Virus record (IMG/VR): IMGVR_UViG_3300046782_000105
Location: 1 to 41,650 of that record
Source of the DNA: a virus
Direction: 5' to 3' (one strand)
DNA length: 41,650 nucleotides
Below the pieces are notes generated by a model. The model worked only from the letters and a program-made list of their open reading frames with translations, made no database searches and was not told where the DNA came from. Every line of letters starts with the position of its first letter. The stretch's first letter is position 1. Both the position numbers and the translations under genes were made by a program. Of the stretch, positions 1-41,650 are shown in pieces.

Positions 1-145
1 ACTTTATCTTGGATCCGATCCGGGCCCATTTGTTAACTTCTTAGAAAAATCTCGATAATTGCAAAAAGGCCCGGAAACACTGTCTAAAACGACTATTATG
101 CAGTATGACGCTGTGCTGTCGTTTTTGCTTGCGTTGGGGTCGTTT
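1..145. repeat. Terminal direct repeat, left copy
   Basis: The first 145 bases recur as the last 145 bases of the window, with one difference (G at 127, T at 41632). Both copies are flush with the window ends, which fits a circular or terminally redundant molecule better than an internal repeat. Inside it a 7-bp inverted repeat, CCGGGCC (20-26) and GGCCCGG (68-74), brackets an AT-rich stretch. I see no tRNA fragment in it on either strand. Confidence 0.95.
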
Positions 146-146
146 T

Positions 147-173
147 GGGGGCACACCGGGGGCACGGGGGCAC
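147..173 (+). other. Integrase arm-type sites (left half of attP)
   Basis: Three tandem copies of GGGGGCAC lie at 147-154, 158-165 and 166-173, just upstream of the integrase gene. Two more copies lie near the other end of the window (41390-41408). Short repeats beside a tyrosine integrase whose N-terminus is an arm-binding domain are what integrase arm sites look like. The role is inferred. The rest of 1-222 holds no gene, and I cannot assign an int promoter with confidence. Confidence 0.6.
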
Positions 174-222
174 GAAATTCAACTGAGCAAACATCAAGTG
201 ATCCGAACCAGAGGATGCAAAA

Positions 223-1479
223 GTGAAAACCAAGATCAATAAAACGAGCGTCGATGCGCTCAGAGCCGGCAGCGGCAAAGACGACAGATTGTCGGACAGC
301 GAGATCGTCGGCTTCACCGCGAAGCGACTGCCTTCGGGCACGGTGATCTTCATCTATCGTTATCGCAACGAGAAGGGCGTCCGCCAACAGCAGTCACTCG
401 GCGTCTACGGCAAGGTGACGCCGGAGCAGGCGCGCATCGAGGCCATGAAGGCGCAAGGCAAGGTCGCCGGCGGCGCCGATATTGTCGAAGAGCGCAAGAC
501 CATCCGCGCCCGCGACGGCATGACCGTCAATGTGCTGCTCGATCGTTTCGCGGAAGGGCACCTCAAGAGCTTGGCTTCCGGCGAACACATCAAGAAATTC
601 TTCTTCGACAAACATGTGCGGCCCGCGATCGGCGACACCATCATCTACGATCTCAGGCGCGCCGACATCGTGGCGCTGCTCGATAAGATCGCCGCCAAGG
701 GCTCCGACACCACAGCCGACCGGACGCTGGCCTATGTTCGCAAGGCCTTCAACTGGCATGCCATCCGCGATGAAAAATTCACCCCGCCGCTGGTGCGCGG
801 CATGGCGCGCATCAAGCCGCTCGAGCGCGCCCGCGATCGCGTCCTCGATGACGACGAGATCGCCGACCTGTGGCAGGCGCTCGATGAGCTGGTCGAGGAG
901 AACAAGATCCATCCGCTGCACCGCGCCGCCGCCCACACGCTGATGTTCACCACCATGCGGCTGCGCCAGGTCACCGAGATGCGGCGCGCGGAAATCAAGG
1001 GCCATGATTGGCTGATCCCGCGCGAGCGCAACCGCAAGACCAAGGTCGCCCACCTCTGCCACCTCACCGATGCGGCGCTCGCCGCGATCGGCGAGGGCGA
1101 CGGCGAGCTGGTGTTCTCGATCGGGGGCGACAAGCCGCTGGCGCTCGCCAGCGTTGTCAAGGCCAAGGTCGATCGCAAGCTCGCCGAGATCAGGAAGGCC
1201 AAGAAGCACCACGCCATGCGGGCCTGGACCTGGCACGATCTGCGCCGCACTGGGCGCTCGCTGATGAGCGGCATGTCGGACCAGGGCGTCACGCCCGATC
1301 ACGCCGAGCGGGTCTTGGGCCACATCCTGCCAGGGCTGCGCCGCACCTACGACATCTACAACTACAAGAAGGAAAAGCAGCGGGCGCTCGAGTGCCTCAG
1401 CGCGCACATTGTCTCGATCACCCGCCCTCGTGGCGGCGGTAATGTGGTGCAGCTCAAGCGGCGGCGCCCGGCGGCTTAA
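223..1479 (+). CDS. int: Tyrosine-type site-specific integrase
   Basis: A 418-residue phage integrase that would recombine attP with a host attB. Residues 1-95 look like the DUF4102 arm-binding domain, about 105-195 the core-binding (SAM-like) domain, and about 207-395 the catalytic domain. Likely catalytic residues are R246 (in TTMRLRQV), K274, H338 and R341 (WHDLRRT), H367 (VLGH) and Y376 (RTYDIYNY). The Arg-box Glu common in this family is Gln249. The start is GTG at 223 with AGAGGA about eight bases upstream. Its TAA overlaps the stop codon of the convergent HTH gene. The neighbouring GGGGGCAC sites support an attP next to int. Confidence 0.96.
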   Translation: MKTKINKTSVDALRAGSGKDDRLSDSEIVGFTAKRLPSGTVIFIYRYRNEKGVRQQQSLGVYGKVTPEQARIEAMKAQGKVAGGADIVEERKTIRARDGMTVNVLLDRFAEGHLKSLASGEHIKKFFFDKHVRPAIGDTIIYDLRRADIVALLDKIAAKGSDTTADRTLAYVRKAFNWHAIRDEKFTPPLVRGMARIKPLERARDRVLDDDEIADLWQALDELVEENKIHPLHRAAAHTLMFTTMRLRQVTEMRRAEIKGHDWLIPRERNRKTKVAHLCHLTDAALAAIGEGDGELVFSIGGDKPLALASVVKAKVDRKLAEIRKAKKHHAMRAWTWHDLRRTGRSLMSGMSDQGVTPDHAERVLGHILPGLRRTYDIYNYKKEKQRALECLSAHIVSITRPRGGGNVVQLKRRRPAA

Positions 1480-1694
1480 GCCTGCGGCTCGGAGGTCGAT
1501 TGTGTCGTTCTCGCCGCCACATAGGCGGCGAGATCGTTTTTGTTGTAGCGCACGGCGCGGCCCAGGCGCACGAAGCGCGGTCCCTTGCCGTAGACCCGCC
1601 ACGAATTGAGGGTGCTGGGCTTGAGGTGCAGCAGCCGCGCGGCCTCGCCGACGTCGAGCAGATCATCGTCCAGTCTGGCGGCATTGTTTTTCAT
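1476..1694 (-). CDS. Small HTH protein, probable excisionase (recombination directionality factor)
   Basis: About 72 residues with one winged-helix domain of the AlpA/MerR-like HTH_17 type. 'LLDVGEAARLLHLKPSTLN' is the recognition-helix region, followed by 'GPRFVRLGRAVRYNKNDL', typical of the wing. Proteins of this type next to a phage integrase usually act as excisionases. It is the last gene of the leftward early operon and converges on int, the two stops overlapping in one TTAA (1476-1479). Two ATGs adjoin (1697 and 1694); the second sits better behind AAGGA. The excisionase role is inferred from domain and position. Confidence 0.8.
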   Translation of the reverse strand: MKNNAARLDDDLLDVGEAARLLHLKPSTLNSWRVYGKGPRFVRLGRAVRYNKNDLAAYVAARTTQSTSEPQA

Positions 1695-1812
1695 CATCAG
1701 TCCTTGCGGCTCACGCGGCGGGGATGCGTTGTTACGGACGCTCCCCGCCGGTGGCCAATGGCAGGCGCGGGGGGCCTGGGATGAGGCCGGGGGACGGGCC
1801 TGCCACAGCTCG

Positions 1813-2067
1813 TCATTTCGGTTTTTTGCGCTCGTAGTACTTGCAGCTCTCGTTCTCCCTCGCAACCTCGGGTCCGTGGCGCCCGGTGAGCTTCTTATAG
1901 GCCAAGCAGCCCCAAACCTTGTAGAGCTTGCCGCTCGCGGCCTGGCGCATGTAGCCGTGATTGGTGCAGCTCCCGCAGGTCGTCGCGAACGGGCCGGTGC
2001 CACGGAAATAAGCCATGCCTGGCACGGCGTCAGCTCGATCGGGAAAGCCGGCGATCTTGGTCAGCAT
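1813..2067 (-). CDS. Small cysteine-containing hypothetical protein (zinc-ribbon-like)
   Basis: 84 residues, not recognised as a named family. It has TCGSC near residue 30, then WGC and SCKYY, so four cysteines that could bind a metal, and a lysine-rich end (ERKKPK). The ATG at 2067 overlaps the upstream stop as TGATG; a GTG three bases earlier (2070) is also possible. It belongs to the leftward early operon. The 118 bases after it, before the HTH gene, show no gene. Confidence 0.7.
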   Translation of the reverse strand: MLTKIAGFPDRADAVPGMAYFRGTGPFATTCGSCTNHGYMRQAASGKLYKVWGCLAYKKLTGRHGPEVARENESCKYYERKKPK

Positions 2068-2324
2068 CACGGCGAGTTTCTCTGCAGCGCCTCTGCTTGC
2101 AGCAGAGCCTCTGCTTGCGTCTGCGGCGCCTTCGGCGGCATGAAATCGTGCGGATCATCCGACAGCCGCTGCGCCTTACGCAGGAAGATGTCGAGATAGT
2201 CGGCGAGATCTTTGAGGCTCTCGCCGCTCAAGGCTGCCGGGTAGACGATCCTGACGCGGCCTTCGGCGAGCGTGAACACCTCGGCGTCAGTCTTGGCCGT
2301 GAACCTCCGCAGCAACTGTCTCAT
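2067..2324 (-). CDS. Hypothetical early protein, 85 aa
   Basis: Unrecognised. It has a basic N-terminus (MRQLLRRF), a central 'DLADYLDIFLRKAQRL' that looks like an amphipathic helix, and a Gln/Ala-rich tail. The start has GGAGGCG just upstream (revcomp of 2325-2334). It is coupled to the next gene by TGATG. Role unknown; position in the early operon suggests DNA metabolism or regulation. Confidence 0.7.
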   Translation of the reverse strand: MRQLLRRFTAKTDAEVFTLAEGRVRIVYPAALSGESLKDLADYLDIFLRKAQRLSDDPHDFMPPKAPQTQAEALLQAEALQRNSP

Positions 2325-2333
2325 GCGCGCCTC

Positions 2334-2825
2334 CTATACACTCGTCGCCATACCAATCACGCGCTCGTGCAGCGTGTAGGCCTGCTTGTCGGGGTGCCCG
2401 GCTGCGATGCGCCGGCGGCGGGCCTCGTTGATCTGCTTTTGCCGCTCCGGTGTCATTGGGATAATTTTGGTGCCCTTGACCGCGATCAGCTTGTATCGAT
2501 GTGGCCTGACCTTCGACTGGAACGCTTCGCCAGTTTTTTCAGCTCGTTTTTGCAGCACCTCTTCGCTGTCGAACAAGAGCATGGCGCGCTTTGTTACTGG
2601 CGGCAGTGGTGCGGTGAAGCGATAGCCGTCATAATTAAATTTGACGCCACTGCTATCAACCCGCACCTTGTGATCCGTCTTCGGGTCGACCAGGCGCAGA
2701 GCGCGCTCGATGGCGATTTTCTCCATGCAGTGACTTGGCGCACGGCACTCGCCTTCCACAATGTCGCGTTCGTGAACGTGAACGGCCAACGTCAACGCCT
2801 CAATCGTCCTCTTGTGAGTATGCAT
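2334..2825 (-). CDS. Hypothetical early protein, 163 aa
   Basis: Not recognised. It is basic, with a helical N-terminal third that includes a repeated His segment (VHVHERD), a middle part resembling a small beta domain ('VKFNYDGYRFTAPLPPV'), and a Lys/Arg-rich C-terminal third. The start is supported by GAGGAG about seven bases upstream of the ATG at 2825. It overlaps the end of the preceding gene by 26 bases. No catalytic motif is visible. Confidence 0.7.
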   Translation of the reverse strand: MHTHKRTIEALTLAVHVHERDIVEGECRAPSHCMEKIAIERALRLVDPKTDHKVRVDSSGVKFNYDGYRFTAPLPPVTKRAMLLFDSEEVLQKRAEKTGEAFQSKVRPHRYKLIAVKGTKIIPMTPERQKQINEARRRRIAAGHPDKQAYTLHERVIGMATSV

Positions 2826-3282
2826 ATCGGCTCCTCAATGCAGCGAAAAATCGCCGCCGTTGGTTCGCGTCCATCTCTTCCACGAGACGCAGGGCGTGGG
2901 TGACTAACTCCTTGTTTTCGCTGGAGGCGCTGACGTCAGCGCCTTTTTGCCGTTCCCTTGCTTTGGCTTCGCGGTTGGCTTCTTGCTCCGCTGCCAGAGC
3001 CGCGTCTGGATCTTCGGCGCTGGCGAGGTTCATGACCTTGCGGGCATCCTTCCTGCTGCGAACGAAGCGGTCGTCATACCATTCCCACCAATCGATATTT
3101 TCACCGACCTCGCCGGCCTCGACGCGCTTGCGGAGGTCGTTCAACATCATGCCGGCGTTGATGCGGGCGCGGTCTGCCCTTTTGCCCGCAGCGTCCGCCA
3201 GGCCGAACTGCTCGTGGATGGCGTCGATGATCTCCTTGATGGATCGATCCGCGCGTAATAGCGGCACAATCTGTGCAGTCAT
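2800..3282 (-). CDS. Hypothetical early protein, 160 aa
   Basis: Unrecognised mostly helical protein. The N-terminal half ('QIVPLLRADRSIKEIIDAI', then '...INAGMMLNDLRKRVEAGEVG') resembles a small helical DNA-associated domain. The C-terminal half is charged and coiled-coil-like (about 85-150). The ATG at 3282 is chosen because an excellent GGAGGTG lies nine bases upstream and the ATG overlaps the previous gene's TGA as ATGA. An earlier in-frame ATG would run well into the neighbour. Confidence 0.75.
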   Translation of the reverse strand: MTAQIVPLLRADRSIKEIIDAIHEQFGLADAAGKRADRARINAGMMLNDLRKRVEAGEVGENIDWWEWYDDRFVRSRKDARKVMNLASAEDPDAALAAEQEANREAKARERQKGADVSASSENKELVTHALRLVEEMDANQRRRFFAALRSRYAYSQEDD

Positions 3283-3665
3283 GCTGGCACCTCCAATGGC
3301 GGCAAGAGTAGCGTTGGCGGGCAATCGGCCTCGCACTTAGCGGCAAAAATGATGCGGGCGCCGCGCTCGTGATCGCCACTGACGGCGTAGAGCGCCAGCG
3401 CATAGAAGATCGGATCGATGCCGACATGCTGCCAGAATTTGCGCTCGTCCATCGTGTGCTGCAGGCGGTGCATCTCGCCTGACAGTGGCAGCGTCCACAT
3501 GTCGTCGGCCTTCTCGCCGAGGCCCGTCGGTCGCTTGTCGGCGCGCAGATCGCCAAACCGGATGTGAGCTGCCTCGACGGTGAGGTTGTCGCCACTGACG
3601 ATGCAGGGCAGGCTGCGGATGAACTCGAGATGCTTGGGCCGGTGAATGCGTGGGCGTTTCATCAT
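3279..3665 (-). CDS. Ref/DUF968-like HNH nuclease
   Basis: 128 residues resembling the DUF968/Ref recombination-enhancement nucleases of phages. Visible landmarks are 'HRPKHLEFIRSLPCIVSG', 'VEAAHIRFGD' (His of an HNH-type site), 'KADDMWTLPLSGEMHRLQH' and 'WQHVGIDPIFYALALY'. The family uses a Zn/HNH fold, but most of its usual Cys ligands are replaced here (one Cys, in PCIVSG; SGEMH instead of C-x-x-CH). The ATG at 3665 overlaps the upstream TGA as ATGA and has GGAG eight bases away. It sits with RecT-like and RecB-like genes, so a recombination or repair role is likely. Confidence 0.75.
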   Translation of the reverse strand: MMKRPRIHRPKHLEFIRSLPCIVSGDNLTVEAAHIRFGDLRADKRPTGLGEKADDMWTLPLSGEMHRLQHTMDERKFWQHVGIDPIFYALALYAVSGDHERGARIIFAAKCEADCPPTLLLPPLEVPA

Positions 3666-4174
3666 GCGACTGGCTCCGAAAGGGTGGGGTCGCAGCTCCC
3701 CTGTGAACACGGATCCTCGCTGCGATACCCCTTGCTTTCCCTGGTCACTCCCACTGTCGCCAGCGGCTCACGCAGCCAGGCCTCTCGGCGAGGTTCACGA
3801 GCCGGTGTGGTGGGCAGGTTCCGCAACTGATAAGGGCCTTCCATCATCTTGAGCAGCTCGGCGCGCACATCCTCGGGCGCGGTGCCTTCCGGCATCCAGC
3901 GCTGTGCGATGACGATGCAGGCGTCGTCAAAAAATCGGTTGAACCGGATCTGATCCATGGCGTCGAAGGAGATGGACTTCACGAGGTAGACCAGGCGCCC
4001 GGTCTCCTCATCGATCTGCAGCGTCACCAGGTTGGTGGCGAGCTTGATCGCGAGCTTGATCGCCTCGATCGAGCGATGCTCGAACCGCGGGCAATGCATC
4101 TGGACAAACTTAAGGATGGCAAAAAATAGTCGGTGGTGTTTTGGGTAGCGGGTCTGCCGGATTTCACCGCGCAC
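3662..4174 (-). CDS. DUF1367-family phage protein
   Basis: The assigned 170 residues contain 'RQTRYPKHHRLFFAIL' and 'VKSISFDAMDQIRFNRFFDDACIVI', the two hallmark regions of phage DUF1367 proteins, which usually sit in recombination/early modules. Biochemical role unknown. Only a GTG at 4174 gives a canonical start, but the frame stays open and family-like upstream to about 4270 (reading ...GLFPCDDEGLEILSRLKLG...), so the true N-terminus is probably longer and begins at a non-standard codon or carries a sequence error. A Ser/Pro/Arg-rich tail of about 40 residues follows the domain. Confidence 0.75.
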   Translation of the reverse strand: MRGEIRQTRYPKHHRLFFAILKFVQMHCPRFEHRSIEAIKLAIKLATNLVTLQIDEETGRLVYLVKSISFDAMDQIRFNRFFDDACIVIAQRWMPEGTAPEDVRAELLKMMEGPYQLRNLPTTPAREPRREAWLREPLATVGVTRESKGYRSEDPCSQGSCDPTLSEPVA

Positions 4175-4281
4175 CTCGCTGCCGAGCTTGAGCCGAGACA
4201 GGATCTCGAGGCCCTCGTCGTCGCACGGGAAAAGCCCGCGCTCGTGAGCGCGGGCCTCCCGGTATGTGAAGATCGCCTTGG

Positions 4282-5508
4282 TTACCCCATCACGCGCCTC
4301 TCGTGGAATTCCAGGATCTCCATCAGATCCGCATGGACGTCGTCGCTGGCGTCCCTGAGCCGCGGCACCACCAGGTCGCTCCAGATGGCGCGGATCTCAG
4401 CGAGCGTCTGCAGCTCGGTGAACCGATCGTTGAGCCAGATCTTGAATTTCTTGGCGTCAACCATCAGCCCAGCAACAGGCGCGCGGCGCAGGCCGATCGG
4501 GATGTCGAGCCCATCGTCGTCCTGCTCGAGCTTGGGCGCCGGCACCGCCGGCGTTGTCGGCTGCGTGACCTTGCGGCTGATGGTCGGCGGCAGCGGCTTG
4601 CCCGTGACCATCGGCTCGAGCTTGGCCGCGTAATCGCCGGCCTCGGCGAGCGCGACTGCGGCTTCCTGCGACATGGTCAGCGGCGTGACGCCGGCGGGCT
4701 CGAGCTTGTCGTATTGCTCCTGGCTCGTGACCTTGTGTGCGGCAGCTCGTCGCGCCTTAGCCTCGTTCGCCGCCGGAATGCTCAGGTTGACATAGTCGAT
4801 GTCACCAGGCTTGGGCTTGCCGTTGGTCTTCGCCGGCGTGACGTCGATCGGCTCGGCCTCATCGCCGTTGATGACCTCTTCGGCGATGTAGAGACCGCCC
4901 ATGGCGTCGGCGAACAGATCGCGGAACGCAACGCGCGCCCGCATCTGCAGCATGCGCTTCGGGTACTTGTACCAGGGGCTGTCGTTGTAGGTCTCGTAGG
5001 TGCCGCCGTCCTTCGATTTGCGCATCACCCTTTCCCTGGTGTCCCAGAGCCGCGCCTTCTTGGCGTCGGCGACCGAGAAGGAGCGCTCGGTCGGAGTGCG
5101 AACGCCCTTGCGCTTGACGCGGCAGGTGGCGACCATGTTGTCGCCATCACCGTCGATGCGCTCTTCCCAGTCTTCGACCTGGCCGGTGGCGAGCGCGAGC
5201 GCCGGCACCGCATCGCCCCAGATCGCGGGCCGGTTGTTGATGACGGCGATGCGCTGCAGCGCCATCATCGGTGGCAGGCCGATCTCGAGGCCGTGCATCA
5301 ACGCCACGGTGATCTTCTCCGCGTTGTTGAAATCCTTCGGCGCCATGTTGGCCTTCATGATGATGGTGGCGAGCCGCCAGATCTGCTCGAGATCGGTCGG
5401 CACGATGGCCTTCGGGCGATTGCCGGCGATGAGTGTCGCCGAGGCAATGCCCTTGGGCACGATGGACGGCGGCAGAGCCTCGCCGCGGTCGATGGTAGAC
5501 TGTTCCAT
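4282..5508 (-). CDS. RecT-like single-strand annealing protein
   Basis: 408 residues. About residues 35-215 look like the RecT annealing family: 'RLATIIMKANMAPKDF', 'ALMHGLEIGLPPMMALQRI', 'VINNRPAIWGDAVPALAL', then 'WYKYPKRMLQMRARV' and 'AFRDLFADAMGG'. RecT-type proteins bind and anneal ssDNA made by a partner exonuclease. The remaining C-terminal half is linker-rich with a helical end, probably for partners. The ATG at 5508 overlaps the preceding TAA as TAATG and follows AGAGGGTG; an ATG at 5529 is less well placed. The next upstream gene is a RecB-like nuclease, making a Red-like pair. Confidence 0.88.
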   Translation of the reverse strand: MEQSTIDRGEALPPSIVPKGIASATLIAGNRPKAIVPTDLEQIWRLATIIMKANMAPKDFNNAEKITVALMHGLEIGLPPMMALQRIAVINNRPAIWGDAVPALALATGQVEDWEERIDGDGDNMVATCRVKRKGVRTPTERSFSVADAKKARLWDTRERVMRKSKDGGTYETYNDSPWYKYPKRMLQMRARVAFRDLFADAMGGLYIAEEVINGDEAEPIDVTPAKTNGKPKPGDIDYVNLSIPAANEAKARRAAAHKVTSQEQYDKLEPAGVTPLTMSQEAAVALAEAGDYAAKLEPMVTGKPLPPTISRKVTQPTTPAVPAPKLEQDDDGLDIPIGLRRAPVAGLMVDAKKFKIWLNDRFTELQTLAEIRAIWSDLVVPRLRDASDDVHADLMEILEFHERRVMG

Positions 5509-6257
5509 TATTTCACCCTCTTTTCGCATTGCTTGGTGAGATCGAAGAGGTCGCGCATCTTCAAGAAGGCGACCAGCTCCTGATCGAGTTGCGGGAAATG
5601 ATGGTGACCAAAGTCACCCTCGGTCTTGGCGAAGCGCAGCAGATGCATGCCGCCTTCGATCGGGCTGTCTGGATAATTCTCGTCCCAGAGCTGCTTGTAG
5701 GCTGCGAGCTGCAGCGTGTAGTCAACGTAGACCGAGTTGCTGGTCTTCCAGTCGAGCAGGATGCGCTGGCCGTTGAGTGTGCCGATCGCATCGAGCCTGC
5801 CGCCGAACTTGTAGCGCTCGGAGACGAGCGGCACCTCGGCGTGATTGACCTCGATCTTGGTCGATGACATCCAGCTCTGGAAGGCGCCGTAGGCCGAGAT
5901 CGCTTTGCCCTTGACCATCTCGTCGGCGTCGATGGCGTCGAACATCGGCTGATCCTCGAGGCCGCGCAGGAAGCCATGCACCAGCTCGTGCGCGATCGTG
6001 CCGGCGTCAGCCGCCTTGTCGCGGTAGAGGTTGAAGGCAACGACCGGCTGGCCGTTGGCGAGCGCCGCGCCGCGCTCTTCGCCCTGGGTGCAGCCTTCCT
6101 TAAAGGCCCAGTAGATCAGCCCGCCGCTTTCCTTGAAGCGCCCCAAGATCGTTGTCACGCTCGGCAGTTTGGTGCCGAGCGTGTCGAAGTAGTCCTGCCT
6201 CACTTGTCCCATCGGTTCATCCTTGGTTTTAGTTGTGGTGGTTGTCTGGTTGGCCAT
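5508..6257 (-). CDS. RecB/Cas4-like PD-(D/E)XK exonuclease
   Basis: 249 residues. Motifs in order: 'AGTIAHELVHGFLRG' (His90 region, motif I of RecB-like nucleases), 'FGGRLDAI' (Asp156), 'ILLDWKTSN' (Asp169 and Lys171) and 'YTLQLAAYKQLW' (Gln183 and Tyr187). These are the signature of PD-(D/E)XK domains of the RecB/Cas4 group. It likely resects dsDNA ends for the RecT-like partner encoded directly downstream. No Cys residues are placed for a 4Fe-4S cluster. The ATG at 6257 has GGGAGGTC upstream. A Thr-rich run (QTTTTTK) starts the protein. Confidence 0.9.
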   Translation of the reverse strand: MANQTTTTTKTKDEPMGQVRQDYFDTLGTKLPSVTTILGRFKESGGLIYWAFKEGCTQGEERGAALANGQPVVAFNLYRDKAADAGTIAHELVHGFLRGLEDQPMFDAIDADEMVKGKAISAYGAFQSWMSSTKIEVNHAEVPLVSERYKFGGRLDAIGTLNGQRILLDWKTSNSVYVDYTLQLAAYKQLWDENYPDSPIEGGMHLLRFAKTEGDFGHHHFPQLDQELVAFLKMRDLFDLTKQCEKRVK

Positions 6258-6480
6258 CGTGACCTCCCATTGGCGGCTGCACATCGAGTGCAATGTCTTG
6301 AAGCCTGATCGCGATTTGAATGAGCTGGCGGCGATTGATGCGAATGGCGCGGACGCCGGCGGTGGTCTTGAACAGCTCGAGGAGCTTGACGGAGATGTCA
6401 TCGAGCGCGTTGAGATGCACTTCGACATCGACGCGCGCGCGATCCCAGGTGGCGAATTCTGAGAACTGGTGGACGCTCAT
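6229..6480 (-). CDS. Small hypothetical early protein, 83 aa
   Basis: Unrecognised. 'VHLNALDDISVKLLELFKTT' and 'RINRRQLIQIAIRLQDIAL' suggest two amphipathic helices, and the tail is His/Asn-rich (DGQPDNHHN). The ATG at 6480 overlaps the upstream TGA as ATGA and is preceded by AGGAGC. It overlaps the nuclease start by 29 bases. Position suggests an accessory of the recombination module; nothing in the sequence shows this directly. Confidence 0.65.
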   Translation of the reverse strand: MSVHQFSEFATWDRARVDVEVHLNALDDISVKLLELFKTTAGVRAIRINRRQLIQIAIRLQDIALDVQPPMGGHDGQPDNHHN

Positions 6481-6707
6481 GGCTGCTCCTGGAGATAGGC
6501 GACCGGGATGCCGTTGATCGCGATGAGATCGCGCGGCTCGTCGTCGTCGGCCTCGATGATGCTGATGTCGGCGCGCCGGCAATCAAGCTCGGCGGCAAGA
6601 CAGTCGAGGATCCAGCTCCAGGTGTTGTCCGCGGTGAGGCCGGCAGCGCCACGATGGTTCGAGGCGACCTGGCGCCCGTCGAGCAGTCGGATGGTAGCGA
6701 TGGTCAT
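6477..6707 (-). CDS. First gene of leftward early operon, hypothetical, 76 aa
   Basis: Unrecognised protein with a short beta-rich start ('TIATIRLLDGRQVASNH'), an acidic stretch (IIEADDDEPRD) and a final 'LIAINGIPVAYLQEQP'. The ATG at 6707 follows GAGGGA and lies about 20 bases downstream of the predicted start of transcription from the promoter at 6734-6761. As the promoter-proximal early gene it could be an anti-repressor or host-takeover factor, but that is only positional. Confidence 0.65.
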   Translation of the reverse strand: MTIATIRLLDGRQVASNHRGAAGLTADNTWSWILDCLAAELDCRRADISIIEADDDEPRDLIAINGIPVAYLQEQP

Positions 6708-6733
6708 GGTCCCGTCCCTCGGCTGAAGGACGT

Positions 6734-6761
6734 ATAATACGCATGTGCATCCACAGGTCAA
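6734..6761 (-). promoter_or_regulatory. Leftward early promoter (PL-like) with operator word
   Basis: On the minus strand TTGACC (6761-6756) and TATTAT (6739-6734) are separated by 16 bases, a good sigma-70 promoter reading into the recombination operon. The word ATGCGTAT (plus-strand ATACGCAT at 6737-6744) overlaps the -10 box, and CGTATTATACG forms a near-perfect dyad there. The same word lies at the rightward promoter and at 39752, so it is probably the repressor site. The AT-rich sequence upstream (6784-6793, TAAATATTTA) could act as an UP element. Confidence 0.75.
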
Positions 6762-6818
6762 TGCGGGAGCGCATAGCCGGCGGTAAATATTTAATGACTA
6801 AACGAGGGGTTGTAGTAT

Positions 6819-7436
6819 TTAGGTAGGGAGTATCCAGGCGATTGGTGTCACCCAATCCAGCGCCTGGTCGTACAGGGGGGCGGCGTTGTTGGCGATCAGG
6901 GCGTAGAGGCCCGCAGAGCGGCCTGGAAGCAGTCGCCTGATCAAAGCCGGCCCAGATGTCACCTTGACGACGCAGAGCTTGCCCAGCAGCTCCTCTGGCC
7001 GACGCAGACGGCCTGGGTCATAGTAGACGGTCCAGCCGTCCTCGATCTGGCCGGCCATGCCGTCGCCGCGCATGACCACGGCAACCATAGTTGGGGAGAT
7101 CGGCTTGGGCGGCATCGGAGCCCCTCCGAATTCATTGCCGTTTTTCCCCGCCGCTATGTCGAAATTTATTTCCCCGTTCCGACCGATAGTCCCGACGACC
7201 TGAACCGTGAAGTCACGTTCCAGTGATCCGGAACCGTCGACAAGGCCATGCTTTTTAGCTAATTCGAAAATCTTGTTGCGCTGCCGAAATTTAGGTTCCG
7301 AGCCCTTCAACCAACGCGAGATTGTTGGTTGCTGTACATTCAATTCAGCCGCCAGTTTGTGCTGGGTCCAGCCGGTCGCCTCGAGTATTTTTCGAATAAT
7401 CATCGGCAGGGTCATGGCTCGATTTAATGCACCCAT
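6819..7436 (-). CDS. CI-like repressor, HTH plus S24/LexA-fold domain lacking the Ser-Lys dyad
   Basis: 205 residues. Residues about 12-45 are an XRE-type HTH ('TQHKLAAELNVQQPTISRW'); about 78-205 match the S24 peptidase fold of LexA/CI repressors. The expected GDSM serine motif reads GDGM (Gly126) and the expected dyad Lys reads Arg167 (ALIRRLLPG), so self-cleavage looks impossible by the usual chemistry. An Ala96-Gly97 pair remains in the hinge. It lies between two divergent promoters that share an operator word, as for a lysogeny repressor. Start options are ATG 7436, 7415 and 7403; none has a strong Shine-Dalgarno. Confidence 0.88.
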   Translation of the reverse strand: MGALNRAMTLPMIIRKILEATGWTQHKLAAELNVQQPTISRWLKGSEPKFRQRNKIFELAKKHGLVDGSGSLERDFTVQVVGTIGRNGEINFDIAAGKNGNEFGGAPMPPKPISPTMVAVVMRGDGMAGQIEDGWTVYYDPGRLRRPEELLGKLCVVKVTSGPALIRRLLPGRSAGLYALIANNAAPLYDQALDWVTPIAWILPT

Positions 7437-7452
7437 GCATGATTTGCTTCAA

Positions 7453-7459
7453 ATACGCA
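7453..7459. promoter_or_regulatory. Candidate additional operator half-site
   Basis: ATACGCA, seven of eight bases of the shared operator word, lies between the repressor start and the rightward promoter, inside TTGC-N10-GCAA dyad symmetry. It could let the repressor control its own transcription. This is pattern-based only. Confidence 0.4.
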
Positions 7460-7472
7460 ACTGCATTTTTCG

Positions 7473-7501
7473 TTGACCGTGCAGATACCGATGCGTATTA
7501 T
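7473..7501 (+). promoter_or_regulatory. Rightward early promoter (PR-like) with operator word
   Basis: TTGACC (7473-7478), a 17-base spacer and TATTAT (7496-7501) make a strong sigma-70 promoter reading into the Cro-like gene. ATGCGTAT (7491-7498) overlaps the -10 box, the mirror image of the leftward promoter: ATGCGTATTAT here and ATAATACGCAT at 6734-6744. Transcription would start near 7508, at or within two or three bases of the first codon of the next gene. Confidence 0.8.
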
Positions 7502-7509
7502 GCCGGGTG

Positions 7510-7728
7510 ATGAGCCCCCTCGCTTACATCCGTCGTGACATTTTAGGCCTGTCGCAAGCGGCCTTTGCGGTGATCGTGAAGACATCGCAGGCGACCGTCT
7601 CGCGCTGGGAGACGGGGGAGCTTGAGCCCGATCGCGAGCAGCTCAGGCTCATCCGCCAGGCAGTTCGCGCGCGCAGACTGCGCTGGCACGATAAATGGTT
7701 TTTTGAGAGACCAGACGAAGCTGCATGA
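7510..7728 (+). CDS. Cro-like HTH regulator
   Basis: 72 residues, essentially one XRE-type HTH: 'LGLSQAAFAVIVKTSQATVSRWETG' contains both helices, and a basic tail (RARRLRWHDK) follows. It is divergent from the CI-like repressor and driven by the adjacent rightward promoter, the classical place of Cro. The ATG at 7510 (or GTG at 7507) lies about eight bases after the -10 box, leaving no room for a ribosome site, so translation is probably leaderless. An intrinsic terminator begins two bases after its stop. Confidence 0.85.
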   Translation: MSPLAYIRRDILGLSQAAFAVIVKTSQATVSRWETGELEPDREQLRLIRQAVRARRLRWHDKWFFERPDEAA

Positions 7729-7729
7729 G

Positions 7730-7759
7730 GCCGCGACGGCGAATTCGTCGCGGCTTTTT
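7730..7759 (+). terminator. Intrinsic terminator after cro (tR1-like)
   Basis: A 9-bp perfect stem, GCCGCGACG (7730-7738) with CGTCGCGGC (7746-7754), a 7-base loop and five T residues (7755-7759). It directly follows the Cro-like stop codon, so most rightward transcripts should end here unless antiterminated. Confidence 0.88.
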
Positions 7760-7795
7760 GTTTCCCGTGAAACTCCCCGCAGCCGGAATTCACCA

Positions 7796-8311
7796 ATGTC
7801 TCACCTCCAAAGCGACCAGGATGCCTGCAAGACCGCCGCCGACGTCAGACGCAACGCCAGCACCGTCATCGCCAAGCGCAGAGAAAGTCGGGAGCCGCGG
7901 CGAGTACCGTTCCCGGTAATTTTGCACTCGCCGCCACCGCGACCGCAGCTCGGCGAGGAGGCGCTCAAGACCAGCGCCATCCAGCAAGCGATTTGCGTGG
8001 CCTGGGAGATCACCAGGCTCGAGCTGCTGTCTCAGCGGCGCCACTGGTCGCTGGTTCACGCCAGGCACAGCGGCTTGATCCTCGCCAGGCTGCTCACAAA
8101 ACAAAACCTCTGCGAAATTGGCCGCGCCTTCGCCAAAGACCACACGACGGTCGTCTACGCCGTCAACTGTAATCACTGGCTGCGCGTCAAACTGCTCGAG
8201 GAGGGCCTCGAGGGCAAAACGCTCCCGCAGCTCGCCGCGCGCACCCGGCAACTCTACGACCTCACACCTCAATCAGAGCGCTATGGGCAGGATCAGAACT
8301 ATCAAACCTGA
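7796..8311 (+). CDS. DnaA domain IV-like DNA-binding protein
   Basis: 171 residues. The N-terminal 60 are basic and Pro-rich. Residues about 65-125 match the DnaA C-terminal duplex-DNA-binding domain: 'RLELLSQRRHWSLVHARHSG', then 'LTKQNLCEIGRAFAKDHTTV', where DHTTV (115-119) is the DnaA signature. No AAA+ ATPase domain is present. Such proteins probably recognise DnaA-box-like sites or recruit host initiation factors. The ATG at 7796 is the first start after the terminator; the ribosome site is weak. It overlaps the next gene by 29 bases. Confidence 0.85.
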   Translation: MSHLQSDQDACKTAADVRRNASTVIAKRRESREPRRVPFPVILHSPPPRPQLGEEALKTSAIQQAICVAWEITRLELLSQRRHWSLVHARHSGLILARLLTKQNLCEIGRAFAKDHTTVVYAVNCNHWLRVKLLEEGLEGKTLPQLAARTRQLYDLTPQSERYGQDQNYQT

Positions 8312-8954
8312 GTTCCCGCAAAATGAGAAAATCGGGAGGCTCTCGAGGGAGGCAAGGCTGCTGTTCGTCCTGCTGTGGACATTCGCCGACGACGAGGGGA
8401 GGGCTCGCGCGGCATCGCGAATGCTCGCGAGCCTTCTCTACCCTTATGACCTCGATGCTCCAGATTTGATCGATAGTTGGCTCAGAGAACTCGAGGCAGG
8501 CGGCTGCATCAAGCTCTACGAGGTCAACGGATCCAAATACTTAGAGATCCACGACTGGCTCGATCACCAGAAGATCGACAGGCCAACACGATCGAGATTG
8601 CCGAAATTCGCGAGCCCTCCGCGAAAGCTCGATGAGGCCTCGACTACGGACCTTAACCCTGGACCTAGGACCATGGACCTTAACCTGGGGCGCGAGGCCT
8701 CGGCGAACACTCGCGAGGTCTCATCGAAAACAGGACCAGCTAGCTCGTCACCGGATGTTACCGATCTGGATGTGAAGAGGGTGAAGGCGCCACGACACGG
8801 TGCGGTCTCGGACGACAAACAGCACATCTACCTCCGCAAGGGGACAGCCGACTACGAAGCCTACGCCCAGGATTATCGCGAGGTCGTCGGCGAAGAGCCG
8901 AACACGACCGATCAGGGCCGGTGGTTCAAAATAGCGGGAGCCAAAGTCGCATGA
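8283..8954 (+). CDS. Phage replication initiator-like protein (winged-helix N-terminus)
   Basis: 223 residues. The N-terminal 95 ('MGRIRTIKPEFPQNEKIGRL', 'LFVLLWTFADDEGRARAASR', 'YLEIHDWLDHQKIDRP') are the conserved domain seen in many phage replisome-organiser proteins. The rest is a low-complexity linker and a helical C-terminus (about 185-223). It would bind the origin and recruit host helicase or loader. A run of GGACC repeats flanked by GAGGCCTC palindromes lies within this gene at 8634-8701, much as the lambda origin lies in gene O. The stop overlaps the NusG-like start as ATGA. Confidence 0.82.
   Translation: MGRIRTIKPEFPQNEKIGRLSREARLLFVLLWTFADDEGRARAASRMLASLLYPYDLDAPDLIDSWLRELEAGGCIKLYEVNGSKYLEIHDWLDHQKIDRPTRSRLPKFASPPRKLDEASTTDLNPGPRTMDLNLGREASANTREVSSKTGPASSSPDVTDLDVKRVKAPRHGAVSDDKQHIYLRKGTADYEAYAQDYREVVGEEPNTTDQGRWFKIAGAKVA
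8634..8701. other. Candidate replication origin (iteron cluster)
   Basis: GGACC occurs at 8648, 8661, 8668 and 8675; the outer copies are extended to GGACCTTAACC (8648-8658 and 8675-8685). The cluster is bracketed by two copies of the palindrome GAGGCCTC (8634-8641 and 8694-8701), 60 bases apart. A further GGACC is at 8733. The location inside the initiator gene is the main support; I did not see a strongly AT-rich unwinding element next to it. Confidence 0.45.
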
Positions 8955-9493
8955 CGGCGCTCATCCCGATGAGCTTCCCGCTCGGCTGCTCCTGGTACGT
9001 CGCCACGGTGCGCCAGCAGGCCGAATTCGATGTCGCCGACGAAATCGCAAAGCTCGGCTTCCTGACCTATGTGCCGCGCTGCCGGCGCCATCGCACGATC
9101 GCGCGGCGCAAGGTGATCGCGGTGTGGCCGTTATTCACAGGCTACGTTTTTGCGTTTTTCGACACCGATCGCCATCACGGCACCTGGGAGAAGATCGGCG
9201 ACATCGACGGCGTCAGCTCAATTCTCACCAACAACAACGTGCCGATGCGCGTGAAGACCGAGGACATCCAGCGTCTGCGGCGCTCAGAAAACGCTGGGGC
9301 ATTTGATTTTACGATCCCGGCAACGACGTTCAAGGTCGGCGAGCATTATCGAATTGCCGAGGGACCGTTCACGAATTTCATCGCGAGATTTCGCGCGGCG
9401 TCATCGAAGAAGCGCGCCAAGATCGCGCTCGAGTTCTTCGGCGGCATCATCAACACAGAGATCGACGCTTGCTTTTTGGAGGAGGCGAGTTAA
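8951..9493 (+). CDS. NusG-family transcription elongation/antitermination protein
   Basis: 180 residues. Residues about 14-115 are a NusG N-terminal (NGN) domain: 'WYVATVRQQAEFDVADEI', 'FLTYVPRCRR', 'WPLFTGYVFAFF'. Residues about 126-172 are a KOW domain ('FKVGEHYRIAEGPFTNF'). NusG paralogues bind RNA polymerase and reduce pausing or termination; specialised ones (RfaH, LoaP) serve single long operons. It is the last gene before the late block and lies downstream of the tR1-like terminator, so a role as phage antiterminator is likely. No RfaH-type ops element was found. The ATG at 8951 is fixed by ATGA overlap. Confidence 0.92.
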   Translation: MTALIPMSFPLGCSWYVATVRQQAEFDVADEIAKLGFLTYVPRCRRHRTIARRKVIAVWPLFTGYVFAFFDTDRHHGTWEKIGDIDGVSSILTNNNVPMRVKTEDIQRLRRSENAGAFDFTIPATTFKVGEHYRIAEGPFTNFIARFRAASSKKRAKIALEFFGGIINTEIDACFLEEAS

Positions 9494-9816
9494 TGCTCCC
9501 GCCGCAACTCCAGACAGGCGCGACCCTCGGGCACGAAGATGGCGTTGCCGTCCGGTGGACGAACACCCAGCCGGCATTGAGCCAACGCTCTGCCCGCTGG
9601 GTTCGTGCGCTCAAAAACAACTCAATTCTGCGTAGGGCGGCGGCAGGTCGTCCCATAAGCCCGTCGCTACCACTTTGCTCGCCCATCCTCTGTCGGGGCC
9701 CGGAGGCCTCGGCAGCTCCCAGAAAGTCAGCCTGCTTTGGCGAGCGGGCGTCCTCATTCAGCGCCTCCATAAGGGGTCCAAGGCTGACGTCCTCCGGAAC
9801 TGTTCGAGGTGAGTGA
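9493..9816 (+). CDS. Doubtful ORF between nusG-like gene and late block
   Basis: 107 codons that start inside the NusG-like stop (TAATG) and end inside the next start (TGATG), a coupling seen elsewhere in this genome. Against it, the translation is Ser/Arg/Pro-rich with no domain and looks like out-of-frame sequence; the opposite strand also carries an open frame with ordinary-looking composition. The 322-base stretch could instead be a non-coding leader or regulatory region for the late operon. No promoter or terminator could be assigned in it. Confidence 0.35.
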   Translation: MLPPQLQTGATLGHEDGVAVRWTNTQPALSQRSARWVRALKNNSILRRAAAGRPISPSLPLCSPILCRGPEASAAPRKSACFGERASSFSASIRGPRLTSSGTVRGE

Positions 9817-11456
9817 TGGCAGGCTTTGCCGACAGTCTGCTCGACTATCTGCGCGGTGTGCAGGTGCCTGGTGCGAATTTCGGCACCACATCGCCGCAGG
9901 AATACGTCAACCAGGATCCGGTGACGCCGATGATTGCCGGCGCCAACCAGATGGCGAAAGGCGCGTTCGAACAATCCGAAAATCTCCGCACCGGCGGCGA
10001 CTACAACGCAGGTCCAGTCCTCAACGCGGCAGTTATGGGTGTCGCACCGTCGGTTGCCGGCGTTCCCGAGGGTGCGCTCGGCGTCATGGGCGGTCGGCTC
10101 GGCATGCCGGCTCGCGAGGAGATGCTGCTCGATCAATCGCAGTGGGCTCGTGAAGGCGAGGCTGCCGCGGTGCAGAAGCAGCAGAGCCAGCAGCTCGGCC
10201 AGGATTTCCTTCCGGATCCGGATCTACACGCCCAGGCCGAGGCGCTGCGCGGCAAGTGGACAAAGTTTAGCGATCAGTATCCCGACATCGGCCCGCCGGT
10301 GCTGATCGACAAGACCACTGGCCAGGAGATCAATTTCCGATCGCAGACCGCAGCTCAGAAGCGCGTCGATGCCGGCGATGCATACTGGTCGAAGCAGCTC
10401 ACACCGGAGGCAACAGAATTCCAGCGCGATCGAGCGGTCATCCAGCGCGACATGGACGTCAACGGCTACCAGCCGTTCTTCGATCCGGCGCAGCGAGGCC
10501 ACGTTGACCCCTCGAATTACCCGGCGCCGATCGACATGACGACCGCGCAAGGCGGTCGCGCTAATCCGATGAAGGAGGCAACACTCGAAAAGTGGCAGCA
10601 GACGTACGACACGCCGGAAGCTCGCGCTCGCATGGTCGAGGCCTACAACGCCGGCACACAGATCCCAGGCGCCAACGACTGGTATGCGATGAAGCAGCTC
10701 GAGGACAGCTACGTCGCACACCTGGGCCCCGAGGAAGGCCGCAAAGCTTTCAAGAGCGATTTTGCTGACAGCATGGCGGCGACAACAGGCGGCGCAGCGC
10801 CGACGCCGAATTACCTGATGTCGCACTACGCCAATTTCGAAACCGCCGCCGGCAGACGGCTGCCGGAAGCTTCCTACAAGATGCCGTTCCCGATCGGCGG
10901 TCGCTATGCCGGCACCAACATCGGCATGTATCAGCGCTGGGCCGACGAAGGCGCACCAGGCTTCGGCGTTGCCAATCCCAAGCGCGCGGATTTCTCCTCG
11001 GCCTTCACCGGCAATCCGAATGCGTTCACGACCGACGAGCAGATGTCGGGCATCGTCAAGCCAGGCATGACAGAGCCGACCTGGTACGGCCCGGCTGCAC
11101 AGGTTGGTCACTCGGTCGCAAGCGATCTCGGCGTCGTGCCGCGCGATGTGCAGGACGTCGCCTGGGCTGGCGAGAAAAAGCGCAAGTGGGACATCGAGCA
11201 GGCTGCAAAGCCGCCCGAGAAACGACAGCCCTTCGCCTACGAGGGCCCGATGATCTCGCATGTCAACGAGGCGATCGAGCGCACCTCGAGGCTCACAGGC
11301 CGATCGCCAGCAGAGGTCGAGCGACTGCGCGTTCTCAAGAAGGCTCCAATGTACGGCATTGCCGGCGGCGTTGCGGCTGATGCGCTCAGTGAGCTGCACG
11401 ATCGCGGCCTGATCAGCGACGAGCAATTCGGGAGACTGAACAATGGCCAAAGGTAA
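9816..11456 (+). CDS. Large hypothetical protein opening the late block, 546 aa
   Basis: Not recognised with certainty. The N-terminal 90 residues resemble a phage structural/ejection protein start ('SLLDYLRGVQVPGANF', Gly/Ala-rich). The middle (about 255-450) is a compact domain with 'ARMVEAYNAGTQIPGANDWY', 'NYLMSHYANFETAAGR', 'NPKRADFSSAFTGNPNAFTT' and 'KPGMTEPTWYGPA'. This recalls phage proteins of the DUF7178 type, but that is from memory and by eye. The C-terminus is helical. The ATG at 9816 overlaps the previous TGA (TGATG). Possibly an internal virion or modifying protein. Confidence 0.7.
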   Translation: MAGFADSLLDYLRGVQVPGANFGTTSPQEYVNQDPVTPMIAGANQMAKGAFEQSENLRTGGDYNAGPVLNAAVMGVAPSVAGVPEGALGVMGGRLGMPAREEMLLDQSQWAREGEAAAVQKQQSQQLGQDFLPDPDLHAQAEALRGKWTKFSDQYPDIGPPVLIDKTTGQEINFRSQTAAQKRVDAGDAYWSKQLTPEATEFQRDRAVIQRDMDVNGYQPFFDPAQRGHVDPSNYPAPIDMTTAQGGRANPMKEATLEKWQQTYDTPEARARMVEAYNAGTQIPGANDWYAMKQLEDSYVAHLGPEEGRKAFKSDFADSMAATTGGAAPTPNYLMSHYANFETAAGRRLPEASYKMPFPIGGRYAGTNIGMYQRWADEGAPGFGVANPKRADFSSAFTGNPNAFTTDEQMSGIVKPGMTEPTWYGPAAQVGHSVASDLGVVPRDVQDVAWAGEKKRKWDIEQAAKPPEKRQPFAYEGPMISHVNEAIERTSRLTGRSPAEVERLRVLKKAPMYGIAGGVAADALSELHDRGLISDEQFGRLNNGQR

Positions 11457-11793
11457 GGCGAAGGCGAAGGCGAAGGCAGTCGAGACGGCGCCCTCAGACG
11501 AGAAATGGCGCGCCGAGAGTGACGCGCGCACCCTGCGCGAGGCCGAGGAGATCAAGGGCGACAGGGGGCGCCTCGGCAAAGCCGCAGCTCACGCCAAGGA
11601 CCAGGTCGAGCAGAACGCCAAGGTCGCCGGCCTGCACAAGCGCGGAGTGATTTCCAACGCAGTGCTGAACCGCATCAAAGGTTTTACACAGAGCCAGGGC
11701 GCCGCAGGAGCTGCAGGCGCCGCCGGCGATGCAGGAGCTGCGGGCGCGTCTGTGGCTACGCCTGCGGCGGTGCCACCACCTGATGGAGCTTGA
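11443..11793 (+). CDS. Small Lys/Ala-rich phage protein, 116 aa
   Basis: An N-terminal Lys-Ala tandem (from a GCGAAG repeat at about 11455-11477) is followed by a charged helix, 'RTLREAEEIKGDRGRLG', a pattern I recognise from small conserved podophage proteins of unknown role. Then comes 'VAGLHKRGVISNAVLNRIKG' and a Gly-Ala-Ala repeat tail (about 84-105). The LHKRG-x-IS segment recurs in the protein encoded at 12014-12193. It overlaps the preceding gene by 14 bases. Confidence 0.7.
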   Translation: MAKGKAKAKAKAVETAPSDEKWRAESDARTLREAEEIKGDRGRLGKAAAHAKDQVEQNAKVAGLHKRGVISNAVLNRIKGFTQSQGAAGAAGAAGDAGAAGASVATPAAVPPPDGA

Positions 11794-11795
11794 CC

Positions 11796-11966
11796 ATGCC
11801 GATCGGTCTCATCTTCTGGGTCATCATGCTGCTGTGGATCATCGCGGTGTTCGGTCGTCGTTGGGAGCGAGCGCCACCATGGTTTGCACCTGCGAGCGAC
11901 ATCATCATCCTGATCCTGTTCTTTCTGCTCGGCTGGCATGATTTTGGTTTCATCGTCCATCCGTGA
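11796..11966 (+). CDS. Small two-helix membrane protein, 56 aa
   Basis: Reads MPIGLIFWVIMLLW... with hydrophobic segments at about 3-20 and 35-52 joined by a charged, Trp/Pro-containing loop (GRRWERAPPW). GGAG lies seven bases before the ATG and the gene starts two bases after the previous stop. Similar tiny membrane proteins occur in Hyphomicrobiales phages; the function is unknown. It could be a holin-like or host-envelope protein, but it is far from the lysis region. Confidence 0.75.
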   Translation: MPIGLIFWVIMLLWIIAVFGRRWERAPPWFAPASDIIILILFFLLGWHDFGFIVHP

Positions 11967-12013
11967 CTGACGAGCTGCTGCCAGTGCGCCTATGACGCGC
12001 AGGAGATCTTGAG

Positions 12014-12193
12014 ATGCCACTGACCAAATCAGCATCCAAGCCAGCGTTCTCCAAGAACGTGTCAGCCGAGGTGCATGCCGGCAAGCCAGTGAAGCAGGCA
12101 GTCGCGATCGCCTATTCGGTCAAGCGCAAAGCACAGGGGCTGCACAAGCGCGGCGCGATCTCAGACAAGCAAATGAAACGCATGAGGGGCTGA
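12014..12193 (+). CDS. DUF6496-like small basic protein, 59 aa
   Basis: 'SKPAFSKNVSAEVHAG' followed by 'KPVKQAVAIAYSVKR' matches the short DUF6496-type pattern (H/E-AGKPxKQAVAIA) common in phages. The C-terminus, 'GLHKRGAISDKQMKRMRG', shares its core with the protein at 11443-11793. AGGAG at 12001-12005 is eight bases before the ATG. Function unknown; basic charge (Lys/Arg over a quarter) suggests nucleic-acid contact. Confidence 0.75.
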   Translation: MPLTKSASKPAFSKNVSAEVHAGKPVKQAVAIAYSVKRKAQGLHKRGAISDKQMKRMRG

Positions 12194-12196
12194 ACC

Positions 12197-12820
12197 ATGA
12201 AAACACTCTTCGCAATGATTGCAATGATCGCACTGCTCGCGACGGGGGCCGCGAGAGCTGACGTTCTGCTTGACCCGCATTTGAGCGGCACCGGCGACAA
12301 CGTGATCGCCGACAGCGTCAGCACCAACTCTGCTGTCGGCCATCTCAACGGGATGCACATCGATGTCGTGGACTACACTGGCTTGGACACCGGCTTTACG
12401 GGTGCGGCCAGCGGCAATGACATCAAGATCGACAACACCGTTGGCATCATCATCGACGTCAAAGACCCGACCAACACCTTTGAGGTCGGCACCACGACGC
12501 AGGTGTTCTCGCTCAAGGGCACCGGCGATGTGCATCTGTCGGTGACGGCGACTGACGGTACCTTCACCTTCGATCTCGGCACGATCGATCCGAACGCGCA
12601 GTCCGGCTTCACGCTCACCGCGATCAACGGTGAGGTGATGACGACGCTGGCGCTGCTCGACGTTGGTGGCACGATCACTGATTTCGAACACAACCGCATC
12701 GACGTCGCGGTTTCTGCCGTTCCGCTTCCTGGAGCCGTCTGGCTGTTCGGTAGCGGTCTTATCGGTCTGACTGTTCTCAGCCGACGCAAAACTAAGGTTG
12801 CGACGCAAGCCGCAGTCTGA
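12197..12820 (+). CDS. Exported VPLPA-CTERM protein (first of pair)
   Basis: 207 residues. A Sec signal peptide (about 1-21, ending ARA) is followed by a Thr/Asp/Gly-rich, beta-type body, then a classical sorting tail: VPLPGAVWLFGSGLIGL starting at residue 175, a hydrophobic segment, and a basic end (SRRKTK). This tripartite tail is the VPLPA/PEP-CTERM signal handled by a host exosortase in Gram-negative bacteria. The gene sits in the late block, spaced four bases from its neighbour with GAGGGG upstream. It is probably a cargo (moron) gene whose product goes to the host surface; a virion role is less likely. Confidence 0.88.
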   Translation: MKTLFAMIAMIALLATGAARADVLLDPHLSGTGDNVIADSVSTNSAVGHLNGMHIDVVDYTGLDTGFTGAASGNDIKIDNTVGIIIDVKDPTNTFEVGTTTQVFSLKGTGDVHLSVTATDGTFTFDLGTIDPNAQSGFTLTAINGEVMTTLALLDVGGTITDFEHNRIDVAVSAVPLPGAVWLFGSGLIGLTVLSRRKTKVATQAAV

Positions 12821-12852
12821 GGCAACCCACTTTCTTTGTAAGGGAAGAGACC

Positions 12853-13404
12853 ATGAAGAAACTTCTACTTGCTGCCGTCGCCGTGCTGGGGATGTGCGTG
12901 TCGGGCAACGCGGCGGTCATCAATAGCCTTGGCCTCGATCCGACCTCGACCGAGGGCGCCTTCAACCACTCGCTCGGCACCCTCAACGGGGCCTTTGACG
13001 ACCAGTACACGTTCACGCTCGACCACGCGATGACGCTGACGATCACATCGGTGACCAACGTCTACGCGCAGCCATCCGACTTCATCACCAACTTCACTGG
13101 CTCGGTGGTCTTGGGCACACCGCCTCCAGGCACCCTCGGCAATGTGGTGGAGATCGGTCCTGTCATGGCAACAGCCTGTGTGCTGGTGCCCAACTGTCAG
13201 GGCTTTGCCGGCTCTGCCGTTCTCGGGCCCGGCAGCTACTTCCTCGACATCAGCGGCATCGCTAACGGCAGCTCGGGATATGGCGGCGATCTTGCCACCT
13301 TCTCGGCGGTGCCGCTGCCAGGTGCGGCCTGGCTGTTTGGAAGCGCCATGCTCGGCATGGCGATGCTGATGAAGCGTAAACCAAAGAGGTCGCCTGCAGC
13401 ATAG
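12853..13404 (+). CDS. Exported VPLPA-CTERM protein (second of pair)
   Basis: 183 residues. Signal peptide about 1-20 (ending GNA), a body with 'FDDQYTFTLDHAMTLTIT', the F-x-D-x-Y-x-F-type beta element frequent in PEP-CTERM proteins, and two Cys (CVLVPNC) that could pair. The tail starts at residue 153 with VPLPGAAWLFGSAMLGM and ends in basic KRKPKR. Its body does not resemble the preceding protein, so only the tails are alike. AGGGAAGAG precedes the ATG. No own promoter was recognised. Confidence 0.88.
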   Translation: MKKLLLAAVAVLGMCVSGNAAVINSLGLDPTSTEGAFNHSLGTLNGAFDDQYTFTLDHAMTLTITSVTNVYAQPSDFITNFTGSVVLGTPPPGTLGNVVEIGPVMATACVLVPNCQGFAGSAVLGPGSYFLDISGIANGSSGYGGDLATFSAVPLPGAAWLFGSAMLGMAMLMKRKPKRSPAA

Positions 13405-13429
13405 GCACCTCGCAACAATGGAGCAGATT

Positions 13430-13672
13430 ATGAAGAGCGCTCCCGGTGTGTCGAAATTCAAGGTGCGCTACGTTTTTCGCAGAGGAACACGCAAAGGCAA
13501 GGTGCGGACCTATTGGTACTACAAGGTCCGCATCTCGATCGACGGTCGCCAGCACTTCCTCGGCGATTTCAAGACCAGACGCGAGGCCGTGGCTGCCTAT
13601 GATGCCTACAAGGCCAAGCACGAGGCTCGTGCCATGAGCAACATCGATGCGAGCGAACGGCAAGCCGCGTGA
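13430..13672 (+). CDS. Stand-alone AP2-like DNA-binding protein
   Basis: 80 residues. 'YYKVRISIDGRQHFLGDF' plus 'KTRREAVAAYDAYKAKHEA' form an AP2/ERF-like fold: three strands followed by a helix with the Ala-Ala-Tyr-Asp motif. In phages this domain is usually the DNA-reading part of HNH homing endonucleases; no HNH motif is present here. The ATG at 13430 is preferred over 13418 because GGAG lies six bases ahead. The stop overlaps the terminase small subunit start (GTGA). Confidence 0.78.
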   Translation: MKSAPGVSKFKVRYVFRRGTRKGKVRTYWYYKVRISIDGRQHFLGDFKTRREAVAAYDAYKAKHEARAMSNIDASERQAA

Positions 13673-14286
13673 GTGTGCTTAAAAATACGCGGCACGAGCT
13701 TCTGGCGCAGGGATTGGCCGCGGGCAAAACCGCGGTCGATGCCCATGAGCTGGCCGGCTACAAGCGCGACGACAGCAATGCCTACAAGCTCGCCAACCGG
13801 CCAGGGATCCAGGCGCGCGTGAAGGAGATCTTGGGCGCCGCAGCGGCTGCCGTCGGCGTCACCGTCGAGAAGGTCGTCAAGGAACTGGCCAAGATCGGCT
13901 TCTCCGACATCCGCAAGGCGGTCGATTGGTCTGGCGCCCTGGTCGAGGAGCAAGACAACGACGAGGGCGGCGATGTCCTGGTGGTGCGCCACATCCACTC
14001 CAACCATGTTCGCCTGGTCAGCGCCAAGGATCTTGACGACGACACTGCCGCGGCGATCGCCGAGGTCAAGCAGAACAGGGAGGGCGTCACCATCAAGCTC
14101 TACGACAAGCGAGCTGCGCTGGTCGATCTCGGGCGCCACCTCGGCATGTTCGAAGAGAACGTCAATCTGAAGGTTGCCGATGGCATTCCAAAGCGCGCAA
14201 CGATCAGTTTCGGTCGAAAGTCTCCACCTACAAATGGACGACTTGCACCCGAGGCAATGGATAGCGTTTCTAAGTCTCGCCACTGA
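13669..14286 (+). CDS. Terminase small subunit
   Basis: 205 residues. The N-terminal 55 ('QGLAAGKTAVDAHELAGYKR', then 'AYKLANRPGIQARVKEIL') are the HTH of the Terminase_2 family, followed by a coiled-coil oligomerisation part (about 60-80) and 'KIGFSDIRKAVDW', typical of the family. It recognises the packaging site and presents DNA to the large subunit, whose gene overlaps its 3' end by 107 bases. The start is GTG at 13669. Confidence 0.88.
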   Translation: MSVLKNTRHELLAQGLAAGKTAVDAHELAGYKRDDSNAYKLANRPGIQARVKEILGAAAAAVGVTVEKVVKELAKIGFSDIRKAVDWSGALVEEQDNDEGGDVLVVRHIHSNHVRLVSAKDLDDDTAAAIAEVKQNREGVTIKLYDKRAALVDLGRHLGMFEENVNLKVADGIPKRATISFGRKSPPTNGRLAPEAMDSVSKSRH

Positions 14287-15697
14287 GATCCTGTACGGTG
14301 GCGCCGCCGGCGGCGGCAAATCGCACCTGATGCGCGCGGCGGCGATCTCCTGGTGCGCTGAAATTCCAGGCCTCCAGGTCTATTTTTTCCGGCGCCTGCT
14401 GCCCGATCTGATCAAGAACCACATGGAGGGCCCCAAGGGCTTTCGCGCCATGCTGGCGAGCTGGAGCAGCGCCGGCATCGTCACCATTGTCGAGGATGAG
14501 ATCCGCTTCTGGAACGGCTCGCGCATCTATCTGTGCCACTGCAAGGACGCCAAGGACGTCTACAAGTACCAGGGCGCTGAAATTCACGTTCTGCTCATCG
14601 ATGAGCTGACGCACTTTCTCGAACACATGTACCGTTTTCTCCGTAACCGTGTGCGAATGGTCGGTATCGAGCTGCCAGAAGAGTATGCGGGGCGCTTCCC
14701 CAGAGTTCTGTGCAGCGCAAACCCCGGCAACATCGGCCATCTCTGGGTCAAGACCTCCTTCGTCTCGCCGGCGCTGCCAAACACCATCCGCAAGATGCCG
14801 CCAGAGGAGGGCGGCATGAAGCGCCAGTTCATCCCCGCGAGGCTCGATGATAATCCGAGCATGCTGGCCGACGACCCTGGCTACGAGGCTCGGCTCGAGG
14901 GCCTCGGCTCCAAAGAACTCGTTGCCGCCATGCGCTTCGGCAACTGGGACGTCATTGAGGGCGCCTTCTTCGACTGCTGGCAGACGCACAAGCATGTCTT
15001 GGATCCGTTCGCTGTGCCGGAAGATTGGATCCGCTTTCGATCGGCTGACTGGGGCAGTTATCACCCCGCATCGATCGGCTGGTGGGCGATCGCCGCCGAT
15101 GAGCATCAGATCACGAGTGATGGCCGCAGGGTCACTATTCCGCGCGGCGCGCTTATCCGATACCGCGAATGGTACACGGCCAGCTCACCTAACATCGGGC
15201 TCAAGCTCACCGCCGAGCAGCTCGCCGACGGCATCATCGACAGAGAAGAGCAAGACCCCAAGCTCTCCTACGGCGTAGCCGATCCCTCGATGTTTGCCGA
15301 GGACGGTGGTCCCTCACACGCCGAGCGCCTCAACACGGCGCTGCTCCACGCCGGCCTGATCTCGTTTCGACCGGCAGACAACAAGCGCGTTCCCCAGCGC
15401 GGCGCCATGGGCGGATGGGATCAGATGCGCGCCAGGCTCATCGGCATCGCCGGCAGCCCGATGCTGTACTGCTTCTCGACCTGTCGCGACAGCATCCGCA
15501 CCATCCCCGTGCTGCAGCACGACCAGGCCAAGCCTGAAGATCTCGACAGCGATGGCGAGGATCACGCTGCTGACGAGTGGCGTTACGCCTGCATGTCGCG
15601 GCCCTGGCAGAAGGAAAAGGCGGTGCCAGAGCAACCCAAGGACGCCTACCGGGTACTGCACGAGGAAGACGTCTACGACAGTTTCAAGACCATTTAA
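14180..15697 (+). CDS. Terminase large subunit
   Basis: 505 residues, the packaging ATPase-nuclease. Walker A is GGAAGGGKS (40-48, Lys47) and Walker B HVLLIDEL (Asp141, Glu142). The C-terminal RNase H-like nuclease has acidic residues at Asp290 (RSADWGSYHP), Asp368 (YGVADPSMF) and Asp465 (DHAADEWRYA). The ATG at 14180 is chosen because GAAGG stands six bases upstream; a TTG six bases earlier is in frame. The long overlap with the small subunit suggests coupled translation. Confidence 0.95.
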   Translation: MAFQSAQRSVSVESLHLQMDDLHPRQWIAFLSLATEILYGGAAGGGKSHLMRAAAISWCAEIPGLQVYFFRRLLPDLIKNHMEGPKGFRAMLASWSSAGIVTIVEDEIRFWNGSRIYLCHCKDAKDVYKYQGAEIHVLLIDELTHFLEHMYRFLRNRVRMVGIELPEEYAGRFPRVLCSANPGNIGHLWVKTSFVSPALPNTIRKMPPEEGGMKRQFIPARLDDNPSMLADDPGYEARLEGLGSKELVAAMRFGNWDVIEGAFFDCWQTHKHVLDPFAVPEDWIRFRSADWGSYHPASIGWWAIAADEHQITSDGRRVTIPRGALIRYREWYTASSPNIGLKLTAEQLADGIIDREEQDPKLSYGVADPSMFAEDGGPSHAERLNTALLHAGLISFRPADNKRVPQRGAMGGWDQMRARLIGIAGSPMLYCFSTCRDSIRTIPVLQHDQAKPEDLDSDGEDHAADEWRYACMSRPWQKEKAVPEQPKDAYRVLHEEDVYDSFKTI

Positions 15698-15743
15698 TTT
15701 TCGACTGGGAATGCAACTACACCCCAACAACTGGAGAAACGGA

Positions 15744-16097
15744 ATGACCTTTTACGCAAAGAGCGACACGCCGATCAGCGCAGTGCCGGGTGACCTTATC
15801 ATCTGGGGCCCAGGTGATCCTCGTCCGACGCTGCCGATTGCAGGCTGGAACCCCGGCACTGGTCAGTGGCCAGAGCAGCCGCCAACAGAACCGCCGCCGG
15901 ACCTCATTGCTGGCTGGGATCCTATGCCGAGCAATCCGATTGCGGAGCCGCCCTGGGGATGGGGCAACCCGCCGCCCAAGCCAGATGTGCCGCCAGTGCC
16001 TGGCTGGACGATCAAGTACGGATGGACGGCAGAAACCGGATGGTTTGTGTTCGCAATTCCGACCGGGCCTGTCCCGACACCGTCGAAGAAAAAATAG
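15744..16097 (+). CDS. Pro/Trp-rich hypothetical protein, 117 aa
   Basis: Unrecognised. It has a repeated Gly-Trp-[ND]-Pro pattern ('PIAGWNPGTGQWPEQPP', 'LIAGWDPMPSNPIAEPPWG'), nearly 25% Pro, no Cys, no signal peptide, and a Lys tail (PSKKK). Such repeats may bind folded partners or be a structural linker in the virion. An in-frame ATG at 15711 is also possible; 15744 has GGAGAAACGGA upstream. Confidence 0.65.
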   Translation: MTFYAKSDTPISAVPGDLIIWGPGDPRPTLPIAGWNPGTGQWPEQPPTEPPPDLIAGWDPMPSNPIAEPPWGWGNPPPKPDVPPVPGWTIKYGWTAETGWFVFAIPTGPVPTPSKKK

Positions 16098-16138
16098 CGG
16101 ACCACACGTTCGCTGATGAACACCTCACGACGCACCAA

Positions 16139-16162
16139 GCACCGCGGCAGACGCCGCGGTGC
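16139..16162 (+). other. Perfect 10-bp RNA hairpin in intergenic gap
   Basis: GCACCGCGGC (16139-16148) and GCCGCGGTGC (16153-16162) are perfect complements with a four-base loop, AGAC. No T tract follows, so it is not a standard terminator. It lies 25 bases ahead of the start at 16188 and may stabilise the mRNA or block readthrough. Confidence 0.7.
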
Positions 16163-16187
16163 AGTGCATCCAACCAGGAGACGACGC

Positions 16188-16607
16188 ATGACCACACGCG
16201 AGAACACGAGGGAACACGCCCAGGCCAAGGAAGCGCCGGTGTCGAAAGAGGACCGCATCAAGAGCCTGCTCGAGCGCTACGAACACGCCATGTTGAGCGC
16301 AGCGCCGCGCACACCTGCCGAGCTGGATGAACTGCGCGAGGTGCTGACCGGGGTGACGCGCGAGCAGCTCGACAAGGAAGCAGCCGACAAAGCCGCGGCT
16401 GAGAAGGAAGCAGCCGAGAAGGCGCCGCCGGTGCAGCCGCTCTACAACCCGATGTATGAGCGCAAGCCCACCGAGGCCGAGATCATCAAAGAGAAGGTCG
16501 CCAAGAAGGCTGCCGAGGAACTGGCTGCCCGCAAGGCTGCCGCTCAAAAGGCTGCCATCGACCAGGCTCGCGCCGCCGAGCAGGCTGCCGAGAAGGCCGA
16601 GGCTTAA
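16188..16607 (+). CDS. Ala/Lys/Glu-rich coiled-coil protein, 139 aa
   Basis: An N-terminal helical module, 'RIKSLLERYEHAMLSAAPRT' followed by PAELDELREVL, is paralogous to the next gene. The rest is a long Ala/Lys/Glu heptad-like helix (about 60-139) broken by a Pro-rich patch (APPVQPLYNPMYE). AGGAG lies before the ATG at 16188. Location just ahead of the portal gene suggests a structural or assembly role; unproven. Confidence 0.68.
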   Translation: MTTRENTREHAQAKEAPVSKEDRIKSLLERYEHAMLSAAPRTPAELDELREVLTGVTREQLDKEAADKAAAEKEAAEKAPPVQPLYNPMYERKPTEAEIIKEKVAKKAAEELAARKAAAQKAAIDQARAAEQAAEKAEA

Positions 16608-16610
16608 GCC

Positions 16611-16817
16611 ATGGCTCGCAACCAGAGGCAGGGCGCGGCTGCCAAGGATCAGCTCGCGCCCGATCGGATCAAGCGGATCAATACGCTCATCGACAGCTAC
16701 CAGCACGGGTTCAACCACGCGAGCCCGCGCACCCAGGAAGAGCTGGACGAGATCCGCTCGCTGTTCGAATACGAACTGTCGCGAGATCCGGTCGAGCCAG
16801 ATCCGCCGCCGGAATGA
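16611..16817 (+). CDS. Small paralogue of preceding protein, 68 aa
   Basis: 'RIKRINTLIDSYQHGFNHAS' plus PRTQEELDEIRSLFEYEL matches the first 45 residues of the upstream protein in order (RIK...LxxxYxHxxxxAxPRTxxELDEIR). It looks like a tandem duplication in which the long coiled-coil tail was lost or gained. It ends in an acidic Pro-rich tail. The stop overlaps the next start as ATGA. Confidence 0.68.
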   Translation: MARNQRQGAAAKDQLAPDRIKRINTLIDSYQHGFNHASPRTQEELDEIRSLFEYELSRDPVEPDPPPE

Positions 16818-17044
16818 CACCCGAGCAGCGCGCGTTCATCGCCCAGAAGGCGATCGGCTGGATCATGCGGGATCACGAGCCGTCGCTGCACGGGCTGATG
16901 CTCGCCTGCAGCGATCGGCGAACACTCGCCTACCAGCTCCCGCCTGTCAGCGAGGTTAAGCATCGCGAGCTGATGCTGCGCTCGGGCCTGCGCCTCGGCT
17001 TCATCACGCCGCTCGGCAACATCAAACCGATGGGGAACGCCTGA
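16814..17044 (+). CDS. Hypothetical protein, 76 aa
   Basis: Unrecognised helical protein ('TPEQRAFIAQKAIGWIMRDH', 'SEVKHRELMLRSGLRLGFIT'). It is coupled at both ends (ATGA upstream; TGATG with the portal gene). The immediate pre-portal position is shared with small assembly proteins in many podophages, but no function can be read from the sequence. Confidence 0.68.
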   Translation: MTPEQRAFIAQKAIGWIMRDHEPSLHGLMLACSDRRTLAYQLPPVSEVKHRELMLRSGLRLGFITPLGNIKPMGNA

Positions 17045-19065
17045 TGGCGCAGAACGCGATCGCCGCGGTGATGACGTCGGACCCAGTTGGCCGCAATGCC
17101 ATCGACGTCTCGCGCGACGAAAACGACGACGGCGCGGGCTTTCTCTCGACGTCGGTAATGCGGCGCCAATACACCGACTACATCGGCAACAAGATCCTCG
17201 AGATCGAGGAGCAAAAACAGAGCCGGCACTACTATCACGGCGCGCACTGGACCGCGGAAGAGATCAGGATCCTCAAGAAGCGCCGGCAGCCGGTCGTCGT
17301 CTACAACCGGGTCAATCGCAAAGTCGATAGCATCATGGGCCTGGTCGAGAAGCTTCGCCAGGATCCCAAAGCATTTCCCCGCAAGCCCAACGATGACGAC
17401 GGCGCCGCAGTCGCAACGCAGGCCATCCGCACCGTTCTCGATCAGATCGATTGGCGAACGCTCGATCACGACGCCACCGAGCGCTGCGCGATCGAGGGCA
17501 TCGGCGGCATCGAGCTGAAGCTCGCCAACAGGGCCAATCCGGTTGGCAACGAGCCTGCGGATCCAGAGGTCACCGCCGACTACATCTTCGGCGAGGATTT
17601 CTACTACGATCCGCGCTCGCGCCGGCCCGATTTTACCGATGCGCGCTACATGGGCATTGCCAAATTCCTCGACATCGAGGCGGCGATCGAGCTGTTCCCC
17701 GAGAAGGAAGACGAGCTGCGCGCCGGCGTCGACCACGGCTTCGAAGTCACCACGCATTCCGACCAGGAGATCAAGTGGGTCTACACATCGGAGAAGCGCA
17801 TTCGGCTTTGCGAGCATTGGTACAAGCACAAGGGGCGCTGGTGCTGGTGCTTTTTCGTCGGCGACGTCAAGCTCGATGAAGGCGTCTCGCCTTTTCGGGA
17901 CGAGAACAGCGACACCATGTGCCGCTTCATCATGTTCAGCGCCGCCGTCGATCACGACGCCGACCGTTACGGCTTCCCGCGCAATCTCAAGGGCCCGCAG
18001 GACGAAATCAACATGCGCCGATCGAAGGCGCTGCACATCTCGAATTCGCGCCGCATTATTTCGGAGAAGGGCGCTGTCCAGGACGTCGAAAAGTCGCGCA
18101 ACGAGTGGGCTCGAGCCGACGGCTGGCTCGAGATCAACCCAGGCTTCTCCGACAAGATCAAGGTCGATGAAACGGCAGCGACCGATCTCGCAGCTCAGAT
18201 GCAGTTTCTCACCGAGGCCAAAAATGAAATCGATAGCTTTGCCAATGTTAACCCTGCGCTACTCGCTCAAGGTGATCCCTCCGAACATTCCGGTGTGGCA
18301 ATCGACCTCATGCAACGGGCTGGCCTGGCTGAACTATCCAAATTCCTCCTTGCACATCGCACCTGGCGGATGCGGGTATATCGGGCCATCTGGGGCATCG
18401 TGCAGCAATACTGGACCGCCGAGCGATGGCTGCGCGTCACCGACGACCAGAAGGTCGTCAATTTTATACAACTGAACGGCGTCGGCATCGATCGCAATCC
18501 GCAGAGCCCGAATTTCGGCAAGCCAGTGCTGGTCAATGCCGTCGGCGAGATCGACGTCGAGATCATCCTCGATGAAGGCCCCGATGTCGCGAGCGTCATG
18601 CAGGACGCCTACGAGATCATCAAGGGCGATCCGACCATCCCGGCGACCGTCAAGATCGAGGTGTCGCCGCTGCCGGCGCCGCAGAAGCAGCGCATCCTCG
18701 GCGTCCTGCAGCAGGCCGCGAAGAACCAGCCGCCGGACCCCAAGGTGCAGACCGAGCAGCTCAAGTCGCAGAACCAGGCGCAGCAGAACCAGGTCGAGCT
18801 GCAGAAGGCGAACATGCAGACCCAGGCCGAGATCTTCAACGCCAGGCAGGACGCCATGGCGCGCGAGCAGGACGCGCAGCTCGCCGCCAACAAGGCCGCA
18901 GCCGAGCGAGAGCATCTGCAGCTCGAGATGCAGTTCAAGCAGGCCGAACACCGCGATCGCATGGTCGAGCTGGCGATGAAATCACAGGCCAGAACCGCCG
19001 AACACCACCAAAAAATGCAGGCGATGTCGAAGCGGCCACAGCAAAAGGGCACCCAACATGCTTAA
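17044..19065 (+). CDS. Portal protein (P22-like)
   Basis: 673 residues, close to the usual length of P22-type portals. Landmarks: 'QSRHYYHGAHWTAEEIRILK' and 'RRQPVVVYNRVNRKVDSIMG' near the N-terminus, 'GEDFYYDPRSRRPDFTDARY', 'EHWYKHKGRWCWCFFVGD', 'GFPRNLKGPQDEINMRRSKA' and 'RVYRAIWGIVQQYWTAERWL'. The C-terminal 130 residues are a Gln/Ala-rich coiled coil, the barrel part of such portals. It forms the dodecameric DNA gate at the capsid vertex. No long-tail genes follow, consistent with a short tail. Confidence 0.92.
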   Translation: MAQNAIAAVMTSDPVGRNAIDVSRDENDDGAGFLSTSVMRRQYTDYIGNKILEIEEQKQSRHYYHGAHWTAEEIRILKKRRQPVVVYNRVNRKVDSIMGLVEKLRQDPKAFPRKPNDDDGAAVATQAIRTVLDQIDWRTLDHDATERCAIEGIGGIELKLANRANPVGNEPADPEVTADYIFGEDFYYDPRSRRPDFTDARYMGIAKFLDIEAAIELFPEKEDELRAGVDHGFEVTTHSDQEIKWVYTSEKRIRLCEHWYKHKGRWCWCFFVGDVKLDEGVSPFRDENSDTMCRFIMFSAAVDHDADRYGFPRNLKGPQDEINMRRSKALHISNSRRIISEKGAVQDVEKSRNEWARADGWLEINPGFSDKIKVDETAATDLAAQMQFLTEAKNEIDSFANVNPALLAQGDPSEHSGVAIDLMQRAGLAELSKFLLAHRTWRMRVYRAIWGIVQQYWTAERWLRVTDDQKVVNFIQLNGVGIDRNPQSPNFGKPVLVNAVGEIDVEIILDEGPDVASVMQDAYEIIKGDPTIPATVKIEVSPLPAPQKQRILGVLQQAAKNQPPDPKVQTEQLKSQNQAQQNQVELQKANMQTQAEIFNARQDAMAREQDAQLAANKAAAEREHLQLEMQFKQAEHRDRMVELAMKSQARTAEHHQKMQAMSKRPQQKGTQHA

Positions 19066-19489
19066 ACGCATTCTCTTGGCTCTCGCGCTCTCGGTTGGCG
19101 TGGCACACGCCGCCGACAACAACGCCAAGCCGGCGCAGCTCATCACGCTGTCGTCGGGCAATGTCGCTGCCGCTGTGGCGAGCGTCACGTTTCCCGCCAA
19201 GCCAGGCCAGTTGAACCTGCTGTGCGGCTTCCAGTTCACCTCGGCGGGCTCGACTGCAGCCACCGTCGTCACGGGGACGATCACCGGCCTCAACGGCGGC
19301 ACCGCGACCTACGTCTACGTCTCTGTCGCCGGCGCCACGCTGGGCAACCCGCCGCTGCAGGATGATTTTACGCCCTGTATTCCGGCGACAGGCCCCAACG
19401 TCGCCATCGTCGTCTCGTTCCCCTCGCTCGGCGCCGGCAACACCAACGCCGCGCTGACCGTGCAGGGCTACGCGATCCCGTTCCCGTGA
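19058..19489 (+). CDS. Signal-peptide-bearing small beta protein, 143 aa
   Basis: A Sec signal is clear (MLKRILLALALSVGVAHA, cut after residue 18). The mature 125 residues are Ala/Thr/Gly/Val-rich beta sequence with two Cys. It overlaps the portal end by eight bases and the next start as GTGA. In phages this place often holds a decoration protein, but an export signal does not fit cytoplasmic assembly. Function unknown. Confidence 0.7.
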   Translation: MLKRILLALALSVGVAHAADNNAKPAQLITLSSGNVAAAVASVTFPAKPGQLNLLCGFQFTSAGSTAATVVTGTITGLNGGTATYVYVSVAGATLGNPPLQDDFTPCIPATGPNVAIVVSFPSLGAGNTNAALTVQGYAIPFP

Positions 19490-20001
19490 TCAGGGTTGAG
19501 CTGACAACGAGGGATCTGCTTGTCGCCGCCAACGTCGGCATTGCACGGCATATCAGAGCCATCCAAGACAACATGGGTGCCGTTGCCGGCGTGAATTTTA
19601 TGAAGCCTGGCACTTGGGAGAGCGACATCATCGGCGCCATGGCCGAGCTGGCGGTGTCCTACCATTTCAATCTGTGCTGGAGCGGCGGTGGCGGCATGGA
19701 ATTCCCAGACGTTGGCAACTGCATCGAGGTCCGCTCGATCCAAGATCCAGGCCATCGTCTTATTGTGCGCGGCACTGACAGATATTTGCACTTGCCTTAC
19801 GTCCTGGCGCTCTACGAGATCCCCAGACACTTCCGCCTGCTGGGCTGGATCTTCGGCAACGACGCTAAAAGGATCGGCTCGATAGAAAGCCCAAACGAGC
19901 GCGCTGCGGCCTTTTGGGTTGAGCAAAAGCAACTGCGGCCCATCGACGACCTGCTCAAGGTTTTATTTGCAAGGCAGCCCGTTCATGCGAAGGCCGGCTA
20001 G
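19486..20001 (+). CDS. Hypothetical protein with nuclease-like features, 171 aa
   Basis: 'WESDIIGAMAELAVSYHFN', then 'FPDVGNCIEVRSIQDPG' and 'LIVRGTDRYLHLPYVLAL' give an E...D...E-x-R order that recalls PD-(D/E)XK folds, with Arg in place of Lys. The C-terminal part ('RLLGWIFGNDAKRIG') fits the same group of phage proteins. Start is GTG at 19486, fixed by GTGA overlap. The assignment is a weak fold guess; activity is unproven. Confidence 0.65.
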   Translation: MIRVELTTRDLLVAANVGIARHIRAIQDNMGAVAGVNFMKPGTWESDIIGAMAELAVSYHFNLCWSGGGGMEFPDVGNCIEVRSIQDPGHRLIVRGTDRYLHLPYVLALYEIPRHFRLLGWIFGNDAKRIGSIESPNERAAAFWVEQKQLRPIDDLLKVLFARQPVHAKAG

Positions 20002-20308
20002 AAAGAAGAGAGTGCCGTTCGAGGTGGTGTCGGACGACTATCCGCACATGCAAAGCCTCGATCGGATGAAGGCGCCGATGCGCGCCCTGGTCTACGAGTA
20101 CGGCTATACCATCGTTGCCGAGATGATCAACGCCGGCTGCGGCAATAACGCCAACGCGCTGCGCCGCGATCTCGAGACCTGGCGGCGCCGGCGCCAGCAA
20201 GAGCTGCTCGCACAAGATCACAAGGTCGATCCCGCTCGCTTGCTGGCGATCGCCAACCGCTTTCGCTCTCCCCGGCGATACAGGGGAACGAGACGCACCG
20301 CCTCGTAA
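19985..20308 (+). CDS. Basic hypothetical protein, 107 aa
   Basis: Unrecognised. 'FEVVSDDYPHMQSLDRMKAP', a conserved-looking 'MRALVYEYGYTIVAEMINAG' and two Arg-rich stretches (TWRRRRQQEL, RSPRRYRGTRR). It may bind DNA. The ATG at 19985 overlaps the preceding gene by 17 bases. Confidence 0.62.
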   Translation: MRRPARKKRVPFEVVSDDYPHMQSLDRMKAPMRALVYEYGYTIVAEMINAGCGNNANALRRDLETWRRRRQQELLAQDHKVDPARLLAIANRFRSPRRYRGTRRTAS

Positions 20309-20386
20309 GCACTAGCGGCGCCACGCCCCCGCCGGGCGACACCGGCGCACACGCATCTCAGCGAAACGAGAACATGGAGGCCAGAA

Positions 20387-21388
20387 ATGGCAACGCGGAC
20401 TATTGCTGCCGACGAACTTGGACTGGCCGAGGCCATTGCCGACACCGAAAAGGAAATTTTCGATGAAGGCAGCGGTGCAAAGCCGCTCGATAACGACGGC
20501 GACCGATCGCTAGAGGAACAGGGCGACGACCTCGAGGGCCGCACCACGGAAGAAGAGCCTGGTGAGGAAACCGAGACCAAGCCCGACGACGAAGGTGAGA
20601 AGGAAGCCAAAGCCGGCGACGGCGAAAAGCCCAGAGACGAAAAAACCGGGCAATTCGCTCCTGCCGCCGACGACAAGCGCATGGTGCCCTCGGGCCGTCT
20701 CCGCGAGGAGACGCTCAAGCGCACCCAGGCCGAGCAGCAGCTCGCTGATCGCGAGCGCAGGCTCGATGAGATCGCTAAATCTCAGGCCGAGCAGGCGCGT
20801 CGTCTCGATGAACTCCAAGCGCGGCTCACTGCACCTCCGCAGCGAGCGCAGCAAGAGCAAGAACAGCAACCAGACCCGTTTGGTGACCCTGTCGGCTTCG
20901 GCAGACAGACAGTCGCTGCAGCGGTGCAGACCGCGGAAATGCGCTTTGTCGAAGGCAGTCTCTCTGACGCTGCCGAAACACACGGCGACAAATTCACCGC
21001 GGCCTACAACGAGCTGCAAAACGTCGGTCGAGCCGAAATGCAGCGCTTCGGCGCAAGCCCGACGGTTCGCTCGGTCTGGAGCGCTCCGAACCCTGGCAAG
21101 GCGCTGATGCGCTGGCATGGGGAACGGCAAGCAGTCCGCGAAGTGGGCGCCGATCCTGCCGCATACCGCGAGAAGATCCTGGCTGACGCTCTCAAAGATG
21201 AGGCGTTCCTGGCCAAGGTGGTCGAGGCGGCGGGCAATTCGGCGAGGCGTGGCGACGGAGGTCGGCCACGCACCACCACTCGATTGCCGCCTTCGCTCAA
21301 CAGTCAAACGGGATCCACGCATCAAGTCGAGGATCCCGATCTCTATGACCCGAGCGACAAGTCGGCCTTCGAGTATGCAACTCGATAG
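20387..21388 (+). CDS. Scaffolding protein
   Basis: 333 residues. The N-terminal 100 are very acidic and low complexity (Glu/Asp/Lys), 105-155 a coiled coil ('RLREETLKRTQAEQQLADR'), followed by a helical domain and a charged tail. This composition, and its place directly before the coat gene, are typical of podophage scaffolds, which co-assemble with coat protein and then leave. GGAGG lies before the ATG at 20387. The 78-base gap ahead shows no gene. Confidence 0.82.
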   Translation: MATRTIAADELGLAEAIADTEKEIFDEGSGAKPLDNDGDRSLEEQGDDLEGRTTEEEPGEETETKPDDEGEKEAKAGDGEKPRDEKTGQFAPAADDKRMVPSGRLREETLKRTQAEQQLADRERRLDEIAKSQAEQARRLDELQARLTAPPQRAQQEQEQQPDPFGDPVGFGRQTVAAAVQTAEMRFVEGSLSDAAETHGDKFTAAYNELQNVGRAEMQRFGASPTVRSVWSAPNPGKALMRWHGERQAVREVGADPAAYREKILADALKDEAFLAKVVEAAGNSARRGDGGRPRTTTRLPPSLNSQTGSTHQVEDPDLYDPSDKSAFEYATR

Positions 21389-21434
21389 GCCTCCCCAAAA
21401 AACACAGGAGGCCTGAACCTGAAAGGCCATCATC

Positions 21435-22589
21435 ATGGCTGTCGCTGGTTCGACCGTCCAAACTAACAACAAACTGATCTTCTTCCGGAAGGAGATGACG
21501 CGGGAATACATCCGCGAAAATCTCTTCTCCCCCTACATCGGCTCCGAGAAGACCGCGATCATTCGCGTCATCAACGACCTAAAGAAAGGCGGCGAGCAGA
21601 TCAACATCCCGCTCATCGCCCGTCTCAAGAACCAACCAGTTGCGACCGGCGTTCTGGTCGGCAACGAAGAGAACATCGACAACTATGGCGATCGATGCTG
21701 GATCGACTGGGCCCGCAATGCCGTCAAGATTGCGGCCTCGGAAGAGCAGAAATCATCGATCGATCTGTTCGGCGAAGCCCGCCCACTGCTCGAGGACTGG
21801 GGCAAGGAACTGCAGCGTGACGAGATCTGCGACACCCTCTACACGGTGCCGCTCGCCTCGACCGCGCCGGCAGGGCTCGGCTCCAACCAGGGTCAGCGCG
21901 TCAACGGCGCGCTGTTCGACCAGGCGACCACAGCTCAACGTAACACCTGGACGACTGACAACGCCGATCGCGTTCTATTCGGCGGTGCCCAGGGCAACTT
22001 GGTTGCCGGCAACTTTGCTTCCTCCTGCGCCAATATCACCAACGCGATGGGCGCATCCGCGGCCTCGCTCAACAAGATGAAGCGCCTCGCCAAGCTCGCG
22101 AACCCGCGCATTCGTCCCTACAAGCTCAAGAACGGGCGCGAATACTTCGTCGTGTTCGCGAACTCGCTGTCGTTCCGCGATCTGCAGAACGACACGACCA
22201 TCATCAACGCCAATACGCAGGCTCGGCCTCGTGAAGGCGACGGGATGGAAAAGAACCCGCTCTTCCAAGACGGCGACCTGATGTACAACGGCATGATCAT
22301 TCGGGAGATCCCCGAACTCACCGTTCGTCTGCCGGTCACCTACACCACAGCAGGAACCGGCGGCATCCAGGTGGCGCCGATGTTTCTGTGCGGACAGAGC
22401 GCGATCGCATGGTGCTGGGGCCGCATGCCGATGCCGACCTTCCTCAAGGAGGACGACTATCAGTTCTACCGCGGCGTTGGTGTGCAGATGGCTTACGGTC
22501 TGAAAAAGATCGCCAAGCTCAACCCCGCGGGCAACTACAAGGAGTGGGGCATCTACACGGGCATCTTCTACAGCCCGGCTGATACCTGA
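21435..22589 (+). CDS. Major capsid protein (N4 gp56/DUF4043-like)
   Basis: 384 residues. Family features: 'NNKLIFFRKEMTREYIREN' (N-arm), 'FSPYIGSEKTAIIRVINDLK', 'KGGEQINIPLIARLKNQP', 'LKNGREYFVVFANSLSFRDL', 'PLFQDGDLMYNGMIIREIPE' and 'FLCGQSAIAWCWGRMP'. This is the HK97-fold coat protein group called N4 gp56-like or DUF4043. It follows the scaffold and is followed by a strong hairpin. Identification as coat is firm; the exact subfamily is by eye. Confidence 0.9.
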   Translation: MAVAGSTVQTNNKLIFFRKEMTREYIRENLFSPYIGSEKTAIIRVINDLKKGGEQINIPLIARLKNQPVATGVLVGNEENIDNYGDRCWIDWARNAVKIAASEEQKSSIDLFGEARPLLEDWGKELQRDEICDTLYTVPLASTAPAGLGSNQGQRVNGALFDQATTAQRNTWTTDNADRVLFGGAQGNLVAGNFASSCANITNAMGASAASLNKMKRLAKLANPRIRPYKLKNGREYFVVFANSLSFRDLQNDTTIINANTQARPREGDGMEKNPLFQDGDLMYNGMIIREIPELTVRLPVTYTTAGTGGIQVAPMFLCGQSAIAWCWGRMPMPTFLKEDDYQFYRGVGVQMAYGLKKIAKLNPAGNYKEWGIYTGIFYSPADT

Positions 22590-22598
22590 TCGATAACA

Positions 22599-22622
22599 GC
22601 GGCGGCGTCGTGACGCCGCCGC
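22599..22622 (+). terminator. Strong hairpin after coat gene
   Basis: GCGGCGGCGTC (22599-22609) pairs perfectly with GACGCCGCCGC (22612-22622). It starts nine bases after the coat stop codon. The tail is CU-rich, not a U run, so it is either a weak terminator or an mRNA 3' stabiliser that raises coat protein yield over downstream genes. Confidence 0.65.
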
Positions 22623-22658
22623 GTCTTCCCATTCCTCACAATAGAAAGGCTCACCACA

Positions 22659-23231
22659 ATGCGCTCGTTCTCGCGCCCCCTCGCGATCTTCTCGGTCGCT
22701 ATCGGTGCATTGATTGGAGCAACTGCTCTTGTCTATGCGCTCGTCGTGCCGGCAAGCTATCCGCCACGGCAATTCAACACACAACAGACGCACTACCTGC
22801 GTTTCTCGTTCCCCTACAACGGCTGCACCCTGGTTGCCGGCACTTGCTCGGTGAAGGTCGGGGCGGTGCCCTACAATGCCTTCATCGTGCGGGCCTACCA
22901 GCAGGTCTACACGGCCTTCAACTCAGGAACGACCGACACGATCGGGCTTGGCACCTCTTCCGGCGGCGTCAACATCGTCGCCGCGCAGACGGTCCACGCC
23001 GCGACCGCCGGTCTGCCATTGACGGTCGTCGCCGCCAACATCGGCACGGCTGCAACCGGCAACGGTGCCACCCAGACCGGCACCAATGGCGGCTTCGACA
23101 TCTTCGTGACCTATACCCAAACCGGCGCAGCGCCGAGCGCCGGCAACGCATCGCTCATCGTTGAATATTTCGGCCCCAACGATGGCTCCTGCCAGACTGT
23201 GCCGCAGAACTCGACGGCACCAGGCTGCTGA
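22659..23231 (+). CDS. Membrane- or signal-anchored virion-type protein, 190 aa
   Basis: The N-terminal 30 residues are a basic start plus hydrophobic segment ('LAIFSVAIGALIGATALVYA'). The body resembles phage decoration/minor structural proteins: 'FIVRAYQQVYTAFNSGTTDT', 'IGLGTSSGGVNIVAAQTVHA', 'NGGFDIFVTYTQTGAAPSAG'. Four Cys are present. A hydrophobic N-terminus on a head-region gene is unusual. It follows the coat gene, a common place for head fibres or decoration proteins. Confidence 0.68.
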   Translation: MRSFSRPLAIFSVAIGALIGATALVYALVVPASYPPRQFNTQQTHYLRFSFPYNGCTLVAGTCSVKVGAVPYNAFIVRAYQQVYTAFNSGTTDTIGLGTSSGGVNIVAAQTVHAATAGLPLTVVAANIGTAATGNGATQTGTNGGFDIFVTYTQTGAAPSAGNASLIVEYFGPNDGSCQTVPQNSTAPGC

Positions 23232-23234
23232 TCA

Positions 23235-23441
23235 ATGCGGCGCGGCTCACAGGGCCGCGCCGAACTTTTCTCAACACATCCCTGGATCGAGGTCGGCGCC
23301 AGGCGCTGGTGCATCCACTGCGGCTGCTACCAGATCCGCCGCAATGGCGCATGGCGCGACGATCCGGATCTGACCGGGCCCTATCCGAAATACAATCCGA
23401 CGCCGCTCGTCTGCAGCGAACCTCAAGGAACAGCAATATGA
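23235..23441 (+). CDS. Small Cys-x-x-Cys protein, 68 aa
   Basis: Basic N-terminus and 'RRWCIHCGCYQIRRNGAWRD', a possible metal knuckle (C-x-x-C-x-C) with one further Cys near the end. It is not a known family. It starts three bases after the previous stop and overlaps the next start as ATGA, which supports it being translated. Confidence 0.6.
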   Translation: MRRGSQGRAELFSTHPWIEVGARRWCIHCGCYQIRRNGAWRDDPDLTGPYPKYNPTPLVCSEPQGTAI

Positions 23442-23944
23442 CCAAAGTCACCTACACGCCGCTCGAGAACGGCGATCCGATCGAGACCTCGATCACCGGC
23501 TCGAGGCTGGCCGATCGCATGCCGGTCACCATCAAGTTTTCAGCCAACAAGCCGGTCGATGTGCCAGATGATCTCGTCATCGACATCATCGAGCGCGTCG
23601 TCTCGCGCGACAAGAACGATATCGAGCGCGGCATGGGTGTCGAGCGCAAGATCAAGCTTTCCGATCACCTGCGCGCCAATCCTTACTTTCATGTCGAGGG
23701 CACCAAGCAGGCGGCGCCGCCGCAGAGAGGCAAGCCGCGGCTGCCGCAGAAGGCGGAAGAGTATCGCAGTTGGGCGCAGGCCTGGTTTGCGACCAGTCTG
23801 TCGCCGGATGAGCTGGGCGAGCGCTGGCAGGCCGAAAGCGAAATGCGCGAGCGCCTCGGCGTCCACGACGACGGCGACGTCGTGCGTTTCCTGCGCCCGT
23901 TCTACGAACAGCGCTTTGAAGAGCTGAAGAAGGCCGCAGCCTGA
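23438..23944 (+). CDS. Hypothetical head-region protein, 168 aa
   Basis: Unrecognised. Beta-rich N-terminus ('PVTIKFSANKPVDVPDDLVI'), a central 'SDHLRANPYFHVEG', then a Pro/Lys/Arg linker and a helical end ('RFLRPFYEQRFEELKKAAA'). It lies between coat and gp4-like genes, coupled at both ends (ATGA and TGATG), where head-completion or connector accessory proteins are found. The function is inferred only from place. Confidence 0.65.
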   Translation: MTKVTYTPLENGDPIETSITGSRLADRMPVTIKFSANKPVDVPDDLVIDIIERVVSRDKNDIERGMGVERKIKLSDHLRANPYFHVEGTKQAAPPQRGKPRLPQKAEEYRSWAQAWFATSLSPDELGERWQAESEMRERLGVHDDGDVVRFLRPFYEQRFEELKKAAA

Positions 23945-24354
23945 TGGCCGTCTCCTCGGCATACCGGACCCGCTCCGATCTGATCACCGCCGCGCTCGGT
24001 AAGCTCGGCGCTGCCGCATCGAACCAGGCGCCGGATGTCGAGGACGTCGTCTATATCGACAACGAGATCGACAGCATCTTCCGCAAGCTCGAGGGGCTCG
24101 AGCTGGTCTTCGTCCCCGATCGCGGTCAACCTGGGCCCGCCGGCGGCAGCATTCCAGGCCAGTATTTCGATGATCTCGCCGCGATCGTCTGCGACCTCTG
24201 CTCCGCGAAATTTGGCGCCTCGACGGCAGATGCCGCCGGCTACACCCAAAAAGGCCTCGGCCATCCGCCAGGCACCGGCGCAGCCGCTCTGAGCCTGCAG
24301 AAGATGGCGCGCGGGCGGGCGACCTACGAGGTGCAGAGGACCGAGTATTTCTGA
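23944..24354 (+). CDS. Tail accessory factor, P22 gp4-like
   Basis: 136 residues. 'RTRSDLITAALGKLGAAASN', 'EDVVYIDNEIDSIFRKLEGL', 'ELVFVPD', 'IPGQYFDDLAAIVCDLCSAK' follow the helical pattern of P22 gp4-type head-to-tail connectors that close the portal after packaging. It is directly followed by a gp10-like gene, as in P22-like phages. Overlap with the next start is TGATG. Confidence 0.82.
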   Translation: MAVSSAYRTRSDLITAALGKLGAAASNQAPDVEDVVYIDNEIDSIFRKLEGLELVFVPDRGQPGPAGGSIPGQYFDDLAAIVCDLCSAKFGASTADAAGYTQKGLGHPPGTGAAALSLQKMARGRATYEVQRTEYF

Positions 24355-26072
24355 TGGCGACAGGCGATGCGCCAGTCGAGATCCCGTGGCCGACGTCGAG
24401 CTTCCCCGGCGCGGATCCGCAGGAGGGAGCTGGGCGCCTCATCAATGTCTACGCCGAGCCGCTCGGCTCGACAAAGCCGGCGCAGGCCGGCATCCCGGTA
24501 AAAGGGGACATCGTCTGGCGATCGGGGCCAGGTCTTTCGATCCACGCCATCACCGCCCAGACCGGCTACCGCGGCGGCTTGATCGTCGCCAACCTGTCCT
24601 ACGAGGTCTTCGCCGCCCAGGCGCTGACCGCCGACATCAACGGCGTCGTCGCGCTCCTGGGCGTCCTGCCAGGCACGAGAGGCGTGAGCATCGCGCGCAA
24701 CAACGCTGGCTCGCCCAACGTCATCGCGGTTGACATCGACAACGGAGCCTTCCGGCTCGATGGCGGCGCGGTCGTTGCCTACAACGCCGCCGGCATTCTG
24801 CCGCAGCCGAAATCGGTCTGCTTCCAGGACGGCTATCTGATCTTCGGCATCGCCGATCGGCGCGTGTTCGCGACCGACATCAACGCCCTGACGATGAACG
24901 CGCTCTGCTTCACGACGGTGCAGGCAAAGTCATCGGACACGCTGATGCGAACGATCGCCTTCTCGGGGCTGTTGTTCGTGTTCTGCTCATCGGCGACCGA
25001 GGTGTGGCAGGACACCGCGCAGCCTTATCCGGCGTTCCCCTACAGCCGCCTGGTCGTCATGGAATTCGGACTGATCCAGGAGAACGCGATCGCCGGCTTC
25101 GAAGACGGCTTCGGCGTCCTGCATTGGGTGGCGCAGGATTACGGCGTCTACCAGCTCGTCCCCGGCAGCCTTGCGCCATTGAAGATCTCGCCGCCCGATC
25201 TCGATCGGCTGATCGAGACCCAGGTCAAGACCGGCAACAAGGTCGATGCCGGCTGCTACATCGTCTCGGGCCGCAAGATGTTCGTGCTGTCGTCGCAGGC
25301 CTGGAGCTGGGAATTTAATCTGTCGACGCAGAAATGGAACGAGCGACAGAGCCTGCAGCCGAATGGATCCTTCGGACGCTGGCGCGCCGCGCGCGGCCAT
25401 CCGGCCTTCGGCAAGTGGCTCTGCGGCGACATGCTCAGTGGCAATCTGTTGTACGTCGATCAGACCAACCGCACGGAGGTCAACAATCCACTGAGCTGCC
25501 AGCTCTGGAGCGCGCCGGTCGAGGATTTTCCGAACCGCATGAGGATCGCGCGGGCGGATTTTGAATTTACGGTGGGCGTCGGGCGCAACCAGCGCTCGCT
25601 CTTGATGAACGTCACTGGCGCCGTCGCCGGCAACCTCGGCATCGTTCGCCTGGGGGTCAACGCGACGTCAGGCGTCGTCACCGGCGACACCGTCGTCGTC
25701 GCCGGCATCACCGGCACCGTCGAGGCAAACGGCAACTGGACTGCGACCGTGATCGATCCAACGCACCTCGAGCTGCAGGGCTGCGTCTTCCACAATGCCT
25801 ATGTCTCCGGCGGCACGGTCACCGACATCACGCCGACGCCGGAAATGGTCGATCCGCAGGTTGGGATCGAGATCTCGACCGACGGCGGCGCCAACTGGAG
25901 CAACCCCTGGGTTCGAGCGCTCGGCAAGCAAGGCGACACCAACCACCGCATCTCGGTGAAGAATTGCGGCATGACGGGCTCGACCGGCGTGATGTGGCGC
26001 TGGACGATCAGCGCGCAGGTGTTCGTCTCCTTCATGGGCGCCAAGCAATCGACTGACATGCGGAAATTCTAA
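24354..26072 (+). CDS. Tail accessory/DNA stabilisation protein, P22 gp10-like, with inserted domain
   Basis: 572 residues. The N-terminal 400 read as the gp10-type propeller ('RLINVYAEPLGSTKPAQAG', 'VCFQDGYLIFGIADRR', 'VFCSSATEVWQDTAQPYPAF', 'GFEDGFGVLHWVAQDYGVYQ', 'LWSAPVEDFPNRMRIARADF'). It would bind gp4-like rings and hold packaged DNA. About residues 418-492 form a separate beta module ('VVVAGITGTVEANGNWTATV', 'PTHLELQGCVFHNAY') seen in other phage tail proteins; the gp10-like reading resumes with 'VGIEISTDGGANWSNPWVR'. Confidence 0.85.
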   Translation: MATGDAPVEIPWPTSSFPGADPQEGAGRLINVYAEPLGSTKPAQAGIPVKGDIVWRSGPGLSIHAITAQTGYRGGLIVANLSYEVFAAQALTADINGVVALLGVLPGTRGVSIARNNAGSPNVIAVDIDNGAFRLDGGAVVAYNAAGILPQPKSVCFQDGYLIFGIADRRVFATDINALTMNALCFTTVQAKSSDTLMRTIAFSGLLFVFCSSATEVWQDTAQPYPAFPYSRLVVMEFGLIQENAIAGFEDGFGVLHWVAQDYGVYQLVPGSLAPLKISPPDLDRLIETQVKTGNKVDAGCYIVSGRKMFVLSSQAWSWEFNLSTQKWNERQSLQPNGSFGRWRAARGHPAFGKWLCGDMLSGNLLYVDQTNRTEVNNPLSCQLWSAPVEDFPNRMRIARADFEFTVGVGRNQRSLLMNVTGAVAGNLGIVRLGVNATSGVVTGDTVVVAGITGTVEANGNWTATVIDPTHLELQGCVFHNAYVSGGTVTDITPTPEMVDPQVGIEISTDGGANWSNPWVRALGKQGDTNHRISVKNCGMTGSTGVMWRWTISAQVFVSFMGAKQSTDMRKF

Positions 26073-26672
26073 ATGCCGCCGATCAAGACACCATTGTCGC
26101 CGGCAAACACCACGCAGGTGATCAGAGACCAGAACCCGACCGATCGGCAGAGCTTCTGGCAGAAGGCAGTCGATCAGCTCTTGAAATCGCCGACCTGGGA
26201 CTGGCCGGTCCTCAAGCAGAACGGTAACCCCGTTCTCGACGTCAGCAATGAAGGATCCGCCGCTGGCCAGGTGATCACCTGGGCACCAGGGCCGAAATAT
26301 CCGGCAGGCGACGGCAGCCTCATCACCAACCTCAACCTGCCGAGCATTCCCGGGCGTTTGGTTGCGGGAACGGCTGCGGTGATGAACCCGATTGCAGCCA
26401 ACGGAAATGCGAGCGCGGCACACGCATTGGGAGCTACGCCGAATGCTGTTCTTTGGTACTTGGAGTGCATCACGGCAGAACACGGTTACGGCATTGGAGA
26501 CAGGGCGTTCATTACTTTCAACAATCCTCCGGTCGTTTTTGCAAACGCAGCGAACGTAGCCATCACTGTCCAAGCGAACCTTCCAGCACTCGTTGATATA
26601 GCCACACACGGATCTTTTATTCTCACGGCGGCGAACTGGAAGGTTGTCGCCACTCCCTACAAACTGACTTAG
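26073..26672 (+). CDS. Virion-associated protein with fibre-like C-terminus, 199 aa
   Basis: The N-terminal 60 residues ('DRQSFWQKAVDQLLKSPTWD') are helical and may dock to the tail hub. The C-terminal 110 (HALGATPNAVLWYLECIT, AEHGYGIGDRAFITFNNPPV, FILTAANWKVVATPYKLT) are the beta-sandwich seen at the ends of phage fibre or tail proteins. It starts directly after the gp10-like stop and has a weak ribosome site, so it is probably coupled. Role tentative. Confidence 0.65.
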   Translation: MPPIKTPLSPANTTQVIRDQNPTDRQSFWQKAVDQLLKSPTWDWPVLKQNGNPVLDVSNEGSAAGQVITWAPGPKYPAGDGSLITNLNLPSIPGRLVAGTAAVMNPIAANGNASAAHALGATPNAVLWYLECITAEHGYGIGDRAFITFNNPPVVFANAANVAITVQANLPALVDIATHGSFILTAANWKVVATPYKLT

Positions 26673-26682
26673 CGGAGCCACC

Positions 26683-27351
26683 ATGGGCCTCTTCGACATC
26701 TTCGGCACTGGCGATCAGCAGCAGGCGGCGCAGGATCAGATCAATGCGCTTCGCGCTGGTCAGACGGCTGCGACGGGCGACGTCAATACCGGCTTGCAAA
26801 ACCTGCAGACGAGCTACGCCGCAGGCCTTGCTCCGCTCACCCAGAATTACGCGACAACCTCGGCTGGCACCAATCAGCTCGCCAACCTGCTCGGCTTCGG
26901 CCCGCAAGGCGGCGCTGGCATGCAGCAGACGATGGAGAACCTGCCGGGCTATCAGTTTGCGCTCGGGCAGGGGACACAGAACGTCCAGCGCACCAACGCA
27001 GCTCAAGGCTTCGGCGGCGGCGGTTCATCCGGCAATGTCGATAAGGCGATCGCCGACTACACCGCCGGCCTCGCGAGCCAGAACTACAACAACTACGCCT
27101 CGCAGCTCCAGCCGTTCCTCACCGCCGGCGTCAACACCGGAGGCCAGATCGGCACCCTCGAGGGCGCACTCGGCAACCAGCAGCTCGGCGCCGGCACGAC
27201 AAAGGCCAACATCGACTACGGCACCAATGTCGGCATCGGCAACGCGCAGGCCAGCTCCGATCTCGCCGGCCTCAATGCATCGGCCAATATCTGGGGCGCG
27301 CTGATGGGCGGCGGCAAGCTCGCGAGCGGCCTCTTCGGCATGCTCGGATAG
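26683..27351 (+). CDS. Putative DNA ejection protein, 222 aa
   Basis: Starts MGLFDIFG-T-G-D, a start style typical of podophage ejection/internal virion proteins, then Gln/Ala/Gly/Asn-rich helical sequence ('ALRAGQTAATGDVNTGLQNL', 'NLLGFGPQGGAGMQQTMENL', 'YQFALGQGTQNVQRTNAAQG') and ends 'GALMGGGKLASGLFGMLG', a glycine-zipper-like hydrophobic helix suited to membrane insertion. P22 gp7 is the nearest analogue by place and composition. Confidence 0.72.
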   Translation: MGLFDIFGTGDQQQAAQDQINALRAGQTAATGDVNTGLQNLQTSYAAGLAPLTQNYATTSAGTNQLANLLGFGPQGGAGMQQTMENLPGYQFALGQGTQNVQRTNAAQGFGGGGSSGNVDKAIADYTAGLASQNYNNYASQLQPFLTAGVNTGGQIGTLEGALGNQQLGAGTTKANIDYGTNVGIGNAQASSDLAGLNASANIWGALMGGGKLASGLFGMLG

Positions 27352-27361
27352 GAGAAACCAA

Positions 27362-27673
27362 ATGGCAGCATGGGATAATCCGGTCGCGGCGCCGAACTAC
27401 AATCCAGCGCCGAATTTCGGCTCGAATTTAGCAACGCAGCTCGGCAGCCTGCTGCAGCGACCACAACAGCAGCAGCAACAGCAGCCGCTGCCAGGTCAAC
27501 AGCAGCAGCGATTGCTTGGGCCAATCCAAGGTCAGCCGACGAACATCCAGCCGCAACTGCCGCTCGCGCAGCGGCTCGCAGCGCTGCTCGGTAATTTCGG
27601 CCAGCCGCAGGGCAATCAGGGGACACCTGGCGGGACGGGCGCCAATCCATACGGTGGCCAGGGGATCTACTGA
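27362..27673 (+). CDS. Gln-rich virion-type protein, 103 aa
   Basis: Low-complexity Pro/Gln/Asn protein with two poly-Gln runs (residues 35-41 and 46-49, from CAG/CAA repeats around 27464-27507) and a Gly-rich end. It starts MAAWDNP; the next protein starts MAAWDNV, so the two share a short N-terminal tag. AGGAG precedes the ATG; the stop overlaps the next start (TGATG). It probably joins the ejected internal proteins. Confidence 0.65.
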   Translation: MAAWDNPVAAPNYNPAPNFGSNLATQLGSLLQRPQQQQQQQPLPGQQQQRLLGPIQGQPTNIQPQLPLAQRLAALLGNFGQPQGNQGTPGGTGANPYGGQGIY

Positions 27674-29412
27674 TGGCAGCCTGGGACAACGTCTCGCTTC
27701 CCGGTGCGCCGGCGGCGCCGTCTTATGCTGCGCCGCTGGTGAATTTTGCGCCGCTCGGCAATCTCGCCAACGATTATTTCCAGGGCACCCAGCAGAAGCG
27801 AACGCTGGCGCTGCAGAGCGCATTCAAGGATGGCCTGCCGCGCGATGAGAACGGCAACCTCGACATCAATTCGATGGCCGACACGCTGGCGCGTCTCGGC
27901 GGTGCCGACGCCGCGCAGCCGCTGATGAAATTGCAGATCGAGCAGCAGATCGCCAAGGGCAACGCCGGCGCAATCGGCGCAGGGGGCACCACACCAGGCG
28001 CCCAGCCTGACACCGGATATGCGCCGCCGACGGCGAGGCCGGCGGTGCCGGAACACGGAATTCCCGGTGGCACCGGCGCTGGCGGCACTGGTGTGCAGCC
28101 TCCCGAGCAGCAGCCGCAGGCCGCGGCGCAGCCGGACACGCTGACCAATATCGTGCGCGCAGGGCTCAAAGATCCAAACCGATTTGACGATGTGATGAAG
28201 GTCGCCAAAGGCAGTCTCGGCATCGATGATTTTACGACGGTCGATCCGAACAGCCCAGCAGGCAAGAGGGTGGCGAGCTTCATCAACTCGGCTAACGGCA
28301 ACCCAGGCTTCACGCCGACCGGCGGTACCGCGGGCCAGCCGGCGCCCGCGCCGCAGACCTTCGCGCAGCGGGCCGATCAGGCCTTCACGCCGTTTCAGAA
28401 CGGCGGCGTTGCACTGCGGGCTCCGGCGGCTTCCGATCTTGAGGCGAGGGCGCGGCAGTTTGAGAACAACGCAAACGTAGCCTCCCGACGAGCTGCTTCG
28501 ATCGGCGGTTTTGAGGGCCAGGGTCCGGCAGCAGCCGCGCTCGAAAAATACGCCGAGGGGCAGATGGCGCAGGCCAAGCTCCTGCGCGAGCAGATCGCGA
28601 AACAGCAAGAGCAGACGACAGAGGAAAAAAATGTCAGCAGCGGCGCCACCGCGCAAACCGAACTGGTCAAGAGCAACATCAAGCGCGGCGAGCTGGCCTA
28701 CGGCGGCATCACATCCCAGGCGACACAGTGGGAGCGCGACCTAAAGCCTTACAATGATATTGCGAAGGCGGTGGTCAATGATCCGAGTACCTGGACCGGC
28801 ATCGGTGCAGAGGCCCGTCTTGATGTGAACAAGCTCATTGCAATCTACGGCGACAAAAAAGGCGCCATGATGCAAGAGGCTCTGCAAAAGGTCAGGGCAT
28901 CCAGCGTTCTAGGCCAAATGAATGTAATGAGAGATCAGATGCAGGAGGCTGGCTCACAATCGGGCCGCATCTTCGCGCAATACGCGGATCTCGCGCAGCA
29001 GGCGTCACCGGGAATGGAAACGACCCTTGGCGGCAATCGCTTCCTGGTCAATGTGCAGTCGCGCATGGGTGAACTGTCAAGCAAGGTCGCGCAGGAGGCG
29101 CGCACCTACAAAGCCGCACACGGCTATCTCGATGCCGGCTGGGATCAGCATCTCGCGAATTACATGCAAACCAACTCACCGTTTACCAAGGCGGAGATGG
29201 CCGAGCCGGCGTTACTTGGCGCGCCGACAATGCCGGCCTTCAACGATCCGAAAAAGGTTGCGGCCTGGGCAGCGTCGATGGGTGTCAGGCCGGGCGAGCC
29301 GGTGAGAACGCAGACGGGGCGCTACGTCGTTCCCATCCCGGCGCCTCGACAGGCACCAGCTCAACCAGCTCAACCAGCCGGCCAAGGCATGCTGCAGCCG
29401 GGGCAGACATGA
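27673..29412 (+). CDS. Internal virion/ejection protein, 579 aa
   Basis: A Gly/Pro/Ala-rich N-terminal half (about 90-170 disordered) and a helical C-terminal half ('LEKYAEGQMAQAKLLREQIA', 'ARLDVNKLIAIYGDKKGAMM', 'SSKVAQEARTYKAAHGYLDA'). It lies between other ejection-type genes after gp4/gp10-like genes, the order of P22 and related phages. No enzymatic motif is visible. It ends with a Pro/Gln/Ala tail. Confidence 0.72.
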   Translation: MAAWDNVSLPGAPAAPSYAAPLVNFAPLGNLANDYFQGTQQKRTLALQSAFKDGLPRDENGNLDINSMADTLARLGGADAAQPLMKLQIEQQIAKGNAGAIGAGGTTPGAQPDTGYAPPTARPAVPEHGIPGGTGAGGTGVQPPEQQPQAAAQPDTLTNIVRAGLKDPNRFDDVMKVAKGSLGIDDFTTVDPNSPAGKRVASFINSANGNPGFTPTGGTAGQPAPAPQTFAQRADQAFTPFQNGGVALRAPAASDLEARARQFENNANVASRRAASIGGFEGQGPAAAALEKYAEGQMAQAKLLREQIAKQQEQTTEEKNVSSGATAQTELVKSNIKRGELAYGGITSQATQWERDLKPYNDIAKAVVNDPSTWTGIGAEARLDVNKLIAIYGDKKGAMMQEALQKVRASSVLGQMNVMRDQMQEAGSQSGRIFAQYADLAQQASPGMETTLGGNRFLVNVQSRMGELSSKVAQEARTYKAAHGYLDAGWDQHLANYMQTNSPFTKAEMAEPALLGAPTMPAFNDPKKVAAWAASMGVRPGEPVRTQTGRYVVPIPAPRQAPAQPAQPAGQGMLQPGQT

Positions 29413-31379
29413 GCGACAGCTATGGTGTTGCTCCAGGGACCGGCAACGAGCCTGGTCTGCCGCCGATCAACCTGCCGTCCTTCGGCGGTCCTCCGCAGGC
29501 ACCTCCGCAGTCGCAGCCGCTGCAGGTCACCGTTCACCCCAAGCCCCCTGCTGTAAATCGCGCCGACGGCGCCGCTGCGGCGGCGATGCCGGAATACGTC
29601 CCGCAGGCCGCGCCTGCTGCCGCAGCAGATGCGGAGGATGGCGCAGCCGTCACGGCGATGCCGGAATATGTGCCAAACCCCGACACGGCGCCGCTTCCGG
29701 AGCCGGGCCCTGTCGATCGGCTGGGGGCGCGGCTGGCGGCGCCGGGCTTTGTTGATCGTGTCAAAAACCTCTGGGAGCATCCGCCGGCAGGGCCTTCGAT
29801 CGTCGGCGACATTCTCAAGCCGCTCTGGAGCGCAGCAACCCTGCCGGGCGATGTGCAGGCCGGCAAAGTAGATCCGATGTCGGATGCAGGAATAGGGCGG
29901 GCCTGGGAGGCTGCGAAGGTTCTCTCGCCGATCAATCCAGCGATCCGCGCCGGCGATCTTGCGATCCCAGGCGTGAGGACGCGGGCATCGCCGGAAGCGC
30001 AGGCTGCGATCTCGCCGGCGGCAGCAGCTCAGAGGCAGGGCATTGCGCTGCCGAGCGCAATCGCAAATCCAAGTCCGTTCACGCGCATTCTCGGCCAGGT
30101 CGTCAGCAAGGCGCCGGGTGGCAGCGTTCTGAGCCGCGCGATCGAGAACGCCTCAAACCAGACCGAGGGCGCAGTCACCAGGACCGCATCTGCGCTCGGT
30201 GCCGCAAATCCGGCTGAAGCGGGCGCCGCATTTTCACAAGGCATTCAGACCGGCTTCAAGCCGGCAATTAAAAAGGTCGTCGGCGATGCCTATGATCGCG
30301 TCGATGCGCTGGTCGATCCGAATGTCACGACGCCGCTCACCGCAACGACCAAGGCTGTGTCAGACATCATGGCCGAGCGCCAGGCCGGCGCCATGGATCC
30401 GTACAGCTCTGCGGTGAAATTAGTCTCCGAGGGCGTCACGCGGCCAGAGGGTCTCAGCTATACGGGCATCAAAAGCCTTCGCAGCAGCATCGGCGAAATG
30501 ATCGACACTGGGACGTTCCCCGAGGGCATGTCGCAAACTGAGCTGCGGCGGCTCTACAAAGGGCTCACTGCTGATCTGAAAAATTCAGTCGCCCAAGCCG
30601 GCGGCAAAGATGCGGCCAATGCGTTCAACTACGCCAACACCTTGGCGAAAAACGCAGCCGCCTGGAAGGACAGCATCGCCAAGGTTCTCGGACCCGAGAG
30701 CCGCAGCAGCGAAGGCATTGCAGCAACCATCACCAGGATGGCCGGCAAGGGGCCGACGGCAGACATCGAGACGCTGCTTCGCGCGCGAACTGCGGTGCCA
30801 AAATCGGCCTGGGCCGAGGTTGCGTCAAATGCGCTCGCGCGCCTCGGGCGCGACAAGGCGGGGAATTTCAGCCCGCCGCGGTTCTTCTCTGACTATGGTA
30901 ATTTGTCGAAGGAAGGGAAGGCCGCGCTGTTCGGCGGCGCCGGCTCGGATAATTTGCTGCCGTTCCTCGATGAGATCCATCGCGTCAGCAAGGCATTCAG
31001 CGAAGCTGGGAAACTCGCCAACGTATCCGGCACCAGCTCGCACAATGTCGCGGCTGCTGCCCTCGGCGCCGTCGCCGCGGGCGTGGCTCACCTGTCTTGG
31101 GTAGAGCCCGTCACCGCCGTCACTGCGGCGGTTGGCGCCTATGGCACCGCGCGCATTTTGGCTCGGCCAGCGACCGCCGCCGCTATGGCGCGATGGGCCC
31201 GAGCCTCGCTCGCCTTCAAGCAACGGCCAGGCGCGATCGCCGGCACGGCGATGATAAGGGCGAGCATCGATCTCTCGAGGACCGCCAGGAGCTACGGCAT
31301 CAACGTCTCGCCTAAAGAGCTGCTGAATGCCACGCAGGGCACCCAGCCAGTTCGCGCCGATCAGCAGCCAACAAAATGA
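29409..31379 (+). CDS. Internal virion/ejection protein, 656 aa
   Basis: Residues 1-110 are Pro/Ala-rich with a duplicated element, A-A-MPEYVP at 60-65 and T-A-MPEYVP at 84-89. From 190 on it is helical ('RILGQVVSKAPGGSVLSRAI', 'LRRLYKGLTADLKNSVAQAG', 'NAFNYANTLAKNAAAWKDSI'). A hydrophobic Ala-rich segment at about 535-575 ('NVAAAALGAVAAGVAHLSWV') could cross membranes during ejection. The ATG at 29409 overlaps the previous stop as ATGA. Third of the ejection set by place and composition. Confidence 0.72.
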   Translation: MSDSYGVAPGTGNEPGLPPINLPSFGGPPQAPPQSQPLQVTVHPKPPAVNRADGAAAAAMPEYVPQAAPAAAADAEDGAAVTAMPEYVPNPDTAPLPEPGPVDRLGARLAAPGFVDRVKNLWEHPPAGPSIVGDILKPLWSAATLPGDVQAGKVDPMSDAGIGRAWEAAKVLSPINPAIRAGDLAIPGVRTRASPEAQAAISPAAAAQRQGIALPSAIANPSPFTRILGQVVSKAPGGSVLSRAIENASNQTEGAVTRTASALGAANPAEAGAAFSQGIQTGFKPAIKKVVGDAYDRVDALVDPNVTTPLTATTKAVSDIMAERQAGAMDPYSSAVKLVSEGVTRPEGLSYTGIKSLRSSIGEMIDTGTFPEGMSQTELRRLYKGLTADLKNSVAQAGGKDAANAFNYANTLAKNAAAWKDSIAKVLGPESRSSEGIAATITRMAGKGPTADIETLLRARTAVPKSAWAEVASNALARLGRDKAGNFSPPRFFSDYGNLSKEGKAALFGGAGSDNLLPFLDEIHRVSKAFSEAGKLANVSGTSSHNVAAAALGAVAAGVAHLSWVEPVTAVTAAVGAYGTARILARPATAAAMARWARASLAFKQRPGAIAGTAMIRASIDLSRTARSYGINVSPKELLNATQGTQPVRADQQPTK

Positions 31380-31470
31380 CCACCACGGTGGCACGATGAG
31401 CCAGATCAGCGTGAAGTAAAGCAAAAACGCGGCGTTCAGGATCCGCGTCTCCCCAGATCGGTAGGCACTC

Positions 31471-32487
31471 ATGAAACGGTTTCTCTCCGTAATCGCGGCG
31501 CTGTGCTTTGCTACGCAGGCGTTTGCCGCGGGTACCATTCCCGTAGCGCTGGTGCAACAGTTTAATGCCAACGGGCTGCCGCTCGTCAACTGCCAGCTCT
31601 CGATCTACGTCGTCGGAACGGTCGCTTCTCCCCAATATGCCTACCAGGATACCGCACTAACCCAGATCCTGCCCTGGCCGGTGACCTGCGACAGCACGGG
31701 CCGGCTGCCGATGTTCTACCTGGCCGACGGTTCGGTGCATGTGCGGCTGACCGACGTCGCCGGCGTCGTCCAGTTCGACTACCCCTCGATGCTGGTGATC
31801 GGGCCGTCCTCTGGCGGCGGTGGTGGTGGCGGCACGGTCGATCCGACGACGATCGCGGCGACCGGCGACATCAAGTTTCGGCTGACCACTGAATTCCTCA
31901 CCGGCTGGGTCAAGCTCAACGGCCAGACCATCGGCAGCGCCACCTCGGGTGCTACAGGTCGCGCCAACGCCGACACGCAGAACCTCTACGTCTATCTGTG
32001 GACGAATTGCCCGAACGCGCACTGCGCGGTCGCCGGCGGGCGAGGCGGAACGGCGCTCGCTGATTTCGGCGCCAACAAGCAGATCGCGCTGCCCGACATG
32101 CGCGCGCGCGTCCTCGCCGGTCTCGATGACATGGGCACGACGGCTGCGGGGATCCTGCAGACCAAAAACATGACCGGGGCCGGCGACACCGTGACGACGC
32201 CAGGCGGCATCGGCGGCGAGGCGGTCCACACGCTGATCGCTGCGGAAGCGGCGATCCTCACCTTGACATCGACGGTCACCGATCCTGGGCACACTCACAC
32301 GCTCACTCCGAACTTGGTTGGCCCAGGCGGCGCCGGCTATCAGGCCGGCGGGAATAACGCCGCCGGAACCGGCACCACCTCCAGCAGCATGACCGGCGTC
32401 ACTGTCGCCACGACGAGCAACGCCGGCGGCGGCTCGCACAACGTCACGCAGCCCTTCATGCTGGGCACCTGGTACGAAAAGCTCTGA
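31471..32487 (+). CDS. Tail-collar-domain fibre protein with signal peptide
   Basis: 338 residues. An apparent Sec signal (MKRFLSVIAALCFATQAFA) precedes a beta N-terminal domain and a Gly linker (about 113-120). The rest is a phage tail collar domain: 'GDIKFRLTTEFLTGWVKLNG', 'LYVYLWTNC', 'QIALPDMRARVLAGLDDMG', 'GGEAVHTLIAAE', ending in 'SHNVTQPFMLGTWYEKL'. This is a fibre or adsorption protein. The ribosome site is poor. The 90 bases before it carry no forward gene, but the opposite strand is open there. Confidence 0.85.
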   Translation: MKRFLSVIAALCFATQAFAAGTIPVALVQQFNANGLPLVNCQLSIYVVGTVASPQYAYQDTALTQILPWPVTCDSTGRLPMFYLADGSVHVRLTDVAGVVQFDYPSMLVIGPSSGGGGGGGTVDPTTIAATGDIKFRLTTEFLTGWVKLNGQTIGSATSGATGRANADTQNLYVYLWTNCPNAHCAVAGGRGGTALADFGANKQIALPDMRARVLAGLDDMGTTAAGILQTKNMTGAGDTVTTPGGIGGEAVHTLIAAEAAILTLTSTVTDPGHTHTLTPNLVGPGGAGYQAGGNNAAGTGTTSSSMTGVTVATTSNAGGGSHNVTQPFMLGTWYEKL

Positions 32488-33161
32488 TGTACCAGAACCC
32501 AATCAACCTGCAGCAGTTCTCCAATCGCGAGGATCTCATCCTCTCGATGGGGATCTACGACGACGACACCTTCGAACCGATCGACCTGGTGCGCGCCTCG
32601 ACCGCGACCGGGCAGGCCTTCACCTCAAACGCCTGGACCGTGAAGGACGGGGCGATCGTCACCACCTCGGCAACGCAGCTCACCATCCCGGCCCTCCCGG
32701 TCAACGCGCAGCTCTCCGCGCTTGCGCTCACCGTGGCGCCAGGTCTTGCCATCCAGGGCGGCGATCCGATCACGATTGCCGACACGGCGACGGGCAAGAA
32801 CACGATGTCGGGATATGTCTTGAGCTACGCGATCGCGACCGGCGCGCTCGTCGTCCAGATCGGCTTCACGTTTCAATTCGAGATCCGCAAGGTCGGCCCG
32901 AACTGGCAACCTGGCGCCGTCGGCTACACGGCATGGTTCGACGTCGGCGTCAGCAACCAGCAGCCGGTCATCATCGGCTCGCTCGCCAATTACATCTCGA
33001 TCATCGATGTCGGGATGCTGCAGATCGACATCCCCGAGAGCAAGATGCGCGCGCTCACCGCCGACACTTACGGCTGTGCCCTGACGCTGACCGATAGCGT
33101 CAGCACCAGGCAGATCTTCCTCGCCACGCTGCCGATCCTGTGGGGTGGGGTGACCAACTGA
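32487..33161 (+). CDS. Tail-region structural protein, 224 aa
   Basis: Not a recognised family, but all-beta in style: 'DLILSMGIYDDDTFEPIDLV', 'ITIADTATGKNTMSGYVLSY', 'QIDIPESKMRALTADTYGCA', 'TLTDSVSTRQIFLATLPILW'. It resembles small baseplate-like or fibre-adapter proteins. Start and stop are both TGATG-coupled to collar and spike genes, supporting joint assembly at the tail. Confidence 0.7.
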   Translation: MYQNPINLQQFSNREDLILSMGIYDDDTFEPIDLVRASTATGQAFTSNAWTVKDGAIVTTSATQLTIPALPVNAQLSALALTVAPGLAIQGGDPITIADTATGKNTMSGYVLSYAIATGALVVQIGFTFQFEIRKVGPNWQPGAVGYTAWFDVGVSNQQPVIIGSLANYISIIDVGMLQIDIPESKMRALTADTYGCALTLTDSVSTRQIFLATLPILWGGVTN

Positions 33162-34204
33162 TGGCGAGGATCCCCAAGATCCGCGTCAATACGCCGGTGA
33201 CGTTTCCGACACTGGTGCAGGGCTCTGGCCCGGTCACCGTCACCAAGAAGAACGGTATCTGGACAATCGGGCTTGCGGGCAGCGCATACGGTCCACCGAG
33301 CCTCACGGTCCTCGGTGGCCTTTATGCGAACCCAGGCGCGCCGCACAAATGGGTCTACTCGATCAACAACGACGGCAGCGTCACCCTGACGCAGCCGACC
33401 TACGCCGACATTGCCGGGACGCCGCTGCCGAGCCGACCAGCTCTGACTGCGAACCTCTCCTTGTATGTCAATCCATCGACAGGCAACGACGGCAACAACG
33501 GCCTAACAGCCGGAACGGCCTTCGCCACCCTTCTGAAGGCGTGGAGCGTTGTTTGTGGTTACGATCTCAACAACAAAAACGTCAGCATCAACCTCGCGGC
33601 TGGCACAGAGACGGGCGGCATCAGTTCGGCTCTAGCGCCCGTTGGCACGGGCACGATCTTCGTTGTCGGCGCCGGCTCTGGCACCACGACGATCAGTGTT
33701 CCCGCGTCTCAGTGCTTCCTGATTGCTCCAAGCACTCCAGTGACGGTGTCCATTCAGGGTGTGACCCTTACGTCAACCGGCGGTCATGGGATTATCGCGT
33801 CGGGCTATGGCGTCCTTGTTGTTCTCAACGGTGATGTGAATTTCGGCGTAGTCGCCGGCGATCATATGTATGCGACCGCGGGCGGGCGCATTTCGGTGAC
33901 CACGCCCTACACGATCTCTGGCGGTGCGTATTCTCATATGTTTGCCCAGCAGGGTGGTCAGATCCTTTTGTCGAGCATCGCGGTCACGATTTCTGCAAAC
34001 GTCGCAATCTCCATCTTCGCCAGCGCGGACAGTCTCGGGTTGGTCAGCGCCTACGCTGTGACCTATGCGCTTGGCGGGCACACCGTGACGTCCACTCGTT
34101 ATTACGTCACGGGAAACTCCGTCGTCTACACCAACGCCGGCGGCGCGAACTACTTCCCCGGCACCATTGCCGGCGCAACGGCAACCGGCGGGCAGTACAT
34201 CTAA
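33161..34204 (+). CDS. Tailspike-like beta-helix protein, 347 aa
   Basis: The N-terminal 40 residues ('RVNTPVTFPTLVQGSGPVTV' then TKKNGIWTIGL) recur in the next gene and are probably a virion-docking module. From about residue 100, 'LYVNPSTGNDGNNGLTAGTA' and FATLLKAW are the usual entry to a right-handed parallel beta-helix, followed by repeated short beta rungs (Thr/Val/Gly-rich). Such proteins bind or cut surface polysaccharide. Catalytic residues cannot be named. Confidence 0.75.
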   Translation: MARIPKIRVNTPVTFPTLVQGSGPVTVTKKNGIWTIGLAGSAYGPPSLTVLGGLYANPGAPHKWVYSINNDGSVTLTQPTYADIAGTPLPSRPALTANLSLYVNPSTGNDGNNGLTAGTAFATLLKAWSVVCGYDLNNKNVSINLAAGTETGGISSALAPVGTGTIFVVGAGSGTTTISVPASQCFLIAPSTPVTVSIQGVTLTSTGGHGIIASGYGVLVVLNGDVNFGVVAGDHMYATAGGRISVTTPYTISGGAYSHMFAQQGGQILLSSIAVTISANVAISIFASADSLGLVSAYAVTYALGGHTVTSTRYYVTGNSVVYTNAGGANYFPGTIAGATATGGQYI

Positions 34205-34834
34205 ATGAGCATGGTCGAAGACACCCGCGTCAATGTGCCGGTGCCATTCCCGACGCTCGTGCAGTCGTCGGGACCAGTCATCGTCAGCAAAAAGAACGGC
34301 ATCTGGTCTATCGGGCTGTCGGTTGCCGGCATCCCGCCGCAGACGCCGCCGCCTGGCAGTCTGGCGACCGATTACGTTCTGGTCTGGGACAGTGTCGCGC
34401 AGACCTGGATCACGGTGCCGCTGTCGGCGCTGGGCGGCAGCGGTGGCGGCATCGGAGAAGCGCCGAACGACGGCCAGCAATACGGCAGGCAATCGCTCGG
34501 CTGGACTGTGATTACGGGAGGAGGAGGCGGTGGGCCACCGGCGCCGGTGTTCGATACCGCGGCGGGCACCTACAACGTGACCACCGAACAGGTGCTGCTG
34601 GTCAACAAGACAGTACCGGCGGCGAACAACGTGCAGCTCCCGGCTGCGTCAGGTAGGGGCGGCGTTGCGATCGTCGTCAAGGATTATGCCGGCAACGCTG
34701 CGACCTTCGCGATCTCGATCTTACCCAACGGGGCCGAGAGGATCGATGGCCTTGCGACATTGCCGATCAATTCGAACTACGGCGGCTTCAAGCTTGTCCC
34801 GATCTCGACAGGCGGATGGTACATCTCACCATGA
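34205..34834 (+). CDS. Second fibre-type protein sharing the spike's N-terminal module
   Basis: 209 residues. 'RVNVPVPFPTLVQSSGPVIV' then SKKNGIWSIGL is nearly the same as the start of the preceding spike. A Pro-rich linker and a Gly run follow, then a beta C-terminal domain of a type common at fibre ends ('VLLVNKTVPAANNVQLPAAS', 'GVAIVVKDYAGNAATFAISI', 'GGFKLVPISTGGWYI'). Begins right after the spike's TAA without a clear ribosome site. Confidence 0.72.
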   Translation: MSMVEDTRVNVPVPFPTLVQSSGPVIVSKKNGIWSIGLSVAGIPPQTPPPGSLATDYVLVWDSVAQTWITVPLSALGGSGGGIGEAPNDGQQYGRQSLGWTVITGGGGGGPPAPVFDTAAGTYNVTTEQVLLVNKTVPAANNVQLPAASGRGGVAIVVKDYAGNAATFAISILPNGAERIDGLATLPINSNYGGFKLVPISTGGWYISP

Positions 34835-35685
34835 AAAAACTGCTCGCTCTCGCGCTGCTTCTCCTGGGCGGCGCCGCGCATGCACAGGGCACTGGGCAAC
34901 TCGGCTCTGGCCAGGTGTGGGGAAATTCCAGCGCCTCGCAAGCGATCGCATCGCCGACCAATCTGTGGGCGCTCATCAATCGAAATTGCTCGACGCCAGG
35001 AACGGGCAGTATTCCGTTCATGGGCGCGGCAAATCTGAGCTGCGTCGTTCCTGGAAGCACAACGCAGGTTCTGCACGGCGGCACGGCGCCGGCTTTTTCG
35101 GCGGTCGCTCTCGGGACTGATGTATCGGGGACGCTTGGCGCGGCGCAATTCCCCGCGCTAACGGGCGATGTGACGACCTCGGCTGGATCGCTCACGACAA
35201 CGCTGGCGACCGTCAACGCCAACGTCGGCACATTCGGCAGCACGACAAATTGCGTCACCTACACGGTCAACGGCAAGGGCCTGGTTACGGCATCGTCGCA
35301 AGGCACTTGTGCGCCGGCGATCGGCAGCGTCACAGGCCTCGGCACCGGCGTTGCAACAGCACTCGGGGTCAACGTCGGATCCTCCGGCGCGTTTGCCCAG
35401 TTGATCGCCAGCGGCGCACTGGCACTGTCTACGAGTGCGATCGCGTCTGCCGCTTGCACAACGGCGCAAACCGCGACCGCCACCGGCACCCTCACAACCG
35501 ATGCCATCATTGCGTCATTCAACGGCGATCCGACCGCCGTCACGGGGTATATTCCGCTCACCTCCGGCATGCTGACCATCATCCCCTATCCGACAGCGAA
35601 CACGGTCAATTTCAAGGTCTGCAATAACACCGCCGCCTCGATCACACCTGGCGCGGTCACCATCAATTGGCGGGTGGTGCGGTGA
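34831..35685 (+). CDS. Tail fibre protein with signal peptide, 284 aa
   Basis: A textbook Sec signal (MKKLLALALLLLGGAAHA) precedes a fibre body. 'FPALTGDVTTSAGSLTTTLA' with TVNANVGTFGS and 'VTYTVNGKGLVTASSQGTCA' are a widespread phage fibre module. The C-terminus ('AVTINWRVV') ends like a receptor-binding beta domain. The ATG overlaps the previous TGA as ATGA. The combination of an export signal and a fibre body is unexpected. Confidence 0.8.
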   Translation: MKKLLALALLLLGGAAHAQGTGQLGSGQVWGNSSASQAIASPTNLWALINRNCSTPGTGSIPFMGAANLSCVVPGSTTQVLHGGTAPAFSAVALGTDVSGTLGAAQFPALTGDVTTSAGSLTTTLATVNANVGTFGSTTNCVTYTVNGKGLVTASSQGTCAPAIGSVTGLGTGVATALGVNVGSSGAFAQLIASGALALSTSAIASAACTTAQTATATGTLTTDAIIASFNGDPTAVTGYIPLTSGMLTIIPYPTANTVNFKVCNNTAASITPGAVTINWRVVR

Positions 35686-36644
35686 AATTGCTCGCTCGCC
35701 TGCTGTTCCTGCTGGCGACCGCCGCGCTGGTCGGTGGTCAGTCAATCCCGTGGCCGGGACCAGGCGCTGCTGTAACTTCTTCTGGACCTGCGACACCGCA
35801 GACCATTTTCCTCACCACCACTGGCGCCGGCACCTGGACGGTCCCTGCCGATTGGACAACCACCAATTCTATTGAGGTCATCGCGGGTGGGGGCGGTGGC
35901 GGCAATTCCAGCACTGTCAGATCCGGTGGCGGCGGAGGCGGCGGCGGATATTCCATCACGCCGAATATCACCACCCTCACGCGGGGCGCTGTAATCAACA
36001 TCGGCGTAGGAGTGGGAGGAGCCACCGGAACAGCCGGTGGCGATACATGGTTCAACGGCACGGCGCTCGCGGGATCCTCTATTGGAGCGCAGGGCGGTGG
36101 GCCAGGCGGCAGCAGCGCAAGTGGAACTGGTGGCGCGGCGGCGTCTGGTACTGGAACGACCAAATACAGCGGTGGTGCTGGCGGCTCAGTAGGGGGCGGA
36201 ACATCCGCTGGAGGCGGCGGAGGTGGAGGCTCCGGTGGGCCATTCGGTAATGGCGGGGCTGGTGGTTCGGAGACAAGCAGCGTTTACGGTGATGGAGGTG
36301 GTGGTGGCGGCGGCGGTTCATCTGTCACTCCCGTTAATACGCAGGCGGGCGGCAACAACCATCTCGGCACCGGCGGTGGTGCCGCTGGCACGAACGGCAC
36401 GGCAGGCGGCGGCGGAGGAGGCTCGACGCAAGGCGGCGCTAATCGCCCCGGCAACGGGGGCCCCGGCACCGAATGGGATGCCACGCACGGCTCTGGCGGA
36501 GGCGGTGGTGGCGCTAACGGCAACCAGTCGGGCGGAGGAGGTGGCACTGGTGGTCTCTACGGTGCGGGTGGCGGAGGCGGCATGACCACGAACGCCCCGG
36601 CTGGACCTGGCGCACAGGGCATCATCGTCATCAAGTATCAATAG
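35682..36644 (+). CDS. Glycine-rich adhesin/receptor-binding protein with signal peptide
   Basis: 320 residues. A hydrophobic export-type N-terminus (MKLLARLLFLLATAALVGG), then 'TTGAGTWTVPADWTT' (a glycine-rich-domain lead-in), then about 230 residues with many Gly runs of 4-8, ending 'GPAGPGAQGIIVIKYQ'. Poly-Gly strands with variable loops are known to pack as polyglycine-II sandwiches in phage tip adhesins such as S16 gp38. The start is GTG at 35682 in a GTGA overlap. Variable loops may set host range. Confidence 0.82.
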   Translation: MKLLARLLFLLATAALVGGQSIPWPGPGAAVTSSGPATPQTIFLTTTGAGTWTVPADWTTTNSIEVIAGGGGGGNSSTVRSGGGGGGGGYSITPNITTLTRGAVINIGVGVGGATGTAGGDTWFNGTALAGSSIGAQGGGPGGSSASGTGGAAASGTGTTKYSGGAGGSVGGGTSAGGGGGGGSGGPFGNGGAGGSETSSVYGDGGGGGGGGSSVTPVNTQAGGNNHLGTGGGAAGTNGTAGGGGGGSTQGGANRPGNGGPGTEWDATHGSGGGGGGANGNQSGGGGGTGGLYGAGGGGGMTTNAPAGPGAQGIIVIKYQ

Positions 36645-36649
36645 GCTCA

Positions 36650-36886
36650 ATGGGCCTCCTCGAGCATAGCGCCAAGGCGCTGCACAGCCTCGCCGATGCC
36701 ATGAAGGCGCAGCCGATCGCGCTCGCGCTCATCGTCATCAATCTCTTGTTCCTCGGCACCGCGGTCCTGGTGCTGCGCGACGTCGCGCTCAACGCGCGCG
36801 AGCGAGAAATCTCCGACAGCAAACTGCTGTCGCAGATCCTGCGCGACTGCGCGGTGAAGAAGCCCGACAGCAACAGAGGAGAGTGA
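36650..36886 (+). CDS. One-helix membrane protein, holin- or i-spanin-like, 78 aa
   Basis: An amphipathic N-terminus (LLEHSAKALHSLADAMKAQP), one transmembrane segment (about 21-43, 'IALALIVINLLFLGTAVLVL'), then a charged cytoplasmic or periplasmic helix ending in one Cys (RDCAVKKPD). The size and place next to the last late genes fit a lysis protein. The topology does not decide between holin and inner-membrane spanin. Confidence 0.65.
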   Translation: MGLLEHSAKALHSLADAMKAQPIALALIVINLLFLGTAVLVLRDVALNAREREISDSKLLSQILRDCAVKKPDSNRGE

Positions 36887-36889
36887 TCG

Positions 36890-37231
36890 ATGAGACGAGC
36901 GTTCCTTGGCCTCGCGGCCATCGCATGCCTCGCCGGATCCCCGGCACAAGCGCATCATTTTGTCTGCGGCCTGGTGCAGCGGCTGCACTACAATCTGCCG
37001 CCAAAGTACAATCTGGCGTTGGCCTGGGCAGGCCTGCCTCATACCTATGCACATGCCGGCGCCGTCGTCGTCCAGAGGCGACCTGGCCGCGCGCTCGGCG
37101 GCGGTCCCGGTGGTCATGTGTCAAGGATCGTTGCGCTGCGCGGCCAGTGTCGGGCGTTGGTTGCCGACGAGAGGGGCACCTACGAGCGCGACATCTGCAG
37201 CCGGCTCGTCGCCTACGTCAGCCCTCGGTAG
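36890..37231 (+). CDS. Secreted Cys/His protein, possible NlpC/P60- or CHAP-like hydrolase
   Basis: 113 residues with a signal peptide cut after about residue 21 (SPAQA). The mature part has Cys26 (HHFVCGLVQ), 'AGAVVVQRRPGRALGGG', His76 in GGHVSRIV and Asp93 (VADERGTY). The order Cys, GA-V-V, GHVS-x-I-V recalls small NlpC/P60 or CHAP cysteine peptidases, although it is short and lacks the usual catalytic spacing. No other endolysin was found, so this is the best candidate. GGAGAG precedes the ATG. Confidence 0.6.
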   Translation: MRRAFLGLAAIACLAGSPAQAHHFVCGLVQRLHYNLPPKYNLALAWAGLPHTYAHAGAVVVQRRPGRALGGGPGGHVSRIVALRGQCRALVADERGTYERDICSRLVAYVSPR

Positions 37232-37248
37232 CGTTCCACCTCAACTTG

Positions 37249-37283
37249 GCCGGCGTCCCTTCAGTGGGGCGCCGGCTTTTTTT
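37249..37283 (+). terminator. Late operon terminator
   Basis: GCCGGCG (37249-37255) pairs with CGCCGGC (37270-37276), with an inner CCC/GGG extension, followed by seven T residues (37277-37283). It lies 18 bases after the last late gene and overlaps the 3' end of the convergent regulator gene. Confidence 0.9.
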
Positions 37284-37647
37284 GTCTCTTTTCGGACCCG
37301 ATGATTTTGGCCAGCATGTCGCGGACGATGGCCTCGACCCTGATGTCATCGATGATCTTGAGCTGCTCGAAGATCTCTTGCCGCAGCCGCGTATTGAGCC
37401 GCAGATCGACGCGACCTGCATTGCGCTCGTCATCGAAGAACGCAGAGATCGGCACCTTGAAGATTTTCGCAATGGTCTCCAGCCGACCGGCACCGATGCG
37501 GTTGGTGCCCTTCTCGTATTTCTGGATCTGCTGAAAGGTCAGCCCGAGAGCATGGCCGAGATCGGTCTGGGTCATGTCGGCCCTGATACGAAAGACACGC
37601 AGTCGCCCACCGACGTTAATGTCTGCCTGCGTTGGCGTTTTTCCCAT
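37261..37647 (-). CDS. XRE-family transcriptional regulator
   Basis: 128 residues. 'GGRLRVFRIRADMTQTDLGH' and 'ALGLTFQQIQKYEKGTNRIG' form the HTH, followed by 'ETIAKIFKVPISAFFDDE', the usual continuation in Hyphomicrobiales regulators. The C-terminal 45 residues are helical and likely dimerise. The ATG at 37647 has GAGGGAAG ahead. It overlaps the upstream gene by 32 bases and is the last gene of a leftward operon; it may regulate accessory or host genes in the lysogen. Confidence 0.85.
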   Translation of the reverse strand: MGKTPTQADINVGGRLRVFRIRADMTQTDLGHALGLTFQQIQKYEKGTNRIGAGRLETIAKIFKVPISAFFDDERNAGRVDLRLNTRLRQEIFEQLKIIDDIRVEAIVRDMLAKIIGSEKRQKKPAPH

Positions 37648-37873
37648 GGCTTCCCTCTGATGTGTTTTTGTACATTTCGTACGTTTCGTCGCCCACTTCA
37701 CCGATCGGCTCACCCATGATGACCTCGCCAAGCCAGATCGTGAGGTTCTCGCCCTGGCGGCAGCCGATGCGATCGGTGCAGTAGAAATTCTGCGCGGCGC
37801 CGCCGCGCGGGCCTGGGATCATCGGGGCGCCGCAGCTCCCGCATTTGATGGAAGGCCCCATCGTCACAGCCAT
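37616..37873 (-). CDS. Small zinc-ribbon-like protein, 85 aa
   Basis: 'IKCGSCGAPMIPGPRGGAA', then NFYC and IGCRQGEN place four Cys as C-x-x-C...C...C, likely a zinc knuckle or ribbon. An acidic tail follows. The family is unknown. The start at 37873 overlaps the previous gene's stop by 10 bases. Confidence 0.68.
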   Translation of the reverse strand: MAVTMGPSIKCGSCGAPMIPGPRGGAAQNFYCTDRIGCRQGENLTIWLGEVIMGEPIGEVGDETYEMYKNTSEGSHGKNANAGRH

Positions 37874-38127
37874 GTCTCCATGATGACGGGATCGTCGCCC
37901 GCGCAGCGCATCAATCTTGTCAGCCCAGGCGGGATGATGGCGCGCAGTTTGTCGGGATCGTCGGCATACCAGGCTTCAGGGCTGACCTGGGCGTCGCCCG
38001 TCCGCATGGCAAACTGCGCGCGCAGTACGAAGCCTTCCCGGAAATCGCGCGGGTGGTCGTAGATCACCCAGAACGTGACGGCGTCCTTCGGGAGCGGGAG
38101 CTGCTCTGGCAATGCGACAGCGATCAT
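37864..38127 (-). CDS. Conserved-type hypothetical protein, 87 aa
   Basis: 'VTFWVIYDHPRDFREGFVLR', 'AQFAMRTGDAQVSPEAWYAD' and 'RAIIPPGLTRLMRCAGDDPV' form a compact protein that I recognise as a recurring small phage protein of rhizobia without known role. The ATG at 38127 overlaps the preceding TGA as ATGA. Confidence 0.7.
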   Translation of the reverse strand: MIAVALPEQLPLPKDAVTFWVIYDHPRDFREGFVLRAQFAMRTGDAQVSPEAWYADDPDKLRAIIPPGLTRLMRCAGDDPVIMETWL

Positions 38128-38558
38128 GCGAGGCCTGCCGCGCGTCGAGCGGCGCGGGCGTCTGCCTCCGTTTTGATGATGCCGATCGACTTGACGCCGA
38201 CCAGGATCTCCGGAGGCATCGGGATCTGCTGGCGCGTCGGCCTCCAGAGGTGAAGGCAGTGCGGGTGATTGTTGACGTAGGCGCTCGCCGGCGGGTGGAG
38301 CTGCATGACGCATTCCTCGTCGCTCCAGAACAGCGATTTGACGAACGACATCTCGATCCAGTTGGGGATGCGCCGGCGCGTCGAGACGCTGACATGCTCC
38401 CAGCCAGCGCTTTCAGGATCGCTGGCGTCACAGGCAAGGATCGCGAGCCGCTCGCCGCATGGTCCCGGCACCGAGAAGGCGCCATAGGGCGCGCCGACTG
38501 GGCTGCGATAGGCACGATCGTGGATCCGGTATGCCTCGAGCTTGGGTGAGAGCTGCAT
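38124..38558 (-). CDS. DUF7694-like phage protein, 144 aa
   Basis: 'WEHVSVSTRRRIPNWIEMS', 'FVKSLFWSDEECVMQLHPPA' and 'SAYVNNHPHCLHLWRP', followed by 'QQIPMPPEILVGVKSIG', match a conserved phage domain (DUF7694 by recollection). The N-terminal 45 residues are an extra beta-rich part. Function unknown. The start overlaps the preceding TAA (TAATG), with GAAAGG upstream. Confidence 0.75.
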   Translation of the reverse strand: MQLSPKLEAYRIHDRAYRSPVGAPYGAFSVPGPCGERLAILACDASDPESAGWEHVSVSTRRRIPNWIEMSFVKSLFWSDEECVMQLHPPASAYVNNHPHCLHLWRPTRQQIPMPPEILVGVKSIGIIKTEADARAARRAAGLA

Positions 38559-38833
38559 TATGCGCGGCCTTTCATTTCCGGTTGGCCTTCGAAGCGCGTG
38601 ATCATCTCCTTCATCAGGGTGACGACGTCTTTGCGATCGGCACCGTTGGAGATGTAGTTGCAGCGTCCGCTGCCGACATCGTCGTACGGGAACACCATCA
38701 GCACAAAGCCGGTCTTGCGATCCTTGCCCTTGGTCTCGCCATTGAACATCTCATCGAGGCCTTTGGCGACAGCGTTCATCAACTGTCGGTATTCCTCCTG
38801 GATCGGCGCATCGCCGAGGCGGTGTTCTGGCAT
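38558..38833 (-). CDS. Conserved-type hypothetical protein, 91 aa
   Basis: 'NAVAKGLDEMFNGETKGKDR' and 'TGFVLMVFPYDDVGSGRCNY', then 'ISNGADRKDVVTLMKEMITR', are features of a small phage protein seen repeatedly in alphaproteobacterial phages; no role is known to me. The ribosome site is weak. It lies in the run of accessory genes transcribed leftward from 39.76 kb. Confidence 0.7.
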   Translation of the reverse strand: MPEHRLGDAPIQEEYRQLMNAVAKGLDEMFNGETKGKDRKTGFVLMVFPYDDVGSGRCNYISNGADRKDVVTLMKEMITRFEGQPEMKGRA

Positions 38834-38852
38834 GTGCGGGCCTGGGTTAGTG

Positions 38853-38930
38853 TCACCAGAACTTGCGAACGAAGTGGAAGGCGACGTAGATGACCAACAG
38901 GATCACGAGGTCACCGATGACGATATTCAT
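38853..38930 (-). CDS. 25-residue membrane micropeptide
   Basis: Twenty-five codons, MNIVIGDLVILLVIYVAF then HFVRKFW, giving one transmembrane helix (about 8-20) with a basic/aromatic end. AGGTG lies five bases ahead of the ATG, and the ATG overlaps the stop of the preceding gene as ATGA, the same coupling as real neighbours. It would be missed by most gene finders. A holin regulator, toxin-like or complex-subunit peptide are all possible. Confidence 0.65.
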   Translation of the reverse strand: MNIVIGDLVILLVIYVAFHFVRKFW

Positions 38931-39325
38931 TGGGCACCTGCGCCGCCGTTGGCCTTTTTCTTTTGCTTCTTCTTTTTGGCGTCAGGATGGTGCTTGAGGA
39001 AGAATTTGGTCTGCTTCTCGATCTCCTCCCTCCAGTCGAGACCGCGGGCCTTGCGAAAACCGACGACGACGGTGCCATCGGCTCGCAGCTCATCGTGTCG
39101 GACATAGCCCAGCGCGCCGGTCACCTGGGTGATGGTTGCGTTCTGCGGGCGTTTGGTGGTGCCGTCGAACCAGTTGTCGAGCGTGGCTGTTGCCACGCCT
39201 GAGATCGCATGCACCATCGAATTCTTGAGATGCTCATCGCTCCTCACCACGGTGCGGATGGCGTCGATGATGGGGTCTTTGTCGATCCAGCGATAGTTGC
39301 GGTAGTGCAGGGTGACGCGCGCCAT
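38927..39325 (-). CDS. Phage HTH-type regulator-like protein, 132 aa
   Basis: 'RWIDKDPIIDAIRTVVRSDE', 'SMVHAISGVATATLDNWFDG' and 'RPQNATITQVTGALGYVRHD' make a lambda-repressor-like HTH common in rhizobial phages. The C-terminus is a Lys tract and a Gly/Ala end. AAGGAGG sits upstream of the ATG at 39325. The gene follows the operon's first gene after two bases. Confidence 0.75.
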   Translation of the reverse strand: MARVTLHYRNYRWIDKDPIIDAIRTVVRSDEHLKNSMVHAISGVATATLDNWFDGTTKRPQNATITQVTGALGYVRHDELRADGTVVVGFRKARGLDWREEIEKQTKFFLKHHPDAKKKKQKKKANGGAGAQ

Positions 39326-39327
39326 GG

Positions 39328-39729
39328 TCAGGCCTCCTTCCGCGCTTTGCGATGACGCATGCGGTCACGAATTTTTGCGGTCAGGGTATAGTCGCCATCC
39401 TTGAGCTGGATCTCGCCATCCTTGCGCATTTTGTGCAGCACAGAATTGACTGAGTGGCCCGAGCGGCCATTGGTGGCAAAATATTGGATGAGCTGCGCGC
39501 GCGTCATCGGCGGCTTGCTGTAGAGCGCGTTGCAGACCAGTTCTTGCCCGGTCTCTTCAAATTGTGGACGCGGCTTACCCTTTGCCGCCGACGGGCCGTG
39601 GCTGCCGTTCGGCTTATGCTCGATGTCGAGGTTGAGCTTGGCAACGCCGCGCATCTTCGACAGCAGGTGCAGCACTCGACCGACAGCGACCTCTTCAACC
39701 TCAATGTGGATGGGGAAAAGCTTGGGCAT
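39328..39729 (-). CDS. Winged-helix-like protein, first gene of accessory operon
   Basis: 133 residues. The N-terminal half is beta-like ('LFPIHIEVEEVAVGRVLHLL') with a charged linker. The C-terminal 65 residues ('LVCNALYSKPPMTRAQLIQY', 'FATNGRSGHSVNSVLHKMRK', 'DGEIQLKDGDYTLTAKI') have the helix-helix-wing order of a winged-helix domain. AGGAGG lies seven bases before the ATG at 39729. Its promoter carries the CGCATA dyad also seen, as half-sites, at the immunity promoters. Confidence 0.72.
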   Translation of the reverse strand: MPKLFPIHIEVEEVAVGRVLHLLSKMRGVAKLNLDIEHKPNGSHGPSAAKGKPRPQFEETGQELVCNALYSKPPMTRAQLIQYFATNGRSGHSVNSVLHKMRKDGEIQLKDGDYTLTAKIRDRMRHRKARKEA

Positions 39730-39742
39730 GGATCCTCCTGGG

Positions 39743-39784
39743 CGCATACTTATGCGTATAAAAATATACCGATGGTTGCGCCAA
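39743..39784 (-). promoter_or_regulatory. Accessory-operon promoter with operator palindrome
   Basis: On the minus strand TTGGCG (39784-39779), 17 bases and TTATAC (39761-39756) form a sigma-70-like promoter. Overlapping the -10 and start site is a perfect 14-bp palindrome, CGCATACTTATGCG (39743-39756). ATGCGTAT (39752-39759) is the same word as at both immunity promoters, so the CI-like or Cro-like protein probably controls this operon too. Confidence 0.65.
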
Positions 39785-39795
39785 GTCCAGGCAGT

Positions 39796-39829
39796 AAAAA
39801 GCCGCCCCTGGGGACAGGGGCGGCTTTTT
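39796..39829. terminator. Bidirectional intrinsic terminator
   Basis: AAAAAGCCGCCCCTG (39796-39810) and CAGGGGCGGCTTTTT (39815-39829) are perfect complements with a GGGA loop and A/T tracts on both sides. It ends the leftward operon coming from 41.3 kb and insulates the 39.76-kb promoter. Confidence 0.92.
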
Positions 39830-39850
39830 GTGTCGAAAATTGCTCAGTTT

Positions 39851-40042
39851 TTAGTCAACATCTTCCGGCTTGAGCTTGAGCCTCACCATGAGCCGCAGCA
39901 GTTTGGCGACGGCGCCGGGCACCGGGCTCTCGCCCAGCGCCCAGCTCCTCGAGGCTCGCTCCTGGACGCCCAGGAAGGGCCCCGCCTTACGCTGCGACAG
40001 GCCGACCGCGGCGATCGCGGCGCGGTATTGCTTCGGGGTCAT
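39851..40042 (-). CDS. XRE-like HTH protein, 63 aa
   Basis: 'MTPKQYRAAIAAVGLSQRKA' then GPFLGVQERASRSWALGE is a short helix-turn-helix protein of a type frequent in Hyphomicrobiales, ending 'LLRLMVRLKLKPEDVD'. The ATG at 40042 is preferred because the family usually begins there and it follows the previous stop by one base; an ATG at 40066 is the alternative. Likely DNA-binding regulator, target unknown. Confidence 0.78.
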   Translation of the reverse strand: MTPKQYRAAIAAVGLSQRKAGPFLGVQERASRSWALGESPVPGAVAKLLRLMVRLKLKPEDVD

Positions 40043-40043
40043 C

Positions 40044-40220
40044 CTACTGCTCTCGGTGCTTGACATCGCTGGTGCCTTCGACGGTGAAGGTGTCGCCGGC
40101 CTCGAGGTGGGCGACCTGGTGGATCATCTCCACCAAAGCGCGCTTGATGTCGGCCTGCTTCTCGACCTCGCGGCGGTCCAGCTCGCCGGCGCGGTTCGAC
40201 ATGGTGATCAGATACATCAT
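40044..40220 (-). CDS. Small hypothetical protein, 58 aa
   Basis: Reads MMYLITMSNRAGELDRREVE, then 'KQADIKRALVEMIHQVAHLE' and AGDTFTVEGTSDVKHREQ. It is a helical protein with a short beta end and no recognised family. The ATG at 40220 overlaps the TGA of the membrane protein gene (ATGA), and AAAGGG lies just upstream. Coupling at both ends argues that it is real despite its size. Confidence 0.7.
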   Translation of the reverse strand: MMYLITMSNRAGELDRREVEKQADIKRALVEMIHQVAHLEAGDTFTVEGTSDVKHREQ

Positions 40221-40540
40221 TGCACCCTTTCGTTAACAGACTTTGCCCAGAACATGAGAACCAGCCAGAACGCAACAGCTAATGGCCAGGCGTAGACGAT
40301 CGCCAGGAGGCTCATTACGCCATGTCCAGGAGCGCCCTCCGTCGCCAGACCGAGGAAAGGCCAGACGACTAATCCAAGCAAGCCTGCGCTGCCAATCGTG
40401 ATCGGTAGCGAGCTGGGGTGTGAACTATTGAGCGAGATGCGCGCCGGCAAAAACGCAACATACGCGGCAGCAATGAAGGCCATGACCGAGACTGCCGGGA
40501 AGTAGACGATGGCAAAAACGATGAACATCAGCATTTCCAT
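40217..40540 (-). CDS. Multi-spanning small membrane protein, 107 aa
   Basis: Hydrophobic segments at about 2-30 (probably one long or two short helices), 45-65 and 75-98 ('GVMSLLAIVYAWPLAVAFWL'), with short loops and a basic end (KSVNERVQ). Three or four membrane crossings are likely. It could be a superinfection-exclusion or other lysogenic-conversion factor, because it lies in an accessory operon away from lysis genes; no family was recognised. Confidence 0.72.
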   Translation of the reverse strand: MEMLMFIVFAIVYFPAVSVMAFIAAAYVAFLPARISLNSSHPSSLPITIGSAGLLGLVVWPFLGLATEGAPGHGVMSLLAIVYAWPLAVAFWLVLMFWAKSVNERVQ

Positions 40541-40552
40541 AGTGTGGCTCCT

Positions 40553-40954
40553 TTAGGGTTCGATTGGGTCTGAAGGGGTTTTCGGGACGGCGCGCTTCGC
40601 CGCCGCGATCTGGGCTTTCGTCGGGCCGTCCTGACGGCTCTTGCCGTTGGGGAAGAAGCTCACGACGTTGCCCTTGAGGATCCGGCGCTCGCGCGTGAAG
40701 CGAAAATGCCAGAGCGGCATGCCATCACCCTCGGTGGCTGTGTCGTAGCGCACGATCTTGCCGGCCTCGTCGCGCACCGCCTTGACGGTCGAGCGCTTGC
40801 GGTAGAATTCCACGAGGCCTCCGAGGTAGTGATCACCGCAGTCGTCGGTGATGTAGGCGACGGTGGTCGCGGGACGCCGGCCCGCTGAGGAGCCAGCGTT
40901 CCACATGACCAGGGCCCACGGGCAGACCAGCGCTGATCCGAAATGCTGTGTCAT
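40553..40954 (-). CDS. Hypothetical protein, 133 aa
   Basis: Unrecognised. Hydrophobic/Trp-containing start ('FGSALVCPWALVMWNAGSSA'), a central acidic Cys (ITDDCGDHYLGGLVEFY), and a basic Lys/Arg C-terminus with a Pro-rich end. GGGGTGATC lies before the ATG at 40954; a GTG at 40960 overlaps the previous stop (GTGA) and is possible. Confidence 0.65.
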   Translation of the reverse strand: MTQHFGSALVCPWALVMWNAGSSAGRRPATTVAYITDDCGDHYLGGLVEFYRKRSTVKAVRDEAGKIVRYDTATEGDGMPLWHFRFTRERRILKGNVVSFFPNGKSRQDGPTKAQIAAAKRAVPKTPSDPIEP

Positions 40955-40956
40955 GA

Positions 40957-41295
40957 TCACCCCACGTTTTCTGAGTTGAAAATTCTGGCCAGCTCGGCGC
41001 GCACCTTGCGGGTCTTCTCTAGCTCGATCTCCGCCAGAGCGGCGCGGCGCGTGAGCTGTGTCCGCTCATTATGGCCGTTCACGAAATGGCAGCCTGCGCT
41101 GAAGGTCTGCTCGACCGGCGTGGCGTTCCACAGCGCGGTGGCCGAATAGCCGGCCTCGACGCTGCGGGGATCGGTGAGGAACACGCCGAGGCCGTTGAGC
41201 CAGGCGTGGATAGTGTCGGTCGCCTTGAGCGCGACCTCGAGCTTCTTGATGTTGAGGTCGATGGTGGCGAGGGCGTCGATCTGTACTCGGTTCAT
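40957..41295 (-). CDS. Hypothetical protein, 112 aa, first of right-end operon
   Basis: A helical N-terminus ('RVQIDALATIDLNIKKLEVA'), a middle with 'VEAGYSATALWNATPVEQTF' and CHFVNGHNER, and a helical charged C-terminus ('AALAEIELEKTRKVRAELAR'). No known family. AGGAGATC precedes the ATG. The gene follows a promoter with a leader hairpin at 41313-41332. Confidence 0.68.
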   Translation of the reverse strand: MNRVQIDALATIDLNIKKLEVALKATDTIHAWLNGLGVFLTDPRSVEAGYSATALWNATPVEQTFSAGCHFVNGHNERTQLTRRAALAEIELEKTRKVRAELARIFNSENVG

Positions 41296-41312
41296 CTGGA
41301 TCTCCTGTTGCG

Positions 41313-41332
41313 CCCCGGCGTCATCGCCGGGG
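41313..41332 (-). promoter_or_regulatory. Leader hairpin of right-end operon
   Basis: CCCCGGCG (41313-41320) and CGCCGGGG (41325-41332) form a perfect 8-bp stem with a four-base loop. It would sit at the very 5' end of the leftward transcript, just ahead of the ribosome site. No U tract follows, so protection of the mRNA 5' end or a protein-binding site is more likely than termination. Confidence 0.65.
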
Positions 41333-41340
41333 ACAGGAGG

Positions 41341-41379
41341 AATATAGGTGAAATAGGCCTATAGGGCAATAGACCCTAT
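41341..41379 (-). promoter_or_regulatory. Right-end leftward promoter with overlapping palindromes
   Basis: Minus strand TTGCCC (41369-41364), 17 bases, TATATT (41346-41341). The spacer holds the palindrome ATAGGCCTAT (41353-41362), and the -35 lies within ATAGGG-N7-CCCTAT (41361-41379). ATAGG also repeats at 41344, 41353 and 41361. These look like binding sites of a regulator different from the one reading ATGCGTAT. Confidence 0.68.
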
Positions 41380-41389
41380 GAATTATTTT

Positions 41390-41408
41390 GGGGGCACGAT
41401 GGGGGCAC
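41390..41408 (+). other. Integrase arm-type sites (right half of attP)
   Basis: GGGGGCAC at 41390-41397 and 41401-41408, same word and orientation as at 147-173. On the circular map the two groups are about 240 bp apart, close to the size of a lambda-type attP. No protein-coding gene lies between 41296 and the end of the window. Confidence 0.6.
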
Positions 41409-41448
41409 GGAGAAATCAGGGGTCTTGAGCAAATGGTCTAAATGCAAA

Positions 41449-41471
41449 AAACCCCTGTACTGCAGGGGTTT
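41449..41471. terminator. Intrinsic terminator in the attP interval
   Basis: AAACCCCTG (41449-41457) and CAGGGGTTT (41463-41471) pair perfectly around a five-base loop, with A residues before and T residues after. It can act in both directions and would separate the right-end operon and host or int transcription across the attachment region. Confidence 0.8.
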
Positions 41472-41505
41472 CTTAATCATCTCAACTTGGTTCCGAACGC
41501 GGATC

Positions 41506-41650
41506 ACTTTATCTTGGATCCGATCCGGGCCCATTTGTTAACTTCTTAGAAAAATCTCGATAATTGCAAAAAGGCCCGGAAACACTGTCTAAAACGACTA
41601 TTATGCAGTATGACGCTGTGCTGTCGTTTTTTCTTGCGTTGGGGTCGTTT
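41506..41650. repeat. Terminal direct repeat, right copy
   Basis: Copy of bases 1-145 with a single difference at 41632 (T for G). If the molecule is circular this copy is the assembly overlap and the genome is about 41,505 bp. Confidence 0.95.

Follow-up and report, generated by a model that had tools for sequence, protein, structure and literature searches.

The window, by which we mean the whole stretch of DNA that was analyzed, is a phage genome of 41.6 kb with a direct terminal repeat (1-145 and 41506-41650; 126 bases exact, 145 bases with one mismatch) that joins its two ends and is adjoined by an integrase. This arrangement marks either a complete genome or a pair of att repeats. Besides the integrase, the genome encodes an excisionase (Xis), RecT, an exonuclease, a repressor-like gene, and a NusG-type antiterminator, along with virion and lysis functions that include a terminase, a portal, a major head protein, a spanin, and tail genes. 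With its tyrosine integrase, the phage is temperate. Two adjacent genes, here called P1 and P2, sit in a tight plus-strand run between a small gene that ends at 12193 and the small subunit of the terminase, which begins at 13669. The features that matter for what follows are these:

223..1479, + strand: tyrosine integrase (phrog_1, E 4.9e-39)
12014..12193, + strand: small upstream gene (phrog_2423), ending 3 bases before P1 and marking the phage gene run that holds P1 and P2
12197..12820, + strand: P1, a predicted secreted beta-sandwich protein of 207 aa with a VPLPA-CTERM-like tail (open reading frame, TIGR03370 and PF07589, AlphaFold, viral body family)
12197..12256, + strand: P1 N-terminal Sec-type signal, about residues 1-20 (sequence MKTLFAMIAMIALLATGAARA; modelled helix at 2-14, first strand at 22)
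12713..12817, + strand: P1 sorting tail, SAVPLPGAVWLFGSG plus a hydrophobic segment and RRKTK (model matches, motif codons)
12853..13404, + strand: P2, a predicted secreted beta-sandwich protein of 183 aa with an FxDxF-like body, a PPC-domain-like fold, and a matching tail (open reading frame, NF038126, fold)
13303..13401, + strand: P2 sorting tail, SAVPLPGAAWLFGSA plus a hydrophobic segment and KRKPKR (sequence, motif codons)
13669..14286, + strand: terminase small subunit, the core gene downstream of P2 (terminase large subunit from 14180)

P2, like P1, opens with an N-terminal hydrophobic signal; both were judged by inspection to be of the Sec type, with a K/R start, a hydrophobic core, and an AxA-like end. 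Both proteins close with a common motif, VPLPGA-[VA]-WLFGS, followed by a transmembrane helix and basic residues (P1 tail, SAVPLPGAVWLFGSGLIGLTVLSRRKTK; P2 tail, SAVPLPGAAWLFGSAMLGMAMLMKRKPKR). AlphaFold modelled each as a beta-sandwich body with a C-terminal helix (pLDDT of 86.6 for P1 and 87.2 for P2). Sequence, models, and coordinates all agree with the first-pass annotation, which had described two neighboring proteins with a Sec signal, a beta-rich body, and nearly identical tails. It had also called the bodies unrelated, and a profile of the P1 body indeed matched no body encoded by a neighboring gene, P2 included.

The same annotation took both tails for a known sorting signal, and both are of the bacterial sorting type; against the VPLPA-CTERM model, P1 scored around the cut-off and the tail of P2 well under it. 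TIGR03370, the VPLPA-CTERM model, scored P1 at 26.6 bits in a genome scan and 22.6 bits by hmmscan (cut-off 25.35), and the Pfam PEP-CTERM model (PF07589) scored it at 19.3 bits (cut-off 20.7). Because the P2 tail on its own reached 9.8 bits against TIGR03370, far under 25.35, we label P2 VPLPA-CTERM-like rather than a member. Its body is akin to a bacterial PEP-CTERM family, FxDxF (NF038126), which scored 33.4 bits, under the cut-off of 50, while aligning residues 13-170 of 183 to positions 8-161 of the 165 in the model. Furthermore, NF038126 matched 29/29 aligned members of the P2 family, and a P2 relative in phage L070 reached 40.7 bits against the same cut-off of 50. Across the 15 codons of the shared motif, P1 and P2 have 4 identical codons, 9 synonymous differences, and 2 residue changes, a ratio of synonymous to replacement differences which means that the motif has been kept by selection. 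A recent duplication of the tail within the window was ruled out, as the tail DNA is 67% identical and the differences are mostly synonymous.

Several other features were seen around the pair. A small AP2-like DNA-binding gene with HNH and integrase N-terminal likeness occupies 13418-13672, between P2 and the small terminase, and the neighboring small genes at 11443-11793 and 12014-12193 share the segment GLHKRG[VA]IS close to their C termini. In the virion region, plus-strand genes at 19058, 31471, 34831, and 35682 start with apparent Sec signal peptides; one of them is a PHROGs tail protein. No promoter-like or terminator-like site rose above chance on the plus strand around 11400-14300. Membership of P1 or P2 in a defence or anti-defence family was ruled out, since a PADLOC defence-family search returned no match.

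A scan of 2.9 million viral contigs recovered the P1 body in 76 contigs and the P2 body in 56. Many of these relatives adjoin phage genes, including large terminase, Erf, RecT, primase, integrase, DNA polymerase, helicase, and endolysin. Among roughly 85,000 bacterial genomes, the P1 body was represented by a single broken remnant in a Rhizobium MAG (L043, about 1253-1345), itself without an exosortase match. With 76 viral contigs set against this one remnant, P1 is a phage family. Our searches for a host were uninformative: a prophage search through 289 Alphaproteobacteria and 398 Pseudomonadota, with the body of P1 as the query, returned just the Rhizobium remnant, and the portal of the window found matches at only about 30% identity. 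The 50,697 isolate-phage records held zero relatives of P1 or P2.

Within the phages, P1 behaves as accessory cargo. Specifically, P1 was relocated and P2 was not found in the sister phages L003 and L005; in L003, P1 lies at a different site among the same core genes, and its DNA likeness to the P1 of the window is confined to the body, ending at the signal and at the tail. Comparable pairs of tailed genes recur in related phages, with tails that match within each phage. Other viral contigs (L015-L041, e.g., L028-L032 and L016-L019) have genes for secreted proteins that join a PLP tail to yet other bodies; one of these genes directly adjoins a P2 relative in L016-L019 and in L036. Eight phages (L088:19854-20336 and relatives, a cluster of 8) carry an acyl-CoA N-acyltransferase of the PHROGs class moron near P1 on the opposite strand.

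Both bodies were found with three classes of tail: PLP (VPLPA-CTERM-like), PEP (PEP-CTERM), and GAG (VPGPIxGAGLPG). On the P1 body, the PLP class is exemplified by VPLPGAVWLFGSG and PLPATLPLFGG, the PEP class by VPEPATWGMMLLGF and VPEASTWAMMLLGF, and the GAG class, which makes up 33/62 distinct P1 tails, by VPGPIVGAGLPGLL. Some relatives clear curated cut-offs outright, with the two tails of L007 scoring 29.1 and 31.3 bits against VPLPA-CTERM (cut-off 25.35) and those of L045 scoring 23.5 and 22.4 bits against PEP-CTERM (cut-off 16). Tail class changed 12 times on the tree of P1 bodies (minimum of 2 and shuffled mean of 25.3 for three classes) and about 9 times on that of P2 (minimum of 2), the latter count being approximate as one row, L120, was scored GAG when it is PLP.

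P1 often has a tailed neighbor whose body is unrelated to its own, either P2 or a member of families T1, T2, or T3. In dereplicated P1-anchored pairs, the neighbor carried the same tail class in 16/16 cases, a result that holds before any merging of classes. With P2-anchored pairs counted, the class was the same in 28/28 adjacent pairs with unrelated bodies, when 12.2 were expected (p ~1e-5, an optimistic value because some concordant pairs come from related phages). For this final count we merged the PLP subclasses W and LPLF, dropping them as separate classes because both mix inside single phages; with unmerged classes, 12/17 P2-anchored pairs were concordant, and of the five mismatches one is a false tail call (g26). 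For instance, P2 is PLP-tailed where P1 is PLP-tailed (the window, L100) and GAG-tailed where P1 is GAG-tailed (L057, L070, L099). The matching pattern itself is not in doubt. In addition, the tail of P2 in L057 and that of a T1 protein in L086 are 86% identical in DNA although the bodies are unrelated, which shows that protein families have exchanged tail DNA. Because classes match between neighbors and switch on bodies, the tail follows the phage, and presumably its host, rather than the body. On the simple reading, tails would be fitted to a factor that every gene of a given phage has to deal with, namely, a sorting enzyme of the host.

In bacteria, exosortases are the established partners of PLP and PEP tails (PMC1569441, PMC3237569). 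As the first-pass annotation had noted for the window, no phage gene resembles an exosortase: a search for PF09721 found none in the window or in 44 related virus records. Since all 45 lack one, the enzyme would have to be supplied by the host. The GAG tail, to which no existing model corresponds, is the main caution against labelling the whole family exosortase-sorted. GAG-tailed bacterial proteins occur in Rhizobiales, with 4-6 in each of three genomes (G836, G865, and G901), and these bacterial genomes, the three richest in GAG tails, had no match to PF09721. The same genomes encode secreted proteins (L174, L175, L184, and L188) that end in VPGPIAGAGLP, a hydrophobic stretch, and RRR, which represents a candidate undescribed sorting tail. 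An exosortase role for the GAG tail is unsupported in these three genomes, and exosortases may not read all of the tails that these bodies carry; the GAG tail may be read by a different enzyme or serve as an anchor alone.

The earlier proposal that phage proteins enter the exosortase pathway of the host therefore survives in part: the sorting tails, their matching within phages, and the lack of a phage enzyme speak for it, whereas no exosortase link emerged for the GAG class. Judged from sequence, C-terminal sorting of P1 and P2 by the host is well supported indirectly, and reading by a host enzyme would fit the tail data much better than chance. By analogy with known systems, an exosortase as the reader is supported indirectly for the tail class of the window in particular. 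A broader scenario, to which we would give somewhat less than even odds, is that phages share a pool of exported bodies and swap host-specific tail cassettes so that all match the current host, with the commonest tail, VPGPIxGAGLPG, belonging to an undescribed sorting system of bacteria that have no exosortase.

What might such proteins do? With a probability of roughly 0.58, we favor the reading that the phage encodes P1 and P2 as surface factors, which exploit a C-terminal sorting enzyme of the host and alter or cover the cell surface against competing phages. As inferred from the literature on PEP-CTERM and exosortases, the proteins would be exported by Sec, a putative host enzyme (an exosortase for the PLP class) would recognize the tail, and the tail helix would be removed as the beta-sandwich body passes to the cell surface or the exopolysaccharide layer. 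There, the bodies could alter or cover the surface so that fewer competing phages attach, in lysogens, during early infection, or both. Exclusion is the most likely putative function, proposed from placement and fold. The first-pass annotation had suggested lysogenic conversion or a receptor mask against superinfection. Masking is a candidate function. Lysogenic conversion is consistent with the integrase of the window and does not extend to a general rule: with the most sensitive search used, an integrase was detectable in 12/45 records, which means that these genes cannot in general exist to serve a lysogen. Several findings run against our reading: P1 and P2 of the window share a strand with virion genes, the P2 tail falls far under the TIGR03370 cut-off, the three bacterial genomes richest in GAG tails lack PF09721, and the fold matches are those of common beta-sandwiches.

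The main rival accepts surface display and assigns it to the matrix life of the host, with bodies that bind exopolysaccharide and alter aggregation, adhesion, or release without blocking phages. An association of PEP-CTERM proteins with exopolysaccharide and with the formation of flocs has been described (PMC1569441, PMC9012009). The nearest folds to the P1 model are carbohydrate-binding modules such as CBM29 (Z ~8), those to P2 are PPC and collagen-binding domains (Z 11.5), and PepA matched P2 at 30.9 bits and P1 weakly, mostly across the tail. Yet both folds are common beta-sandwiches, which makes the matches weak and generic evidence on function, and a search of PDB sequences with the P1 profile gave a single marginal local match and nothing else. 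Moreover, the many phages without a detectable integrase would gain little from the matrix of a lysogen. We consider this explanation a serious one that is nevertheless unlikely, and a surface role during infection, for example keeping off other phages, fits best.

It is less likely that the tails simply anchor the C terminus and so retain the proteins in the inner membrane, with no enzyme involved. All of the tails are a hydrophobic helix with basic residues, AlphaFold models them as a helix, and GAG tails are present in bacteria that lack PF09721. An anchor, however, has no need of a fixed motif of 13-15 residues under purifying selection, nor would it account for discrete classes that match between unrelated neighbors or for hits to curated sorting-signal models (L007, L045).

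We regard as more doubtful still that P1 and P2 belong to the virion or act in lysis, as proteins with an export signal and an anchor, whether spanin-like or tail-associated. In favor of this, the window genes lie a short way upstream of the terminase, on the same strand as the virion genes, and P1 is within three genes of an endolysin in 9/74 relatives. The window clade is an exception, as P1 and P2 run with virion genes there; elsewhere, P1 mostly runs opposite to them. Across relatives, P1 has the orientation of the DNA-metabolism genes (exonuclease, Erf, Sak4, helicase, and DNA polymerase) in about 71/79 cases, compared with 3/32 for endolysin, the virion cluster, and a late cluster that has no annotation (number 40) combined; P1 shares a strand with endolysin in 3/18 cases and with the annotated virion cluster in 0/8. 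These counts make P1 an early-strand gene in most relatives, which weakens a virion or lysis role, and a place in the lysis cassette was dropped given how rarely endolysin is close and that it is mostly on the other strand. Furthermore, P1 changes position between sister phages, and swapping of tails with unrelated neighbors is unexpected of core structural genes. Finally, it is highly improbable that host PEP-CTERM genes were caught by chance and are useless to the phage: the P2 body does resemble a bacterial family, but each family extends across dozens of phages and keeps its body conserved, P1 is all but confined to phages, the pairs and their matched tails turn up repeatedly, and L014, which comes from a different sample, shares 4.2 kb with the window at 100% identity.

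The surface-factor reading has counterparts in known systems. Like substrates of PEP-CTERM/exosortase, including the VPLPA-CTERM variant (TIGR03370), the phage proteins combine a Sec signal with a motif, a transmembrane helix, and a basic cluster, and place one tail on unrelated bodies. Here, however, the substrates belong to phage families and are encoded by phages that lack the enzyme, which a candidate host must provide. The resemblance to FxDxF PEP-CTERM covers most of the length of P2 and extends to all aligned phage members, whereas P2 of the window scores below the cut-off of that family and many phage members bear a GAG tail. To our knowledge, C-terminal surface sorting in Gram-negative bacteria is known almost solely through genome comparison. 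Phage morons that alter the host surface, such as lambda Bor and Lom and the lipoproteins of superinfection exclusion, use lipoprotein or outer-membrane-protein routes. P1 and P2 likewise are accessory phage genes for exported surface proteins, predicted to be dispensable for the virion, but unlike Bor and Lom, they have a C-terminal sorting tail. Bacterial body families with swapped sorting tails have been described, with GlyGly-CTERM, LPXTG, or PEP-CTERM on one body in different organisms (PMC3237569). In those families each tail goes with an enzyme that the organism itself encodes, whereas here the genes are those of phages and adjacent unrelated genes change in step. The founding papers (PMC1569441, PMC3237569) do not mention phage, and the part of the literature covered by our search held no report of phage-borne PEP-CTERM or VPLPA-CTERM tails, which leaves priority unproven.

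Taken together, the sequences suggest that viruses may routinely borrow the sorting machinery of their hosts to put proteins on the infected cell. If phages do exchange tails to fit their hosts, the class of the tail would be a host marker for uncultured phages, and the phage proteins would be small natural reporters of exosortase specificity. The GAG tail would point to a sorting enzyme that is still undiscovered. More generally, C-terminal sorting would provide phages with an extra route by which to remodel the surface of the cells that they infect.
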